Made by a program: the position numbers and the translations under genes. The notes beneath the pieces are model-generated. The model did no database searches, was not told the DNA's origin, and worked only from the letters and a program-made list of their open reading frames with translations. This document shows positions 1-64,000 of a stretch of 64,000 nt of DNA, one piece after another (position 1 is the first letter of the stretch; the number at the start of each line of letters is the position of its first letter). Location: positions 62,001-126,000 of the forward strand of contig NZ_JAABOS010000001.1 of assembly GCF_010078235.1 (NCBI RefSeq). The letters are read 5' to 3'. The DNA is from Cognatundibacterium crateris (lineage in GTDB: Bacteria > Pseudomonadota > Gammaproteobacteria > Burkholderiales > Burkholderiaceae_D).

Positions 1-178
1 TGCAAAAGTGAGATAGTTAAGGAGTTGGGCAAAGCGGTGGGGCGGTGATGTAGCGATATGTACGCTGAGCGTCAACGCTGCATATAGATAGGATAGTGGG
101 CAAGTGGAAGAGCCGGCATCAGCCAGCTCCTCCAGTCCCTCCAGTTTTTGACCGGCAGTTTATTTACTGCTATCTGCT
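1..178. other. Window edge, no supported gene
   Basis: The + strand stays open from base 1 for 15 codons to a TGA at 46-48, so it could be the last few residues of a gene lying outside the window, but nothing recognisable is encoded. The rest up to the stop of the oxidoreductase gene shows no gene and no convincing hairpin terminator. Confidence 0.2.
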
Positions 179-1204
179 TTATTCGTCCGAGACTTGCAGT
201 ATCAGTTTGCCGAAATTTTTACCTTCAAACAGCATCAGCAGGGCTTGCGGGAATTGTGCTAAGCCTTGCACGATATCTTCGCGGGTATGGAATTGTCCCT
301 GCTGCATCCAGGCGCCCATTTCAGCAACGGCTTCCGCATAGCGGCTCGCATAATCAAACACCACGATGCCCTCCATGCGTGCGCGGTTGACCAGTAAAGA
401 CAGGTAATTCGCCGGGCCTTTCACTGGCGAGGTGTTGTTGTACTGGGAGATCGCGCCGCAAATGATGATGCGTGCTTTCAGGTTGATGCGGGTCAGCACC
501 GTATCGAGAATGTCGCCGCCGACGTTGTCGAAGTAGATATCCACGCCATTCGGGCAATGTGTTTTGAGTCCTTCTTTGACTGAGCTGTTTTTATAGTCTA
601 TGCAGGCGTCAAAACCCAGTTCATTGACCACGAAATCACATTTCTCTTTGCCGCCTGCGATGCCCACCACGCGGCAGCCTTTTTGTTTGGCGACCTGGCC
701 CACGGTTTGTCCTACCGCACCGGCGGCACCTGACACCACCACGGTTTCGCCAGCCTTGGGTTGTCCGACATCGAGCAGGCCGAAATACGCGGTCATCCCC
801 GGCATACCCAGCGCATTCAGAAATTTTGGCAGCGCCGCCAGCTTGGGCGAGACCGGATAAAACGCCGCGTGTTTATCATTGGCGTCGCCTATCCAGTATT
901 CCTGCACACCGGTTCCGCCGGACACATAATCACCCGCTTTAAAACGCGGCGATTTGGAGGCGACCACCTGGCCGATGCCGCCCGCACGCATGACTTCACC
1001 GATCGCAACCGGGCGTATATAGGATTTACCTTCATTCATCCAGCCACGCATGGCCGGGTCCAGCGACAGGTAAATGGTTCTGACCAGGATTTCGCCGTCC
1101 TGCAAGTCGCGCAGCGGCTCTTCGGTGAATTGCCAGTCGCTGGCTTGTGGTAAGCCGACCGGGCGGGCTGCCAGGCGGATTTGGTGGTTGATGCTTGCGT
1201 TCAT
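179..1204 (-). CDS. NADP-dependent oxidoreductase, MDR superfamily (CurA/prostaglandin-reductase-like)
   Basis: A 341-residue soluble zinc-independent medium-chain dehydrogenase/reductase. Members of this family reduce the C=C bond of alpha,beta-unsaturated carbonyls with NADPH (for example E. coli CurA, plant double-bond reductases). An N-terminal GroES-like half carries the family-typical stretch LSLDPAMRGWMNEGKSY near residues 47-63. The nucleotide-binding motif VSGAAGAVGQTVGQ lies near 157-170, and the substrate-side motif YFDNVGGDILD follows. No structural-zinc cysteine cluster is seen, as expected for this subgroup. The gene stands alone, reading away from purU. Upstream at 1310-1317 is a short perfect palindrome that could be an operator. 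Physiological substrate unknown; probably detoxifies reactive enals/enones (inference from family). Confidence 0.9.
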   Translation of the reverse strand: MNASINHQIRLAARPVGLPQASDWQFTEEPLRDLQDGEILVRTIYLSLDPAMRGWMNEGKSYIRPVAIGEVMRAGGIGQVVASKSPRFKAGDYVSGGTGVQEYWIGDANDKHAAFYPVSPKLAALPKFLNALGMPGMTAYFGLLDVGQPKAGETVVVSGAAGAVGQTVGQVAKQKGCRVVGIAGGKEKCDFVVNELGFDACIDYKNSSVKEGLKTHCPNGVDIYFDNVGGDILDTVLTRINLKARIIICGAISQYNNTSPVKGPANYLSLLVNRARMEGIVVFDYASRYAEAVAEMGAWMQQGQFHTREDIVQGLAQFPQALLMLFEGKNFGKLILQVSDE

Positions 1205-1309
1205 GTCGTCTCCGTTTTTTTAGGGGGGGATATCAGCGTGCACGCGCGGTGCGGGGGGAATCTCTTTTTTGTCGCCGCACACAATATACATCAAATCAGA
1301 ATAAATAGA

Positions 1310-1317
1310 ACGATCGT
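1310..1317. promoter_or_regulatory. Short palindrome upstream of the oxidoreductase, possible TetR-type operator
   Basis: ACGATCGT is a perfect 8-bp palindrome inside a longer imperfect one (GAACGATCGTAC), about 105 bases upstream of the oxidoreductase start in an AT-rich intergenic stretch. TetR-family regulators often control enone reductases through such palindromes, but no regulator gene is adjacent. Speculative. Confidence 0.2.
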
Positions 1318-1489
1318 ACTTTTTAAATTTTTTTGATGAATCTGGATTTTCTCAGTGCCGCTGGCCTTGCCCGGTCTGAATAAAAACGCGTTCTCATGCG
1401 ACAATGCACACTGCGCTGTTTGCAGCATTATCCGAATATTATTTGAAAACCCTATTCGTCAGAATAGCTGAACCAACGAAAAAACGAAA

Positions 1490-2362
1490 ATGAGTCAAAA
1501 ACCTGAATTTATCCTGACCTTGTCCTGTCCCGATCAGCGCGGCATCGTGCATCGCGTATCCGGCTTACTGAGCCAATATGCATGCAATATCATTGACTCA
1601 GCCCAGTTCGGCGATGCACAATCCGCCAGCTTCTTTATGCGCGTGCATTTTGCAGCAGAGGATGACAGCGCGAGTCATACGGTATTGCATGCGGCATTTG
1701 CCGGACTGGCGCAGGAACTGGGCATGGAATGGCAGTTACATGACGCGCATCATAAGCCGCGTGTGATGATACTGGTGTCACGCATAGGTCACTGCCTGAA
1801 TGATTTATTGTTCCGCCATAAAAGCGGTTTGCTGCCGGTAGATATACGTGCCATCGTGTCGAATCATCCGGATTTTTACCAACTGGCCGCCAGCTATAAC
1901 ATTCCTTTCCATCATTTGCCCTTAGCAGCCGGGGCGCCGGAAGGTCTCAAGCGCGCGCAGGAGAAAAAGATCCTGGAAATCGCTGAAGCGCAGGATGTGG
2001 AGCTGGTCGTGCTGGCGCGTTACATGCAGATACTGTCACAGCAGATGTGTGAGGATCTGAAAGGCCGCGCCATTAATATCCATCATTCTTTCCTGCCCAG
2101 CTTTAAAGGCGCGAAACCGTATTACCAGGCGCACGAACGCGGCGTGAAGCTGATCGGCGCGACCGCGCATTTTGTGACCAGTGATCTGGATGAAGGTCCG
2201 ATTATTGAGCAGGACGTGGCGCGGGTTGATCATGCGATGGGGCCGGAAGAACTCACCGCAATCGGGCGCGATGTGGAATGCGTAGTTCTGGCACGCGCAG
2301 TCAAGTGCTTTGTGGAGCACAGAATTTTAGTTAACGGACATAAGACAGTCGTATTCAAATAA
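1490..2362 (+). CDS. purU: Formyltetrahydrofolate deformylase
   Basis: A 290-residue cytosolic enzyme that hydrolyses 10-formyl-THF to THF and formate. It balances one-carbon pools and supplies formate to PurT. An N-terminal ACT domain (about residues 6-85, starting LTLSCPDQRGIVHRVSG) is followed by a formyltransferase-like catalytic domain with VVLARYMQILS, the NIHHSFLPSFKGAKPY segment and the catalytic Asp in DEGPIIEQDV. Length matches PurU (about 280-290). The ATG at 1490 is the only start compatible with the ACT domain. Its stop overlaps the yaeQ start by one base (TAATG), so the two are almost certainly cotranscribed and translationally coupled. Confidence 0.97.
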   Translation: MSQKPEFILTLSCPDQRGIVHRVSGLLSQYACNIIDSAQFGDAQSASFFMRVHFAAEDDSASHTVLHAAFAGLAQELGMEWQLHDAHHKPRVMILVSRIGHCLNDLLFRHKSGLLPVDIRAIVSNHPDFYQLAASYNIPFHHLPLAAGAPEGLKRAQEKKILEIAEAQDVELVVLARYMQILSQQMCEDLKGRAINIHHSFLPSFKGAKPYYQAHERGVKLIGATAHFVTSDLDEGPIIEQDVARVDHAMGPEELTAIGRDVECVVLARAVKCFVEHRILVNGHKTVVFK

Positions 2363-2904
2363 TGGCATTAAAATCGATCATTTATAAAGCAGAACTCAAT
2401 ATTTCTGATATGGACCGCGGCTACTACGCGGATCACAACCTGACCATCGCAAGACATCCGTCGGAAACCGATGAACGCATGATGGTGCGGGTCTTAGCTT
2501 TCGCTATTCATGCCGCAGAAAGGCTGGAATTCGGCAAAGGGATTTCGGATACAGAAGAACCCGATTTATGGGAAAAAGACTATACCGATGCGATCCAGAC
2601 CTGGATAGAAGTCGGCCAGCCGGATGACCGCCGCTTGTTAAAGGCTTGCGGCCGTTCTGATAAGGTGTATGTATACAGCTATGCCAGTGCCAGTGATGTC
2701 TGGTGGAAGCAGATGAATAGCCGCTTAGACCGCGCGAAAAATCTGTGCGTCAGAAATATCCCGTCCGAACAAAGTCAGGCACTGGAAAAACTGGCACAAC
2801 GCACCATGCAATTGCAATGCACGATACAGGATGGTCAAATCTGGCTGTCAGCCGGTGAGGTATCGGTACAGATCGATGTGGAAACGCTGAAAGACTTTAG
2901 CTGA
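2362..2904 (+). CDS. yaeQ: YaeQ family protein
   Basis: A 180-residue member of the YaeQ family, a conserved proteobacterial protein with a PD-(D/E)XK nuclease-like fold, known in E. coli for genetic suppression of rfaH defects; its biochemical activity is not settled. The N-terminus ALKSIIYKAELNISDMDRGY and the central GISDTEEPDLWEKDYT are characteristic of the family, and size is as expected. It starts on the last base of the purU stop, so it depends on purU translation. There is no obvious functional link between the two. Confidence 0.93.
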   Translation: MALKSIIYKAELNISDMDRGYYADHNLTIARHPSETDERMMVRVLAFAIHAAERLEFGKGISDTEEPDLWEKDYTDAIQTWIEVGQPDDRRLLKACGRSDKVYVYSYASASDVWWKQMNSRLDRAKNLCVRNIPSEQSQALEKLAQRTMQLQCTIQDGQIWLSAGEVSVQIDVETLKDFS

Positions 2905-3043
2905 TCCTATGTGTACATGCTGGCCAGCCAGACAGCATGGAGCACATGTGCTCATCCTGTTCTTGCTGGGCCTGGCGTATCTTGCTTTGAATCTTTTTGC
3001 CCGATGCAGTCAGTTTGAGCGGCAGTTTTCTGGCAGTACTCAA

Positions 3044-3745
3044 TTATGTGCGCTCTGCCCACTGTAAGGGAAAGGGCAGTGAGGCTGCACTCATTTCAAG
3101 ATGCAGAATTCGCCTTTGCTGGCATAGTCGGGATTTATCTGACGCATGCAGTAGTAAAGGCCGCATCAGTAGTACATCGCCAGCCTGCAGCTCGCAGTAG
3201 TGACTTTGGTCAGCTGCGCTGCGCTGGCTGATTTCTTCCAGCGTCAATTTTCCTGCCTGATGACTGCCGGGGATCACCTTCAGTGCGCCATTATCCCGGT
3301 CGCTATCGTCAAGTGCGAAGCGCCAGGTCAGCATACTATTGAGGATATCTGCCGGTGGCTCCACATGAAAAATACCATTTTTCTGCGTCCATTTTTGATA
3401 TTCACTCAATCTGGCTGAAGAAGTATTGACGCAAATAGTTTTATCCTGGTGCCAGGGAACCAGCCAGTTGTGTGCTGCATTTTTATTGAAAAACAGACCG
3501 CGTACCGTGCTCGCTGCGCTCAGGTCTAGCGCGTTAAGCACGGTATTCATTGCTGAAACCGGAAGCGCAGCCTGAATTGCCGGATACTGTTGCAGTACTT
3601 GTCTGACGCCATACTGTGCCTGAACCGGTGTGCAGGCGGAACCCAAGGCTTCAAGTTCGGCAGAGTTCAGGAATTTCCTGAGAATGAAGTAGCCATTTGC
3701 ATGCAATTCCGTTTGCATGTTGGACGAGCAGTGCTGAGAAATCAT
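3044..3745 (-). CDS. Phytanoyl-CoA dioxygenase (PhyH) family protein
   Basis: A 233-residue member of the Fe(II)/2-oxoglutarate-dependent PhyH oxygenase family. The iron-binding triad is visible: the HxD pair in LVPWHQDKTICVN and the distal His in RPLLLHASDKS, with an Arg shortly after (RRILHLEM) that would bind the 2-oxoglutarate carboxylate. The motif GALKVIPGSHQAG is typical of PhyH hydroxylases. These enzymes hydroxylate small molecules; the substrate cannot be told from sequence. Monocistronic or cotranscribed with nothing obvious: the upstream esterase gene is 66 bases away on the same strand, so they might share a transcript. Confidence 0.85.
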   Translation of the reverse strand: MISQHCSSNMQTELHANGYFILRKFLNSAELEALGSACTPVQAQYGVRQVLQQYPAIQAALPVSAMNTVLNALDLSAASTVRGLFFNKNAAHNWLVPWHQDKTICVNTSSARLSEYQKWTQKNGIFHVEPPADILNSMLTWRFALDDSDRDNGALKVIPGSHQAGKLTLEEISQRSAADQSHYCELQAGDVLLMRPLLLHASDKSRLCQQRRILHLEMSAASLPFPLQWAERT

Positions 3746-3811
3746 GTCTGAAGTGAAGTGCAGATAAGCACAAAGCGTCCGTGGAAGCCTTGCGCATATC
3801 CGTTAATCAGC

Positions 3812-4483
3812 TCAGTCTGCCAATACCTTGGTCAGCCAGTTGCCGATATCGACGATTTCTTCCGCGCAGACGGAGTGAGGCATCGGGTAGGTATGCCATT
3901 CTATCTGGTAGCCGCATTGTTCCAGTAACTGACGCGATTGCTCTGCGCGCTGCAGAGGGATCACGGGATCAGCCACGCCATGCACCAGGAATATCGGTGT
4001 ATTCTGGTTAGCAGGATGACGCTCGGCAGCGATGTGTTCGCTGAGTGGTACATAGCCGGACAGGCACAGCATGCCGCCCAGTTGCTGCGGGTAGCGCAAG
4101 CCGGTTTGCAAAGTCATGGCGCAGCCTTGGGAGAAACCAGCCAGGATGATGCGATGTGCAGGTATGCCGCGCTCGATTTCTCTGCCGATCAGTTTTTCTA
4201 TTTCCCCTTGTGACTGACGCAGGCCAGCTTCATCTTCACGTCTGGCGATGTCGGTGCCCAGTATGTCGTACCAGGCGCGCATGACGTAGCCGCCGTTAAT
4301 GGTGACCGGCATGGTTGGCGCATTCGGAAACACAAAGCGGATAGGCGGACAGGCGCGTAAATCCAGCTCTTTGACGATAGGGACGAAATCATTGGCGTCC
4401 GCACCCAGTCCATGCATCCAGATGATGGAGGCAGTTGCTTGCGGGGCGCTTTCCAGTTCTATGGTGGTCAGGTATTGGCTCAT
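3812..4483 (-). CDS. Carboxylesterase / acyl-protein thioesterase-like alpha/beta hydrolase
   Basis: A 223-residue cytosolic alpha/beta hydrolase of the Abhydrolase_2 family (phospholipase/carboxylesterase; bacterial EstB, eukaryotic acyl-protein thioesterase). The early IIWMHGLGADANDF is the oxyanion-hole HGLG motif, the nucleophile elbow is GFSQGC, the catalytic Asp is in HGVADPVIP and the His is in YPMPHSVC. Length is right for the family (about 220). Hydrolyses short-chain esters; the natural substrate is unknown. The ATG at 4483 fits the conserved N-terminus. Confidence 0.93.
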   Translation of the reverse strand: MSQYLTTIELESAPQATASIIWMHGLGADANDFVPIVKELDLRACPPIRFVFPNAPTMPVTINGGYVMRAWYDILGTDIARREDEAGLRQSQGEIEKLIGREIERGIPAHRIILAGFSQGCAMTLQTGLRYPQQLGGMLCLSGYVPLSEHIAAERHPANQNTPIFLVHGVADPVIPLQRAEQSRQLLEQCGYQIEWHTYPMPHSVCAEEIVDIGNWLTKVLAD

Positions 4484-4551
4484 GACAGACTGATGCTCAG
4501 GTTAAGTGTTAACGCGGTGTTGGGTATTGAAGCGGTGCTTACTATGCCGTT

Positions 4552-5169
4552 TCAGGCTGGGTCTGGCTGTTTGCGTATTGCTGATTTCGGGCGGAAGGCC
4601 TGACATACAGCGGCATGGGTTTCCACATACGGGCCGCCGATCAGATCGATGCAATACGGTACAGCAGCAAAGATGCCGGGCAACAGCAGCTTGCCATCCG
4701 CATCCCGTAAGCCTTCCAGAGTTTCTTTAATCGATTTGGGCTGACCCGGTAAATTCATGATCAGCGCAGCATGGCTGTCGGTTTCGCGTATTACCGCGAC
4801 CTGACGTGACAGGATGGCTGTCGGCACAAAGCGCAGACTGATCTGACGCATTTGCTCGCCAAAGCCAGGCATTTCTTTGGTGCCCACCGCCAGTGTCGCT
4901 TCCGGCGTCACATCGCGCCGCGAAGGGCCAGTGCCACCGGTCGTGACCACCAGATCGCAATGCGCGTGGTCGACCAGTTCTGTCAGTGCTGCTTCGATCG
5001 CGCTGCGCTCGTCAGGAATCAGACGGGTTTCCAGATGCCAGGGCGTGGCCAGTGCCTGACTAAACCAGTCCTGCAAAGCGGGTAAGCCCTGATCCTGATA
5101 AATACCGGCCGAAGCACGGTCTGATACTGAGACCAGACCGATACGTAGAGCGCGTTCGGTATCACTCAT
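4552..5169 (-). CDS. mog: Molybdopterin adenylyltransferase
   Basis: A 205-residue enzyme that adenylylates molybdopterin before molybdate insertion in molybdenum-cofactor synthesis. Visible MoCF-domain features are LRIGLVSVSDRASAGIYQDQ at the N-terminus, DLVVTTGGTGPSRRDVTPEAT in the centre (split: VVTTGGTGPS is the MPT-binding loop) and MNLPGQPKSI. A longer reading frame exists upstream, but the ATG at 5169 (protein beginning MSDTERALRIG) matches the family and overlaps the darP stop by 8 bases (GATGAGTGA). mog and darP therefore form a coupled operon, an arrangement common in Betaproteobacteria. Confidence 0.95.
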   Translation of the reverse strand: MSDTERALRIGLVSVSDRASAGIYQDQGLPALQDWFSQALATPWHLETRLIPDERSAIEAALTELVDHAHCDLVVTTGGTGPSRRDVTPEATLAVGTKEMPGFGEQMRQISLRFVPTAILSRQVAVIRETDSHAALIMNLPGQPKSIKETLEGLRDADGKLLLPGIFAAVPYCIDLIGGPYVETHAAVCQAFRPKSAIRKQPDPA

Positions 5170-5764
5170 CGAAGGCTTCGTCCTCAGCATCTTCTTCATC
5201 GGCCTCGTCCTGCGCGCCAGCTGGTTTTTTGCTGATCTGTTTCAGGATCTGGAAGATTTCGCGATAGGCTTTCGGTGCTTTGTTCTCAGCCTGCTCTTTA
5301 CGCGCATTGCGGATCATGGTGCGTAACTGCTGCACATCCAGTTCCGGATGCTCAGCCAGCAATTCTGTGAGCGCATTGTCATCGGCCAGCAATTTGTCGC
5401 GGCGGCGTTCCAGTGCATGCATCGCTGCAGTCTCGGATTTGGATGCGCCTTTCCAGCTATCGATGGTTTTCTGTATCAGCGCGACTTCTTCTTCATCAAG
5501 CGTGCGCATTTTTTTGCCGACATATTGCATCTGGCGGCGGCGGCCTTCGTGGTTCTTGATTTGCTGGCATTCCAGAATCGCGTCGCGCACGTCTTCTGGC
5601 ATAGGAACGCGTTTGACACGGTCACGCGGCTGTTCAACCAGTTCTTCTCCCAGTTTTTGCAAGGCGGTCATCTCGCGCTTGAGCTGGGATTTTGATGGAC
5701 GTTCGTACTCTTGTTCGAACTCGTTGGATTGGTAGCCACATGAGCCACGGTTTGGATTTGGCAT
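5162..5764 (-). CDS. darP: Dual-action ribosomal maturation protein DarP (YjgA)
   Basis: A 200-residue highly charged, helix-rich protein of the DUF615/YjgA family. E. coli YjgA associates with late 50S ribosomal intermediates and assists assembly. The RPSKSQLKREMTALQKLGE start region, EDVRDAILECQQIKNHEGRR and the RREKLL-type segment ALERRRDKLL are family hallmarks. The C-terminus is very acidic (DEADEEDAEDEAFDE). It overlaps mog downstream and diverges from pmbA upstream. The darP/pmbA divergent pair is widely conserved in Beta- and Gammaproteobacteria and supports both calls. Confidence 0.95.
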   Translation of the reverse strand: MPNPNRGSCGYQSNEFEQEYERPSKSQLKREMTALQKLGEELVEQPRDRVKRVPMPEDVRDAILECQQIKNHEGRRRQMQYVGKKMRTLDEEEVALIQKTIDSWKGASKSETAAMHALERRRDKLLADDNALTELLAEHPELDVQQLRTMIRNARKEQAENKAPKAYREIFQILKQISKKPAGAQDEADEEDAEDEAFDE

Positions 5765-5968
5765 AATTCTGCGCCTTTACTGTATAAACTTTATGAAACG
5801 GCTGCTATGATACCCGTTTTAGTGGGCGCCGCGACAAAAATGCCCATTCTGGCAGCCGGGATGCAGTGGAAAAACTGCTGCACGCTGTCTGCAGTGCGCA
5901 GTTTCCGGTGTCGCATCGGCCTAAGAACTGGCAGTCCTATCCTCGTATTTATAGTAAAGAAAACGTCT

Positions 5969-7321
5969 ATGAGCAAACCCGTGTTCTCCCATTCCCAGGA
6001 TCAGTTGCGGCAGATCGCGAATGATATGTTACGTTTTGCGAAAGAAAAAGGCGCGTCGGATGCGGCGGTCGAGATCAGCGAAGGTGGCGGTCTGTCGATC
6101 AGCGTGCGCAAAGGGAAGGTAGAGACGATAGAGCTGAACCGCGATAAAGGCATAGGAATTACAGTCTATCTGGGTCAGCGTCGTGGTAATGCCAGCACTT
6201 CGGATTTTTCTGAACGTGCGCTGCGTGACACGGTGGATGCTGCCTACAATATCGCGCGCTTCACTGCCGAGGATGACTGCGCCGGTTTGCCGGATGCCGA
6301 TATGCTGGAGCTGGCACCGCGTGATCTGAAGCTGTGTTACCCGTGGCAGATCAGTGCGGAAGAAGCGATAGAAATCGCCCGGCGTACCGAAGCGGCTGCC
6401 TTTGCGGTCGATAAGCGCATCACGAATAGTGAAGGCGCCAGCGTACATGTGCAGCAGTCGCATTTTGTGGCTGCAAATTCGCGCGGTTTCATCGGTGGCT
6501 ATCCGATCTCACGCCATACCATTTCCGTAGCACCGATTGCCGGTAAGGGGGCAGCCATGCAGCGCGATGACTGGTACTCCTCACAACGTAATCCTGCCAA
6601 ATTGGCTAAGCCCGAAGAAATAGGCCGCTACGCTGCCGAGCGTGCGCTGGCGCGCCTGCACGGACGCAAGCTGACAACCCGTCAATGCCCGGTCTTGTTT
6701 GAGGCACCTTTAGCTGCAGGCATATTGGGTGCATTTGTGCAGGCTACCTCCGGTGGTGCTTTATACCGTAAATCCAGCTTCTTGCTCGATAGCCTGGGTA
6801 CGCAGATTTTCCCATCGCATATACAAGTGCTGGAAGATCCGCATGTGCCGGGTGCTGTGGGCTCGTCTCCGTTTGATGATGAGGGTGTGCGCACCAGCAA
6901 GCGTGAAGTGGTCACACAAGGCATATTGCAGGGCTATTTCCTGTCCTCGTATTCGGCGCGTAAGCTCGGGATGCAAACTACTGGTAATGCCGGTGGTTCC
7001 CATAACCTGAGCCTGCTGTCTTCGCAAACCAAACGGGGTGATCATTTTGCCGGTATGCTCAAAAAAATGGGTACCGGTTTGCTGGTGACTGAGCTGATGG
7101 GGCAAGGCGTGAATTATGTGACGGGCGATTATTCGCGTGGCGCATCTGGCTACTGGGTGGAGAACGGCGAAATCCAATATCCGGTTGAAGAAATCACGAT
7201 TGCTGGCAATATGCGCGATATGTTCCGTCAAATCGTCGCAATCGGTAATGACACACTGATCCGTGGCACCAAACAGACCGGCTCCATCCTGATTGAAAAC
7301 ATGATGGTGGCGGGGAATTAA
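5969..7321 (+). CDS. pmbA: Metalloprotease PmbA (TldE), TldD/TldE complex subunit
   Basis: A 450-residue subunit of the TldD/TldE metalloprotease, which trims microcin B17 propeptide and degrades unfolded peptides and CcdA antitoxin. In the TldD-TldE heterodimer TldD carries the zinc site; PmbA itself has no HExxxH motif, and none is seen here. C-terminal features are MQTTGNAGGSHNLSL, VTELMGQGVNYVTGDYSRGA and ENGEIQYPVEEITIAGN. An in-frame ATG lies 162 bases upstream, but the peptide it would add is not PmbA-like. The ATG at 5969, preceded by AAAGAAAA, gives the normal length. It is divergent from darP. tldD is not in the window. Confidence 0.96.
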   Translation: MSKPVFSHSQDQLRQIANDMLRFAKEKGASDAAVEISEGGGLSISVRKGKVETIELNRDKGIGITVYLGQRRGNASTSDFSERALRDTVDAAYNIARFTAEDDCAGLPDADMLELAPRDLKLCYPWQISAEEAIEIARRTEAAAFAVDKRITNSEGASVHVQQSHFVAANSRGFIGGYPISRHTISVAPIAGKGAAMQRDDWYSSQRNPAKLAKPEEIGRYAAERALARLHGRKLTTRQCPVLFEAPLAAGILGAFVQATSGGALYRKSSFLLDSLGTQIFPSHIQVLEDPHVPGAVGSSPFDDEGVRTSKREVVTQGILQGYFLSSYSARKLGMQTTGNAGGSHNLSLLSSQTKRGDHFAGMLKKMGTGLLVTELMGQGVNYVTGDYSRGASGYWVENGEIQYPVEEITIAGNMRDMFRQIVAIGNDTLIRGTKQTGSILIENMMVAGN

Positions 7322-7379
7322 GGAATTCAGGAATTAAATGCAGGGGTGCAGTCAGGCTGATTCGTGCAATGAATATACA

Positions 7380-7412
7380 CAACGGCAGGGATGAGTATCC
7401 CTGCCGTTGTTG
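7380..7412. terminator. Bidirectional hairpin terminator between pmbA and the binding-protein gene
   Basis: CAACGGCAGGGA (7380-7391) pairs perfectly with TCCCTGCCGTTG (7398-7409) around a 6-base loop, followed by a T/G-rich tail on the + strand. It lies between two convergent genes, so it probably ends transcripts from both sides. Confidence 0.75.
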
Positions 7413-7473
7413 TTTGTAGTTCAGACTGTATTGCCGATTTTGTGCTGATTTTTGTGCCGAATTTGCGCAGGTT

Positions 7474-8619
7474 TTATTTTAGTAAAACGAATTTGCCACC
7501 TTTGGCGATATTGACGATGGCTTCCTGCTGCGCATCGTAGCCGGATTCCTTGCCATCTCTGGCAGGCGCTTTGCGGAACGCAAACTTGCCAGTCGCGCCT
7601 TCATACCGAACCTGAGGCAATGCATCGCGCAAGGCGATGCGGTCTTTCGCGAGGTCACCGCTTAAGCGTATCGTTTTGAGCGCTTCCGCCACGATGTACA
7701 TCGCATCATAAGCCTGCGCTGCGAATTGATCTGGCTCACTCTTATATCTGGCGCGGTAGTCGGTCAGGAACTGCTTATTGCTGGCGGTAGCGTTTTCAGC
7801 CGACCAGGGGCTGCCCATCAGCGTGTTGTCTGCGGCATCTTTGGCTATATCAAACAGCTTAGATGAGTTAAAGCCATTACCACCGATGAAGGGTTGTCTC
7901 ATGCCCAGTGAGCGGGTTTGCAGGATGATGTTGGCGGCTTCTTCGGTCAGGCAAGAGCATACGATGGCATCGGGCGCTGAATCTTTAATTCTGTTGAGTT
8001 GCGCTTTGAAGGACAGTTCGCCTTTGCCATAGGTTTCTGTGTTGGTGACGATAACCCGTTGATCTGCCAGTGTGTTTTTGAACACATCATAGCCGCTCTT
8101 GGTGAACGCATCGTCATTGCCATAAATGATGGCGACCTTTTTAATCTGGAACTGTCTGATCGCGGCGCGTACCGTGGTCGGTAATACGTCTGCTTCTGTG
8201 ACTGAATTGCGGAAAGTGTAGGGGCCCATGGCCGTAATGCCATCAGCCGTATTGCTGGTCGCGAACACCACAGTTTTGGCCAGATTGGCGACAGGATCGG
8301 CCGCGAATGCGGAGTTAGACAGGGTAGGGCCAAACAGCATCAATACCTTATCCTGATAAATCAGTTTTTTAAAGACATTGATCGCCTCTTCTTTTTTACC
8401 CTGTTCATCGGCAACCACCAATACCAGCTTATCGCCATTGATGCCGCCTTGAGCATTGATGCTGTCGGCCGCGAGCATCAGCCCATTCCGGATCGGGCCA
8501 CCATACTTGATGGTAGGGCCGCTTAAGGCGGCAGCAAGGCCAATGCGGATGTCGGCTGCCTGCGCCAGTAATGGGGACAGGGCAAAGAGTGCGGCAAAAA
8601 ACTTAAACTGCTGCGACAT
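7474..8619 (-). CDS. Periplasmic ABC-transporter substrate-binding protein, LivJ/LivK type
   Basis: A 381-residue exported type-I periplasmic binding protein (Peripla_BP_6 family), normally capturing branched-chain amino acids, amides or small organic acids for ABC uptake. A signal peptide (residues 1-21, ending LSPLLAQA) is followed by IRIGLAAALSGPTIKYGGP, the family's conserved start, and by TAFxxQGGINGDKL-like sequence (INAQGGINGDKLVLVVADEQ). No permease or ATPase gene lies nearby, so it must use components encoded elsewhere or act as a sensor. It reads towards pmbA, with a shared terminator between them. Ligand unknown. Confidence 0.9.
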   Translation of the reverse strand: MSQQFKFFAALFALSPLLAQAADIRIGLAAALSGPTIKYGGPIRNGLMLAADSINAQGGINGDKLVLVVADEQGKKEEAINVFKKLIYQDKVLMLFGPTLSNSAFAADPVANLAKTVVFATSNTADGITAMGPYTFRNSVTEADVLPTTVRAAIRQFQIKKVAIIYGNDDAFTKSGYDVFKNTLADQRVIVTNTETYGKGELSFKAQLNRIKDSAPDAIVCSCLTEEAANIILQTRSLGMRQPFIGGNGFNSSKLFDIAKDAADNTLMGSPWSAENATASNKQFLTDYRARYKSEPDQFAAQAYDAMYIVAEALKTIRLSGDLAKDRIALRDALPQVRYEGATGKFAFRKAPARDGKESGYDAQQEAIVNIAKGGKFVLLK

Positions 8620-8730
8620 TGTATCTCCGGACGCTTTTAATCATTGTCAGCAGATTGTATGGTGTAGCTCAACTATCAGCAATCAGGAACGCGACTCCTG
8701 TTGTCGATGAGTGCCTGGGATGACGCTAAG

Positions 8731-8752
8731 TGGTCCGCGCGAACGCGGACCA
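8731..8752. terminator. GC-rich hairpin downstream of argH
   Basis: TGGTCCGCG and CGCGGACCA form a perfect 9-bp stem with a CGAA tetraloop, 7 bases beyond the argH stop. No T-run follows on the argH strand, so it may be a weak terminator or a 3'-end stabilising hairpin. Confidence 0.5.
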
Positions 8753-8759
8753 GGGCACA

Positions 8760-10154
8760 TTAAGCCAGCTGCTGACGCGCACGCGCAATTGCCAGTCGTA
8801 CTTGTTCAGGTGCCGTGCCGCCTACATGATTGCGCGCAGCGACTGAGCCTTCCAGTGTCAGTACGGAGAAAATATCAGCTTCTATCAGTGTCGAGTAGGT
8901 TTGTAATTCCTGCAGCGACATATCGCTCAGGTCGCAGCCTTTTTCGACGCAGGTTTTGACCGCATGGGCAACAGCCTCGTGCGCATCGCGGAATGGCAAA
9001 CCTTTTTTCACCAGGTAATCCGCGAGATCAGTTGCGGTCGCATAGCCTTGCAAAGCAGCGGCACGCATGGCTTCTGGCTTCACGCTGATGCCGGTTGCCA
9101 TGTCAGCGAAAATTCGCAGGGTATCGACCACGGTATCAACCGTGTCAAACAAAGGTTCTTTGTCTTCCTGATTGTCTTTGTTGTAGGCTAAAGGCTGGCC
9201 TTTCATCAGGGTCAGCAAGGCGATCAGGTGACCATTGACGCGACCGGTTTTGCCACGCGCCAGTTCTGGCACATCAGGGTTTTTCTTTTGCGGCATGATC
9301 GATGAGCCGGTGCAGAAGCGGTCGGCGATATCAATGAAGCCTACCCGTGGGCTCATCCAGATTACCAGCTCTTCCGACATGCGTGAAATATGGGTCATCA
9401 CCAGTGCGGCCGCCGCGCAGAATTCAATCGCAAAATCGCGGTCAGATACGGCATCGAGCGAGTTGTAGCACACTTCATCAAAGCCCAGGGTTTTTGCCAC
9501 GCGTTCACGGTCAATCGGGAAGGTGGTGCCGGCCAGCGCAGCGGCGCCCAGTGGCAAGCGGTTGACCCGTTTGCGGCAATCCAGCATGCGCTCGGTATCG
9601 CGCCCAAACATTTCCACATAGGCCAGTATGTGGTGGCCGAAGGTGATTGGTTGTGCTACCTGCATATGGGTGAAACCAGGCAGGATGGTGGCTGCATTTT
9701 TTTCAGCCAGATCAATCAGTGCCGAGCGCAAAGCGCGCAACAGATCGACGATATTATCGATGGCAGAGCGCATATACAGACGGATATCGGTCGCGACCTG
9801 ATCATTTCTGGAGCGGCCGGTATGCAGGCGCTTGCCAGCGTCACCCACCAGTTCGGTCAGTCGCTTTTCTATATTCAGATGCACATCTTCCAGATCCAGC
9901 AGCCATTCAAATTTGCCTGACTCAATTTCATCCAGTATTTGCTGCATGCCACGCTGAATATCGGCGTAATCCTGAGTGCTGATGATGTGCTGTGCGCACA
10001 GCATTTCAGCATGTGCCAGCGAACCCTGGATATCAACCAGCGCCATGCGGTTGTCAAAGAAGACCGAAGCGGTGTAACGTTTGACCAGATCAGAAACAGG
10101 TTCAGAGAAGCGCGCCGACCAGGCTTCGCTTTTTTTATTGAATTGTGATGTCAT
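8760..10154 (-). CDS. argH: Argininosuccinate lyase
   Basis: A 464-residue enzyme of arginine biosynthesis that splits argininosuccinate into arginine and fumarate; member of the fumarase/aspartase superfamily, acting as a cytosolic tetramer. The superfamily signature [12 protein letters not shown] is at residues 283-294, the [13 protein letters not shown] substrate loop at about 111-123, and the catalytic His region in [10 protein letters not shown]. Length matches the family. It is transcribed divergently from the algZ/algR-like pair, a neighbourhood also found in Pseudomonas and other Proteobacteria, where argH sits beside algZ-algR. Confidence 0.98.
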
Positions 10155-10245
10155 AATGAATGGTTTGCCGTAAAAGGCAGCGGTTTGCGGTAAGTTTTCA
10201 GCAGATTATAAAGCAAGCGTCCCATTTTCCCGAATAAAAGCATCG

Positions 10246-11283
10246 ATGAGTAAGAAAACACCTGCCTCCAGCTTTGAGCCCTACATCCCGGATTGCTGCA
10301 ATCTGGGCGTGGTTTTTCGCGTGCTGCTCGCGGTTAGTGTAGTGGTGCTGGCCGGATTGTGGTCGCGTGGCGACAGTGTCTGGCTGGTGCTGGGTAATTT
10401 CATGGAGGCCTCAATACTGATAGAGCTGATCTGCCTGTGTTCGCTGTTTTTACTGTGCCTGTGCCGGCGTGCTCTGTATCAGGTCTATCTGTCACCGCAT
10501 TTGCAGCGTAGCCTGTGTGCACTGCTGCCGGCACTGGTGAGCTGGCTGGCGGTTGTGTCACTGCGCAGTATGGATTGGTTTGCTTTGATTTTCCCCAGGC
10601 TGGATCTGGCTTTCGTGGTGTTGGCAGCGGGCTGTGCCGGACTGCTGTTTCAACAGTATTTTGAAATGCGTACGCGTGCCTTTTCGCCGGCGCTGGGCGA
10701 GGCCAGGCTGCAGGCTTTGCAGGCCCGCATCCGTCCTCACTTTCTGTTTAACAGCCTCAATACAGCCTTGTCGCTGATCCGGAGTGATCCGCGCCGCGCG
10801 GAGGTGGTGCTGGAGGATTTGTCAGACTTATTCCGCATACTGATGCGCGACACGCGGACCATGATCAGCCTGCGCGATGAATTGCGGCTGTGTGAGCAAT
10901 ACCTGGCGATAGAAACTTTGCGGCTGGGGGAGCGGCTCAATGTTATCTGGGATAGGACTGATCTGGCAGACAACGACGCAAGGGAGGTAGAGATTCCCTC
11001 TTTGCTGTTGCAGCCTTTGATAGAAAATGCGGTGCATTACGGCGTGGAGCCATCGGCAGAAAAGTCTGACATTTCAATTCAATTGAAAAAAAGTTTAAAT
11101 AAGATTGAAATCCGTATCAGAAACCCGCAGCATGCGCGATCCGGTACGCCATCTGGCAATCAGATGGCGCTGGAAAACATCCGGCAGCGTCTGGCTTTGC
11201 TCTATGACGTAGAGGCAGGCATGAGCAGTATGGCTGTGGATGGCTACTTTGAAGTGAAACTGCATTTTCCGGCACGCCGCTGA
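10246..11283 (+). CDS. algZ: LytS/AlgZ-type membrane sensor histidine kinase
   Basis: A 345-residue inner-membrane kinase of the His_kinase family. About four membrane segments occupy residues 20-135. The phosphoacceptor His165 lies in ARIRPHFLFNSLN, followed by LRDELRLCEQYLAIETLRL and the ATP-binding N box in LLQPLIENAVHYG. The rest of the ATPase domain (GNQMALENIRQRLALLY) is intact. The response-regulator gene starts 6 bases after its stop, giving a two-gene operon. Position beside argH matches algZ(fimS)/algR of Pseudomonas, which controls surface polysaccharide and twitching. The symbol follows that synteny; the regulon here is unknown. Confidence 0.85.
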   Translation: MSKKTPASSFEPYIPDCCNLGVVFRVLLAVSVVVLAGLWSRGDSVWLVLGNFMEASILIELICLCSLFLLCLCRRALYQVYLSPHLQRSLCALLPALVSWLAVVSLRSMDWFALIFPRLDLAFVVLAAGCAGLLFQQYFEMRTRAFSPALGEARLQALQARIRPHFLFNSLNTALSLIRSDPRRAEVVLEDLSDLFRILMRDTRTMISLRDELRLCEQYLAIETLRLGERLNVIWDRTDLADNDAREVEIPSLLLQPLIENAVHYGVEPSAEKSDISIQLKKSLNKIEIRIRNPQHARSGTPSGNQMALENIRQRLALLYDVEAGMSSMAVDGYFEVKLHFPARR

Positions 11284-11288
11284 AGACC

Positions 11289-12080
11289 ATGACGCCTATT
11301 CGTTTATACATAGTTGATGATGAATTGCCTGCACGCCAGCGGTTACAGACTTTGCTGGGTGATATCGCTGCGGAATTGCCGCATCAATTGCTGGGCGAGT
11401 GTGGTCAGGTGATGGAGGCGCTGGCGCAAATCCAGGCCCTGAAGCCGGATGTGATTTTGCTGGATGTGCAAATGCCGCTACTCAATGGCATTGAGTTTGC
11501 GGAAAAACTGCATACCTTGATGGAACCTGAGGAAGTGCCGGACATTATTTTTGTCACGGCTTACGAAGAATATGCATTGCGTGCATTCGATGTGCATGCC
11601 AGTGATTATCTGCTCAAACCGGTGCGTGCGACACGGCTGGCAGATGCCTTGAAACGCGTTGCCAGTCGCGCGCAGTTGCGGCAGCGGCAAATAACGCAGC
11701 AATCAGAATTAACTGCTTCGCGCCAGCATTTTTCAGTGGCTGAGCGTGGTCGCATCAGCTTGGTGCCTGTCACAGAGGTGCTGTATCTGAAGGCGGAGCA
11801 GAAATATGTGAGTCTGCACACGGCACAGAAAGAATATCTGATCGAAGAGTCCCTGACCGCATTGGAAGAAGAGTTCAGTGGCTTGTTTGTCAGAGTGCAT
11901 CGCAATGCGCTGGTAGCGCGCGCCGCTATCGCCGGCGTGGAAAAAACCTTGTTAATTGCCGACTCTGGCAGTGAGCAGGAAAAGGTCAGTGAAGTCTGGC
12001 AGTTACGCATCACTGGCAGCGAAGAAAAATTACTGATTTCGCGTCGCCAGTGGGCGGTGATTAAGGCTTTGCTGAAGTAG
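11289..12080 (+). CDS. algR: LytTR-family response regulator, AlgR-like
   Basis: A 263-residue DNA-binding regulator. The receiver domain (1-125) contains the acidic pocket VDDE, phosphoacceptor Asp in DVILLDVQMP and Lys in SDYLLKPV. The C-terminal LytTR domain (about 150-260) contains the typical VLYLKAEQKYVSLHT and VRVHRNALVARAAI. Partner of the kinase immediately upstream (6-base gap). LytTR proteins bind direct repeats in target promoters; no targets are identifiable from this window alone. Confidence 0.9.
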   Translation: MTPIRLYIVDDELPARQRLQTLLGDIAAELPHQLLGECGQVMEALAQIQALKPDVILLDVQMPLLNGIEFAEKLHTLMEPEEVPDIIFVTAYEEYALRAFDVHASDYLLKPVRATRLADALKRVASRAQLRQRQITQQSELTASRQHFSVAERGRISLVPVTEVLYLKAEQKYVSLHTAQKEYLIEESLTALEEEFSGLFVRVHRNALVARAAIAGVEKTLLIADSGSEQEKVSEVWQLRITGSEEKLLISRRQWAVIKALLK

Positions 12081-12095
12081 TCGCTGCCATGAGCC

Positions 12096-12323
12096 TCAGC
12101 GCCAGACCGGTAATCCGCTCAGATCCAGATTCTCATCGTTGACCCAGGCAGGCAGGCCACTGATATCGGTGGGTCCCAGGTCGGCCAGTAAATCCAGTTG
12201 CACCTGTTTCATGACTTTGCCGCGTTTTGAATTTGCCTGCGATTTTTTGTGATCGCTGTTTTCAGGCATGGGTTCGTTCAAACCCGGTAATTCCATCGTG
12301 GCGTTGTCTTTGTAATCTTTCAT
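12096..12323 (-). CDS. Hypothetical small protein with repeated SGLPxW motif
   Basis: A 75-residue open frame with no recognised family. It is acidic/polar at the N-terminus, has a basic centre (KKSQANSKRGKVMKQ) and ends with two near-copies of a motif, DISGLPAW and DLSGLPVW, separated by seven residues. The repeat and the compact fit between the response-regulator stop (15 bases away, convergent) and the tRNA suggest it is real, but there is no good ribosome-binding site before the ATG. An internal ATG (MELPGLNEP) is an alternative start. No function proposed. Confidence 0.45.
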   Translation of the reverse strand: MKDYKDNATMELPGLNEPMPENSDHKKSQANSKRGKVMKQVQLDLLADLGPTDISGLPAWVNDENLDLSGLPVWR

Positions 12324-12455
12324 CGGACTAATTTGAACTGAGTGCAGGACACATAGGCATCAGCTGCCAGAATGCAGCGCATTGACATGATGCTCATCAG
12401 GCGAGTTCAGTCTGTCACTGAAGCGCGCTTGAACAACATCCTTCGTGCAAATAAC

Positions 12456-12492
12456 AAAGCCACCTTAACGCTGCATAGCAGCCGGTGGCTTT
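12456..12492 (-). terminator. Terminator of the initiator tRNA gene
   Basis: AAAGCCACC and GGTGGCTTT form a 9-bp stem around a loop that itself contains a small GCTGC/GCAGC hairpin. It lies 8 bases past the 3' end of tRNA-fMet; the minus strand continues with a short T-rich run (TTTGTTATTT). Confidence 0.65.
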
Positions 12493-12500
12493 GGGAATTC

Positions 12501-12577
<77 letters not shown>

Positions 12578-12830
12578 TCTGAAGAGGCCGAATAATACAT
12601 GGCCGGACTGGTATATACAAGGGGGATGCCGGATTTATTTTTTATTTCATTCTTTTTTATCGCGCTTTTCTGCAGTCTGCGTGGCAGTGCTTGAATTTTA
12701 TTGGCTCCAAGGATTGCTTGTGCAGTGAAACACTGCATAATAGGCAACATGGTTTTAGGAAACAGTTGGTCAGTGAAATGCTGCCTCGCTGTTGCATCAC
12801 CACAGGCTGATAAAAATAAGGAGAGCCATC

Positions 12831-14207
12831 ATGAGTCAAGCTACTTACGATACCCAAATCTCGCCTGAAGGCAGAATGGAAGTTTTATCCAAAGCCGAGG
12901 TCGGACGCCTGCTCGATAGCAGCCATGGCGGTTTGTACCAGTTATTCCGCAATTGCGCTTTAGCGGTACTGAATTGCGGCAGCGGTCTGGACGACGGTAA
13001 AGAATTGCTGGAGCGTTATAAAAACTTTGAAATTAATATCATTCAACGTGAGCGCGGCATCAAGCTTGATGTGAAGGGTGCTCCCGCCAGCGCATTCGTT
13101 GATGGCGTGATGATCAAAGGCATACAGGAACATCTGTTCGCAGTATTGCGCGATATTTTATTTATCAATGCTGAAATCGCCCAAGGCGCGAAATTTGATC
13201 TGAGCCACAGCGAGGGAATCACCGATGCGGTATTCCATATTTTGCGGAATGCGAATTTGCTGCGACCCCAGGTCAGCCCGAATCTGGTGGTCTGCTGGGG
13301 CGGACATTCGATTTCCGGCACTGAGTACGACTACACCAAGCAGGTTGGCTATCAACTGGGCTTGCGTGGTCTCGATATCTGTACCGGTTGTGGTCCGGGT
13401 GCGATGAAGGGGCCGATGAAAGGCGCAACCATCGGCCATGCCAAGCAAAGAACCGGGCAAGGCCGCTATATCGGCCTGACTGAGCCTGGCATCATCGCGG
13501 CGGAAGCGCCAAATCCCATCGTCAATGATCTGGTCATTTTGCCGGATATAGAAAAGCGGCTGGAAGCCTTTGTGCGCGTCGGTCATGCAGTGATCGTATT
13601 TCCTGGTGGTGCCGGTACAGCGGAAGAAATTCTGTATCTGCTCGGCATACTGCTGCATCCGGAAAATACCGATTTGCCTTTCCCGCTGATTTTCACTGGC
13701 CCTGAGGGCGCAGTCGATTATTTCAGACAGATAGATCAGTTTATTGGCGATACCATAGGCGCGGAAGCACAGAAACGTTACAAAATTATCGTCAATGATC
13801 CTGCGCAAGTCGCACGTGAAGTGGAGGCCGGAATTCGCGAGGTGCGCGCCTACCGCAAAGCCCATGGCGATGCCTACTATTACAACTGGATGCTCAAAAT
13901 CGACAGTGAATTTCAGCATCCGTTTGAGCCTACCCACGCCAATATGCATAATCTGGCGCTGCATAAAAACCAGCCGCCGCATTTGCTGGCGGCAAACCTG
14001 AGACGTGCTTTTTCAGGTGTGGTGGCGGGTAATGTCAAGGATCAGGGTATACGTGCGATAGAAAAACACGGCCATTTTGAATTGCGGGGGGATCCGTCTA
14101 TTATGGATTCCATGGATACCTTGCTCACAGCATTCATTGCGCAGCACAGGATGAAGCTGCCGGGTAAGGCCTATGTGCCTTGCTATCGTATCTTAAAATC
14201 AGGCTAA
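12831..14207 (+). CDS. ppnN: Pyrimidine/purine nucleotide 5'-monophosphate nucleosidase
   Basis: A 458-residue enzyme of the PpnN/YgdH family that cleaves nucleoside monophosphates to base and ribose-5-phosphate; the E. coli enzyme is stimulated by (p)ppGpp. The LOG/Rossmann core shows CWGGHSISGTEYDYTK, GCGPGAMKGPMKGA and FPGGAGTAEEILYLLGI. Flanking N- and C-terminal domains and total length match E. coli YgdH (454). The ATG at 12831 has an AAGGAG-like site about 8 bases upstream and begins MSQATYDTQISPEG. A 39-base upstream extension of the frame is unlikely. Monocistronic. Confidence 0.95.
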   Translation: MSQATYDTQISPEGRMEVLSKAEVGRLLDSSHGGLYQLFRNCALAVLNCGSGLDDGKELLERYKNFEINIIQRERGIKLDVKGAPASAFVDGVMIKGIQEHLFAVLRDILFINAEIAQGAKFDLSHSEGITDAVFHILRNANLLRPQVSPNLVVCWGGHSISGTEYDYTKQVGYQLGLRGLDICTGCGPGAMKGPMKGATIGHAKQRTGQGRYIGLTEPGIIAAEAPNPIVNDLVILPDIEKRLEAFVRVGHAVIVFPGGAGTAEEILYLLGILLHPENTDLPFPLIFTGPEGAVDYFRQIDQFIGDTIGAEAQKRYKIIVNDPAQVAREVEAGIREVRAYRKAHGDAYYYNWMLKIDSEFQHPFEPTHANMHNLALHKNQPPHLLAANLRRAFSGVVAGNVKDQGIRAIEKHGHFELRGDPSIMDSMDTLLTAFIAQHRMKLPGKAYVPCYRILKSG

Positions 14208-14489
14208 GCCAGTTGGACGTGCGGACTGGCACGCTGCGATGCTGTGTCAGTCGCAAAAAGCTGCTGGCTGGCTGACAGACAGTCGTTTTTGTACGATTCA
14301 TGCATTTAAGTAACATTAGTTGACGGAAACAATGCAGTCGGGCTTGTTGCGTATGCTATAAATCACCTAAGATGTGAAAGCGACACATTGCTGCAATTAT
14401 TTCTGTGGGGACATCAATTTCTTTGGGTTCATCCTGTGAAATTGGTAAGATAGCCAAGTATCGATCTTTTCACTATTGAGGAAACTATT

Positions 14490-15446
14490 ATGAGTACCGT
14501 ACAGCAAGAAGTTGATGAACGTACCAACCTCACAGGCTCCAATAAATTTGAGTTGTTATTGTTCCGCCTGGGCGGTGATGCCAGCGGCGACCGGTCCGAG
14601 CTGTTTGGTATCAATGTATTTAAAGTGCGGGAAATCGTGGCCATGCCAGCTATTACCGCTGTAGCTGGCTCCCTGCCGCATATGCTGGGCGTAGTGAATT
14701 TGCGCGGTCAGATCATTCCCGTGATTGATCTGCCATCGGTGGTTGGCTGTACCCCTAAGACTGGCCTCAATATCATGCTGGTTACCGAATATGCGCGCAC
14801 TACTCAGGGTTTTGCGGTGGAATCGGTAGAAGAAATCGTACGCCTGGACTGGAGTCAGGTCTTGTCAGCAGAAAGCAGTGCGGTTGGCGGCATGGTGACC
14901 AGTATTGCGCGCCTCGACGGTGACACAGAAAACACTCGCCTGGCGCAGGTGCTGGACGTGGAACAAATCCTGCGGCAGATCACGCCTTCTGATACCAAAG
15001 ACGTCGATCCGGAAACCATAGGCGATAAATTACAAATGAAGGAAGGTGCGGTCATTCTGGCGGCCGATGATTCCGGTGTGGCGCGTAGTCTGATCGAGCA
15101 AGCGTTGGGCGCTATCGGTGCACCTTTCATTATGACCAAGACCGGTAAGGAAGCCTGGGATAAATTGCAAGTCATCGCAGCAGCAGCCCAGAACGAAGGC
15201 AAACAACTGCGCGATAAAGTCGCGATGGTGCTGACCGATCTGGAAATGCCGGAAATGGATGGCTTCACGCTGACCCGAAAAATCAAACAGGATGAACGCT
15301 ACAAACACCTGCCGGTGATCATCCACTCTTCTTTGTCCGGCACTACCAATGAAGAGCATATCCGCACCGTAGGCGCCGACGCCTATGTCGCGAAATTTGT
15401 GGCAGAAGAACTCGCAGCGGCGATACGTAAGATACTCGCCAAGTAA
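14490..15446 (+). CDS. cheV: CheV-like chemotaxis coupling protein (CheW domain plus receiver)
   Basis: A 318-residue protein. The N-terminal CheW domain (about residues 18-165) includes PHMLGVVNLRGQIIPVIDLP. The C-terminal CheY-like receiver (about 190-316) contains ILAADDSG, phosphoacceptor Asp in VLTDLEMPEMDGF and the Lys in DAYVAKF. CheV proteins couple chemoreceptors to CheA and tune adaptation or specific receptors. A good ribosome-binding site (GAGGAAAC) precedes the ATG. No other chemotaxis genes are in the window, so it is an orphan copy. Followed by its own terminator. Confidence 0.92.
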   Translation: MSTVQQEVDERTNLTGSNKFELLLFRLGGDASGDRSELFGINVFKVREIVAMPAITAVAGSLPHMLGVVNLRGQIIPVIDLPSVVGCTPKTGLNIMLVTEYARTTQGFAVESVEEIVRLDWSQVLSAESSAVGGMVTSIARLDGDTENTRLAQVLDVEQILRQITPSDTKDVDPETIGDKLQMKEGAVILAADDSGVARSLIEQALGAIGAPFIMTKTGKEAWDKLQVIAAAAQNEGKQLRDKVAMVLTDLEMPEMDGFTLTRKIKQDERYKHLPVIIHSSLSGTTNEEHIRTVGADAYVAKFVAEELAAAIRKILAK

Positions 15447-15464
15447 GCATCTGCCTGCCGAAGT

Positions 15465-15494
15465 AAAAAAGGACGCTAATGGCGTCCTTTTTTA
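15465..15494 (+). terminator. Rho-independent terminator of the cheV-like gene
   Basis: AAAAAAGGACGC, short loop, GCGTCCTTTTTTT: a stem with an A-tract before and a T-tract after, about 20 bases past the stop codon. The A/T symmetry means it can also stop transcripts arriving from the convergent gene. Confidence 0.85.
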
Positions 15495-15510
15495 TTCAGG
15501 ATCTACAGAT

Positions 15511-15939
15511 TTATCTGCTGCCCGCAACTTTCTGCCATCCGCCCGGACATTGTTTGATGGCGGGATAGAAGCCGTCTGGGTCCCGGCAATACAGCCATTC
15601 ATTGGGGGCGGTCATGGGTGGAGCTGTACGTATTTCATCCCTGTAGATGACGGTCGGTGCCGGTTCTATGCTGTAGCTGCTGGTGGAATACGTCGTTACC
15701 GGCTGGGTGTAGACAGTCCGGACTTCTACCGGAGCCGGGTACACAATATTGCGCGTGTACACTGGGCCATAGTACACCGGTGCGACGCCATAATAAGGCC
15801 GGTACCAGGAATGATGATGGTGATGGCTGTAATGAGCCGGTGTCAGGTTGATACGCAAGCCAGCGTGGACGCCAGCTTGTGCCTGTGTTGCTGCGCCTAA
15901 TCCGAGTAGCAGGGTGCCAGTGATCATCCAGGTTTTCAT
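15511..15939 (-). CDS. Small exported His/Tyr/Pro-rich protein, unknown function
   Basis: A 142-residue protein with a clear signal peptide (about 1-22, ending ATQAQA). Next to it is HYSHHHHHSWYRPYYG, then a Tyr/Pro/Val-rich low-complexity stretch (APVYYGPVYTRNIVYPAP). The C-terminal part ends EWLYCRDPDGFYPAIKQC-like sequence plus PGGWQKV, a short two-Cys module seen at the end of many proteobacterial exported proteins. The ATG at 15939 has an exact AAAGGAGG Shine-Dalgarno 3 bases away from optimal spacing; the frame extends further upstream but without sense. The polyhistidine run could bind metal (inference). Convergent with the cheV-like gene. Confidence 0.85.
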   Translation of the reverse strand: MKTWMITGTLLLGLGAATQAQAGVHAGLRINLTPAHYSHHHHHSWYRPYYGVAPVYYGPVYTRNIVYPAPVEVRTVYTQPVTTYSTSSYSIEPAPTVIYRDEIRTAPPMTAPNEWLYCRDPDGFYPAIKQCPGGWQKVAGSR

Positions 15940-16235
15940 TATGCCTCCTTTAGCCTTACTATTTTCCTGTGGATGGAAACTTATTGCGGGATTCGCAATC
16001 TGTGTACCTGTGCCAGAGATTCGAGTTTTGGGGCGGCCCAGGTTGCCGTATTTCTGCATCATAGCAGCAAATTGATGCAGGGAATCAGCTTGCTGAAAGA
16101 GGCATCTGATGTGCGCTATGGTGCTGCCTTCTGCTACTTTTTTGAGCGGAAAACAGGATTTTGTGTAAATTGAAACGTCGGTTTGCCGCGATCTCTGCGA
16201 AAATGAAAATAAATAAGTTAACTAGGGAAGCAATA

Positions 16236-18281
16236 ATGAAAATAAACCTTAGCTTCAAACATAAGGTACTCACGCTGGCAGTGTTTGCAGTAACCCAGAG
16301 TTATGTCGGCCTGGCGCAAGCAGCAACATCCTCCGCTGTTGCCAACGCCGCTGCAGATGGCGCTGAAGCACCTGTCAATACAGTACGCGAACGCTACACC
16401 AAATACGAATATCAGATACCGATGCGCGACGGCGTCAAGCTGTTTACTGTGGTGTATGTTCCAAAGGATAGTAGCCAGACTTACCCGTTTCTGATGCAGC
16501 GCACGCCTTACGGCTCCGGCGTGCATGCCGGTGGCGAAACGCACTATGGCGTTGATTTTTATCCCAACTCCCTCGGGCCGGGGCGTGATTTTGAGCAAAG
16601 TGGCTATATCTTCGTGACCCAGGATGTACGTGGCCGTTACATGTCTGAGGGCGTATGGCAGGAAATGACGCCACATGCCAAAACCACGCGCGCCGCTGGT
16701 GAGGGTGTAGAAAGCCAGGATATGCATGACACGGTGGAATGGCTGCTCAGGAATGTGCCGGGCAATAATGGCAAAGTTGGTATCTGGGGTATTTCTTATC
16801 CCGGGTTTTATACCTCGGCCAGCATCATCGATTCACATCCTGCGATTAAAGCGGCTTCGCCTCAGGCGCCAGTGACCGATCTGTATATGGGCGATGATTC
16901 CTATCATGGCGGCGCTTTCATGCTGGCGGCTAATTTCGATTTTTATTCGAATTTCACTGTCGAAAAAAATCCTACGCCACTGCCCAAGACCTGGGGTCAG
17001 TTTGATTACGGCACGCGCGATGGCTATCAGTATTTCCTCAAGCATCTGACGCTGGCGAATATCACTGCGCAACTCAGCGATAAGCAACGTGAGCTGCTGA
17101 TGCCGATTATCGTGCACAGCACTTACGACGCCTTCTGGCAGGAGCGCAATATCACGCCGCATCTCAAAAACATCCGTGCAGCGGTGCTGACGGTAGGTGG
17201 CTGGTATGACGCAGAAGATGTGCAGGGCCCGTTCAGTACGTATCAGGCGATACGCAAGCAGCAGAGTAAAAAAAATGGCGAACGTGCCCCGTTTAATGGT
17301 CTGGTAATCGGACCCTGGGTACACGGCGGCTGGGCTGGTGCGGATGGCAAATCACTGGGCCAGGTCAGCTTCGACAGCAAAACCGGCGAGTATTATCGCA
17401 AGCAGTTACTGTTCCCGTTTTTTGAACATCATCTGAAAGATGCCAAGATCAAATCTGTTGCGGAGGTGAATGCGTTTGAAACCGGCACCAATATCTGGCG
17501 GCAGTATGCAAGCTGGCCGCCTGAACAGGCGAAAGCGGCGACTTTGTATTTCGGTGCTGATGGCAAGCTTAGCTGGAAGCAGCCTGCTGCCGTAAATACC
17601 GCAAATGCCGCTAACACTGGTTTTGATGAATACATTGCTGACCCTAAAAAGCCAGTGCCATTTGTGTCCTATGTGGCGACAGGTGCGCCGCGTGAATACA
17701 TGGTCAGCGACCAGCGTTTCGCCTCGGTGCGGCCGGATGTGCTGGTGTACCAGACTGAGCCGCTGGAGCAGGACGTGACCATCGCGGGTCCGCTACAGCC
17801 ACGCCTGTTTGTGTCGACCAGCGGTAGCGATGCGGATTGGGTGGTGAAACTGATCGACGTCTATCCTGATGACTATCCGGAACGCAGCGGTGGACGTGAA
17901 CGTGGCAGCGATGTGCCGCCACCTTCAACGACGCTGGCTGGCTATCAGCAATTGGTACGCGGTGAACCTTTCCGTGGCAAGTTCCGTCAGAGTTTTGAAC
18001 AGCCTCTGCCTTTTGTGCCAAACGAAGTCACGGAAGTGAAGTTCAGCATGCCCGATGTGTTGCATACGTTCCGGCGCGGTCATCGCATCATGGTGCAGGT
18101 GCAAAGTTCCTGGTTTCCGCTGACCGACCTCAATCCGCAGAAATTTATGGAAATACCACAGGCTAAACCTGAAGACTTCCAGAAAGCAACACAAAGGGTG
18201 TATCGTTCTGCCACCCAGGCCTCAGGTCTGGGTGTGCAGGTCATTACAAGCAATAAAAATCCTGTATCTCTGACACAATAA
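16236..18281 (+). CDS. Exported CocE/NonD family hydrolase (S15-like acylase/peptidase)
   Basis: A 681-residue exported serine hydrolase of the CocE/NonD family, related to X-Pro dipeptidyl-peptidase, cocaine esterase and glutaryl-7-ACA acylase. A signal peptide runs about 1-29 (ending YVGLAQA). The alpha/beta-hydrolase core has the nucleophile Ser in GIWGISYPGFYTS, and the acid/His region in VLTVGGWYDAEDVQGP and IGPWVHGGWAG. A C-terminal jelly-roll domain (PepX_C) follows from about residue 480. The ATG at 16236 with AGGGAAG upstream fits the signal peptide; 25 codons of open frame upstream do not. An M13 peptidase follows 75 bases later, so the two may form a peptide-degrading export operon. 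Confidence 0.9.
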   Translation: MKINLSFKHKVLTLAVFAVTQSYVGLAQAATSSAVANAAADGAEAPVNTVRERYTKYEYQIPMRDGVKLFTVVYVPKDSSQTYPFLMQRTPYGSGVHAGGETHYGVDFYPNSLGPGRDFEQSGYIFVTQDVRGRYMSEGVWQEMTPHAKTTRAAGEGVESQDMHDTVEWLLRNVPGNNGKVGIWGISYPGFYTSASIIDSHPAIKAASPQAPVTDLYMGDDSYHGGAFMLAANFDFYSNFTVEKNPTPLPKTWGQFDYGTRDGYQYFLKHLTLANITAQLSDKQRELLMPIIVHSTYDAFWQERNITPHLKNIRAAVLTVGGWYDAEDVQGPFSTYQAIRKQQSKKNGERAPFNGLVIGPWVHGGWAGADGKSLGQVSFDSKTGEYYRKQLLFPFFEHHLKDAKIKSVAEVNAFETGTNIWRQYASWPPEQAKAATLYFGADGKLSWKQPAAVNTANAANTGFDEYIADPKKPVPFVSYVATGAPREYMVSDQRFASVRPDVLVYQTEPLEQDVTIAGPLQPRLFVSTSGSDADWVVKLIDVYPDDYPERSGGRERGSDVPPPSTTLAGYQQLVRGEPFRGKFRQSFEQPLPFVPNEVTEVKFSMPDVLHTFRRGHRIMVQVQSSWFPLTDLNPQKFMEIPQAKPEDFQKATQRVYRSATQASGLGVQVITSNKNPVSLTQ

Positions 18282-18314
18282 AAATAGCCAACTTATTTGG
18301 GCTCATTATTAAGA

Positions 18315-18350
18315 CTTATTATTCAGACTTGTTATTCAGACCTTTTCAGA
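18315..18350 (+). repeat. Short imperfect tandem repeat before the M13 peptidase gene
   Basis: ACTTATTATTCAG, ACTTGTTATTCAG and a shortened third unit (ACCTTTTCAG) run head-to-tail just before the ATG at 18357. No function is evident. The stretch replaces a normal Shine-Dalgarno sequence. Confidence 0.5.
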
Positions 18351-18356
18351 CCAAAA

Positions 18357-20426
18357 ATGAAAACACCTTTACTTCGCTTAAAACGTAGCACCCTGGCAGT
18401 GGCCTGTGGCTTGCTCAGCTTGTCCGCTACAGCGCAGAGCCCCGCACAAAACGTGTCGCCTGCTGCGAGCAATGCCTTTGTGCTGGAAGCGCATACCATG
18501 GATTTGAAAGCCGATCCATGCACCAGCTTTTTTGAATATGCGAATGGCTTGTGGCTCAAAAATAATCCTATCCCGGCGGATCGTTCGCGTTACAGCGCGT
18601 ACGACGAAGTGACTGAGCGTAATCTGCTCGCATTGAAAGAAATCGCTGAGCTGGCCGCTGCCAGCCAGTCACCGGATGCGCAACAACGCCTGGTTGGCAA
18701 TTTCTATGCAAGCGGCATGGATGAAGCCCGTATCGAGCGCGAAGGCGCCCAGCCTTTGCAGGCGCAGTTTAAGCTGATCGATGCCATCAGCGATAAAGCC
18801 GGTTTGATACGCGTCATCGCGCAATTACACCAGCAAGGTGTGATGCCGCTGTTTGGTTTTTCCGTCGATCAGGATTTGAAAGACAGCAAGCGTTATATTC
18901 CACAACTGGGTCAGGGCGGCCTGGGTTTGCCAGACAGAGATTACTACCTGAAGAATGATGCCAAGACCAAGGAAATCCGCGCTCAATACCTGGCCTATAT
19001 GAAGCAGATTTTCAGTTTGTTGGGTGAAGATGCAGCGCAGTCTGCCCAGCATGCAGCGCAAGTGATGGCACTGGAAACACGGCTGGCGAAAGCCTCGCTG
19101 ACCAAGGTGGAATTGCGTGATCCGGCCGCCAGCTATCATCTGACCGATTTGGATGGTTTGCAAAAACAAGGCAAATCGGCTTACTGGAGCAGCTATTTCC
19201 AAACCATAGGACTGCAGCAGCCCGGTCAACTGAACCTGGCACATCCTAAATTCTTCAGCGAAGTCGATAAGATGCTGGATGCAGTTCCGCTCGCGCAATG
19301 GAAAACCTATCTGAAATGGGATGTCGCGAACAGTCGCGCCAATTTCCTGAGTCAGGCTTTTGTGAATGCGAATTTCGATTTCTATGGCAAAACCCTGGCC
19401 GGTACTAAGGAGTTGCAACCACGCTGGAAACGGGTGCTGGCGAATATCGATGCGCAAGCCGGTGAAGCGCTGGGCCAGTTATATGTCGCGAAATTCTTTG
19501 GGCCAGAAGCCAAGGCGGGTGTGCAGGACATGGTACGCAATATCCAGGCTGCGATGCGGGACAGCATAGGCAAGCTGGAGTGGATGTCGGAACAGACCAA
19601 ACAGCAAGCCTACAAAAAACTCGACAGCATCGTCGTCAAGATCGGCTATCCGGATGTCTGGCGCGATTACTCCAGCCTGCAAATCGATCGCGGCTCGTAT
19701 GCAGACAATGTGGCGCGTGCTTCGGCATTTGAATTTCAGCGTGTGCTGTCCCGTCTCGGCAAGCCGATAGACCGCAATGAATGGGGCATGACACCACAGA
19801 CTGTGAATGCCTATTACAACCCGACCATGAATGAAATGGTGTTCCCGGCTGGTATATTGCAACCGCCGCTATACCACGTGCAAGCAGATCCAGCAGCCAA
19901 TTATGGCAATACCGGCGCAACGATAGGCCATGAACTGACCCATGCATTTGATGATGAAGGGCGCCAGTTTGACGCAGCCGGTAATTTGAAAAGCTGGTGG
20001 ACTGCACAGGACGAGAAAAAATTCCTGACCCGCGTTAAAGCGATAGAAACCCAGTTCAATGAATTCAATCCTATCGACAAACTGCACATCAATGGCAAGC
20101 TGACTGCAGGTGAAAATATTGCCGATCTGGGCGGTATGAAAATCGCCTTGCAGGCATTGCGTACTTCGCTGCAGAAAAATCCTCAGCCAGCTTTACTGGA
20201 TGGCCTGACGCCGGATCAGCGTTTCTTTATTGCTAATGCGCAAAGCTTCCGCAGCGCTATCCGCGATGAGATGCTGCGCCTGAAAATCGCGACTGACCCA
20301 CATTCTCCGGACAAATATCGCGTGATTGCGCCGCTCGCGAATATGCCAGAATTCTCGTCGGCCTTCAGCTGCCAGGGCGAGCGCTCGCCCTTGCGTCAGG
20401 GGGCAAAGCGCGTAAACATCTGGTAA
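18357..20426 (+). CDS. Exported M13 family zinc metallopeptidase (neprilysin/PepO-like)
   Basis: A 689-residue M13 endopeptidase with a signal peptide (about 1-27). The extracytoplasmic start motif ADPCTSFFEYANGLWLKNNP is typical. The zinc site is HELTHAFDDEG, with the third ligand Glu in ENIADLGG, plus substrate motifs NAYYNPTMNEMVFPAGILQ (split: NAYYNP and FPAGILQPP). Length fits the family (about 670-700). The C-terminus ends in the expected RVNIW. Degrades small peptides outside the cytoplasm. The chosen ATG follows a short tandem repeat instead of a clear ribosome-binding site; an upstream in-frame start at 18297 would put non-signal sequence first. Confidence 0.93.
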   Translation: MKTPLLRLKRSTLAVACGLLSLSATAQSPAQNVSPAASNAFVLEAHTMDLKADPCTSFFEYANGLWLKNNPIPADRSRYSAYDEVTERNLLALKEIAELAAASQSPDAQQRLVGNFYASGMDEARIEREGAQPLQAQFKLIDAISDKAGLIRVIAQLHQQGVMPLFGFSVDQDLKDSKRYIPQLGQGGLGLPDRDYYLKNDAKTKEIRAQYLAYMKQIFSLLGEDAAQSAQHAAQVMALETRLAKASLTKVELRDPAASYHLTDLDGLQKQGKSAYWSSYFQTIGLQQPGQLNLAHPKFFSEVDKMLDAVPLAQWKTYLKWDVANSRANFLSQAFVNANFDFYGKTLAGTKELQPRWKRVLANIDAQAGEALGQLYVAKFFGPEAKAGVQDMVRNIQAAMRDSIGKLEWMSEQTKQQAYKKLDSIVVKIGYPDVWRDYSSLQIDRGSYADNVARASAFEFQRVLSRLGKPIDRNEWGMTPQTVNAYYNPTMNEMVFPAGILQPPLYHVQADPAANYGNTGATIGHELTHAFDDEGRQFDAAGNLKSWWTAQDEKKFLTRVKAIETQFNEFNPIDKLHINGKLTAGENIADLGGMKIALQALRTSLQKNPQPALLDGLTPDQRFFIANAQSFRSAIRDEMLRLKIATDPHSPDKYRVIAPLANMPEFSSAFSCQGERSPLRQGAKRVNIW

Positions 20427-20437
20427 CAGCGTATACT

Positions 20438-20466
20438 AGCGCTGAATTAACGCTTAATTAGCGCTG
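20438..20466. repeat. AT-rich imperfect inverted repeat after the M13 gene
   Basis: AGCGCTGAATTAA and TTAATTAGCGCT are inverted copies with one bulged G, separated by a few bases. It lies between the M13 stop and the next terminator. It could fold in RNA or be a protein site; function unknown. Confidence 0.5.
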
Positions 20467-20490
20467 AGTTATCTCTACGATCAGACTACG

Positions 20491-20527
20491 GCGGGGTAAA
20501 AATCATGATTTTTGCCCCGCTGTTTTA
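20491..20527 (+). terminator. Rho-independent terminator after the M13 peptidase gene
   Basis: GCGGGGTAAAAATC pairs with GATTTTTGCCCCGC (one G-T pair) and is followed by TGTTTTATTG. It separates the exported-hydrolase pair from nadA. Confidence 0.85.
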
Positions 20528-20591
20528 TTGAAATTTTGATACTTCATAGCGCAGCCTACAGCCAAACACCTTGTTATTTTGAGCCAGAACC

Positions 20592-21728
20592 ATGATGGAA
20601 AACACCAAAGTCATCGAATTTGAACGCCCTCAGATGGAAGAGGGTAGCAGTTGTACCGCCAATGCCTGGGCACGTGTACCGGAAGCACCAAGCGCGGAAG
20701 AAAAACAGGTATTGAAGGAAAAAATACGCCGCCTGCTTAAAGAAAAGCAGGCAGTATTGGTGGCGCATTACTATGTCGATGCAGAATTGCAGGACCTGGC
20801 TGAAGAGACCGGTGGCTGCGTATCCGATTCGCTGGAGATGGCACGTTTCGGGCGCGATCATGCCGCCAAAACCCTGATTGTGGCCGGTGTGCGCTTCATG
20901 GGTGAAACTGCCAAAATCCTGAGTCCGGAAAAAACCATTTTGATGCCAGATCTGGATGCGACCTGTTCGCTTGATCTGGGTTGCGATGCCACCGAATTCG
21001 CCGCATTCTGTGATGCGCATCCTGACCGTACCGTAGTCGTCTATGCCAATACCAGTGCGGCTGTCAAAGCACGCGCTGACTGGATGGTGACGTCCAGCAT
21101 AGGCCTGGACATCGTGGCACATCTGCATGCGCAGGGTAAGAAAATTTTATGGGCACCGGATAAACATCTGGGTGGCTATATCCAGAAACAGACTGGTGCC
21201 GATATGCTGTTGTGGCAGGGTTCCTGTCTGGTGCATGATGAATTCAAAGGCATAGAGCTCGATGTGCTCAAGGCCGAACATCCGCATGCCAAGGTGCTGG
21301 TACATCCGGAATCTCCGGCTGCCGTGGTGGCTCAGGCCGATGTGGTCGGCTCCACCTCACAACTGATCCATGCCGCCCAGACGCTGGATGCGCAGGAATT
21401 CATCGTCGCGACCGACAATGGCATACTGCACAAAATGCAAATGGCTGCACCGGGTAAGCGTTTTATTGTTGCACCCACTGCCGGTAACAGCGCCACCTGT
21501 AAGAGCTGTGCGCATTGCCCGTGGATGGCGATGAATGGCCTGCGCAATTTGCTGGCTGTACTGGAGCAAGGCAATAATGAAATTCAGGTTGAGCCTGCGA
21601 CGGCCGAAAAAGCCAAGCTGTGCATTAACCGTATGCTGGATTTTGCCGCTGCGAAGAAAGCCAATGTACGTCCATCCGGCGATCTCGCTAAAGATGCCGC
21701 ACTGTTCCAGAACATAGGCCCGGCCTGA
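20592..21728 (+). CDS. nadA: Quinolinate synthase
   Basis: A 378-residue [4Fe-4S] enzyme condensing iminoaspartate (made by NadB) with dihydroxyacetone phosphate to quinolinate in de novo NAD synthesis. It contains [20 protein letters not shown] at the start, the cysteines in TCSLDLGCD, and the C-terminal cluster Cys in [14 protein letters not shown], plus VVGSTSQLI. Length is typical of the long proteobacterial form. nadC follows 76 bases later on the same strand, so nadA-nadC probably form an operon; nadB lies about 8 kb downstream on the other strand. Confidence 0.97.
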
Positions 21729-21804
21729 TAGCCTCCGCCAGCAGACGGCAAACTAAGCCCAGAATAAAGACCGGATACACTGAACAAAAACAAAATTCAA
21801 TACT

Positions 21805-22674
21805 ATGTCCAGCAATTTACAAAACAAACACTTCCCTTTCGATGCCGATTTACAGTCTGCGTTTGAGCGCAATGTGCGCGATGCGCTGGCTGAAGATGTC
21901 GGTGCGGCTGACCTGACCGGTTTGCTGGTGCCGGCTGAGCAAATGGTGCAGGCGCAGGTCATCGTGCGTGAAGATGCGATACTGTGCGGCGCACCCTGGT
22001 TCGATGCAGTGATGCAGGCTTGTGATCAGCGGATACGCGTCGAATGGCAATATGCCGAAGGTGATGCGATGACCGCCAATTCCGTCGTTTGCACAATCCA
22101 GGCTCCCGCGCGTGCCTTGCTGACGGCCGAACGTTCGGCACTCAATTTCCTGCAAATGTTATCGGCGGTCGCCACGGCGACCTCGCATTATGTGCAACTG
22201 ATCGCGGGTACCACGGCCGCCATTCTGGATACCCGCAAAACCCTGCCTGGTATGCGACTGGCGCAGAAATACGCAGTCCGTGTCGGTGGCGGTAAAAATC
22301 AGCGTCTGGCTTTGTATGATGGCATCCTGATTAAGGAAAACCATATCGCCGCCGCAGGCGGTATCGCACCTGCCATGCAGCATGCACTGGCGCTGAATGC
22401 AGGTGTCAGCATACAAATCGAAGTGGAAAACCTGAATGAGCTGCACGCCGCGCTGAATGCAGGTGCGACTTCTATTTTGCTCGATAACTTCAATACCGAC
22501 ATGATGCGTGAAGCTGTCAGCATCAATGCTGGCCGTGCCTTACTCGAAGCCTCAGGTGGCGTCGATCAGCGTTCGGTACGCGCAATTGCTGAAACCGGTG
22601 TCGACCGCATTTCTATCGGCAGCCTGACCAAAGACATCAAAGCCACCGACTACTCACTGCGCGTGCTGGCTTAA
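21805..22674 (+). CDS. nadC: Nicotinate-nucleotide pyrophosphorylase (carboxylating)
   Basis: A 289-residue quinolinate phosphoribosyltransferase, the step after NadA. It transfers phosphoribose from PRPP to quinolinate with CO2 release, giving nicotinate mononucleotide. Conserved features are ALAEDVGAADLTG near the N-terminus, ERSALNFLQMLSAVAT, the substrate-binding DTRKTLPGMRLAQKYAV, and TSILLDNFNTDMM. It is downstream of nadA, whose product is its substrate. A strong perfect hairpin follows the gene. Confidence 0.97.
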   Translation: MSSNLQNKHFPFDADLQSAFERNVRDALAEDVGAADLTGLLVPAEQMVQAQVIVREDAILCGAPWFDAVMQACDQRIRVEWQYAEGDAMTANSVVCTIQAPARALLTAERSALNFLQMLSAVATATSHYVQLIAGTTAAILDTRKTLPGMRLAQKYAVRVGGGKNQRLALYDGILIKENHIAAAGGIAPAMQHALALNAGVSIQIEVENLNELHAALNAGATSILLDNFNTDMMREAVSINAGRALLEASGGVDQRSVRAIAETGVDRISIGSLTKDIKATDYSLRVLA

Positions 22675-22698
22675 TTGATGCCGTAACTGCTGCGTAAT

Positions 22699-22747
22699 GC
22701 ACACTGCCTGCTCAGCCTTGGTCTGTTTGTCTGAGCAGGCAGTGTGC
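22699..22747 (+). terminator. Long perfect hairpin after nadC
   Basis: GCACACTGCCTGCTCAG (22699-22715) and CTGAGCAGGCAGTGTGC (22731-22747) are perfect 17-bp inverted copies around a 15-base loop. No T-run follows, so it is either an atypical terminator or a transcript-stabilising/processing structure at the nadC 3' end. Confidence 0.6.
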
Positions 22748-22888
22748 AGATGTGTTCCCGTTTATCTGCTTAATCCACCGCTTGAACCAGTGCTGTTGCC
22801 ACTGGTCGCAGCGTGGATGTGATGTCTGCTTTGACTGTTTATGCTGTCTTCACTGACACCTGATTTCAACCATACTAAGGAGAACAGC

Positions 22889-23212
22889 ATGAACACAATG
22901 AACGATACAAACAATACAAATAAGACAGAAAATACAAACAGCAAAAAGGACAGCGCATCGAATCCGGTTCTGGCATTTTGTCTGAACCTGGGTGCTACCT
23001 TGCGCTACTTCTGGCAATCCTATGTCATCCGCGTCGCAGCGACCAGCTGGAAACGCTGTCTGGGCGCGTGTTTTCTGGCCTTGCTGTTGGGCGCAATGTT
23101 AGGTTTGCCTGGTCTGGCATTCATACTGGTCATCACGACGCTGCTGGTCAAGTGCATCGTTCCACAAGCGGTGACAACAGTGGAAGTTATTGAGCAGGAT
23201 GGCAGGGAGTAA
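22889..23212 (+). CDS. Stand-alone membrane protein homologous to the neighbouring kinase sensor domain
   Basis: A 107-residue protein. Residues 1-24 are Asn/Thr/Lys-rich and disordered-looking (MNTMNDTNNTNKTENTN). Residues 25-91, from NPVL to the end of the second membrane segment, align without gaps to residues 7-73 of the kinase encoded next, with about 25 of 67 positions identical by eye. Shared anchors are NPVL, LN, TLR, W, WK, GxMLGL and LV. It has two membrane segments and no catalytic part. The ATG at 22889 has AAGGAG upstream; the stop is 4 bases before the kinase start. Likely a partial duplication of the sensor domain that could pair with or modulate the kinase (inference). Confidence 0.85.
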   Translation: MNTMNDTNNTNKTENTNSKKDSASNPVLAFCLNLGATLRYFWQSYVIRVAATSWKRCLGACFLALLLGAMLGLPGLAFILVITTLLVKCIVPQAVTTVEVIEQDGRE

Positions 23213-23216
23213 ACAC

Positions 23217-24098
23217 ATGCAACGCAAAGACGACAATCCGGTATTGGATACTGTACTGAATATGCTGGAAACGCTACGCATCCTGTGGTGGCGTTTTTTT
23301 GACTGGCTGGCAGTGGTGCCCTGGAAAAAACTGCTGTTGGTCTCGCTACTGGTGATGATCATAGGCGGCATGCTGGGCTTGGGCGCTTTGCCTCCGGTGC
23401 TGGTACTGTCCTCGGTATTGATTAAGAGTCTGGCTGGTGGCAAGCGGCGTGCCGAAATGGCGGCCAGTGCAGCCGCCAGCCGCGCCGACAGAGAGGCGCT
23501 GGAGCGGCGTGTGATAGAGGCTGAAATGGCGGCCTTGCAGGCGCAGATAGAGCCACACTTTCTGTTCAATACCCTGGCCCTGATCGGACAATTGATAGAA
23601 ACCGATCCCGCACGTGCTGCGTTGGTTCACACCGACCTGATCCGCTATCTGCGTGCAGCACTGCCACAAATGCGCCAGCCCGGCATGGGCAGGCTGGGGC
23701 AGCAAATCGACTTGTCGCGCGCTTATCTGAACATTATGCAAGCCAGGATGCAGGAACGTCTGAGTTATCAGATTGAGGTGCCTGAGGCTTTAGCGCAGGC
23801 GCAATTCCCTTCGATGATGATACAGACGCTGGTAGAAAATGCGATTAAACACGGTCTGGAACCCAAAACCGATGGTGGCCACATACATATCCATGCCAGC
23901 AGCGATGCACACAATATCCTGCTACAGGTCAGTGACAATGGCATTGGTCTGAATCCACATGCCGAGGATGGGGTAGGGCTGAGCAATATACGCGAACGGC
24001 TGCAGGCCTTGTATGGTATCCGCGCCGCGCTGATTACCGAAATTCCTGAATCCGGCGGCGCCAGTTTTACGCTGCAGATTCCCCTGGAAGCCGCATAG
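23217..24098 (+). CDS. LytS-type sensor histidine kinase with short two-helix membrane domain
   Basis: A 293-residue inner-membrane kinase. Two membrane segments lie in residues 36-72, then a charged coiled-coil linker at about 76-112. The His_kinase phosphoacceptor His114 is in AQIEPHFLFNTL, and the ATPase domain has MIQTLVENAIKHGLEP, VSDNGIGLNP and GLSNIRERLQALYG. There is almost no periplasmic loop, so the signal is probably sensed within the membrane or through a partner. The ATG at 23217 (after AGGGAG) begins MQRKDDNPVL. It sits between the sensor-domain paralogue and the regulator gene in a three-gene operon. Confidence 0.92.
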   Translation: MQRKDDNPVLDTVLNMLETLRILWWRFFDWLAVVPWKKLLLVSLLVMIIGGMLGLGALPPVLVLSSVLIKSLAGGKRRAEMAASAAASRADREALERRVIEAEMAALQAQIEPHFLFNTLALIGQLIETDPARAALVHTDLIRYLRAALPQMRQPGMGRLGQQIDLSRAYLNIMQARMQERLSYQIEVPEALAQAQFPSMMIQTLVENAIKHGLEPKTDGGHIHIHASSDAHNILLQVSDNGIGLNPHAEDGVGLSNIRERLQALYGIRAALITEIPESGGASFTLQIPLEAA

Positions 24099-24131
24099 AT
24101 AAACATAATTGAATTTACCTCGGAGCACACG

Positions 24132-24953
24132 ATGCAAAGAACAGCAATGATCGTTGATGATGAAGCGCCTATGCGCGACCTGTTACGCAGCCGCTTGCGT
24201 ACGGTCTGGCCGGACTTGCAGATAGTCGCTGAGGCAGCGAATGGAATTGTGGCGCTGGAACAGGCCGCGCTGAGTCAGCCTGACATCGTATTTCTGGATA
24301 TACGCATGCCCGGTAAGAATGGCATAGAAGCAGCGGCCGAACTGGCTGGTAAGGCTCAGCTGGTGTTTGTGACAGCCTACAATGATTATGCGATTTCTGC
24401 CTTTGAACGTGGTGCGATGGATTATTTGCTTAAGCCGGTTGAAGCCGATCGCCTGCAGCAAACCTGCGAGCGTTTGCAGCAGCGGCTGCAAGAGCGCGAC
24501 GCGGCCAGAAGTGCAGTCAAGCCAGCAGATGCAGATACTGCGCTGCCTGCGACCGCTTTGTCAGCCAAGGCGAGTCAGGTTCAGGATTTACTGACTCAAC
24601 TGATGCAGCAACAAGGTGCAAACAAAGAATATCTGCGATGGATACAGGCCAGTGTAGGCAATGCTTTACGCATGATCAGCACCAAAGAAATCCTGTATTT
24701 TAAGTCCGATGAAAAATACACCCTGGTGCAGACCGCGCAGGCTGAATACCTGATCCGAAAATCGCTGAAAGAGCTGGAAGACGAACTGGACCCGCAAGAG
24801 TTCTGGCGCATTCATCGCTCGGCCATCGTGAGCGTGTCCGCGATAGCCGAAGTCAGCCGCGATTTTCGCGGCCGCCTGATGCTGAGCGTAAAAGGGCAGC
24901 CGGAAAAGCTGGAAGTCAGCCGCAACCACACGCATTTGTTTCAGCAGATGTAG
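24132..24953 (+). CDS. LytTR-family response regulator
   Basis: A 273-residue regulator. The receiver at 1-120 contains MIVDDEAPMRDLL, Asp in DIVFLDIRMPGKNG and Lys in MDYLLKPVEAD. A linker follows, then a LytTR DNA-binding domain at about 170-270 (EILYFKSDEKYTLVQT, FWRIHRSAIVSVSAI). It lies 33 bases after the kinase stop and is the last gene of that operon. It converges with the ABC-exporter operon, whose last gene ends 31 bases away. Same overall architecture as the algR-like regulator at 11.3 kb, so two LytTR systems coexist here. Confidence 0.93.
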   Translation: MQRTAMIVDDEAPMRDLLRSRLRTVWPDLQIVAEAANGIVALEQAALSQPDIVFLDIRMPGKNGIEAAAELAGKAQLVFVTAYNDYAISAFERGAMDYLLKPVEADRLQQTCERLQQRLQERDAARSAVKPADADTALPATALSAKASQVQDLLTQLMQQQGANKEYLRWIQASVGNALRMISTKEILYFKSDEKYTLVQTAQAEYLIRKSLKELEDELDPQEFWRIHRSAIVSVSAIAEVSRDFRGRLMLSVKGQPEKLEVSRNHTHLFQQM

Positions 24954-24984
24954 CCAGCCTTTGTGTCGTCGTCAGCAGATCCGC

Positions 24985-26217
24985 TCAATCGCTGCGTAAA
25001 GCGGCAATCGGGTCCAGTTCCGCCGCTTTGCGGGCTGGGAATACGCCAAAACCCAGACCCACTGCGATACAGGCTGCGACAGCGGCGGCCAGGCTCAGTG
25101 GTGACCACGCGACTGACCAGCCTGCCAGCGCGGCGATGCTGTAAGCCGCGACCGCCCCAAGTAACAGACCGAGCAGGGCGCCGCTGCTGGCGATCACCAG
25201 CGCTTCGGCCAGAAACTGATCGATTACATCGCGCTTTCTCGCGCCCAGCGCACGTTTCAGGCCGATTTCTTTTTTGCGCTCCAGCACATTGGCCAGCATG
25301 ATGTTCATGATGCCTATGCCACCGACCAGCAGCGACACAGCGGCGATAGAGCTCATGACAATGGTGAACATTTTCTGGGTTTGCTGATTTTGCCGGTACA
25401 AGCCCATAGGCACAATCAGATCGGTGTCATCCGCACCTGCATGCCTGTCTTCCACCACTTGCTGCAATACGCGCGCAGCGGCTTCCGGTGCGACCTTGCC
25501 ATCCAGTTGCAGACTGATGGCGTCGGCTTCGTCATCCATCACAGGGAAATAAAAGCGTGCCTGCGCCGTTGCCCACGGCACGAACAGCCGTTCATCATCA
25601 AGTCCCAGCTTGATGCCTTCGAATTCGGACTTGCTCAGGGTGCGGTCAGCCAGCACACCCACCACCTCCAGCCAGACATGATTGAGCTTGATTTTTTCAC
25701 CGACAGCAGCCTGGTCACCGAATAGTTCTTTAGCCAGTCTGGGGCCCAGTACGCAGACCGCTGCCAGGCTGTTATTGCCTTCCTCGCTGAACCAGCGGCC
25801 TTTACCCATTTGCAGGCCGCTGTGCTGCATATACGCATTTGAGATCGCATAGGCTCGCCCCTCAATGACGCGTGACTGGTAGACCAGCTGATCGACCTTG
25901 ATTTCTTTGCGCAGCGCCACTGAGCGCGCGCCGGGGACCACGTTTAAGGCAGCCTGTGCATCGGCCTCACTCAAGCCTAATGAGCGGCTACGCAAATCTT
26001 TTTTGCGTTTGTAATCCATGGTCTTGCTTTCGACGATGATATTGTCGAGTCCCAGTTCTGCTACCAGTCGCAGCGCTTCGCGCTTGCTGCCTTCCCCGAC
26101 TGCAAGCATGGCGACGATGGCTGCAACACCAAACACCATGCCGAGTAAGGTGAGTCCGGTACGCAGCTTGCGGCGCTGCAGTTCTTCTATCGCTTCAAAC
26201 AATAAAGCACGGTTCAT
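24985..26217 (-). CDS. MacB/FtsX-type ABC transporter permease
   Basis: A 410-residue permease with the MacB topology. One N-terminal membrane segment (about 18-45, with GLTLLGMVFGVAAIVAML) is followed by a large periplasmic MacB_PCD domain and three C-terminal membrane segments (about 285-400). The signature VGGIGIMNIMLANVLERKKE and IGLKRALGARKRDV precede the last helices; it ends with LDPIAALRSD. MacB-type transporters push substrates out through adaptors and TolC rather than importing them. Its ATG overlaps the preceding adaptor stop by 4 bases. Last gene of the four-gene operon; substrate unknown. Confidence 0.93.
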   Translation of the reverse strand: MNRALLFEAIEELQRRKLRTGLTLLGMVFGVAAIVAMLAVGEGSKREALRLVAELGLDNIIVESKTMDYKRKKDLRSRSLGLSEADAQAALNVVPGARSVALRKEIKVDQLVYQSRVIEGRAYAISNAYMQHSGLQMGKGRWFSEEGNNSLAAVCVLGPRLAKELFGDQAAVGEKIKLNHVWLEVVGVLADRTLSKSEFEGIKLGLDDERLFVPWATAQARFYFPVMDDEADAISLQLDGKVAPEAAARVLQQVVEDRHAGADDTDLIVPMGLYRQNQQTQKMFTIVMSSIAAVSLLVGGIGIMNIMLANVLERKKEIGLKRALGARKRDVIDQFLAEALVIASSGALLGLLLGAVAAYSIAALAGWSVAWSPLSLAAAVAACIAVGLGFGVFPARKAAELDPIAALRSD

Positions 26218-27476
26218 GATTCGTCTTTTTCTTTGTTTTGTTTGTTTTGTTTGTTATCTTTGTTGTCTTTATTGGTTTTACTGTCGTCTTTCGGCAGTAA
26301 GAGCACACTGGCTCCTTCGTTCAGACCCGAGAGTATCTCGCTGCGTGCGATGCCGCGTTGTCCTACCTGAACTGCTACGCGTCTGATCTGATTACTGTCC
26401 TGGATATCGGCAAAGTATTTTCCGTCTTGTTCTGTCAGTGCGATATTTGGGACGCTATGTGCTTTGGGTAAATCGATGAGATGGATGTCGCCGCGTATCG
26501 CTTGTCCCGGACGGATGTGATACTGGCTGATGCTGGCATCATCAAGCGCTGCTTCAACTTCTATATATTTCACCGGGGATTGCGCGTGCTGGGTGCTGGC
26601 GGTGGTGCCGATTTTTGTGATCTGCAGCTTCACATCCTGCCCGCTGCCTGCCAGTCTGATGGTGAGTGGCAGACCCGTTTTGAGGCCAATTGCACGCGCT
26701 TCGGGCACCTTGAAGCTGGCCAGCAGTTTATCCATTTGTGGCAGCACGCCGAAATCGCTGCCCGGCGTCGTTGTCATGCCCACCTGAGGCTTATTTCCAG
26801 TCCAGGATTCAGTCAGTTTCAGCACGCCATCATGCGGTGCGCGCAACTCCAGTGCCGCCAGGCTTTTTTTCTGGCGGCTGGCTGCTATGGTTTCTACTTG
26901 CGACTTGAGCACGGCTTCATTGGCTTGCCGGCGCGTACTGACCTGGGTATTTTTCCAATTGAGGAAGCGCTGTTTATTGTTCAGGAAAGTCTGGTCCTGT
27001 ATCGCATCCAGAACGCGGTTTTTGGAGAATAAGGCTTGCTCGGCACCGGCATAGCGTTCGCTCAATAGCAGGTCGGCAACGACCTTGGATTGATCCGCAT
27101 GTAATTCGGCCAGACTTTTGACTTCCGTTGCCTGTAACTCTTGTTCGGCCAATTCTTTGCGCAGCAGGTCAAACTCAGCCTGGCTCAATTCCAGCCTGGA
27201 ATTGGGTGCGTCGAAACGCGCAATCAGCTGATCTTTTTTAACCAGACTGCCTTCTGCAACTATCTCGGTGATTACTCTGGTTTCCCAGCCTTCGCCAGGA
27301 ATCAGCAACTGGGTTTTTTCAGCGGCGCTGATTTCACCTTCTACGCTCAGGCTTTCTTGCCAAGGCTTTTCAGAAAAAATTTCCGTCGCTGTTTGCGTAG
27401 CGGGCTGGTCGCTACAGGCAGCCAGATTCAGGCTTAGCACTAAAGTGCTTACAGTGATGTAGCTGGAATTTTTCAT
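26214..27476 (-). CDS. HlyD/MacA-like periplasmic adaptor lipoprotein with Asn/Lys-rich tail
   Basis: A 420-residue membrane-fusion adaptor. A lipoprotein signal with lipobox LNLAAC puts the lipidated Cys at residue 21. A lipoyl-like half-motif (VAEGSLVKKDQLIARFDAPN) is followed by a long helical hairpin (about 100-205), the second lipoyl half (RAPHDGVLKL) and a beta-barrel region. The last 25 residues are a low-complexity N/K/D/Q string (KDNKDNKQNKQNKEKDES), encoded by short T/G repeats on the + strand. It overlaps both neighbours by 4 bases. It would bridge the permease to an outer-membrane channel; none is encoded nearby. Confidence 0.9.
   Translation of the reverse strand: MKNSSYITVSTLVLSLNLAACSDQPATQTATEIFSEKPWQESLSVEGEISAAEKTQLLIPGEGWETRVITEIVAEGSLVKKDQLIARFDAPNSRLELSQAEFDLLRKELAEQELQATEVKSLAELHADQSKVVADLLLSERYAGAEQALFSKNRVLDAIQDQTFLNNKQRFLNWKNTQVSTRRQANEAVLKSQVETIAASRQKKSLAALELRAPHDGVLKLTESWTGNKPQVGMTTTPGSDFGVLPQMDKLLASFKVPEARAIGLKTGLPLTIRLAGSGQDVKLQITKIGTTASTQHAQSPVKYIEVEAALDDASISQYHIRPGQAIRGDIHLIDLPKAHSVPNIALTEQDGKYFADIQDSNQIRRVAVQVGQRGIARSEILSGLNEGASVLLLPKDDSKTNKDNKDNKQNKQNKEKDES
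26218..26290. repeat. Simple-sequence T/G-rich tract encoding the adaptor C-terminal tail
   Basis: Iterated TTTGT/TTTTG units (for example TTTGTTTTGTTTGTTTTGTT) over about 60 bases lie at the end of the adaptor gene, immediately before the permease start on the minus strand. Such tracts can change length by slippage; here a length change not divisible by three would disturb the coupled start of the permease gene. Confidence 0.6.
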
Positions 27477-29425
27477 GCGCCTTCCTTCGCGCTGCTTGTC
27501 GCGCTGCCTGGTACAGACGCCGTTTGCAACTGGATTTGCACCTGTACTGCTGAGCCAGGCTTTAAGCTGGCCTGACTGTTTTGTTCGAATTCCAGTTCAA
27601 TATCGCGCACTATGCCCGGTTGGGTGGCGGATTTGCTGTGAAATACTTTGCCTAGCTGAGTGATGCGCGCGCGCAGTACCTGATTCCCGCCTGGTACGCT
27701 GACTTTGGCTTCCTGACCTGTACGCAGGTAGGCAGCCTGCGCCTCTGCGACCTGCGCATTCACAAATAATTGTTTGGGGTCGGACAGATTAGCAAGCGAC
27801 TGGCCCATCCAGATTTTGCTTCCTGAGCTAAATTTCTCTTCATTGAAATTGTTTTTATAGATCAGGATGCCGGGCTGCTCTGCCTTCACTGCCATACGGG
27901 TCAGGCCTTGTTCCAGTACGTTGATTTTGTTTTGGCTTTGCATTAATTCAAACTCCAGTGCTTTTTTCTCAGCCTGGCGCGCGCGCTTACGGGTCTCGTT
28001 GAGTTGTTTTTCGATGTCCAGCAGCTTCAGCGATAATTCTTTATCGATCACCAGTTTGTCATAATCCACCCGGCGGATTAACTCCTTAGGCATACTGGCT
28101 TTACGGGCCGCCTTATCCGCATTAGCGCGCGCTTCATCGACTGCCAGCGTGGCATTGCGTTCAGCTTCAGCCTGATCGAGCCTGAGTTTTTCCAGTGCCC
28201 GCTGTTTTTCATTGAGGGAGCTTTTGTGTCTGGCTAAATGGGTCATGACCTCGGCTGCCTGAAACTGGGTAATCAGATCACCAGCTTTGAGCAGGCTGCC
28301 CTCAGGCGCGAGCTGGGTGATGGTGTATTGCCAGATATGTGGAATCGCAGGCGGCACGACCGGCAAATTAACGCGTGACTGTACTTCGCCCTCAAGGGTG
28401 AGTTTGGCGGGTGCGATGATTTTATTGGTGCTGGCTGCCTTCTGGTCTGCAGGCTGTATCAGTACACTCATGCCTGGCGCAGCCAATTGCCTGAACTGCT
28501 CCGGAACCGGAATATCTATTCTGAAATAACGTCCATTACCCCATTGGGCCTTGAGTTCCGGTGCCTGAGAAATGGTTTTGATTATGCTGTCTGCCTGTTG
28601 CCCGGGCAGGGCATCAAACTGCAGGCTGACGGCCATGTTTTCCCGGATATGCAGCCGGTCCGCCTCCAGTACCCAGCCTTTCACTTCAATTTTCCCGGTT
28701 CCTATGATGGTGCCCGCCAGGGTGCCTGGATGGACGCTGGAACCTTCATCGATACGTTCTTGCGGCCATTGATTGAAATTGTGGGTTACGAAGCCATCCT
28801 GGGTGGCGATGACTGAGGAGAGTGCAATTTCCTGTTTGGTAAATTCCAGTTTGATGTGTTGTTTGCGGATGTCCAGTTCGCCATCCTGTTTCATGCGCAG
28901 CACCGCAGCCTGTGAGGTTTTCGCGGCAAGCCGCCTGACTTCCAGATCGCGTATTGCTTTTTCTTTTTCGGTCTGATTTTTGTCAAAGTCCAGTGCGCTA
29001 ATCTGCGTCTTGGGTAAAGCAGCATCCACTTCAGCTTTATCATGGGCCGTCTGTGTGACAGCGAAGGCTTTATCTGCTTCCAGTGCGGCCACTTCCAGTT
29101 TCGCCACTTCGGCATCCAGTTTGGCGCGCGTCTGTTCCAGCGTGGTCTGTAATTGCTCCAGTGTGCCTGCGTTTTGGGCTTCTATGCTTAACACCACATC
29201 GCCTTTACGCACAAACTTTCCTTCACCCACAAATTTCCGTAATGTGACAGGCGAAGATTTGGACGGTGGAACAAAGATCAGCTGCGAGTCTGCCGCGATC
29301 ACTTCGCCTGTGATGAGGACTTTACGCTGTTTGACAGATGGCATTTTGCTTTGGGGATCAGCAGCCAGTGCTGGTGATAACAGTGCGAACAATAGGGCAC
29401 TGTGGATATACGAAGAGAATTTCAT
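27473..29425 (-). CDS. Tandem (double-length) HlyD-family periplasmic adaptor
   Basis: A 650-residue exported protein with a signal peptide at 1-21, about twice the usual adaptor length. It contains two adaptor-like units in series. Unit A has lipoyl half GEVIAADSQLIFVPPSKS and VGEGKFVRKGDVVLSIE (about 39-82), helical hairpin 85-205, returning half VIATQDGFVTHNF (205-217) and beta-barrel to about 325. Unit B starts LTLEGEVQSRVNLPVV (342-357), with LAPEGSLLKAGDLITQF (372-388), hairpin 392-508 and the return AEQPGILIYKNNF (515-527). It overlaps both neighbouring genes by 4 bases. A fused or duplicated adaptor with unknown substrate. Confidence 0.85.
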   Translation of the reverse strand: MKFSSYIHSALLFALLSPALAADPQSKMPSVKQRKVLITGEVIAADSQLIFVPPSKSSPVTLRKFVGEGKFVRKGDVVLSIEAQNAGTLEQLQTTLEQTRAKLDAEVAKLEVAALEADKAFAVTQTAHDKAEVDAALPKTQISALDFDKNQTEKEKAIRDLEVRRLAAKTSQAAVLRMKQDGELDIRKQHIKLEFTKQEIALSSVIATQDGFVTHNFNQWPQERIDEGSSVHPGTLAGTIIGTGKIEVKGWVLEADRLHIRENMAVSLQFDALPGQQADSIIKTISQAPELKAQWGNGRYFRIDIPVPEQFRQLAAPGMSVLIQPADQKAASTNKIIAPAKLTLEGEVQSRVNLPVVPPAIPHIWQYTITQLAPEGSLLKAGDLITQFQAAEVMTHLARHKSSLNEKQRALEKLRLDQAEAERNATLAVDEARANADKAARKASMPKELIRRVDYDKLVIDKELSLKLLDIEKQLNETRKRARQAEKKALEFELMQSQNKINVLEQGLTRMAVKAEQPGILIYKNNFNEEKFSSGSKIWMGQSLANLSDPKQLFVNAQVAEAQAAYLRTGQEAKVSVPGGNQVLRARITQLGKVFHSKSATQPGIVRDIELEFEQNSQASLKPGSAVQVQIQLQTASVPGSATSSAKEGA

Positions 29426-30096
29426 ACCTGTGTTGCCAAGATGCGTCCATCACTCAGATGGATGGTGGTTTGTGCCTGTTGCGCGATATGCGGATCATGT
29501 GTGACCAGCACGATAGTTTGTCCGTCCTGATGGAGTTCTTTGAGCAGTGCGATCACATCCGCAGCGCTTTTGCTGTCCAGGTTCCCTGTGGGTTCATCGG
29601 CCAGTAACAGTGTGGGCTGATTTAGCAAGGCACGCGCAATCGCGGCGCGTTGCAATTGCCCGCCTGAGAGTTCTGTCGGCCTGTGATCAATACGATGCGA
29701 CAGGCCTATGCGATTCAGCAGTGTGCGTGCTCTGGCTTCTGCTGCCTCCAAATCCGGCGTTTTGCTGTAGCGCTGAGGCAGTAAGACGTTTTCCAGTACG
29801 GTCAGTCTGGGGAGTAAGTGAAAGGATTGAAAAATAAAGCCCAGGTAGCGGTTGCGTATATCCGATGCGGCATCATCATCCATTTCGCTGACCGCTTGTC
29901 CAGATAAAATGTAGCGCCCGCGGCTGGGCCGGTCCAGCGCACCCAGTATGTTCAACAGGGTTGATTTACCTGATCCGGAAGCGCCCATGATGGAGAGAAA
30001 TTCACCGCTGCCTACCGTCAGGTCTATGCCATTCAGGGCATGGATTTCATTGCCGCCCTGGACATAGGTTTTATACAGTTGCTCTAGTCTGATCAT
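29422..30096 (-). CDS. MacB/LolD-type ABC transporter ATP-binding protein
   Basis: A 224-residue ATPase subunit. Walker A is GASGSGKSTLL, signature LSGGQLQRAAIARAL, Walker B LLLADEPTGNLD and the switch His lies in VLVTHDPHIA. The length and the insertion FIFQSFHLLPRLTVLENV place it with the LolD/MacB/FtsE group. Two starts are possible: ATG at 30096 (MIRLEQLYKTY, the conserved N-terminus, used here) or ATG at 30126, adding ten basic residues; neither has a good Shine-Dalgarno. First gene of a four-gene operon in which every junction is a 4-base ATGA overlap, implying stoichiometric synthesis with the adaptors and permease. Confidence 0.95.
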   Translation of the reverse strand: MIRLEQLYKTYVQGGNEIHALNGIDLTVGSGEFLSIMGASGSGKSTLLNILGALDRPSRGRYILSGQAVSEMDDDAASDIRNRYLGFIFQSFHLLPRLTVLENVLLPQRYSKTPDLEAAEARARTLLNRIGLSHRIDHRPTELSGGQLQRAAIARALLNQPTLLLADEPTGNLDSKSAADVIALLKELHQDGQTIVLVTHDPHIAQQAQTTIHLSDGRILATQV

Positions 30097-30233
30097 GCTT
30101 TGCTTTTTTTTGAAAGGCCGCTTCATCGTCGTTGTCGACGGAGGCGCAATACTACTTTGTGTAGAAAAAAAGTCAAATAATTTAGAGGCTAAATTCGGGT
30201 TTTGAGGTATTGAATAAGGCTTGGGCGGGAATA

Positions 30234-30259
30234 GAAAAAAGCCGGACCAGGTCCGGCTT
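30234..30259 (-). terminator. Rho-independent terminator of nadB
   Basis: AGCCGGACC/GGTCCGGCT is a near-perfect palindrome followed on the minus strand by TTTTTT (read as AAAAAA before it on the + strand). It lies about 20 bases beyond the nadB stop. Confidence 0.88.
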
Positions 30260-30279
30260 CTTGGGAGGGCGACAGAGCT

Positions 30280-31887
30280 TTATTTTTTTCGTTTAGGTGT
30301 GAGAACGGTAGGCAGCGCCTTCGGTAGTGTGTCCGGATAATCGCGGCTGAAATGCAGACCACGGCTTTCGCGGCGCGACAGCGCGCTGTTGACGATCAGT
30401 GAGGCGACTTCGACCAGATTGCGCAGTTCCAGCAAATTATTCGATATGCGGAAGTTGGCATAGTATTCGTCGATTTCTTCTTTCAACAAACGGATGCGGT
30501 GCTTGGCACGTTCCAGGCGTTTGGTGGTGCGTACGATGCCGACATAATTCCACATGAAGCGACGCAACTCATCCCAGTTGTGCGCGATCACGACTTCTTC
30601 ATCGGCGTCAGAAACCCGGCTTTCATCCCAGTCGGGCAGAGCGATTGGTGTATCGCGGGTTTGCGATTCGATGTGGCCAGCAGCAGCTTTTCCTATCACC
30701 AGACATTCGAGCAGCGAATTGCTGGCCAGGCGGTTTGCACCGTGCAGGCCGGTGTAAGCGGTTTCGCCGACAGCGTATAAGCCGGGCAGATCGGTACGGC
30801 CAAAGTTGTCGGTGACGACGCCACCGCAAGTGAAGTGTACCGCCGGTACGACCGGTATCGCCTGCCTGGTAATATCGATGCCCAGCTCAAGGCAGCGCGC
30901 ATAGATAGTCGGGAAGTGTTCCTTCAGAAATTCCGGTGGCTGATGACTGATGTCGAGTTCCACATAGTCCAGGCCGCGTTTTTTCATTTCGAAATCGATG
31001 GCACGCGCCACCACGTCGCGCGGTGCCAGCTCCATGCGTTCATCATGCTCAGCCATGAAACGCTTGCCAGCGCTGGCGCCAGCTTCTGCCGGTAATTTCA
31101 GTACGCCGCCTTCGCCGCGTACTGCCTCGGTAATCAGAAAGGACTTGGCATAAGGATGGTACAGACAGGTAGGGTGGAACTGTATGAATTCCATATTGCC
31201 TACGCGGCAGCCCGCACGCCAGGCCATTGCGATGCCATCACCGGTCGCGGTGTCCGGGTTGGTCGTGTAGAGGTAGACTTTGCCCGCGCCACCGGTTGCC
31301 ATGACGGTGTGCTGCGCCGCGAAGGTGTCGACTATTCCAGTCTTCACGTCCTGTACGTATAGTCCGAGGCAACGCGGGGTTGGTGAGCGGTCGCCCAGTT
31401 TGGTCGATGTGATCAGATCGATCGCGTAATGGTGTTCAAACAGCGTGATATTGGGATGGTTGCGGACTTTTTGTTCCAGTGTGACCTGAACCGCATGGCC
31501 GGTGGCGTCCGCTGCATGGATAATGCGGCGCTGACTGTGACCACCTTCGCGGGTCAGGTGAAAACCGAGCTCAGCATCTTCATCACGCGTGAACGGGACG
31601 CCTTGTTCTATCAGCCAGTCGATTGCTTCGCGGCCATGTTCGATGATGTAGCGGGTCGCACCTTCATCACACAGGCCGCCACCGGCGATCAGGGTATCGG
31701 AAACGTGCTGTTCATGACTGTCATGCGAATCGAGTACAGCAGCAATACCGCCTTGCGCCCAGTTGCTGGCACCATCGAGTAATTCGCGTTTGGAAATGAT
31801 GGCGACTTTACGTGTCTGCGCCAGATGTAATGCGACGGAGAGTCCCGCCAGGCCGCTGCCGACGATGGCGACGTCAAAATTCTTCAT
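30280..31887 (-). CDS. nadB: L-aspartate oxidase
   Basis: A 535-residue FAD enzyme oxidising L-aspartate to iminoaspartate, the first step of de novo NAD synthesis feeding NadA. The FAD dinucleotide fold is at the very N-terminus ([17 protein letters not shown]), followed by [43 protein letters not shown] and the C-terminal [20 protein letters not shown] (split: [15 protein letters not shown] is the FAD-binding signature). The ATG at 31887 begins [10 protein letters not shown] and matches the family; the open frame continues 66 codons upstream but that sequence is not conserved in kind. A strong terminator follows. Confidence 0.96.
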
Positions 31888-32206
31888 TATGTCTGCTTCT
31901 CTGATCCGGCTACTAAGTCGGCGGTGCCGCTGTTCGCTCACAATTCTTTTGTTGTGCGCACCAGGCATATCGGGTTCTGTGACGCCGCAATCCTGGCCGC
32001 TGAAATCTGTCCTGTGCTGATTATACTGAGTAATCTGCCGCGAAATGCAAACATTACATTGATTTTCCTGTAAAGCCCTTGACACAAGGCTTTGCGACTT
32101 GTTTTAATACCGGACGCAGATTTCCTGCTTGCCGTGATAGATGCACGACTTGGAAGATAATCGAATACATCGTCGCGAACTTCAAATTCTTGTGAGGGGG
32201 CTTTAA
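31888..32206. other. Divergent promoter region between nadB and hupB
   Basis: 319 bases without a gene. It carries the promoters of both flanking genes. The clearest signal is the hupB sigma-70 promoter at 32079-32108. On the nadB side the frame stays open but shows no protein-like signal and no recognised regulator site. Nothing else seen. Confidence 0.6.
32079..32108 (+). promoter_or_regulatory. Sigma-70 promoter of hupB
   Basis: TTGACA (32079-32084) and TTTAAT (32103-32108) with an 18-base spacer. The -35 box is a perfect consensus. Transcription would start about 90 bases before the GTG of hupB and probably continue into the two tRNA genes. Confidence 0.65.
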
Positions 32207-32479
32207 GTGAATAAAACTGAGTTGATCGATCATATTGCGAAAACAGCGGACATTTCTAAAGCGGCTTCGTCCCGCGCCCTGGACGCGCTGATCGGTGCGG
32301 TAAAAACAACTTTGAAGAAAAATGGTACGGTCACACTGGTTGGCTTTGGTACCTTCTCCGTCGGTAAACGTGCTGCAAGAACAGGTCGCAATCCACGTAC
32401 TGGCGAAGCAATCAAAATCAAATCTGCCAAGGTTCCTAAATTTAAACCTGGTAAAGCTTTGAAAGATGCTGTAAACTAA
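32207..32479 (+). CDS. hupB: DNA-binding protein HU-beta
   Basis: A 90-residue nucleoid protein that bends and compacts DNA. The sequence [20 protein letters not shown], the beta-arm region [22 protein letters not shown] and ending [20 protein letters not shown] residues ([16 protein letters not shown]) are canonical HU. The start is GTG at 32207, preceded by a strong GAGGGGG Shine-Dalgarno; no ATG is available. Downstream are two tRNA genes and ppiD, the order hupB-tRNA-tRNA-ppiD being common in Burkholderiales. The usual upstream neighbour lon is absent here. Confidence 0.97.
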
Positions 32480-32527
32480 TGCTCTTTCGCGACGCGTGAC
32501 TGGCGTCGCGGAAGTTTATAAGGTGTG

Positions 32528-32603
32528 GGGCGCTTAGCTCAGTTGGTAGAGCGGAGCCCTTACAAGGCTTAGGTCGGGAGTTCGAGCCTCTCAGCGCCCA
32601 CCA
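32528..32603 (+). tRNA. tRNA-Val (UAC)
   Basis: A 76-nt cloverleaf with encoded CCA. Acceptor GGGCGCT pairs with AGCGCCC, the anticodon loop is CTTACAA with anticodon TAC, and the T-loop is TTCGAGC. Located between hupB and tRNA-Asp. Confidence 0.97.
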
Positions 32604-32623
32604 GATAAACTTCAGCAGTAATT

Positions 32624-32700
32624 GGAGCGGTAGTTCAGTTGGTTAGAATACCGGCCTGTCACGCCGGGGGTCGCGGGTTCGAGCCCCGTCCGCTCCGCCA
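32624..32700 (+). tRNA. tRNA-Asp (GUC)
   Basis: A 77-nt cloverleaf with encoded CCA. Acceptor GGAGCGG pairs with CCGCTCC, the anticodon loop is CTGTCAC with anticodon GTC, and the T-loop is TTCGAGC. It lies 20 bases after tRNA-Val, so the two are cotranscribed. Confidence 0.97.
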
Positions 32701-32710
32701 GAAATCCAAA

Positions 32711-32738
32711 AAAGGCGAACGAAAGTTCGCCTTTTTTT
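32711..32738 (+). terminator. Rho-independent terminator after the tRNA pair
   Basis: AAAGGCGAAC, GAAA tetraloop, GTTCGCCTTT followed by TTTTT. Ends the hupB-tRNA-Val-tRNA-Asp transcript before ppiD. Confidence 0.92.
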
Positions 32739-32787
32739 ATATTCGCAGTTTTGTGATTACTATTCTTAGTCATACGATCGGTTGAAC

Positions 32788-34707
32788 ATGTTTGAATATA
32801 TTCGTACCCATCAGCGTTTAATGCAGTTTTTGTTATTGCTGATTATTTTCCCTTCCTTCGCTTTTTTTGGCATTGAGAGCTATACGCGTTCCCAGGCTGC
32901 TGCGGGTGCTAATGTGGCGACAGTTGCCGGACAGTCGATTACGCAGCAAGAGCTGGATAATGCCTTGCGTGAACAGATGGATACCATGCGCCAGAATTAT
33001 GGTCCACAGTTCGATCCTAAGATGTTCAATACGCCGGAAGTCAGGCAAAACGTATTGGATGAGCTGATCGCGCGTAAGGCAGTGACCGAAGAAATCAGAA
33101 AACAAAATGTGTCGATTGCTGATGCAACGCTGCAGCAGGAATTGCTCCGTGCGCCAGGTTTGCAGAACGCGAACGGTGCATTCGACAATGACAAATACAA
33201 GCAAGTTCTTGCACAGCGTGGCATGACGCCTGCGGTGTACGAGCAACGCATGCGTCAGAACATGGCGTTTGAGCAGTTGCTGGGTTCTGTGCAGAATACC
33301 GGTTTCCTGCCACGCGCTGTGGCTGAGCGGATTGCGCTGATCACTGAGCAGGAACGTGAAGTGCAGGTACTCAATCTGAAGGCAGCTGATTTTGCCGCTC
33401 AGGTCAAAGTGACTGACGACATGATTAAGGCTTACTACGATAAAAACGCTGCCTTGTTCGAAATCCCGGAAACGATGAAGGCACAATATGTCGTGTTGAC
33501 GGCCGATGCATTGGCTGCGCAGGTAACTGTCAGTGAAGATGATATCGCTGGTTTTTACAAAAGCAATACAAAAACTTATACCAGTGATGAGCAGCGCAAG
33601 GTCAGCCATATTCTGATCGGCTTTGCAAAAAACGCCAGCGATGATGTGAAAGCGAAGGCGAAAGCCAAAGCGGAGACACTGTTGACTGAAGTGCGTAAAA
33701 ATCCTGCTGTGTTTGCTAAGCTGGCCAAAGAAAATTCAGATGATCCTGGTTCCAAAGAGCAGGGCGGTGATCTGGGTGTGATGGTGAAAGATGCGTTCGT
33801 CAAACCTTTCGAAGCGGCTGCGCTGAAATTGAAGCAGGGCGAAATCAGTGAACCTGTTTTGACTGATTATGGTTACCACATCATTTATCTGACGGAATTG
33901 CATGCTTCGGCTGTCAAGCCTTTAGATGAAGTGCGTGCGCAAATCGCTGCTGACATTAAAAAGCAGAAAGCTGCCAAGTCTTATTCTGAAGCAGCAGAAG
34001 CCTTTACCGATGCGGTCTACCAGCAGGCTGACAGTCTGCAAGCTGTGGCAGATAAGTGGAAGCTGAAACTGGAAGTTGCAGATGGTTTGAGTAAGCAAGG
34101 TAATCCTGGTGTGCCAGCTACTTCGCCGGTGAATAATCCTAAGTTCCTCAAGGCTTTGTTTAGCGATGAAGTCATTAAGAAAAAGCACAATACCGAAGCA
34201 GTAGAAATTGCGCCAAGTACCTTGATGGCTGGTCGTATGGTGGAATACAAAGCGGCGTCCAAGCGTCCTTTGGATGAAGTCAAGGCGGCGATTGTTGCGA
34301 AAATCACGCAGACAGAAGCAGAAGTGTTGGCCGAAAAAGAAGGCAAGGCCAAGCTGGCAGCATTGAAAGCAGCTGATGCGGTGGCAGGCTTCTCCGATGT
34401 GAAGGTGATTTCCCGTGCGAAGACGGAAGACGTTTCGCCACAGGCTTTCTCTGCCATCATGAAAGCTGATGTGCAAAAATTGCCAGCATTTGTTGGCGTG
34501 AATATGCCGGGTGCAGGTTACGCGGTGTATCGCATCAGCAAAGTAAATGCTGGCAACCCGGATGCGGCGCGTCGTGCTTCGGATGCGCAACAGATCGCCA
34601 ATCTGGTGGCGCAACAGGAGCTGACGTCCTATATCGATTTATTGAAGAAAAAGGCGAAAGCCAGTGTCAATAAAGAGACATTAAAGGTGAGTCCTGAGAC
34701 AAACTGA
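32788..34707 (+). CDS. ppiD: Periplasmic folding chaperone / peptidyl-prolyl isomerase D
   Basis: A 639-residue membrane-anchored periplasmic chaperone. One N-terminal membrane helix (about 12-30, LMQFLLLLIIFPSFAFFGI), a SurA_N-like chaperone region, a parvulin domain at about 265-360 (RKVSHILIGFAKNA, DDPGSKEQGGDLGVM, EPVLTDYGYHIIYL) and a C-terminal helical region. PpiD assists outer-membrane and periplasmic protein folding at the Sec translocon exit. The ATG at 32788 begins MFEYIRTHQR, the family-typical start; a TTG two codons earlier is less likely. Length matches E. coli PpiD (623). Confidence 0.95.
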   Translation: MFEYIRTHQRLMQFLLLLIIFPSFAFFGIESYTRSQAAAGANVATVAGQSITQQELDNALREQMDTMRQNYGPQFDPKMFNTPEVRQNVLDELIARKAVTEEIRKQNVSIADATLQQELLRAPGLQNANGAFDNDKYKQVLAQRGMTPAVYEQRMRQNMAFEQLLGSVQNTGFLPRAVAERIALITEQEREVQVLNLKAADFAAQVKVTDDMIKAYYDKNAALFEIPETMKAQYVVLTADALAAQVTVSEDDIAGFYKSNTKTYTSDEQRKVSHILIGFAKNASDDVKAKAKAKAETLLTEVRKNPAVFAKLAKENSDDPGSKEQGGDLGVMVKDAFVKPFEAAALKLKQGEISEPVLTDYGYHIIYLTELHASAVKPLDEVRAQIAADIKKQKAAKSYSEAAEAFTDAVYQQADSLQAVADKWKLKLEVADGLSKQGNPGVPATSPVNNPKFLKALFSDEVIKKKHNTEAVEIAPSTLMAGRMVEYKAASKRPLDEVKAAIVAKITQTEAEVLAEKEGKAKLAALKAADAVAGFSDVKVISRAKTEDVSPQAFSAIMKADVQKLPAFVGVNMPGAGYAVYRISKVNAGNPDAARRASDAQQIANLVAQQELTSYIDLLKKKAKASVNKETLKVSPETN

Positions 34708-34724
34708 TTAAATAAGTACGAATG

Positions 34725-34752
34725 AAAACGGCGCCCGAGTGGCGCCGTTTTT
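34725..34752 (+). terminator. Rho-independent terminator of ppiD
   Basis: AAAACGGCGCC, loop CGAGT, GGCGCCGTTTTTGTTTT. Separates ppiD from the cbb3 oxidase operon. Confidence 0.92.
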
Positions 34753-34831
34753 GTTTTGCAAAAACAAAGATTGAAGACTATTCTCAAGGGCGTTGCCTTT
34801 CGGAACATATCCATGTGGAATCTGGTAAGTT

Positions 34832-34845
34832 TTGATGTGAATCAA
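34832..34845 (+). promoter_or_regulatory. FNR/ANR box upstream of ccoN
   Basis: TTGATGTGAATCAA is a perfect match to the TTGAT-N4-ATCAA consensus of FNR-family activators. It sits 71 bases upstream of the ccoN start, suitable for class-II type activation of the oxidase operon under low oxygen. No other copy of this exact quality was seen in the window. Confidence 0.9.
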
Positions 34846-34915
34846 TGTAGTTGTGCAGTGCGATTGTTATTCTGACGGTGTATTTTTACAACAAGTGTTA
34901 CAACAGAGTGAGATC

Positions 34916-36352
34916 ATGACGATAACTAAAGAAAACACATACAACTATAGGGTTGTGCGGCAATTTTCTGTCATGGCAGTGGTCTGGGGAATAGTTGGTA
35001 TGCTGGTCGGCGTACTGATTGCAACTCAGCTTGCCTGGCCGGAATTCCTGGGCGGTATACCTTGGCTTAGCTACGGACGTTTGCGTCCTTTGCACACAAA
35101 TGCGGTAATTTTTGCTTTTGGTGGCTGCGCCTTGTTTGCGACAGCTTACTACGTGGTTCAGCGTACTTCCAACGTCAGGTTGTTTTCTGATGGCCTGGCA
35201 GAATTTACTTTCTGGGGCTGGCAACTGGTCATCGTTGCGGCTGCTATCACTTTGCCGCTGGGTTATACCCAGGGTAAAGAATATGCGGAACTCGAATGGC
35301 CTATCGATCTCCTGATCGCAGTGGTCTGGGTTGCGTTTGCCGTGGTGTTCTTCGGGACTCTGGTCAAGCGTAAGGTCGAGCATATCTACGTGGCAAACTG
35401 GTTCTACGGTGCCTTCATTATTGCGGTTGCAGTTCTGCATATCGTCAATAGCGCGGCGATGCCAGTATCCCTGTTCAAATCTTACTCTGCTTACTCAGGT
35501 GTGCAGGATGCGATGGTGCAATGGTGGTATGGCCATAATGCGGTTGGTTTCTTCCTGACTGCAGGCTTCCTGGGTATGATGTATTACTTCATTCCTAAGC
35601 AAATCGAACGGCCTGTTTATTCTTACCGTTTGTCCATCGTCCACTTCTGGGCATTGATTTTCACTTACATGTGGGCGGGTCCACATCATCTGCATTACAC
35701 CGCTTTGCCTGACTGGGCACAATCGATCGGTATGCTGTTCTCCCTGATTCTGCTGGCTCCATCCTGGGGTGGTATGGTCAACGGTATCATGACCTTGTCT
35801 GGCGCCTGGAGCAAACTGCGTTCTGATCCTATCCTGCGCTTCCTGATCGTTTCTCTGTCCTTCTACGGTATGTCGACTTTTGAAGGTCCTATGATGGCGA
35901 TCAAAACCGTGAACTCTTTGTCTCACTATACTGACTGGACAGTAGGTCACGTTCACTCCGGTGCTTTGGGCTGGGTTGGCTTCATCTCTATCGGTAGTTT
36001 GTATTACCTGATTCCACGTTTGTTCGGTCAGACGCAAATGTATAGCAAACGCCTGATCGAGGTGCACTTCTGGGTTGCGACTATCGGTGTGGTTCTGTAC
36101 ATCGCCTCGATGTGGATCGCGGGTGTGATGCAAGGTCTGATGTGGCGTGCAGTGAATGAGGACGGTACTTTGACTTACTCTTTCGTTGAGTCTGTAAAAG
36201 CGACTTTCCCGTACTATGTGATTCGTCTGACTGGCGGTGCGATGTATCTGAGTGGCATGCTGGTAATGGCCTACAACGTTGCGAAAACTTTGATGGGTGC
36301 TAAACCTGCCAACAATACTATTCCTGCTGTGCCTGCTGCGGCGCACGCCTGA
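34916..36352 (+). CDS. ccoN: cbb3-type cytochrome c oxidase subunit I
   Basis: A 478-residue catalytic subunit holding heme b and the heme b3-CuB oxygen-reducing centre in about twelve membrane helices. Conserved His-bearing stretches include [46 protein letters not shown] and [16 protein letters not shown]; the Tyr in the second is the cbb3-specific cross-linked Tyr. High-affinity proton-pumping terminal oxidase for micro-aerobic growth. The ATG at 34916 begins [12 protein letters not shown]; the longer frame upstream runs through the promoter. First gene of ccoNOQP, behind an FNR box. Confidence 0.98.
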
Positions 36353-36378
36353 ATCAGAAAGTATTAAGGAGAAATTTG

Positions 36379-36996
36379 ATGCGTAACTTTACACACGATC
36401 TGATTGAGCGGAATGTCGGTCTGTTGCTGGTGCTGGTCATCCTGACGATCAGTGTTGGTGGCCTGGTTGAAATCGTTCCTTTGTTCTTCCAGAAATCGAC
36501 CACGCAGCCGGTACAAGGTCTGAAGCCTTATACACCGCTGCAACTGGCGGGCCGTGACATTTATCTGCGTGAAGGCTGCTACGGCTGCCACTCCCAGATG
36601 ATACGTCCATTCCGTGCTGAAACTGAACGTTATGGTCACTACTCGGTGGCGGGTGAGTCTGTCTATGATCACCCATTCCAATGGGGTAGTAAGCGTACTG
36701 GCCCCGATCTGGCACGCGTGGGCGGTCGTTACAGCGACACCTGGCATCGTGATCATTTGAACGATCCGCGCTCTGTGGTGGTTGAGTCCAATATGCCTGC
36801 GTACCCTTGGCTGGCTAAGACTGCACTGGTACCAGAAAGTATTGCGCCTAAGATGGCTGCCATGAAGACCCTGGGTGTGCCATATACCGATGCAGAAATC
36901 AAGGCTGGTCCGGATGAACTGAAGGACAAGTCCGAACTGGATGCCCTGATTGCTTACCTGCAGGTCTTGGGTACCGCAATTAAAAACAAAAACTAA
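36379..36996 (+). CDS. ccoO: cbb3-type cytochrome c oxidase subunit II (mono-heme)
   Basis: A 205-residue membrane-anchored cytochrome c subunit. One N-terminal helix (about 13-35), the heme attachment C67-YG-C70-H71 in [15 protein letters not shown], and the axial Met in [11 protein letters not shown]. It passes electrons from CcoP heme to CcoN. The ATG at 36379 has AAGGAGA 9 bases upstream; a TTG one codon earlier is not preferred. It lies 26 bases after ccoN. Confidence 0.98.
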
Positions 36997-37040
36997 TAGA
37001 AGCCGCTCCTTGTTGGCGTGATATTTGGGAAGGAAAAAAG

Positions 37041-37187
37041 ATGAATTTCACCATTTTGAGCAGTGTCGTGACGGTGATCAGCCTGTTCGTATTTCTGGGC
37101 ATCGTTTACTGGGCATTCAGCTCAGGCAATAAGGAGCGCTTTGAAAAACTGGCTCGCTTGCCAATTGATAATGAGAATGGAAAATAG
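37041..37187 (+). CDS. ccoQ: cbb3-type cytochrome c oxidase subunit CcoQ (FixQ)
   Basis: A 48-residue single-span membrane protein in the ccoO-ccoP gap, starting MNFTILSSVVTVISLFVFLG with helix at about 8-27 and a charged cytoplasmic tail (NKERFEKLARLPIDNENGK). This is the CcoQ/FixQ size, topology and position; CcoQ stabilises CcoP in the complex. AAGGAAAAAAG precedes the ATG. The stop is 2 bases before the ccoP ATG. It is short enough to be missed by length-limited gene finding. Confidence 0.92.
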   Translation: MNFTILSSVVTVISLFVFLGIVYWAFSSGNKERFEKLARLPIDNENGK

Positions 37188-37189
37188 TC

Positions 37190-38167
37190 ATGGCAGATTT
37201 TGTAAATGAATGGTGGGGCATAGGCATAGCCATCGTTGTCGCCATCAGCTTTGTCGCCTGTATTTTATTACTGTGGTCTCAATCCAAAGTGAAGGTGAAA
37301 CTCGGTGCTGACGGCAAGCCTTTGCCGGCAGAAACCACCGGTCACGTTTGGGATGGTGACCTGATGGAGCAGAATAATCCTCTGCCGCAATGGTGGAAAT
37401 GGTTGTTCTATCTGACCATCATATTCAGTATCGGCTACCTGGTGGTCTATCCTGGTTTTGGTGGTAATCAGGGTTCTTTCGGCTGGAGTCAGGTCGGTGC
37501 CTATGAGAAGGAAATGAAGGAAGGCGAAGCGCAGTATGGCCGTATCTTCAATAAGTACCTGGCGATGGATCTGAAAGATGTGGCAAAAGATCCGCAGGCG
37601 GTAGAAATTGGTCAGCGTCTGTTTCTGAATACTTGCGCACAATGTCATGGCTCTGATGCGCAGGGCGGTAAAGGCTATCCGAATCTGACGGATAACGACT
37701 GGCTGTATGGTGGTGATCCGCAAGTGATCAAGACCACTATTACAGAAGGTCGTCACGGTCAGATGCCTCCTATGGGTGCAGCGGTCGGTACGGATGATGA
37801 TGTGCGCAATGTCGCTAACTACGTGCTGAGCTTATCGAATTCCGCCCACGATCCTATCAAGGCGGCATTAGGCAAGTCTAAGTTCGCAGCCTGTGCTGCC
37901 TGCCATGGTGCAGACGGTAAAGGTAATCAGGCATTGGGTGCGCCTAATCTGACGGATAAAACCTGGTTGTATGGCGGCAGCATAGACACGATTATGGAAA
38001 CCATCAACAAAGGTCGCAATAATCAGATGCCAGCCCATAAAACGATACTGACTGAAGGCAAAATCCATTTGCTCGCAGCCTATGTCTGGAGTTTGTCAAA
38101 CAAAGGCGGCGCACAGGTATCTGATGCGGATGCCAATGCGATCAAACAGATCGCAGAAGTAAAGTAA
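37190..38167 (+). CDS. ccoP: cbb3-type cytochrome c oxidase subunit III (di-heme)
   Basis: A 325-residue di-heme cytochrome c. Two N-terminal membrane helices (about 8-29 and 71-89) are followed by two cytochrome c domains with heme sites C149-AQ-C152-H153 and C235-AA-C238-H239, and axial-Met regions in GRHGQMPPMG and RNNQMPAHK. It is the electron entry subunit, accepting electrons from soluble c-type cytochromes. Fourth gene of ccoNOQP. Its stop opens a 12-base tandem repeat. Confidence 0.98.
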   Translation: MADFVNEWWGIGIAIVVAISFVACILLLWSQSKVKVKLGADGKPLPAETTGHVWDGDLMEQNNPLPQWWKWLFYLTIIFSIGYLVVYPGFGGNQGSFGWSQVGAYEKEMKEGEAQYGRIFNKYLAMDLKDVAKDPQAVEIGQRLFLNTCAQCHGSDAQGGKGYPNLTDNDWLYGGDPQVIKTTITEGRHGQMPPMGAAVGTDDDVRNVANYVLSLSNSAHDPIKAALGKSKFAACAACHGADGKGNQALGAPNLTDKTWLYGGSIDTIMETINKGRNNQMPAHKTILTEGKIHLLAAYVWSLSNKGGAQVSDADANAIKQIAEVK

Positions 38168-38200
38168 TTGCCGTAGTAATTGCTGTACTAATTGCTGTAG
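38165..38200 (+). repeat. Three tandem 12-base units at the ccoP 3' end
   Basis: TAATTGCCGTAG, TAATTGCTGTAC and TAATTGCTGTAG run head-to-tail, the first beginning with the ccoP stop codon. Unit length is a multiple of three and each unit repeats a TAA in the same frame, giving serial stops. Function unknown. Confidence 0.7.
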
Positions 38201-38221
38201 TAAGTCCTGCATAGGCAACAG

Positions 38222-38252
38222 GAGCACTCCCGCTTTGCAACACGGGAGTGCT
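38222..38252 (+). other. Perfect hairpin between ccoP and ccoG
   Basis: GAGCACTCCCG and CGGGAGTGCTC form an 11-bp stem with a 9- to 10-base loop and no T-run. It probably separates stoichiometric ccoNOQP expression from the assembly genes as an RNA-stability or attenuating element rather than a full terminator. Confidence 0.6.
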
Positions 38253-38275
38253 CTCACCCAAAGAAGATATTCGCA

Positions 38276-39688
38276 ATGAAGCATATACCCATCGTCCCCG
38301 TTCCTATCGAAGAAACCGAACTTGCGCTGTTCGAGGAAAGAAAAAAAATATACCCGCGTTTTCAAAAGGGATGGTTTGCCTCCTGGCGGTGGACCTTGGT
38401 TGCATTGACACAAATTTTGTTTTACGGCACAGCCTGGCTCAATTGGAATGAGCGTCAGGCTGTTTTGTTTGATCTGGTCGCCAGGAAGTTTTATATTTTC
38501 GGCTTCGTATTCTGGCCCCAGGATTTTATTTATCTGGCGGTCTTGCTGGTCATCTCCGCCTTATCCCTGTTCTTATTTACCGCAGTGGCGGGTCGTCTGT
38601 TTTGTGGATATGCCTGCCCGCAGACGGTATATACCGAGATATTTTTGTGGGTAGAACACAAAGTCGAAGGCGATCGCAATGCGCGTCTTAAGCTGGATGC
38701 AGGTCCGCTCACAGCCAGAAAATTCTCGCTGAAATTTATTAAACATTTTGTCTGGCTGGCCATAGGTTTATGGACTGGCTTTACCTTTGTCGGTTACTTC
38801 ACGCCTATCCGCGAATTATCTTTTTCGGTTGGCAATCTGACGCTGGGACCATGGGAAACCTTCTGGTTGCTGTTCTATGGCTTTGCCACCTATGGCAATG
38901 CAGGCTGGATGCGTGAGCAAGTCTGCAAATACATGTGTCCTTACGCACGCTTTCAAAGTGCGATGTTTGATAAAGACACGCTGATCGTTACCTATGATAC
39001 CCAGCGCGGTGATCCGCGTGGTTCCCGCAATAAGAAGGTGGATTACAAAGCACAAGGCCTGGGTGCCTGCGTCGATTGTGGTATCTGTGTACAGGTCTGT
39101 CCGACCGGGATTGATATCCGCAATGGTCTGCAATATGAGTGTATCGCTTGCGGTCTGTGTGCAGATGGCTGCGATCAGGTGATGGATAAGATGGGTTATG
39201 AACGTGGCTTAATTCGCTACACCACGGAACATGCGGTCACACGCAAGCTGGACCGGGCTGCGATGTGGAAGCGCGTGTTCCGCCTCAGAACCTTGATCTA
39301 CAGCGGTATCCTGGGCCTGATTATTCTGGCCAGCGCAGCTTCCCTGTATTACCACATGCCTTTAAAAGTGGACGTGATACGTGACCGTGGTATGCCGCGT
39401 GTGACCGAAACTGGCGAAATCGAAAATGTGTATCGCTTGCAAGTCATGAATACCCAGGAATCTCCGCGTCGCTACAGCATAGCGATTCAGGGAGTGAATG
39501 GTGCCAGTATCGTCAACAACGCTGACATTGATGTGAAGTCAGCCACAACAAAGGCATTTCCGGTCAGAGTGCGGGTGCCTGCGAACGTATTACCCACTGG
39601 ATCAAATCGTATCCGCTTTGTCGTCAAAGATCTGGATAAGCCAGAAGTGAATGTGACAGAAAAAGCGGTTTTTATCGTCCCGAGATAG
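38276..39688 (+). CDS. ccoG: Cytochrome c oxidase accessory protein CcoG (FixG)
   Basis: A 470-residue inner-membrane iron-sulfur protein that helps cbb3 assembly, thought to reduce copper for insertion into CcoN. About five membrane segments, the motif GRLFCGYACPQTVYTE, two 4Fe-4S clusters in CVDCGICVQVCPTGIDIRNG followed by YECIACGLCADGCD, and a C-terminal periplasmic Ig-like domain from about residue 355. Length typical. It follows the hairpin after ccoP, with fixH 8 bases downstream. Confidence 0.97.
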   Translation: MKHIPIVPVPIEETELALFEERKKIYPRFQKGWFASWRWTLVALTQILFYGTAWLNWNERQAVLFDLVARKFYIFGFVFWPQDFIYLAVLLVISALSLFLFTAVAGRLFCGYACPQTVYTEIFLWVEHKVEGDRNARLKLDAGPLTARKFSLKFIKHFVWLAIGLWTGFTFVGYFTPIRELSFSVGNLTLGPWETFWLLFYGFATYGNAGWMREQVCKYMCPYARFQSAMFDKDTLIVTYDTQRGDPRGSRNKKVDYKAQGLGACVDCGICVQVCPTGIDIRNGLQYECIACGLCADGCDQVMDKMGYERGLIRYTTEHAVTRKLDRAAMWKRVFRLRTLIYSGILGLIILASAASLYYHMPLKVDVIRDRGMPRVTETGEIENVYRLQVMNTQESPRRYSIAIQGVNGASIVNNADIDVKSATTKAFPVRVRVPANVLPTGSNRIRFVVKDLDKPEVNVTEKAVFIVPR

Positions 39689-39696
39689 AGGTTGTT

Positions 39697-40242
39697 ATGG
39701 AATCAGTATTAAAACCCCAAAAACGTCAGAGTGATAAATGGCATAAAGAACCTTGGTTATTGCTAGTCGTGGGTGGCCCTTTAATCGTTGTGGCCGCCAG
39801 CATATTTACCGGCTATGTTGCGTTCAGCGGCGCCGACAAAGTGGTCGCTGAAGACTACTACAAACAAGGCCTGATGATTAATAAAGACATACAGCGTGAC
39901 GCCAAGGCGCGCGAGCTGCACTTGTCTGCAAATCTGAGTCTGCATGCTGCCCAAAGCCTGATACGGGTGGAGGTGAATGGCGCTGGTGAATTGCCTGAAC
40001 AGATACAGATGAGCTTAGCGAACGCTTCGCCCAATGCGACCAAGGTTACGGAGATCGTACACCGTATTCCTTTAATCCGGGTCGCACCTGGCGTGTATGA
40101 GGGTGAGTTAAAACAAACCTCGAATATTTCAGATAGTTCTGTTAAATTGTTTCATATCAAGCTGGAAACAACGGACTGGCGACTGACCGGAGATTGGTTT
40201 GAGCCAGAACAAAAGGCTGCGCAGCTAAATGCATCAAAATAA
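39697..40242 (+). CDS. fixH: FixH/CcoH family cbb3 assembly protein
   Basis: A 181-residue membrane-anchored protein with one helix (about 24-45, LLLVVGGPLIVVAASIF) and a periplasmic domain. The family hallmark VVAEDYYKQGLMINKDIQRD follows the helix. CcoH/FixH is needed for stable cbb3 oxidase assembly. Starts 8 bases after ccoG. ccoI (copper ATPase) and ccoS, the usual partners, are not found here. Confidence 0.95.
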   Translation: MESVLKPQKRQSDKWHKEPWLLLVVGGPLIVVAASIFTGYVAFSGADKVVAEDYYKQGLMINKDIQRDAKARELHLSANLSLHAAQSLIRVEVNGAGELPEQIQMSLANASPNATKVTEIVHRIPLIRVAPGVYEGELKQTSNISDSSVKLFHIKLETTDWRLTGDWFEPEQKAAQLNASK

Positions 40243-40302
40243 ATAGCGCTTCCTTGAGATTTCTTGACTTGGAGTTAGATAATCACTAGAGGGGAGACAA
40301 GA

Positions 40303-40560
40303 ATGGAATACGCTGTTTCTGCACCAAGAAAAGTCTTACTCAGGCCCATGCTGATGATCGTACTGTGGCCTGCGTTCCTGATGGCTTGCGCTGCAACCGG
40401 TCTGGTTTTTAGTCTTGTCGACCCAATGGAGCTGATCGTATTGGATGACCGTCTGCAAATGCATTTGACGGGCGTTTATACCGTCGGCTTTTTTGCATTC
40501 TGGTTGCTAGGCATATTGTCGAGCGGACTGACTGCCTTACTTGTGCAAAAAGCACACTAA
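40303..40560 (+). CDS. Small membrane protein of the cbb3 cluster, unknown function
   Basis: An 85-residue protein with two predicted membrane helices (about 15-37 and 55-80) joined by a short polar loop (PMELIVLDDRLQMHLTG). It has no Cys pair and none of the CcoS sequence features, so it is not simply CcoS. AGGGGAGA precedes the ATG. It sits between fixH and hemN on the same strand, so a role in oxidase assembly or regulation is plausible but not shown. Confidence 0.85.
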   Translation: MEYAVSAPRKVLLRPMLMIVLWPAFLMACAATGLVFSLVDPMELIVLDDRLQMHLTGVYTVGFFAFWLLGILSSGLTALLVQKAH

Positions 40561-40569
40561 CAGAAAAAT

Positions 40570-41973
40570 ATGATCACATCAGTTCCTGCAGCGTCGACGG
40601 AGTTGGATATTCCGGAGACGCTGATCCGCCGTTTTGATACGCTCGGACCACGTTATACTTCTTATCCGACAGCTGACCGTTTTCATACCGGTTTTACTGC
40701 CTTATCCTATGTCCAGTATTTGCAACAACGTGCCGGTGCGCAGCAAAAACCGCCATTGTCGCTGTACATCCATATCCCATTTTGTGCTTCATTGTGCTAC
40801 TACTGCGCCTGCAATAAGGTGATCACTAAGGATCGCTCGCGCTCAGCCCGCTATCTGGCTTATCTGGAAAAAGAGCTCAAGCTGGTTTTGCAGCATTTGC
40901 CGGAGCGCGAGATAGTCAGCCAGTTGCATCTGGGTGGCGGTACGCCGACCTTTCTGAGTCACGATGAATTGCGCCAGCTGATGGCGATGCTGCGCGAGCA
41001 TTTTGATTTTTCTGCAGATGCAGAAATTTCTATAGAAATTGATCCACGTACAGTGAATGCAGAAACCCTGGCTTTATTGCAGCAACTGGGCTTTAACCGT
41101 ACCAGTCTGGGTGTGCAGGATTTTGATGCAGATGTACAGAAGGCGGTACACCGGGTACAGGACTTTGCGATGGTGGAACGGACTATCCGTGAAAGCCGCG
41201 AGTTCGGATTTACCTCGATCAATTTTGATCTGATTTACGGCTTGCCGAAACAAAATCTGGACAGCTTTACCCGTACGCTGGATCAGGTGATAGAACTGGC
41301 ACCGGATCGCATTGCCCTCTACAACTATGCGCATTTGCCAACCCGTTTCAAGCCGCAGCGCCGCATCGCGGAAGCCGATTTGCCGAGTGCAGAACAGCGC
41401 CTGCAGATTTTCCTGATGTCTTTGCGCCGCCTGATTGATGCCGGTTATGTGTATATCGGACTCGATCATTTTGCCAAGCCGGATGACAGCCTGGCGCGTG
41501 CGATGGCGGATGGCAGTCTGCACCGTAATTTCCAGGGTTATACCACCCGTTCCGACTGCGATCTGATCGCGCTGGGTTTGTCCTCTATCGGTAAACTGGG
41601 ACAGTCTTATGTGCAAAACCTGAGAACGCTGGACGAGTATTATCAGGCGCTGGATGAAGGCGTGCTGCCAGTGGAGAAGGGTATTCATCTGATCGATGAA
41701 GACGTGCAGCGGCGTGAAATTATCATGGATCTGATGTGCAGTAATGGTTTGAATTATGCGCAACTGAGTCAGCGTTTCCAACTTGATTTCGAAAGCCACT
41801 TTGCGCAGGAATTACGCATGCTGCGCACTTATGAAGAATTCGGTTTGCTGAAATTTGCACAGGACGGGGTGCAAGTATTGCCCAAAGGACGGTTCTTTGT
41901 GCGCGCATTTGCCATGATCTTTGATCAGTTCTTATCCGAGCAAACCACGGCAAAATATTCCAAGCTAATCTGA
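40570..41973 (+). CDS. hemN: Oxygen-independent coproporphyrinogen III dehydrogenase
   Basis: A 467-residue radical-SAM enzyme of anaerobic heme synthesis. The radical-SAM cluster is C72-ASL-C76-YY-C79, followed by a fourth Cys, in PFCASLCYYCACNK. The HemN-specific N-terminus (FDTLGPRYTSYPTADRF) and C-terminal HemN_C domain distinguish it from HemW. It lets the cell make heme for the cbb3 oxidase when oxygen is scarce. Ten bases after the small membrane gene and 2 bases before the SafE-like gene. Confidence 0.97.
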   Translation: MITSVPAASTELDIPETLIRRFDTLGPRYTSYPTADRFHTGFTALSYVQYLQQRAGAQQKPPLSLYIHIPFCASLCYYCACNKVITKDRSRSARYLAYLEKELKLVLQHLPEREIVSQLHLGGGTPTFLSHDELRQLMAMLREHFDFSADAEISIEIDPRTVNAETLALLQQLGFNRTSLGVQDFDADVQKAVHRVQDFAMVERTIRESREFGFTSINFDLIYGLPKQNLDSFTRTLDQVIELAPDRIALYNYAHLPTRFKPQRRIAEADLPSAEQRLQIFLMSLRRLIDAGYVYIGLDHFAKPDDSLARAMADGSLHRNFQGYTTRSDCDLIALGLSSIGKLGQSYVQNLRTLDEYYQALDEGVLPVEKGIHLIDEDVQRREIIMDLMCSNGLNYAQLSQRFQLDFESHFAQELRMLRTYEEFGLLKFAQDGVQVLPKGRFFVRAFAMIFDQFLSEQTTAKYSKLI

Positions 41974-41975
41974 GT

Positions 41976-42743
41976 ATGCTGACTTTGCCACTCGTCATCG
42001 CAGCCCTGACAGCTGGACTGGCGGGTGGCGTGCATTGCATCGGTATGTGTGGCGGGATCACAGTGATGCTGAGCCAGCCCGCATCCAAAGACGAACGAGT
42101 TATTCCTATACACGCAACTGTCGCCACTGCAGCACCGGCACAGCCCTCTATCACCAGCGAAAATTCAGCGTTGATGCGCCGCGTCTGGCTGCATGCCGGA
42201 CGCATTTCTGTTTATATGCTGGTTGGTGCGGTGTTTGGGCTGATGGGTGCGGCCGGGATGATGATACGGCCATCGGCATTACAGCATCAGATACTGTTCA
42301 TGCTGGGTAATGCCGCATTAATTTTGCTGGGTTTGAAACTGCTTGGCATTGCACTCCCTTTACACAGACTAAGCGGCAAGATCGCTGTCTGGCAGCAAAG
42401 ATTTTTCTCTTCGATACCGCTGTTGTCTGCGCCGCGTGCACATCCCTATGTGAAGGGGCTGATGTGGGGCTGTTTACCCTGTGGTCTGCTCTACAGCGTT
42501 GCGCCGTTCGCTTTATTTTCCGGCAGCGCCTGGTCAGGTGCAGTGTTGATGCTGGTGTTCGGCATCGCGGCCTTGCCGCATTTGTTGCTGGCGGAGGGAC
42601 TGGCACAGTTTGCGCGCCGCTCTCACTTCACTTCCTGGATCAGGTATGCAGGAGCGAGCGCATTGATCTTGATCGGTATGCTGGGAATCTGGTTTGCTGA
42701 CATGAAAAACATGCCGGATTTTTTGTGCGTACTTCCAGCCTGA
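41976..42743 (+). CDS. Sulfite exporter TauE/SafE-like (DsbD_2) membrane protein
   Basis: A 255-residue polytopic protein with about six membrane segments and the family hallmark LAGGVHCIGMCGGITVML near the N-terminus, plus WGCLPCGLLYSV in the second half. Together these give pairs of conserved membrane cysteines (HCxGMCGG and CLPCG). Relatives with this hallmark are widespread beside cbb3 genes and are suspected of metal or reductant transport for oxidase assembly. No experimental role can be assigned. It is the last gene of the run, starting 2 bases after hemN. Confidence 0.88.
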   Translation: MLTLPLVIAALTAGLAGGVHCIGMCGGITVMLSQPASKDERVIPIHATVATAAPAQPSITSENSALMRRVWLHAGRISVYMLVGAVFGLMGAAGMMIRPSALQHQILFMLGNAALILLGLKLLGIALPLHRLSGKIAVWQQRFFSSIPLLSAPRAHPYVKGLMWGCLPCGLLYSVAPFALFSGSAWSGAVLMLVFGIAALPHLLLAEGLAQFARRSHFTSWIRYAGASALILIGMLGIWFADMKNMPDFLCVLPA

Positions 42744-42747
42744 GGCT

Positions 42748-43080
42748 TCAGGCCTTGGTGTTCACCAGCGTACCCAGCATGTCATCCGTAGTCTTGACCA
42801 TCTTTGCATTTAAATCGAAAGTAGCACGAAACTGCAGGCTATTCACCATCTCAGTCGCTGCATCAGTGCCACTTGTGGCCGCTTCAGGCTTGCCAGCAGA
42901 CTCAGCAGCCGGTGCCCTGACCGCAGTGCTGACACCACCGGTGCTGTTTTCGCTCTGTATGATTTGTTGAGGCTTAAAGCCCTGCGTATTCATATTGGCA
43001 ATGTTGTGCGAAGAGACATCCAGCGCGGACTGGGCCGCACGCATGCCTGACAGGCCATTGTTGAGTGCATTGGTGATCAT
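42748..43080 (-). CDS. Miniature flagellar rod/hook-like protein, orphan
   Basis: A 110-residue protein. The N-terminus ALNNGLSGMRAAQSALDVSS and HNIANMNTQGFKPQ matches the Flg_bb_rod motif of FlgB/C/G rod and hook proteins. The C-terminus TEMVNSLQFRATFDLNAKMV and KTTDDMLGTLVN matches Flg_bbr_C. Only a short Ala/Ser/Thr-rich linker joins them; the large central hook domain of FlgE/FlgG is absent. No flagellar gene lies anywhere in this window. A rod-like subunit used elsewhere, or a small secreted relative; unresolved. Confidence 0.9.
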   Translation of the reverse strand: MITNALNNGLSGMRAAQSALDVSSHNIANMNTQGFKPQQIIQSENSTGGVSTAVRAPAAESAGKPEAATSGTDAATEMVNSLQFRATFDLNAKMVKTTDDMLGTLVNTKA

Positions 43081-43103
43081 GTTTTATCCCATTTCTGTGC
43101 GAA

Positions 43104-45110
43104 TTAGTGTTTCAGATCCTGCTGGATCAGCATAGTATGGAATTCACCGGTTTGCTGTTTTTTTTCATGATCCGCATGCAGGTGTGGCAATTCTATGCTT
43201 AAGCAAGTCCCTTCGCCGGTATTGCTGTGGACGGTGAATGTGCCATGCATTGCTTTCACGCGTTCACGCATACCGACCAGACCAAACGAACGCGTTTTGC
43301 GGATATCTTCTTCCTCTATGCCACGGCCATCGTCGCAAATAGTGAATTTCAGATGCGTTTCAGTTTCAGAAAATTCTATATGGACGGTTTGTGCCTGTGC
43401 ATGGCGGGCGACATTGGTTAAAGATTCCTGCACTATCCTGAAAATAGCGGTGCTTTGTGCATCATCCAATATTAACTGCTCTTCATCGGCGATCAGTTCA
43501 CAATGGATCTGATGCCTTTGCGAAAATTCTTTTTGCAGGGTCTGCAGGGCAAAATACAAGCCGCCTTCATCCAGTGCGCGTGGCCTCAGGTCAGTTGCGA
43601 TGCGGCGCAAAGTAGTAATTGCGCTCAGAATTAACTGATCCATGCTTTGTATCGTGGACTCATTCCTGCTGGTGAGCTGGTTGTCACGCTGCAGCAAGGA
43701 CAGATCCATACGTAAGGCAGCGAGTAGCTGGCCTAAGTCATCATGTAATTCCCGTGCTATATGCTTGCGTTCTTCTTCACGGATGGACTGTAATACGCCA
43801 GACAGCTGACTGAGCTCTTCGTGATAGGCCGCCATTTTTTCTTTGGCGATTTTGCGGTCAGTGATGTCCCGGAAAATCACGGTGTAAAAACGTTTTCCAT
43901 TCTCTAACTGATGCGCAATCGAGGCTTCTATCGGGAATTCCTCGCCATTGGCACGGCAGCCTGTGACATAAAAGTCTTCGTAATGGGTGCCCATTTTCCT
44001 GCGGGTGACACCGGTTTCACCAAATTTTTTGACATGGTTGCCATGTGCATGGCGGTGACGCATAGGAATCAGGCGATCGAGTGAACTACCTTCCAGTTGT
44101 CCGACTTCATAGCCAAAGATGCCGGCTGCAGCCGGATTGATCAGGATAATGTTTTGTTCTTCGTTGACGGTAATAATCCCATCAATCGCGGTATCTATCA
44201 TACGGCTAAGACGTTCGCGCTCTATGCTCAATTCTTCTGCGGATACGGCCAGTTGTTTGCTGCTTTCCGCCAGTTGGGCATAGGGCGTATGGATATTGAC
44301 TGCCACCATGCTGCGGTAAATCGCAATGGCCGCCATGAGTTGCATCAGATGGCCAAGCACGATATTGAGGTCATTGGTTTCTGTATAGATGCAGAAATAG
44401 ACTTCTGATACCGCCAGTAACAGGCTCGCCAGAAACAAGGGCAGGCGGTTGATATGTAAATGCTCTGCTGAATTACGTGTTTCCAGCTTACTTGCATGTT
44501 GATAGAACAGATAAGCTGACAGCAGGTTAATCCCTATCAGTCCCGCTTCACAGGCGACTTTGAACCAGGTTTGACCCAGATGTTCAACGTAAGTCAGCGG
44601 TATCATGTGCGGGAAAAAGAAAATCAGCCCAGCCCAGAGTGCGGTGCCGGTCAGTGCGCTCAGTAAGATGGCGTAAGACTGACTTTGTGATATGTCCGCA
44701 TCTTCCGGGTCAAATGCCAGGCCTAGCAGGGTTGCTGCTACGATAGCCCGGCTCGCCAGCCAGGCGCTGAATGACTTGTGCATATCGATAGCAGTGTCGA
44801 AGCCTGGCATGCCCATAAAACTGATGGCATGGGCAAAGCCGAGTATGGCGGTGCATAGAAAAGCGACTGCCAGGATGACACTGCTGATTTTCCGGGTGCT
44901 GCCAAACGCATTCCAGCAAACGATGAACACCGAGGTAAAAATAATGATCGTGACGGTTTCCAGTAAGGTGTGTACCGGAAGCGGATTGCTGACAATAAAT
45001 TGGGAAAGAAATGCCTGGTTCATCCAGCCTATGAAGGAAAAGAAGATGAGTAATACGGCGAGCAGACGTGCCCGGTTCAAATTCGGGTGGTGTTTTCCTG
45101 AGCTGGACAT
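43104..45110 (-). CDS. MASE3-PAS sensor histidine kinase (NarX/DegS type)
   Basis: A 668-residue kinase. Residues about 14-270 form a MASE3-type membrane sensor of roughly seven to eight helices, with the family motifs LGFAHAISFMGMPGFD and AWLASRAIVAAT. A PAS domain lies at about 300-405 (IDGIITVNEEQNIILINPAA), a HisKA_3 dimerisation/phospho-His domain (KHIARELHDDLGQLLAALR), and a HATPase with FRIVQESLTNVARHA and DGRGIEEEDI. A NarL-type regulator gene 2.7 kb away on the same strand is the natural partner. Signal unknown; context suggests redox or membrane energy state. Confidence 0.92.
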   Translation of the reverse strand: MSSSGKHHPNLNRARLLAVLLIFFSFIGWMNQAFLSQFIVSNPLPVHTLLETVTIIIFTSVFIVCWNAFGSTRKISSVILAVAFLCTAILGFAHAISFMGMPGFDTAIDMHKSFSAWLASRAIVAATLLGLAFDPEDADISQSQSYAILLSALTGTALWAGLIFFFPHMIPLTYVEHLGQTWFKVACEAGLIGINLLSAYLFYQHASKLETRNSAEHLHINRLPLFLASLLLAVSEVYFCIYTETNDLNIVLGHLMQLMAAIAIYRSMVAVNIHTPYAQLAESSKQLAVSAEELSIERERLSRMIDTAIDGIITVNEEQNIILINPAAAGIFGYEVGQLEGSSLDRLIPMRHRHAHGNHVKKFGETGVTRRKMGTHYEDFYVTGCRANGEEFPIEASIAHQLENGKRFYTVIFRDITDRKIAKEKMAAYHEELSQLSGVLQSIREEERKHIARELHDDLGQLLAALRMDLSLLQRDNQLTSRNESTIQSMDQLILSAITTLRRIATDLRPRALDEGGLYFALQTLQKEFSQRHQIHCELIADEEQLILDDAQSTAIFRIVQESLTNVARHAQAQTVHIEFSETETHLKFTICDDGRGIEEEDIRKTRSFGLVGMRERVKAMHGTFTVHSNTGEGTCLSIELPHLHADHEKKQQTGEFHTMLIQQDLKH

Positions 45111-45164
45111 GGGAATGCGGTTTGGACTAAAAGCAATATTTTAACTTGTCGCTATCCTGCCCAG

Positions 45165-45196
45165 TAATAAAAAAGCACCCTGATTCAGGGTGCTTC
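45165..45196 (-). terminator. Rho-independent terminator of the universal stress protein gene
   Basis: AAGCACCCTGA and TCAGGGTGCTT, read on the minus strand with TTTTTTATTA after the stem. Lies between the usp stop and the kinase start. Confidence 0.85.
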
Positions 45197-45242
45197 GATG
45201 CTGCAATACTCTGAATGGGATTCAGAACTGCGCTGTACGTAC

Positions 45243-46082
45243 TCAATGGGACATAAATACCGGAACTGTCATGCTCTCCAGTATGGTTCTGGTCACGCCG
45301 CCCATGATCATTTCGCGGAAACGTGAGTGCCCGTAACCACCCATCACCAGCAAATCGCTGTCAAGGTCATGGGATAGCGAGAGCAGCGCATTACCGACAT
45401 CGGTATGGGTAGTGTGCACAGATACCTCCACTTTTACGCCATGCCTTGCGAGGTAAAGTGCAATATCAGCACCTGGCTGTTCGCCATGCGCACCTGGATT
45501 TTTCTTAGGATTGAAGATGGCGACCTGTACCAGATCCGCCTGTTTTAACAGTGGCAGCGCATCGGTCACGGCGCGGGTTGCTTCGCGGCTCGCATCCCAG
45601 GAAATCAGCGGGCGTTTACCTATGGTGGGAAAGTCGCCGGCATAAGGAATAATCACAGCTGGTCTGCCTGCATTCATGACTATGTATTCCGGAAAATCCG
45701 GTAAAACCGAGGGAGAGGGCTCATCCGGATTGGTCTGTCCTATCACCACCAGATCACTATAACGCGCTTGTAAGCCTATACCGCCACCTGCTTCATCATT
45801 GGCGATGGAACTTTCAAAAGATTGCAGACTGGTCTGGCGCACAACGGTCTCAAAACTGGCAACCGCTTTTTCTGCACGTTCCCGCAAAAACTTCAGATGT
45901 ATCATCAGATTCGGATCACTGGCGCTGATGTTCCCATCCTGGTAAATGAAACGGGAAACACCAGTGACCGCAGTACCGATTAAATGTGCTTCTTCTTTCG
46001 CGGCAAGCTGGGCTGCAAACTTTACCCGTAAATCGGATCTTTCGGTTTCGTCTATGTGGACGAGTATCGTTTTATAAGTCAT
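45243..46082 (-). CDS. Universal stress protein family protein
   Basis: A 279-residue Usp, about twice a single-domain length. N-terminal half starts TYKTILVHIDETERSDLRV (one Usp fold). The C-terminal half ends LLVMGGYGHSRFREMIMGG and VTRTILESMTVPVFMSH, matching the G-x2-G-x9-G ATP-binding loop except that the final S/T is Gly. The ATG at 46082 is preceded by AAGGAG at good spacing; 38 further codons upstream are open but unlike Usp. Located between the redox kinase and the FNR-family gene, where anaerobic regulons commonly carry Usp genes. Confidence 0.92.
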   Translation of the reverse strand: MTYKTILVHIDETERSDLRVKFAAQLAAKEEAHLIGTAVTGVSRFIYQDGNISASDPNLMIHLKFLRERAEKAVASFETVVRQTSLQSFESSIANDEAGGGIGLQARYSDLVVIGQTNPDEPSPSVLPDFPEYIVMNAGRPAVIIPYAGDFPTIGKRPLISWDASREATRAVTDALPLLKQADLVQVAIFNPKKNPGAHGEQPGADIALYLARHGVKVEVSVHTTHTDVGNALLSLSHDLDSDLLVMGGYGHSRFREMIMGGVTRTILESMTVPVFMSH

Positions 46083-46171
46083 TGCAAGGCTCCTTGAAGT
46101 TCCCGGAGCGCATGGCCCCGGGAATGTTACTGGGAATTGCGAGGGTGCTAGAGTGCGAGAATGCGACTGAA

Positions 46172-46189
46172 GCTGGGCAGATGCCCAGC
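46172..46189 (-). terminator. Hairpin beyond the FNR-family gene
   Basis: GCTGGGCA and TGCCCAGC form an 8-bp perfect stem about 12 bases past the regulator stop. No T-run follows, so termination would be weak. Confidence 0.4.
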
Positions 46190-46201
46190 CTGTCACTGAT
46201 A

Positions 46202-47083
46202 TTATGCGGCAACTGCGGCTTCGCCACTCCAGCTTGGCATTAATTTTTTACCTACCAGCGCAGATACTTTGTCTGTGACCTTGTTTCTTGCTTTTGCAGG
46301 TGGCAGGCGGCGCAATGTTTTCAGTGAGCTCGGGTCCAGCAGGGAAATTTCACGCTGATCCACGCTGATCAGACCCATTTCATTGAATGCAGATAAGGTA
46401 CGGCTGACAGTTTCCAGTGTCAGGCCCAGATAGCTGCCAATTTCATGCCGTGTCATACGCAGATTAAACGACTTACCTGAGTAACCGAGCTGGCTGAAGC
46501 GTTCGCCCAGATTCGTCAGGAAACGAGCTACCTTGGCTTCTGCACTCAATGCACTCAGCATGCCTATCATGCTTTGTTCGCGTACCAGTTCGCGGCTCAT
46601 CACGCTGAACATCGCATGTTCCAGTTCGGCATAGCTGCGTCCCAGTGCAGCAAAGGTCTTGTAAGGCATCAGGATAATGTCGCAATCAGATAAGGCAACG
46701 GCTTCAGAAGCATGATGCAGCGAGTGTATGCCATCGATGCCGAGCAGATCGCCTTTCATCGGGAAACTCAGTACCTGTTCATTTCCATATTCATCGATCA
46801 GCACTGTTTTCAGGAAACCGGAATTGACGATGTACAGTGTGTCGAAATTCTGGCCTATGGTATGGATGCGCTGACCCGCTTTGAAACGTACATGCTGGAA
46901 CAGCACTTCTTCATCGGCACTCACAGCAGGAGCTGGAATATGCAACAGATCACACACTTCGCGCAAATTGGACCACAAATTGCCGTGGCAGCGCCATCCG
47001 GCTTCCTGATTGCCATGGCTGGCCATTGCTCTCATTTTGGTATTGGCTGACAGAGTGGACTGTGATTGAAATGCTGTTGTCAT
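46202..47083 (-). CDS. Crp/Fnr-family transcriptional regulator, cysteine-poor
   Basis: A 293-residue regulator with an N-terminal cyclic-nucleotide-fold sensory domain (about 55-165), dimerisation helix and C-terminal HTH. The recognition helix has LETVSRTLSAFNEMGL, the E-xx-SR pattern of FNR that reads TTGAT. But only Cys32 and Cys44 precede the fold, with Cys134 as counterpart of E. coli Cys122. The positions equivalent to FNR Cys20 and Cys23 are Asn35 and Ser38. It therefore probably cannot form the standard cluster in the standard way. The ATG at 47083 has GGAG upstream; a longer frame to 47143 is less likely. The C-terminal tail (after 260) is Lys-rich and extended. Confidence 0.9.
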   Translation of the reverse strand: MTTAFQSQSTLSANTKMRAMASHGNQEAGWRCHGNLWSNLREVCDLLHIPAPAVSADEEVLFQHVRFKAGQRIHTIGQNFDTLYIVNSGFLKTVLIDEYGNEQVLSFPMKGDLLGIDGIHSLHHASEAVALSDCDIILMPYKTFAALGRSYAELEHAMFSVMSRELVREQSMIGMLSALSAEAKVARFLTNLGERFSQLGYSGKSFNLRMTRHEIGSYLGLTLETVSRTLSAFNEMGLISVDQREISLLDPSSLKTLRRLPPAKARNKVTDKVSALVGKKLMPSWSGEAAVAA

Positions 47084-47133
47084 TTGAGGCTCCACGAGAT
47101 AAATTGAAAAATTTGAAATTTTGGTAAATTCTT

Positions 47134-47490
47134 TTATTGCCATCGCAGTAAATAATCGGGAATCTGTGCAAAGTCTTTTGACTTATCCAGAAATCCATCT
47201 GCTCCTGCGCGCATTGCCTGGGTACGATTGTCGTCAGTTGAGTGATTTGTCAGCACAACCACCTTAATCGCCGGTAAATTCTCTTTCACTTCTTTTAGCA
47301 ACTGCAGACCGTTCTGGTCGCCAAGTTGCAGGTCCAAAAGCATGGCATCGGTATCGGATGCTTTTACTTGTTGATAGGCCTCGTAGATATCACCGCAAAC
47401 GCCAACGACATGGAAGCCTGGAATTTCTTCAATAAAGCGCACCAGTCGTTTCTGGATGAGTAGAGAATCTTCAACAATAAATAAATTCAT
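47134..47490 (-). CDS. Single-domain response regulator (CheY-like)
   Basis: A 118-residue protein with only a receiver domain: LFIVEDSLLIQKRLVRF at the start, phosphoacceptor Asp in DAMLLDLQLGDQNG, and the conserved Lys in FLDKSKD. The ATG at 47490 is preceded by AAGGAATT; a 16-codon extension upstream is unlikely. The FNR-family gene follows 50 bases later on the same strand, and an FNR-like box lies about 60 bases before the start. It may act as a phosphate sink, or by protein-protein contact, in the nearby kinase pathway (inference). Confidence 0.9.
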   Translation of the reverse strand: MNLFIVEDSLLIQKRLVRFIEEIPGFHVVGVCGDIYEAYQQVKASDTDAMLLDLQLGDQNGLQLLKEVKENLPAIKVVVLTNHSTDDNRTQAMRAGADGFLDKSKDFAQIPDYLLRWQ

Positions 47491-47549
47491 AATTCCTTGA
47501 TACCGGACAAAGCTTTGTTTGCATGTGTCCATTATCACGAATTCAAAAC

Positions 47550-47563
47550 TTGATTTAAATCAG
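47550..47563 (-). promoter_or_regulatory. FNR-like box before the response-regulator/fnr-like gene pair
   Basis: TTGATTTAAATCAG fits TTGAT-N4-ATCAA with one mismatch in the last base. It lies 60 bases upstream of the receiver-only gene, in a position that suggests low-oxygen activation or auto-regulation of this two-gene unit. Confidence 0.65.
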
Positions 47564-47769
47564 GCAATGCTGATTTGAAATGTCGGATTTAACCCTGGCT
47601 GACTAGGAATATTCCTACAAGCACAAATGCTGATGCTTGCGGCGCGTAGCAGTGATGGCTGACTGCACATAGGGGTGCTGACAGCTCAGGGTCAGGCCTG
47701 GAGAAAAAAATGAAGGGAGCGAAGTGCGAGGCGCCCGGGGCTGGCCTGAGCGCGAAACAGGGAGGGGAC

Positions 47770-48411
47770 TTAGTTCTGCGGAACCAGTAAATGGTGGGTG
47801 ATGGCGTACTGCACCATGTCGGACAGATTGCTCATGTTCATTTTTTGCATGATGCGCATCTTATGCGTACTGACCGTTTTGACGCTCAGATGTAATAGCT
47901 CGCCAATTTCAGTAATCGATTTGCCTTTCACCAGATAGCTGAATACCTCGAATTCGCGGTCAGACAAGCTGGTATGCGGCATGGTTTCATTGGCTGGCAT
48001 GGCATTCATGGCCAATTGCTCGGCTACTTCTATGCTGATGTAGGGACGACCGGAAGCGACTTTTCTGAGAGCGGTGACCAATTGGGTACCGGCACTTTCT
48101 TTGGTCAGATAGCCACGCGCGCCGGCGCGAATAGCGCGCACCGCATACTGCTCTTCTTCATGCATGGTCAATATCAGTATCGGCAGTTTGGGGAATTCTT
48201 CCTTAATCTGGCGTATCAGATCGACACCACTGCGGCCCGGCATCGATAAATCCATCAGCAGTACATCAAACTCAGTGTTTCTGACTTTTTCTAAGGTATC
48301 AAATCCATCCACAGCTTCGGCCACAACCTGGATGTCGTCTATGCCTTCCAGTATGCGTTTGAGTCCTTCGCGCATAATGGTGTGGTCGTCAGCGATGAGT
48401 ATGCGTGTCAT
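47770..48411 (-). CDS. NarL/FixJ-family response regulator
   Basis: A 213-residue regulator. The receiver has LIADDHTIMREGL, phosphoacceptor in DVLLMDLSMPGRSG, and Lys in GARGYLTKES. The LuxR-type HTH (about 145-210) has LSDREFEVFSYLVKGKSITEI and VKTVSTHKMRIMQKMN. It pairs naturally with HisKA_3 kinases such as the MASE3-PAS kinase 2.7 kb away on the same strand. Target promoters unknown. Confidence 0.93.
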   Translation of the reverse strand: MTRILIADDHTIMREGLKRILEGIDDIQVVAEAVDGFDTLEKVRNTEFDVLLMDLSMPGRSGVDLIRQIKEEFPKLPILILTMHEEEQYAVRAIRAGARGYLTKESAGTQLVTALRKVASGRPYISIEVAEQLAMNAMPANETMPHTSLSDREFEVFSYLVKGKSITEIGELLHLSVKTVSTHKMRIMQKMNMSNLSDMVQYAITHHLLVPQN

Positions 48412-48492
48412 GGGCTACTTCAATTGTTAGAAATTATTACAGGAAGCGCGCATTGTACTGCAGAAGACTGGTATTGAACGCGCAAAGTATAG

Positions 48493-49731
48493 TTAGCTGC
48501 TGCCTTTGCTGAACTGCAGTGATCGCAGTTGCGTCTTTGATAAGTCAGGGCTGGCGGTGATGCGTAATGTGTCGCAGCCATGCCAGGCGCTGAATTCTGT
48601 GAATACCTGCAACAGGTCTGCACGCAGCCGTTCGCTCCACGAAAAGCCAGGCTCAGCATGGAAGGCCTTGATCTCCATGATACGGTCCGCACGGTGCGCC
48701 TTTGCATCGATGCGCGCGATGAATTTACCATTCCTGAGTACAGGCAGACAGAAATAGCCATACTGCCTTTTAGGCTCAGGGGTATAGCATTCGAGCCTGT
48801 AATCAAAGTCAAAGAATTCTTTCAGGCGCTGTCTGTCCCACACGACCGGGTCAAACGGCGACAAAATCCGGCAGCCGCGTATCTGTGCCTCTGAATTCTG
48901 CAGCTCGAGTGCCAGAGCCGCATGGTCAGGGTGGATAGTGTAAGTGTCTGGCTGACCCTTGATAGACGCAGGCAGTAACAAGCCTTGTTCTGTCAATTGC
49001 TCCGGTGTGTTAGTGGCTGCCAATGGGCGCTGCCTGAAATAATCTCTTACCCAGGCTGATTTGCATATGCCCAGTGCCCGGATTGCGGTCAATACCATGT
49101 CGCGCTCGGCCTGATGTGGTGTGCAAGGATTGCTCTCATCGCGCCAGTCCGGATGCACGCGTTCGGTCAGGTCGTAAATGCGCTGAAATTTATCGCGCCG
49201 TGCCACCATTAACTGTCCGCTGGTAAATAAAACTTCTAGCGAACGCTTTTCAGGCTTCCATTCCCACCAGCCCGATTTGCGTGCCTGATCTGACTGAAAA
49301 TCGCGTGAGCCGGATGCGCCCTGAGTGCGTATGCTGCTCAGTACGTGATTGACGTTATCTGCCTGTTCATTGAGCCATTTTTGATTGAATTTCCAACCCA
49401 GATGCTGGGGCGACAGCATTTGATGGCGGTACCAGGCGAACTGTTCGATAGGGAGAAAGCAGGCTTCGTGTGACCAGTATTCAAACAACTGACGCTCAGC
49501 TAATAACTCATCCAGCCATTGCGGCTGATAGTGGCCTAAACGGCTCCACAGCACCAGATAAGGGCTGCGTGCGACGACATGTATGGTATCGATTTGCAGT
49601 GCACCCATCTGGCGTATGCACTGCAGTACGTTTTGCTTACTGGCTTCCCGTGCAGGCCGCTTCAACAAGCCCTGGGCATGCAAATGCAATTTGCGCGCCT
49701 GGGCTGGAGTGAGTTGTAGGCCTGCATTCAT
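48493..49731 (-). CDS. ycaQ: YcaQ/AlkZ-like DNA glycosylase (winged-helix HTH_42 family)
   Basis: A 412-residue protein of the HTH_42 family; the E. coli relative YcaQ unhooks DNA interstrand crosslinks by base excision. The protein starts LTPAQARKLHLHAQGLL and has QMGALQIDTIHVVARSPYL near residues 41-59, where Gln46-Ile-Asp48 is the likely Q-x-D catalytic motif. RILSPFDPVVWDRQRLKEFF is another family hallmark. It reads towards the response-regulator gene, which is on the same strand 81 bases away. Substrate range not testable here. Confidence 0.88.
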   Translation of the reverse strand: MNAGLQLTPAQARKLHLHAQGLLKRPAREASKQNVLQCIRQMGALQIDTIHVVARSPYLVLWSRLGHYQPQWLDELLAERQLFEYWSHEACFLPIEQFAWYRHQMLSPQHLGWKFNQKWLNEQADNVNHVLSSIRTQGASGSRDFQSDQARKSGWWEWKPEKRSLEVLFTSGQLMVARRDKFQRIYDLTERVHPDWRDESNPCTPHQAERDMVLTAIRALGICKSAWVRDYFRQRPLAATNTPEQLTEQGLLLPASIKGQPDTYTIHPDHAALALELQNSEAQIRGCRILSPFDPVVWDRQRLKEFFDFDYRLECYTPEPKRQYGYFCLPVLRNGKFIARIDAKAHRADRIMEIKAFHAEPGFSWSERLRADLLQVFTEFSAWHGCDTLRITASPDLSKTQLRSLQFSKGSS

Positions 49732-49785
49732 CGGAATTTCCCGCTGCCGGGGCGGACTGCTGCGTGCGTCCGCCTTACTGCCGTA

Positions 49786-50808
49786 TCAGAAGTGTTTCAG
49801 GCCGATTGCAGCCTTCACTTCGTCGGTGGTTTTTGCTGCCACTTCACGTGCACGCATGGTGCCTTCTTTGAGCATTTGCAGAACCTGACCACGATCCTTG
49901 GCAAACTCTTCACGGCGTTCACGGATAGGGGCGAGCATGTCTTGCAATATGCCTTCCAGGCGTGCTTTCACCACGCTGTCACCCAGGCCGCCGCGCACAT
50001 AGTGGTCTTTCATGGCTTGCAGGCCTTCTTTGTCTTGGTCAAATGCGTCCAGATAGGTGAATGCGACATTGCCTTCCAGATGGCCGGGATCACTGACCTT
50101 CAAATGCAAAGGATCGGTATAGACATTGCGTACCGCTGCTTTGATTTCTGCCGGTGTCGCACCGAGGTTGATCACATTACCCAGGGACTTACTCATTTTA
50201 GCCTTGCCGTCTATGCCCGGCAGACGACCGATTTCCGGCACCAGTGCCTGGCATTCAACCAGGATGTCCTTGTTGACCAGGCGATTGAAGCGGCGCACGA
50301 TTTCATTGGTTTGCTCTATCATCGGAATCTGATCTTCGCCTACCGGCACCAGGCTTGCTTTGAAGGCGGAGATGTCGGCGGCCTGGCTGACCGGATAGGT
50401 CAGGAAGCCTGCCGGGATATCACGCTCAAAATTGCGTAATACGATTTCCTGTTTGATGGTCGGATTACGTTCCAGGCGCGCGACCGATACCAGGTTCAGA
50501 TAATAGAAAGTCAGCTCAGTCAGTTCAGGAATCTGGGATTGGATAAAAATCGTCGATTTGGCAGGATCGATGCCAACTGCCAGATAGTCGAGTGCGACTT
50601 CCAGTACATTGTTATGTACCTTGACCGGATTATCCATATTGTCTGTCAGCGCCTGCGCATCGGCCAGCATGATGTATTGCTGATACTGATGCTGGTATTT
50701 GACGCGGTTACGCAGACTACCCACAAAGTGGCCCAGATGCAGGGGGCCGGTCGGGCGGTCGCCGGTCAGGATTAAATGGTTTTTGTTTTCTGTTGTACTG
50801 GCTTGCAT
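49786..50808 (-). CDS. trpS: Tryptophanyl-tRNA synthetase
   Basis: A 340-residue class I synthetase that charges tRNA-Trp. The HIGH-like motif is [11 protein letters not shown] at about residues 16-26 and the KMSKS motif is [12 protein letters not shown] near residue 199-210. The sequence ends in a compact C-terminal helix region, length normal for the bacterial enzyme (about 330-350). It is transcribed divergently from hemC across a 179- to 251-base gap. Confidence 0.97.
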
Positions 50809-51059
50809 AAAGAATCCGTAGGTTGAAACATGCGTAAAAAAAGCCGCATTCAGTAGGGCGGCATTTCATTGTGGCGTTCTGATTTTGCTCTATGATGCAG
50901 CCTCAGCAGATTGTGTGTCAAGTTTGGCCTGAATGTGGCGTTCATTGATACATTTCAACAGTCTGGCGCAAGGATACGTGTACTCAAATGGTAAAATCCA
51001 TCCCATTTCTTACAATCCTGACTGGATTGAATTTTTTGGCAAATCGGAAAGAATTTATT

Positions 51060-52004
51060 TTGAACGCGACCTCTCCCCAAAAACTGATCATCGCCTCGCG
51101 CGAAAGCCGTCTCGCCATGTGGCAGGCTGAGCATGTACGTGACCGTCTGAAATCCTTGTATCCTGACTGTGACGTACAAATTCTAGGTATGACTACGCGT
51201 GGCGATCAGATACTGGATAAGGCTTTATCGCAAGTGGGTGGTAAGGGTTTGTTCGTCAAGGAACTCGAAGTTGCGATGGCCGAAGGCCGTGCTGATCTGG
51301 CAGTGCACTCGCTCAAAGATGTACCTATGGATTTGCCTGAGGGCTTTGCGCTGGCAGCAGTCCTGGAGCGGGAAGATCCACGTGATGCCTTCGTGTCCTC
51401 AACATATGCAGCGCTGGACGAGTTGCCGGCGGGTGCTGTCGTTGGTACCAGCAGCCTGCGGCGTCAGGCTTTGATTGCAGCACGTTTCCCGCATTTGGTG
51501 GTGCGGCCTTTGCGCGGCAATCTCGATACGCGTCTGAAGAAACTGGATCAGGGCGAATACGCGGCGATTATTTTGGCAGCAGCAGGTTTGAAACGCCTGG
51601 GCCTGGCTGAACGCATACGTGCATTTCTGGAGCCGGAGCAAAGTCTGCCTGCGGCCGGACAAGGTGCGATGGCGATAGAAATTCCGGCTGACAGACCAGA
51701 GTTGCAAGCCTGGCTGGCGCCTTTGAATCATGCGCTGACCGCAGAAGCGGTGCATGCCGAGCGCAAGGTGTCAAAGGCGTTTGGCGGCAGTTGCCAGATT
51801 CCGTTGGCTGCGTATGCGCAGCAATCTGATGGTCAGGTACGTTTCCGCGCCATGATCGCCAGTGTGGATGGGCAACGCATAGCGCGTGCAGATATGACTG
51901 CGCCTGCGGGACAGGCTGACCAACTCAGTCAGGAAGTCATTGCCATATTGAAGCAGCAGAATGCCGAAGAAATACTCGCATTGTGCCGTACCCAGGATGC
52001 CTGA
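51060..52004 (+). CDS. hemC: Porphobilinogen deaminase (hydroxymethylbilane synthase)
   Basis: A 314-residue cytosolic enzyme polymerising four porphobilinogens to hydroxymethylbilane on a dipyrromethane cofactor. Visible features are [59 protein letters not shown] and the cofactor Cys in [14 protein letters not shown]. Start: a TTG at 51060 (with GGAAAG 8 bases ahead) gives the expected N-terminus; an ATG at 50988 would add 24 residues of unrelated sequence and has a poor Shine-Dalgarno. The stop overlaps hemD by 8 bases. Confidence 0.95.
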
Positions 52005-52785
52005 ATTGATGGCAACTGGCAGACCGGTCGTTATTACCCGCCCCCTGAAACAGGGTGTGTTGTTTCAGCGCCTGCTTAGTCAGGCGGGTTTGGCCGGTGT
52101 GTTGTTTCCCTTGTTGAATATCACTGAGCTGCCGGATACTACTGAGTTGCGTGCTTCGCTAGCACGGCTGAATGATTACGCGATGGTGGCGTTCGTGAGT
52201 CCGAACGCGATCGATCATTATTTTGAGCACGTTCAGTCATGGCCGCAGCAAGTCGATATTGCAGTGATGGGTGCGGGTGGTGTCGCTGCTTTGCAGGCAT
52301 ACGCAGATAAACTGCAGGGTGTGCGCATTATCAGCCCAACTAATCCGCTGAAGACAGATTCTGAAACTTTGCTGGAAGAACTGGATTTGCAGCGACTGGC
52401 TGGCAAGCGGGTATTGATTGTACGCGGGCAAAGCGGTCGAGAATTCCTGGCGGATGCCTTGCGCTCCCATGGTGTGCTGGTGGACCAATTGCCTGCATAT
52501 TTGCGCAGTGAGCCCAGCTTTGATGCGCAACGACAACAGCAATTACATGCACTGATCAGGCAGCATGCGATCTGGGTGATTACCAGTTCAGAGGCTTTAC
52601 GGACTTTGGATAGCTGGATCAGGCAGTCAGGTGAGGATATAATCGTGGCAAATATGCAAGGTCAGCATTTGCTGGTTCCGCACCGCCGAATTGCTGAAAC
52701 GGCGCAACAGCTTGGATTTCATTCAATTACTTTAACTGGCTCAGGCGACGAACAGTTGCTTGTCGCGTTACAATCGCAGATATGA
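51997..52785 (+). CDS. hemD: Uroporphyrinogen-III synthase
   Basis: A 262-residue enzyme that cyclises hydroxymethylbilane with D-ring inversion. HemD is poorly conserved, but the fold markers are present: [19 protein letters not shown] at the start, [14 protein letters not shown], the central [20 protein letters not shown] and the C-terminal [16 protein letters not shown]. The ATG at 51997 (MPELMATG) is chosen because it overlaps the hemC stop by 8 bases; ATG at 52009 is possible. Overlaps hemX by 4 bases. Confidence 0.94.
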
Positions 52786-53936
52786 ACGAATCGCACAATA
52801 ATCCAGGCGTTCCGCCTGTTGCCCAGGAATCTGCAACTGCATCATCAGTTGTGGAGACACAATCCTATCGTCAGGAAACAAGTGGCGCAGGCTGGACTCA
52901 GCCTGCCTATCTGTTGTCAGGCGTACTTGCCATGTTATTAGCAGCCAACTGGTGGAGCTCACAGAATCAGATCAGCAATCTGAAGGAAGAGGTCGCCAAA
53001 CGTCTGCTGAGCGCGGATGCATCCAGTACCGAAACCCGTTTGCTGGCAAAAAATTCCCAGGACATCACCAAGGAAATCCAGACTAAGGTAATTTTGCTGG
53101 AAGGCAAACAAACCGAGGCACAAAGTCAGCAACTGGCTTTGGAGCAGTTGTACCAGGATTTATCTAAGAACCGCGATGAATGGGCGTTGGCGGAAATTGA
53201 ACAGGTGCTCGCGACTGCGAGTCAGCAATTGCAATTAGCAGGGAATGTACAGGGTGCATTGATCGCATTGCAGAATGCTGATAGCCGCCTGGCAAAATCG
53301 GATAAGCCGCAATTCATCACTATCCGCCGTGCCATTGCCAAAGACATCGATAAGCTGAAGTCCCTGCCGGCGCTGGATCTGGCTGGTATTGCACTGCGAC
53401 TCGATAGCGCGATTGCGCAAATTGACCATATTCCTTTGTGGTCCGATGAAAAATCAATTATTACCTCGACGCCACCGAAAGCCCCTTTGCGTGTGTTATC
53501 AAAATCCAAGGCTGCTGATAAGGCGGGCAAGGATGATAAAGAAGAGGAACTGACCTGGACCATGCGCGTGCAGGATTCCTGGCAAAGTTTTTCTTCGGAG
53601 ATGTGGGGTGAGGTGAAGCAATTGATACGGGTGCGCAATGTAGAGGCCCCCGAAGCCTTGTTACTGGCTCCGAATCAGTCTTATTTCGCGCGCGAAAACC
53701 TCAAGCTCAGATTGCTGAACGCGAGGCTGGCCTTGTTGTCGCGTAACGAAAGCGTGTTCCGCAACGATATGATCCTCGCGCAGGATGGACTGTCCAAGTA
53801 CTTCGACACCCGCGCCAAACAGACACAAACGGTACAGGCCTTGCTGCGCCAGATTCAAGGCAGCAATTTGTCGATAGAAATGCCTACTTTAGTGGAAAGT
53901 CTGAATGCTGTCCGTAACTACAAGGTGAAGCCATAA
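52782..53936 (+). CDS. hemX: Uroporphyrinogen-III C-methyltransferase-like protein HemX
   Basis: A 384-residue inner-membrane protein with one helix at about 41-57 and a long periplasmic coiled-coil-rich domain. Despite the historic name, HemX proteins lack the methyltransferase domain; the exact role is unsettled. A lysine-rich, disordered insertion lies near residue 240 (SKSKAADKAGKDDKEEELT). It shares the ATGA overlap with hemD and adjoins hemY with no gap, the standard hemCDXY order. Confidence 0.93.
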   Translation: MNESHNNPGVPPVAQESATASSVVETQSYRQETSGAGWTQPAYLLSGVLAMLLAANWWSSQNQISNLKEEVAKRLLSADASSTETRLLAKNSQDITKEIQTKVILLEGKQTEAQSQQLALEQLYQDLSKNRDEWALAEIEQVLATASQQLQLAGNVQGALIALQNADSRLAKSDKPQFITIRRAIAKDIDKLKSLPALDLAGIALRLDSAIAQIDHIPLWSDEKSIITSTPPKAPLRVLSKSKAADKAGKDDKEEELTWTMRVQDSWQSFSSEMWGEVKQLIRVRNVEAPEALLLAPNQSYFARENLKLRLLNARLALLSRNESVFRNDMILAQDGLSKYFDTRAKQTQTVQALLRQIQGSNLSIEMPTLVESLNAVRNYKVKP

Positions 53937-55133
53937 ATGACGATTTTTATCCGGCTTCTTATTTTATTTGCACTGGCAGTCGGCCTTGCCATCGGAGCCC
54001 GCTTCAATCCGGGTAATGTCGTGCTGTTCTATCCGCCTTATCGGATAGATTTGTCACTGAATTTGTTCCTGGTTGGTTTGTTATTACTGTTTGTGGTTGG
54101 CTATCTGGTACTGGCAGCCATCAAAACGACGCGCGATATGCCAGCCAGGGTTGCCGCTTACCGCCAGGGTAAGCGTGAACGTGATGCTAATAAAGCCTTA
54201 CGTGAGTCCCTGAGGACTTTGTTTGAAGGCCGTTTTGGGTATGCAGAAAAGGCGGCGGCACGGGCAGCAGAATTACCTGAAAATGCAGGCGTGGCTGCCT
54301 TAATTGCTGCCAGAGCTGCACATCATATGGGCCAATTTACGCGACGTGATAAATGGTTGTCCAGCGCAGAAGCGGATGCCAGCCATAAAGTTGCGCGCCT
54401 GGTCAGTGCGACCGAGCTGTATGTGGATCAGCACGAGTCAGATAAGGCATTAGAGGCAGTCAAAGAGCTGCATGCCAATGGCAGCCGCCACATTCAGGTG
54501 CTGCGTTGGGCCTTAAAAGCGAATCAGCAAGCAAGACGCTGGGCGGATGTGCTCAAATTAGTCCGTACTCTGGATAAGCATCACGCGCTGCACCCGGCCT
54601 TATCGAATCGCCTTAAAGAGTTGGCGTATGAGGATTTGCTGCGTGATCACGCACATGATGCAGAATCTATCCGCCGTGTTTGGTATGAAATTCCAGCTGT
54701 CGACCGTAAATCGGTGACGGTTGCCTATCATGCGGCGCTGGCGTTTAACGGACGTGGTTTGTTCGATGATGCGCGTGATATTGTCGAAAAAGCTTTGCAG
54801 TCTGAATGGGATGAGCGTTTGTTGCGTGCTTACCGTGATGCCGCTGCTGCTGAGGGCTCCGCTGCTTTATTGTCACAAATTGAACATTGTGAAAAATGGC
54901 TGCTCGAACATCCAACCGATCCTGAGCTGGCATTGAGCCTTGGCAGCTTGTGCTTCCGTCAGAAATTATGGGGCAAGGCGCAAAGACACATGGAGCAGGC
55001 TTTGTCTGATGCGATTTCGGCAAGTACTGTCAGAGAAGCTAATCTTAAGCTGGCGCAGTTGCACGAAGCGCTGGGGCAGGATGAGGAAGCGGCTTATCAC
55101 TATCGCCAATGTGCCATTGCGACCACCTTATAA
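53937..55133 (+). CDS. hemY: Heme biosynthesis-associated TPR protein HemY
   Basis: A 398-residue inner-membrane protein with two N-terminal helices (about 3-22 and 41-62) and TPR-type helical repeats after residue 110 (HemY_N family). The name does not imply protoporphyrinogen oxidase activity; function is not well defined. Begins directly after the hemX stop. Last gene of the hem operon; no strong terminator was seen before ppa. Confidence 0.93.
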   Translation: MTIFIRLLILFALAVGLAIGARFNPGNVVLFYPPYRIDLSLNLFLVGLLLLFVVGYLVLAAIKTTRDMPARVAAYRQGKRERDANKALRESLRTLFEGRFGYAEKAAARAAELPENAGVAALIAARAAHHMGQFTRRDKWLSSAEADASHKVARLVSATELYVDQHESDKALEAVKELHANGSRHIQVLRWALKANQQARRWADVLKLVRTLDKHHALHPALSNRLKELAYEDLLRDHAHDAESIRRVWYEIPAVDRKSVTVAYHAALAFNGRGLFDDARDIVEKALQSEWDERLLRAYRDAAAAEGSAALLSQIEHCEKWLLEHPTDPELALSLGSLCFRQKLWGKAQRHMEQALSDAISASTVREANLKLAQLHEALGQDEEAAYHYRQCAIATTL

Positions 55134-55251
55134 ATTATCTGTTTTGATACTTTGGTGTTTTCTATATGCACTGCACAATTGGCGGCGGAAAGCCGATATA
55201 ATTCTCCCGAAATAATTTTCAAACTTCCTGATTTTTAATAGAAAGAGTGAC

Positions 55252-55782
55252 ATGAGCTTGAATAACGTTCCTGCAGGTCGTGATCTGCCAAATGATTTCA
55301 ACGTAATCATTGAAATCCCTATGAATTCCGATCCGATCAAATATGAAGTTGACAAAGATACCGGTGCTATTTTTGTTGATCGCTTCATGGGAACAGCAAT
55401 GCATTACCCATGCAACTACGGCTATGTTCCTCAAACCATCGCTGGTGATGGCGATCCGGTCGACGTACTGGTGATCACACCATTCCCGCTGATTCCAGGT
55501 GTGGTCATTCGTTGCCGTGCGATTGGCGTACTGAAGATGACTGATGAAGCTGGTAACGATGCTAAGGTATTGGCTGTTCCAGTTGACAAAATCCTGCCGA
55601 TTTACGCAAACCTGCAAAAGCCTTCTGATCTGAATGAACTGCAATTGCGCCAGATCCAGCACTTCTTTGAACATTACAAAGATCTGGAAAAAGGCAAATG
55701 GGTCAAGGTTGAAGGTTGGGGCGATGTGGAAGAAGCACGCAAGGAAATCCTCGATGGCGTGGCAAATTTCCAAAAGGCCTGA
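55252..55782 (+). CDS. ppa: Inorganic pyrophosphatase (family I)
   Basis: A 176-residue soluble enzyme hydrolysing PPi to phosphate. The family-I active site is readable: [38 protein letters not shown] with its acidic cluster, and the C-terminal [18 protein letters not shown]. Length matches E. coli Ppa (175). The ATG has AGAAAGAG upstream. A strong terminator follows. Confidence 0.98.
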
Positions 55783-55796
55783 TACGGTTTTCCAAT

Positions 55797-55829
55797 AAAA
55801 AAATGCGACCTGTGGGTCGCATTTTTTTA
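55797..55829. terminator. Bidirectional rho-independent terminator between ppa and the kinase gene
   Basis: AAAATGCGACC, loop TGTG, GGTCGCATTTTTTT. A-run and T-run on both sides suit termination from ppa and from the convergent kinase gene. Confidence 0.9.
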
Positions 55830-55855
55830 TTGGTGCCGGCCAGTCAGCGTGAAAT

Positions 55856-56896
55856 TCAATGCCGCAGATTGTAATAAACGGCACATATCAAAGCCAGACC
55901 AATCGCTGCGGCGCTGATCCAGCTTATCCGGTTTTTTTCACCTGACGTTTCTTTATCGGCAATTTGTTCAGTCTTGCTTCTTGCACCTTTGCGCTTCAGC
56001 TTTTTATCGCGCTCCAGAAACTTTTGCAGTGCTTGCGACATTTCTTCTGCGCTTTGGTAGCGGGCTGCCGTATCTTTACTCATCGCCTTTATGACGATGC
56101 GGGATAAGGAGTCCGGAATATTGGGGCTGATTTCAGATGGAGATTTCGGGTTTTTTTGTATGATCTGCTGCAACAGCTTGTTGATGTCGTTCGACTGAAA
56201 TGGCTTCTGGCAGGTCAGCATTTCATACATGACTGCGCCCAGCGAATATACATCGGTTAGCTCAGTGACTGGCTTACCCATCGCTTGTTCTGGCGACATG
56301 TAATTGGGCGTGCCGAGGATATTGTTATTAAACAGTGTAACGTCACCGGTTTTGCCTTCTTCCAGTATGCGGTTGGGCGCACGCGCAATGCCGAAATCCA
56401 AAACTTTTGGCTGTTGATTCGATGAAATAAAGATGTTCCCAGGCTTGATGTCACGATGTATTACACCATTAGCATGGGCATAAGCCAGCGCATCCGCGAT
56501 TTTCTGCATGACGGAGGCGGTCTCGATAATATCGAATTGTCGTCCAGATGCCAGTTCGTCGCGCAGGTCTTTTCCGGGCAGGAATTCCATCGCAATGAAA
56601 GTGGTGCCGCCTTCACTCGATGCATCAAATATAGTCACAATATTAGGATGTGATAAGCGTCCTGCAGCCCTTGCTTCATTAATAAACTGATGCTCACGCT
56701 GCTTTTTGTCTGCGAGTGTAGTGCTGGTATTCAGTATTTTTATTGCCACATCCCGGTCTATGACCGGATCATGCCCCAGATAAACCGTACCATTGGTGCC
56801 AGTGCCGAGTTTTTCTGTTAAATAGAAGCGACCCACACGCTTATTGAGTGGCGCGGCTGCCTGGGAGCTTTCCTGGGGTGTTAAATTATTTTGCAT
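55856..56896 (-). CDS. Membrane-anchored eukaryotic-like Ser/Thr protein kinase
   Basis: A 346-residue Hanks-type kinase. Glycine loop LGTGTNGTVYLG with Lys53 in VAIKIL, catalytic H147-R-D149 in VIHRDIKPGNIFIS, DFG at 167-169, and the activation segment ending NYMSPEQAMGKP. After the kinase domain comes a basic linker (KKLKRKGARSKTEQ) and one C-terminal membrane helix at about 323-341, leaving almost no outside domain. No phosphatase or FHA gene is adjacent, and substrates are unknown. It lies 36 bases downstream of the GNAT-like gene on the same strand, so the two may share a transcript. Confidence 0.92.
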   Translation of the reverse strand: MQNNLTPQESSQAAAPLNKRVGRFYLTEKLGTGTNGTVYLGHDPVIDRDVAIKILNTSTTLADKKQREHQFINEARAAGRLSHPNIVTIFDASSEGGTTFIAMEFLPGKDLRDELASGRQFDIIETASVMQKIADALAYAHANGVIHRDIKPGNIFISSNQQPKVLDFGIARAPNRILEEGKTGDVTLFNNNILGTPNYMSPEQAMGKPVTELTDVYSLGAVMYEMLTCQKPFQSNDINKLLQQIIQKNPKSPSEISPNIPDSLSRIVIKAMSKDTAARYQSAEEMSQALQKFLERDKKLKRKGARSKTEQIADKETSGEKNRISWISAAAIGLALICAVYYNLRH

Positions 56897-56932
56897 TTGC
56901 GCAGAATGCCTTGAAGTGTCAAATAATTCAAG

Positions 56933-58075
56933 TTATTCCTCTTCTTGAGAAGGAAAAAGGCGATATGCCTGATGCTGCTGCAGCACTTGCCGGTATTCCT
57001 GCATCTCAATTTCTTCTCTGTTCAGAAAATCTTGTATCGCATCACGAAAGCCTGGGTGGTGAATGTAATGTGCAGAGTACGTCGTTTCTGGCTGGAATCC
57101 GCGTGCCAGCTTGTGCTCGCCCTGTGCGCCGCCTTCAAACCACTGGATGCCCTCGCGTATACACAAGTCCAGACCTTGATAGTAAGCAGTCTCAAAGTGC
57201 AGGCAAGGATGCTCCTCTACGCAACCCCAGTAGCGACCATACAATCTGTGTTCAGATCGCAGAAAAAGCGCTGCTGCAACTGGCTGTCCTTCCAGGGAAG
57301 CAATGACCATATGCAAAGCGGCGGGAATCTCCGCGCCTAAACGTAAAAAGAAGTCCAGATTCAGATAGGGGCTGGAGTGGTGGTTGTGATAGGTCAGGTC
57401 ATAACAGCGCTTAAAGAACAGCCAATGCGCTTCCTGCAATTCGCTCCCCTTCAGATGTTGAAACTGAAAGCCGCGTTCCTGAACTTTCTTACGCTCACTT
57501 CGTATGTTTTTTCTGCGCTTTTTATCGAGTGTGAGCAAAAACTCGTCAAAACTCTGGTAATTCTGATTTTGCCAGTGAAACTGTACGCCCTGGCGGCATA
57601 AAAAGCCGGCCTGTGCCAGTGCTGCTTGCTGCGCTTCCGGCAGAAACAGGATATGGCAGGACGAATAGCTGCCTGATTCGCATAATCGCCGTAACTCGGC
57701 CAGCAGCATGTGTAATGCTGGTTCATTTGTGGCGAGCAGGCGTGGTCCGGGAATCGGGGAAAAGGGCACTGCACCCAAGAGCTTGGGATAATAGTCTAGC
57801 TGGTGTTGCTGGTAGGCGCGCGCCCAGGCCCAGTCGAATACGTATTCACCATATGAATGGCTTTTGCTATACATCAGGCAGGCGGCGACCAACTCCTGTT
57901 CATCCCAGATCGTTATATGCTGTTCCTGCCATCCAGTCTCATGTGTGGCGCTGCCGGATTGATGTAAGGCGTCCAGAAATGCATATTGCATGAAGGGATC
58001 ATCACATTTGGCGGCGAGTAACAGCCGATTCCACACTTCTTTGCCGATATCAGAAAGTGAAGTGATGATGCGCAT
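56933..58075 (-). CDS. GNAT/FemAB-like family protein (peptidogalycan biosynthesis-type)
   Basis: A 380-residue protein of the family known as DUF482 or peptidogalycan-biosynthesis-like, with tandem GNAT folds related to FemAB/FemX peptidyl transferases. Visible stretches are CDDPFMQYAFLDALHQSG, YVFDWAWARAYQQH, PFSPIPGPRLL, LTLDKKRRKNIRSERKKV and GRYWGCVEEHPCLHFE (split: YYQGLDLCIREGIQWFEGGA). The ATG at 58075 (MRIITSLSD) is favoured by family length; an ATG at 58108 adds 11 residues. Neither has a good Shine-Dalgarno. Biological role of this family is not established. Confidence 0.87.
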   Translation of the reverse strand: MRIITSLSDIGKEVWNRLLLAAKCDDPFMQYAFLDALHQSGSATHETGWQEQHITIWDEQELVAACLMYSKSHSYGEYVFDWAWARAYQQHQLDYYPKLLGAVPFSPIPGPRLLATNEPALHMLLAELRRLCESGSYSSCHILFLPEAQQAALAQAGFLCRQGVQFHWQNQNYQSFDEFLLTLDKKRRKNIRSERKKVQERGFQFQHLKGSELQEAHWLFFKRCYDLTYHNHHSSPYLNLDFFLRLGAEIPAALHMVIASLEGQPVAAALFLRSEHRLYGRYWGCVEEHPCLHFETAYYQGLDLCIREGIQWFEGGAQGEHKLARGFQPETTYSAHYIHHPGFRDAIQDFLNREEIEMQEYRQVLQQHQAYRLFPSQEEE

Positions 58076-58136
58076 GCGATAATGTCGGTCTGTAGAAACA
58101 CATTTCATATTGGCTTTACATCTGAATTAAACAAAA

Positions 58137-59753
58137 ATGACGACCACAAAAATTGCAATAGTACAGATGAATAGTACTGTCGGGGATTTAGCTGGCAATG
58201 CCGCGCAAATACTTGCGTATGCTGTCCAGGCTGTCAGCCAGGGCGCGAATATTGTTGTTACACCAGAGTTATCTCTGGCGGGATATCCGCCCGAGGATTT
58301 ATTGCTCAGACCAGGATTCTATCAACAGACTGCGCTTGTTTTGGAGAAACTCAAGCAAGACCTCGCAGCTTATCCAGGTTTGCATGTACTGGTCGGCCAT
58401 CCGCTTGAAGAGCAGGGTGCTTATTACAATGCCGTATCGGTGCTGGCAGACGGGCAAATCAAAGCGCGCTATTTCAAACACAATTTACCAAACAATATGG
58501 TGTTTGATGAGTTGCGTTACTTCCAGGCCGGACAAGCCGCCAGTGTATTTGAACTCAATGGCACCGTATTTGGCATCAATATCTGTGAGGATACCTGGTT
58601 TAGTGTGGCACCCGCCAAGGCGAAGGCTGCCGGTGCTCAGGTTTTGCTGGTGCCGAATGGTTCGCCTTATCACATGGGTAAGCAGGATCTGCGTCTGCAA
58701 GTTATGCGTGAACATGTGTCTTCGCAAGGCATGGCGCTGGTCTATGCCAATCTGGTCGGTGGGCAGGATGAGTTGATTTTTGATGGTAACTCGTTTGCCT
58801 TAGATGCGCAGGGCCAGCAAGTATTGAGCATGGGGCATTGCAAAGAAGAAATGGCAGTGCTGACGCTGGAGCAGGGTGCCTTACACGCAAAAACAGGAGC
58901 AACACAACTCTCACTGGAAGCACAGATTTACGATGCGCTGGTGCTGGGTGTGCGCGATTATGTGAATAAAAACGGCTTCCCAGGGGTGTTGCTGGGCTTG
59001 TCGGGCGGGGTTGATTCGGCATTGACCCTGGCGATTGCCTGCGATGCACTCGGCGCGGATAAGGTACGCGCAATCATGATGCCTTCACCGTACACAGCAG
59101 ATATTTCCCTGACAGATTCACGCGACATGGTGCAGCGCCTTGGTGTCCGCTATGATGAACTGTCTATCAGTCCTTGTTTTGATGCCTTCCGTACTACCTT
59201 GCAACACGAGTTTCAGGGATTAAAAGAAGATACAACTGAAGAGAATATCCAGGCACGTATACGTGGCACGCTGCTGATGGCCATGTCGAATAAATACGGC
59301 TCGATAGTATTGACGACTGGCAATAAGAGTGAAATGGCCGTCGGATACTGCACCTTGTATGGCGATATGGCTGGTGGTTTTGCCGTGATCAAGGATATCG
59401 CAAAGACGCTGGTATATCGTCTTTGCGCTTACCGTAATCAGATTTCTGAAGTGATACCTGAGCGCATCATCACGCGCCCACCTTCTGCTGAATTGCGTCC
59501 TGACCAGAAAGATCAGGATTCTTTGCCGCCTTATGAGATTTTGGATGGCATCATGCGCATGTATATGGAAGAAAATTGCTCGCGTGCTGAAATTGTTGCT
59601 GCCGGTTATGCATATGAAGATGTGGAGCGTATCACACGCCTGATTAAACTGAATGAATATAAGCGCCGTCAGGCACCAATCGGCATTCGCATCACTCATC
59701 GCGCATTTGGGCGGGATTGGCGCCATCCGATCACGTCGAAGTTCCGTGATTAA
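58137..59753 (+). CDS. nadE: Glutamine-dependent NAD synthetase
   Basis: A 538-residue two-domain enzyme. The N-terminal nitrilase-like glutaminase has the triad Glu44 (TPELSLAGYPP), Lys114 (RYFKHNLPN) and Cys150 (GINICEDTW). The C-terminal synthetase domain has the ATP-pyrophosphatase loop GLSGGVDSALT at 288-297 and LTTGNKSEMAVGYCTLYGD. It amidates nicotinate adenine dinucleotide to NAD, the last step of the pathway seeded by NadB/A/C, all also in this window. glnB starts 48 bases downstream. This two-domain type is often called NadE2. Confidence 0.97.
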   Translation: MTTTKIAIVQMNSTVGDLAGNAAQILAYAVQAVSQGANIVVTPELSLAGYPPEDLLLRPGFYQQTALVLEKLKQDLAAYPGLHVLVGHPLEEQGAYYNAVSVLADGQIKARYFKHNLPNNMVFDELRYFQAGQAASVFELNGTVFGINICEDTWFSVAPAKAKAAGAQVLLVPNGSPYHMGKQDLRLQVMREHVSSQGMALVYANLVGGQDELIFDGNSFALDAQGQQVLSMGHCKEEMAVLTLEQGALHAKTGATQLSLEAQIYDALVLGVRDYVNKNGFPGVLLGLSGGVDSALTLAIACDALGADKVRAIMMPSPYTADISLTDSRDMVQRLGVRYDELSISPCFDAFRTTLQHEFQGLKEDTTEENIQARIRGTLLMAMSNKYGSIVLTTGNKSEMAVGYCTLYGDMAGGFAVIKDIAKTLVYRLCAYRNQISEVIPERIITRPPSAELRPDQKDQDSLPPYEILDGIMRMYMEENCSRAEIVAAGYAYEDVERITRLIKLNEYKRRQAPIGIRITHRAFGRDWRHPITSKFRD

Positions 59754-59776
59754 GTGCCTTTCATTTCGATCAATAA

Positions 59777-60139
<363 letters not shown>

Positions 60140-60165
60140 ACAACTTAATATAAGAGAAATGATTT

Positions 60166-61308
60166 ATGAGGGTAGTTCAAGGCTTGTTTTTTGCGTTTCT
60201 ATTGGCCTTTAATGCAGCCAGGGCCAGTGCTGACCCTGGTGTGACTGAGAGTAAGATCCTCGTCGGGCAGTCTGCAGCATTTTCCGGCCCAGCTGCCCAG
60301 CTGGGAATACAAATGCATGCCGGTGCTAAGGCATATTTCGATCATGTCAATGCAATTGGCGGTGTGTTTGGACGTAAGATCGAACTGATCAAACGTGATG
60401 ATCAATACGAGGCTGAATTAGCAGCTGCTAATACCAAGGCACTGATAGAGAAGGATGAAGTTTTTGCCTTGTTTGGTTACGTTGGTACGCCCACCAGTAA
60501 TGCAGCACTTCCGATTTTCACCCAGGCGAAAGTCCCGTTTTTTGCTCCATTTTCCGGTGCGCAATCTTTGCGCGAACCGTTCAATAAACTGATTTTTCAC
60601 GTCAGAGCCAGCTATTTTGATGAAACCGAGCATCTTGTTGGTCAACTGGTCAACACCGGGATCAAGCAAATTGCAGTGTTTTATCAGAATGATGCTTACG
60701 GAAAAAATGGTTTGACCGGAGTGGAACGTGCGCTGAAAAAGTTCAATGCCACAGTCGTGGATACCGCAACTGTAGAGCGCAACAGTCTGGACGTGGGCAA
60801 AGCTGCGGAACGCTTGCTGGCGAAACGTCCTGATGCGATCGTACAGGTTAGTGCCTATGCATCTTGTGCTGCCCTGATCCGCGAGATGCGCAAACGCGGC
60901 TATACCGGTCAGTTTTACAATCTGTCTTTCGTTGGCAGTCAGGCCTTGGCTGATGCTTTGGGCAATGATGGGCCTGGCGTGATGATTTCACAAGTGGTAC
61001 CGTTTCCATGGTCGCTTAGCCAGGCACCCATCGTGGCGGAATATGCGAAAATCATGGCTAAGGCTGGCGTGACTGATTTGAACTTCTCTAGCCTGGAGGG
61101 ATTTATTGCGGCCAAAGTGTTTGTTGAAGGCTTACGTCGCGCCGGACAGAATCTGACACGTGAGAAACTGATCGCGGCTTTAGAAACCATCAATCTGAAA
61201 TCCTATGATGCGGGTGGTTTTAATTTACAGTTTTCAGCCACAAACCATAATGGCTCAAAATATGTGGATATGACCGTGATTAGTAAAGATCGCAAATTCA
61301 AGAATTGA
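60166..61308 (+). CDS. Periplasmic ABC-transporter substrate-binding protein, LivJ/LivK type
   Basis: A 380-residue exported binding protein (Peripla_BP_6 family) with a signal peptide ending about residue 22 (ARASA). Family start DPGVTESKILVGQSAAFSGP, then INAIGGVFGRKIELIKRDD (INxxGGVxGRK is typical), and VFYQNDAYGKNGLTG. The gene starts 26 bases after glnB on the same strand. No permease or ATPase is near it. Nitrogen-linked uptake (urea, amides or amino acids) is suggested only by position. About as long as the binding protein at 7.5 kb but not closely similar to it. Confidence 0.9.
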   Translation: MRVVQGLFFAFLLAFNAARASADPGVTESKILVGQSAAFSGPAAQLGIQMHAGAKAYFDHVNAIGGVFGRKIELIKRDDQYEAELAAANTKALIEKDEVFALFGYVGTPTSNAALPIFTQAKVPFFAPFSGAQSLREPFNKLIFHVRASYFDETEHLVGQLVNTGIKQIAVFYQNDAYGKNGLTGVERALKKFNATVVDTATVERNSLDVGKAAERLLAKRPDAIVQVSAYASCAALIREMRKRGYTGQFYNLSFVGSQALADALGNDGPGVMISQVVPFPWSLSQAPIVAEYAKIMAKAGVTDLNFSSLEGFIAAKVFVEGLRRAGQNLTREKLIAALETINLKSYDAGGFNLQFSATNHNGSKYVDMTVISKDRKFKN

Positions 61309-61328
61309 AGCACTTTGTTCTAACGCTG

Positions 61329-61359
61329 AAAAAAAACTCCGGCATGCCGGAGTTTTTTT
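61329..61359. terminator. Bidirectional rho-independent terminator after the nadE-glnB-binding-protein genes
   Basis: AAAAAACTCCGG, CATG loop, CCGGAGTTTTTTT. It overlaps the convergent Smr-gene stop region and can serve both sides. Confidence 0.92.
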
Positions 61360-62005
61360 ATGTCGCTGAACAGGATTTCAGCAGTACGATCAACGCGCCC
61401 GAGCCACCGTCAGCGGCAGTGGCCTGACTAAAGGCCAGTACTTCTTCTTTCTGTATCAGCCAGTTGCGTACTTTCTGCTTGAGCACGGGCTCTTTATTGA
61501 CTGAGCCCAGCCCTTTGCCGTGAATGATGCGCACGCAGCGTATGCCATTTTTGACGGATTTACGCAGGAATTCACCCAGGCTGTCGCGCGCCTGATCGCG
61601 CCTGAGTCCATGCAAATCCAGCTGAGCCTGAATGACCCAGTGTCCTTTGCGCAGTTTGCTGGTCACATCCGCGCCTATGCCCGGACGCGCATAGCTCAGG
61701 TTTTCATCTGTTTCCAGCAAAGAAGCCGGGTCGAATTCATCCGACAGCGATTCTTGCAACGCAGCCTGTTCATCGGCCAGATGCTGGAAAGGAATAGGCG
61801 CTGGTTTGGCAGGGGAGTGCAGGTGTTTGCTGTCCGTTTTGATGGGTGCTACATCGCCTATGCTGTTGCGAAAAATATTCGCCTCAGCCCTGGCCTTTTT
61901 TTCCTGGGCCAGGCGCTCCGCCTCCGCACGCGCACGTACTTCCTGTTCCTTTTTTAATTGCTGCCCCAGCGTACTGAGGTCAGCAAAGCTTTTTAGTGAA
62001 GACAT
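61358..62005 (-). CDS. Smr (MutS2 C-terminal-like) domain protein
   Basis: A 215-residue protein with an N-terminal coiled coil of charged residues (KEQEVRARAEAERLAQEKKA) and a C-terminal Smr domain from about residue 125: LDLHGLRRDQARDSLGEF and VRIIHGKGLGSVNKEPVLK. Stand-alone Smr proteins are putative nucleases acting on nicked or branched DNA or RNA. The ATG at 62005 (MSSLKSFADL) is preferred; 22 additional upstream codons lie in the trxB 3' end. It follows trxB by 23 bases on the same strand, so likely cotranscribed. Confidence 0.9.
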   Translation of the reverse strand: MSSLKSFADLSTLGQQLKKEQEVRARAEAERLAQEKKARAEANIFRNSIGDVAPIKTDSKHLHSPAKPAPIPFQHLADEQAALQESLSDEFDPASLLETDENLSYARPGIGADVTSKLRKGHWVIQAQLDLHGLRRDQARDSLGEFLRKSVKNGIRCVRIIHGKGLGSVNKEPVLKQKVRNWLIQKEEVLAFSQATAADGGSGALIVLLKSCSAT

Positions 62006-62028
62006 AGTCCAGGTAAGGCCTGTTCCGA

Positions 62029-63045
<1,017 letters not shown>

Positions 63046-63228
63046 TTACAGATGGCGTTGATGCCGGGATTTGCAAGAGATTTTCTTGTTTTAAGGCAAG
63101 CTCGGCAAATGCATGGGGCGAATTATAGATCATCCTTCCGAAAGTCGCTCTCGACACGGGTTTGGAGACTCAGGCTGATCATGCTATCTTGTCAGTCTTT
63201 GCTGTCTGGATGATGAATTTCCCGATTT

Positions 63229-64000
63229 ATGACTACGAGTAACGAAGCCTACACCCGCAACAGTAAAGCGACACCGCCGCCTCCGCTGCCGGGTCGCATG
63301 GTTGTGCTGGTAATGGAGGCGCGCTGGATTATTTTCGCGGCCTTAAGCATATGCCTGATATTGATATTGTTCAGCTACTCTAAGCTGGACCCGGGCTGGT
63401 CGCAGGCACGTGAGGTCGCACATATTCACAATCTGGGCGGGAAATTCGGTGCCTGGCTGGCGGATGTACTGTTTTATGTATTTGGTTTCTCTGCCTGGTG
63501 GTGGTGCGTGGCCTCGTTCCGGCAAGTGTTTTCATCCTATCAGCGCCTGTCCGGGCGACTGGCTGTGCGTCCGGATAACAAAGAAGAGCAGGAAAATCTG
63601 ACCCATATCGTCGGTCGCATGACAGGATTTGGCTTGCTGCTGGCTGGTTCTATGGGGCTGGAATTTTTACGCATGTATAGCCTGAATGTGCAACTGCCGC
63701 TGGCGCCGGGTGGTGTTTTGGGAAATATCATCGGCAGTCTGGCTTTTATGTCGCTGGGTTTTACCGGCGCGACCATGCTGCTGCTGCTGTTCGTCGCTAT
63801 AGGGATCAGTTTGTATTTTCAAGTCTCATGGCTGACGATAGCGGAAAAAGCAGGTGCTGCAATCGAGTGGATTTTTGTCTTCGCGCTGGATAAATACGCA
63901 GCAGCTGAAGATCGCCGGGTCGGCCAGACTGCTGCCGTCAAACGTGAAGAAGCGGTGGTGCAGGAACGTGCCAAGATCGTTGAGGCGGCACCTGTACGCA
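63229..64000 (+). CDS. ftsK: DNA translocase FtsK, N-terminal part (runs off window)
   Basis: An open frame of 257 complete codons beginning ATG at 63229 and continuing to the last base without a stop. It starts MTTSNEAYTRN, then PPPPLPGRMVVLVMEARWII and several membrane helices (about 32-48, 82-105, 145-160, 172-210), matching the FtsK_4TM membrane domain that tethers the translocase to the divisome. The C-terminal RecA-like motor and gamma domain lie beyond the window. Divergent from trxB, a frequent arrangement. Not truncated in nature as far as can be told; simply cut by the window edge. Confidence 0.93.
   Translation, partial: MTTSNEAYTRNSKATPPPPLPGRMVVLVMEARWIIFAALSICLILILFSYSKLDPGWSQAREVAHIHNLGGKFGAWLADVLFYVFGFSAWWWCVASFRQVFSSYQRLSGRLAVRPDNKEEQENLTHIVGRMTGFGLLLAGSMGLEFLRMYSLNVQLPLAPGGVLGNIIGSLAFMSLGFTGATMLLLLFVAIGISLYFQVSWLTIAEKAGAAIEWIFVFALDKYAAAEDRRVGQTAAVKREEAVVQERAKIVEAAPVR

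Follow-up and report, generated by a model that had tools for sequence, protein, structure and literature searches.

A putative LytTR-regulated operon of Cognatundibacterium crateris headed by a gene for a free-standing relative of the kinase membrane hairpin

The genes of the locus and their surroundings

The DNA analysed, hereafter the window, is a stretch of 64 kb from Cognatundibacterium crateris in which three genes of the forward strand follow each other: one for a small membrane protein of 107 aa (22889–23212), one for a LytS-type histidine kinase of 293 aa (23217–24098) and one for a response regulator of 273 aa with a LytTR DNA-binding domain (24132–24953). An initial annotation had placed a 107-residue protein at the head of a LytS kinase operon with a LytTR regulator, and its coordinates were right. 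The stop of the small ORF is separated from the kinase start by 4 nt, and a Shine-Dalgarno-like AAGGAG (22877–22882, same strand) was read from the sequence before the small gene. According to Pfam and hydropathy, the kinase consists of a membrane hairpin (residues 1–72) followed by His_kinase (PF06580, E 1.3e-19) and HATPase_c (PF02518, E 3.3e-11) domains, both above cut-off; it carries EPHFLFN and ENAIKHG and has the PF06580 plus HATPase_c composition of the LytS type. In the regulator, Pfam detected Response_reg (PF00072, E 2.1e-21) and LytTR (PF04397, E 2.2e-26), that is, a REC and a LytTR domain.

The upstream neighbour of the triad is nadC, named by reading of its translation. Between nadC and the operon lies a perfect 18-bp inverted repeat with 15 nt between the arms (22698–22748, no strand assigned), probably the end of the nadC transcript; since the repeat has no T-run and a terminator scan gave no match there, we infer this role. 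On the other side, a MacB-like permease and two HlyD/MacA-like adaptors are encoded convergently with the triad (24985–29425, reverse strand), and none of the ten best operator matrix matches in the window (see below) precedes them. The neighbourhood (nadC 5′, MacB/HlyD 3′) was considered as a functional clue and rejected: among the triad loci longer than 7 kb, nadC adjoins the triad in three (L154, L159 and L160) and MacB in L159 and L160 only, the MacB-like/HlyD-like neighbours being confined to genomes G049 and G003, and at the other loci the surroundings differ.

Conservation of the triad and homology of its first product

The kinase was detected at E ≤ 1e-70 in 34 of 43 genomes of the genus and in 91 of 294 genomes of the family (six of 44 genera). 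From the kinase-bearing genomes (34 of the genus plus 71 further ones of the family), 103 loci were used; G281, with a truncated match (48% complete), was excluded, as was G044, where the kinase is split across contig ends and its coordinates put a small gene immediately in front. When ORF segments of at least 50 aa in the 900 bp 5′ of the kinase were searched with iterated profiles, a small two-helix gene was found directly upstream in 101 of the 103 loci, distributed over six genera and always on the kinase strand, without any opposite-strand match; the two remaining loci lacked an adjacent small gene also on reading three frames. The stop codon of the small gene and the start codon of the kinase lie −8 to +5 nt apart in 76 of the 101 loci, overlap in 30 and are never more than 90 nt apart. 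A regulator homolog was likewise present in 101 of 103 loci, the exceptions being L020 (1.5 kb downstream covered) and L038 (contig ending inside the kinase). The initial annotation had made its reading depend on conservation of the small gene beside the kinase in relatives, and such conservation was clearly borne out for the window's type of small protein.

A set of named records (80 loci kept of 554), which overlaps the genome set and is not independent of it, had the small gene at 44 of 48 loci with a kinase match starting by residue 26, the loci without it being L181, L182, L192 and L223. This set takes in Massilia, Duganella, Pseudoduganella, Rugamonas and three Chromobacterium, and in the latter three the small gene is also directly upstream of the kinase. 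Among 369 sampled genomes of the class, a sample that drew no Chromobacterium match, the kinase was detected at E ≤ 1e-55 in one, the window's own, and the small profile matched nine at E ≤ 0.01, none of the eight besides the window's own with an E-value better than 3e-4.

Neither a Pfam domain nor, as already claimed, a kinase module was found in the small protein. Its family is not named in Pfam, NCBIfam or PHROGs; its members appear in databases as 'hypothetical', 'uncharacterized' or 'uncharacterized membrane protein', and one other database protein was found for the window's protein, from Undibacterium rugosum (86% identical). By BLASTP, its residues 18–90 aligned with residues 2–72 of the kinase (27/73 identical, E 2e-11). 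The gap-free alignment with about 25 of 67 identities initially counted by eye is correct from NPVL onward, where the offset is constantly 18 residues, whereas BLASTP introduced a single 2-residue gap near the N-terminus. According to a text pattern, the small proteins of the 101 loci were sorted into 22 of the window type (type A) and 79 others (type B). N25, W54 and K88 are invariant across 18 type-A sequences and align exactly with N7 (nearly invariant), W36 and K70 (both invariant) of 11 kinases. From hydropathy and an AlphaFold model (m7b28de863d7c) of low confidence (mean pLDDT 64.5), helix 26–51 is followed by helices 54–71 and 74–90, the latter two taken as the membrane hairpin. The model has a fourth helix at 92–103, and is consistent with, though no proof of, the hairpin-joining mechanism considered below.

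Profile comparisons confirmed that the type-A protein is a homolog of the kinase membrane hairpin, as the initial annotation had claimed from the sequences of the window; a lack of homology at profile level, which would have spoken against that claim, was clearly not observed for type A. Type A and the kinase N-terminus matched with E 2.9e-23 and a score of 120; in nine profile–profile comparisons, real kinase profiles scored 33–120 and reversed or column-shuffled controls at most 21. In 11,437 ORF segments from the loci collected for this search plus the window, the A profile (22 proteins) matched all 122 labelled triad kinase ORFs below 1e-3 (best 1e-22). It also matched six kinases without the label, of which two belong to the triad all the same, and 28 unrelated ORFs at E ≤ 10, none of them below 1e-3. 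For type B, homology to the kinase is suggestive: profile–profile comparison gave E 8.2e-8 with B-lineage kinases and 7.6e-6 with A-lineage kinases, and searched against sequences the B profile found five of 122 kinases below 1e-3 (best 1e-4) and one unrelated ORF at 1.1e-5.

The dN/dS of the small gene was 0.08, 0.19 and 0.11 in three pairs among the window, G001 and G049; therefore, the small ORF is a gene under purifying selection. For type A, chance similarity or a relic was rejected on the basis of this selection together with the profile controls. A small ORF that serves mainly for translational coupling, or is a duplication relic whose product has no function of its own, would suit the stop–start overlap in 30 loci and the near-overlap in most others, but is most improbable in view of these dN/dS values, of the invariant N, W and K and of the paralogs found elsewhere with their own operator.

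The bare hairpin at its N-terminus leaves the kinase almost without an extracytoplasmic part, and the small protein might then be the signal receptor needed to switch it on, much as BceS, a two-helix kinase without an extracytoplasmic domain, depends on a partner transporter (PMC8534201). This role appears quite unlikely, as divergent small types precede the same kinase, which in two genomes has no adjacent small gene at all.

In a tree of 98 rows, with few columns (78) and 43 open forks, the 42 kinase hairpins formed one group (support 99). The kinase side of the deepest split also held the 15 rows of type A, the small proteins of the three Chromobacterium, the orphan of G009 and a long-branched B protein (G022), whereas 24 of the 25 B rows used clustered with 12 paralogs from other genome places and not with the kinase. 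The small proteins of Chromobacterium aquaticum and C. alticapitis rank their own kinase first of 25 hairpins and that of C. subtsugae ranks it second, a pattern that, in three genomes only, agrees with the small gene having arisen from the kinase more than once or with the two having changed in concert. In the 22 Undibacterium type-A genomes the own kinase ranked from 1 to 18 of 25, thus not systematically closest. Correlation between small-protein and kinase-hairpin distances after control for the kinase core was weak (partial r 0.29–0.40), so that the mirror-tree was set aside as support for a partnership. In two Chromobacterium species an extra small ORF precedes the first small gene (L220, 2004 onward; L221, 2212 onward); that of L221 matches the A profile at 4.8e-5 and the kinase profile at 4.3e-6, and that of L220, alike by eye only, gave no profile match at E ≤ 10.

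Small genes related to type B also occur without the triad kinase. At E ≤ 0.001, a mixed A/B profile had matches, those to the kinase hairpin itself included, in 173 of 343 genomes of the family, and 13 of the further small-family places were fetched. Four of them (L256, L260, L265 and L268) have a small paralog near a second LytS kinase, a LytTR regulator and a LiaF-type protein (by Pfam for L268 only), and nine are stand-alone paralogs (L257, L258, L259, L261, L262, L263, L266, L267 and L269). Genome G009 carries an orphan type-A gene (L161, 3938–4225) with an operator score of 36.9 and no kinase at E ≤ 1e-70. On contig C12 of the genome that the window comes from, a further LytS kinase has an N-terminus related to that of the triad kinase, but with about 130 residues between its two helices. 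An insert of about 130 residues likewise parts the N-terminal helices of the paralogous LytS kinase at L314 (886 onward), a layout that the triad kinase appears to share except for the insert. The regulator adjoining the C12 kinase is 56% identical to the triad regulator; members of its family also occur in genomes that lack the triad, where they could act on the operators.

A putative operator and its candidate regulon

In front of the small gene, a matrix search together with reading by eye delimited a putative operator with three LytTR/AlgR-like boxes, CCGTTTATC, CCGCTTGAA and CCACTGGTC, about 20–21 bp apart (22755–22810, forward strand). A putative −10 hexamer, TATGCT, lies on the same strand 29 nt after the operator end (22840–22845). 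A 56-bp element recurs upstream of the small genes in general, its three boxes having the consensus CCgTTtATC, ACCG.TcA.C and CagTTcGTCGgA at lags of 20–21 and 41. The boxes resemble the AlgR core, CCGTTCGTC (PMC4064291), and their spacing that of LytTR systems (PMC6193735). With direct repeats, spacers of about 12 bp and a position just 5′ of the core promoter, the predicted promoter fits the pattern of LytTR-controlled promoters.

As a strict text pattern, the operator was matched in no more than 19 of 101 upstream regions, 18 of these at a single distance, and a matrix was fitted instead to all regions, which are kinase-linked Oxalobacteraceae sites only. The window's operator, itself among the matrix sources, scored 37.6, the next best match in the 64 kb being 2.5. 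Among the 100 of 101 upstream regions that had at least 150 nt and were hence scored, 97 reached at least 20 and three stayed at 3.9, 7.4 and 12.2, compared to a maximum of −0.8 in shuffled regions with the same matrix. As the matrix was made from the scored regions, expectation–maximization (EM) on shuffled regions is the fairer test, and it gave medians of 7.9–9.1 for these, against 44 (seeded start) and 11–44 (six random starts) for the real ones. A TAyArT hexamer at +28/+29 after the element was present in 57 of the 100 regions vs. about three in shuffles; the window's own hexamer departs from this pattern. Kinases that lack the small gene (L019 and L021) still have the operator in front of them, and it is found upstream in the three Chromobacterium loci with scores of 25–29.

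The operator also accompanies small genes away from the kinase operon. Fourteen loci have a small gene that is not the first of a kinase operon. In 12 of them, the highest-scoring match of the whole locus lay 122–180 nt before the small start, four of the 12 scoring only 3.7–15.2; at the other two, L257 and L261, no operator preceded the small gene. Therefore, the small genes are candidate members of the regulon as well as possible partners of the kinase.

A sequence-only promoter model from 35 kinase-linked sites was run on 25 and on 195 genomes. At E ≤ 0.001, promoter model R1 had matches in 53 of the 195 family genomes; under stricter filters, the kinase-bearing G044 and G061 were among the genomes without a match. 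Fifty loci were examined out of 63 matches in the 195 genomes, taking the best matrix match in each. A small-family gene followed within 320 nt in 33 of the 50, largely by construction for the kinase-linked matches, and six of these 33 are not kinase-linked (G063, G147, G173, G176, G198 and G228). Of the 13 other matches, 12 lie just before a small gene by coordinates, five of them stand-alone (G105, G128, G188, G218 and G238), and the remaining one is G241:C16. At the 17 remaining loci, with names given by eye, the site is followed by HlyD/MacA-like adaptors (three), an ABC ATPase (four), DUF2807-like proteins (three), a LytS hairpin kinase (L355), a 65–67-aa membrane protein (two) and four others. 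Downstream of weaker sites in the 25-genome run lie genes for a HAAS protein (L300, by Pfam) and for small proteins, either membrane-bound or secreted. Operator and −10 element, common to Oxalobacteraceae and the three Chromobacterium, point to a candidate envelope regulon of the LytTR/AlgR type, with efflux-like, DUF2807-like and small membrane proteins.

Two of these products deserve separate mention. At L355, from another genus, the operator stands directly before a hairpin-bearing paralog kinase itself. The 65–67-aa membrane protein (WPLALLALxLYP...), for which Pfam gave no match, follows the operator in more than one genus (L279, 1498–1922; L309; L366; L371): L279, in the window's own genome, and L309, in G001, have the same 65-aa protein downstream of the site, and the operator scores of L366 and L371 are 8.5 and 23.3. 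L279, scored 26 by the matrix, was also among the matches to a one-mismatch operator pattern in the window's own genome, a search discarded as mostly chance (10 matches vs. 8 for the backward control).

Such a regulon could also mean that the small proteins are its outputs, protecting or remodelling the membrane and sharing the sensing hairpin with the kinase without direct contact. The operator before 12 of the 14 members that do not head a kinase operon, its place before adaptors, ABC ATPases, DUF2807-like proteins and the 65-aa membrane protein, as named by eye, and the location of some paralogs near another LytS/LytTR pair and a LiaF-type protein all argue for this explanation. It leaves unexplained, however, the near-constant position directly before one kinase and the similarity to the own kinase in Chromobacterium, and we consider it possible though somewhat unlikely.

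Proposed mechanism and comparison with known systems

The reading we prefer, with a rough probability of 0.45, is that the three genes form an autoregulated operon whose small product is a LytTR-induced, MgrB-like feedback partner of the kinase hairpin. Homology, conservation, gene order and the geometry of operator and −10 hexamer were established from sequence; the steps built on them are conditional. The promoter at 22755–22845 would be activated by the LytTR regulator, or by one of its paralogs if that binds DNA in a similar way, and the three genes would be transcribed from it as a single unit. The first product would be a free membrane hairpin built like that of the kinase; within the inner membrane, it could associate with its counterpart in the kinase and adjust kinase activity. 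By analogy with MgrB on PhoQ, the effect would most likely be negative feedback, a first guess made because the small protein is a product of the promoter that it would restrain and because regulon-wide copies exist.

The operator suggests that the small protein is induced, as an MgrB-like function would imply, and the conserved pairing of kinase and small protein in relatives suggests that the latter helps to tune the former. This reading is favoured by type-A homology, the shared N/W/K, the closely spaced upstream position on the kinase strand in 101 of 103 loci, purifying selection, the own-kinase ranks of Chromobacterium, the operator scores, the −10 hexamer and the operator kept before kinases without a small gene. 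Against it speak the Undibacterium ranks of 1–18, the weak mirror-tree r, the type-B majority, whose homology to the kinase was not established by sequence search, the two of 103 loci without a small gene, the G009 orphan and the paralogs away from any kinase. The initial annotation had suggested that the small protein could form mixed dimers with the kinase or act as receptor or decoy; this reading was modified because the upstream gene is of the divergent type B in 79 of 101 loci and because operators also occur without an adjacent kinase. A bolder version, tentative and rather doubtful, is that a LytTR-induced pool of free-standing sensor hairpins, some encoded beside LytS kinases and some alone, enters kinase membrane bundles and sets their gain, as diffusible kinase subunits that in some lineages (Chromobacterium) would have been derived anew from the kinase or homogenised with it.

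For the small membrane proteins already known to tune kinases, it is difficult to predict which kinase is targeted and how it is bound. Where a free relative of a kinase hairpin exists in nature and is conserved, formation of heteromers is an obvious hypothesis, and the gene gives genetic access to intramembrane-sensing kinases, few of which have a known signal. As the operator defines a candidate envelope regulon of Oxalobacteraceae, input and output could be tested together. No description of the small protein was found in the literature searched, which covered few subscription journals.

The likeness proposed to MgrB–PhoQ is that a small membrane protein contacts a kinase within the membrane to affect it and, in the feedback case, is itself controlled by the same system. 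MgrB is induced by PhoP. To our knowledge, and as far as the consulted parts of the source go, MgrB, SafA and UgtL are neither homologs of the kinase sensor nor encoded by the first gene of the kinase operon, in contrast to the small protein here. All three have been described as modulating a histidine kinase (PMC8534201). The HdrRM/BrsRM LytTR Regulatory Systems, whose 9-bp direct repeats with mostly 12-bp spacers lie just upstream of the promoter, share with the triad a LytTR regulator, a membrane protein in the operon and the direct repeats, but pair a regulator with a membrane inhibitor encoded downstream of it, without a histidine kinase (PMC6193735). The triad falls outside that class, as its regulator has a REC domain, a kinase gene precedes it and the small gene is first.

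AlgZ is a LytS-type kinase. AlgZ/AlgR thus combines such a kinase with a LytTR regulator, and the AlgR core is like the triad boxes, but neither a small hairpin gene nor three boxes at 20–21 bp before a −10 hexamer are described in the consulted parts of the source (PMC4064291). In ChrS/HrrS, a kinase-derived protein without kinase activity also acts via heterodimers, although that pseudokinase arose by a laboratory frameshift in a full-length kinase and is not a natural free-standing membrane domain (PMC9491836). LiaF–LiaS and the PSP/Toastrack/HAAS modules are comparable as envelope-stress partners, and in Firmicutes LytTR occurs with Toastrack/LiaI-LiaF-TM operons, but the small hairpin is not described in the portions consulted (PMC11237479). 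We rate the system as accessory-protein control of a two-component system in a new variant; also new is the predicted conserved promoter, in which three AlgR/LytTR-like direct repeats spaced by 20–21 bp are followed at a constant distance by a −10 hexamer.
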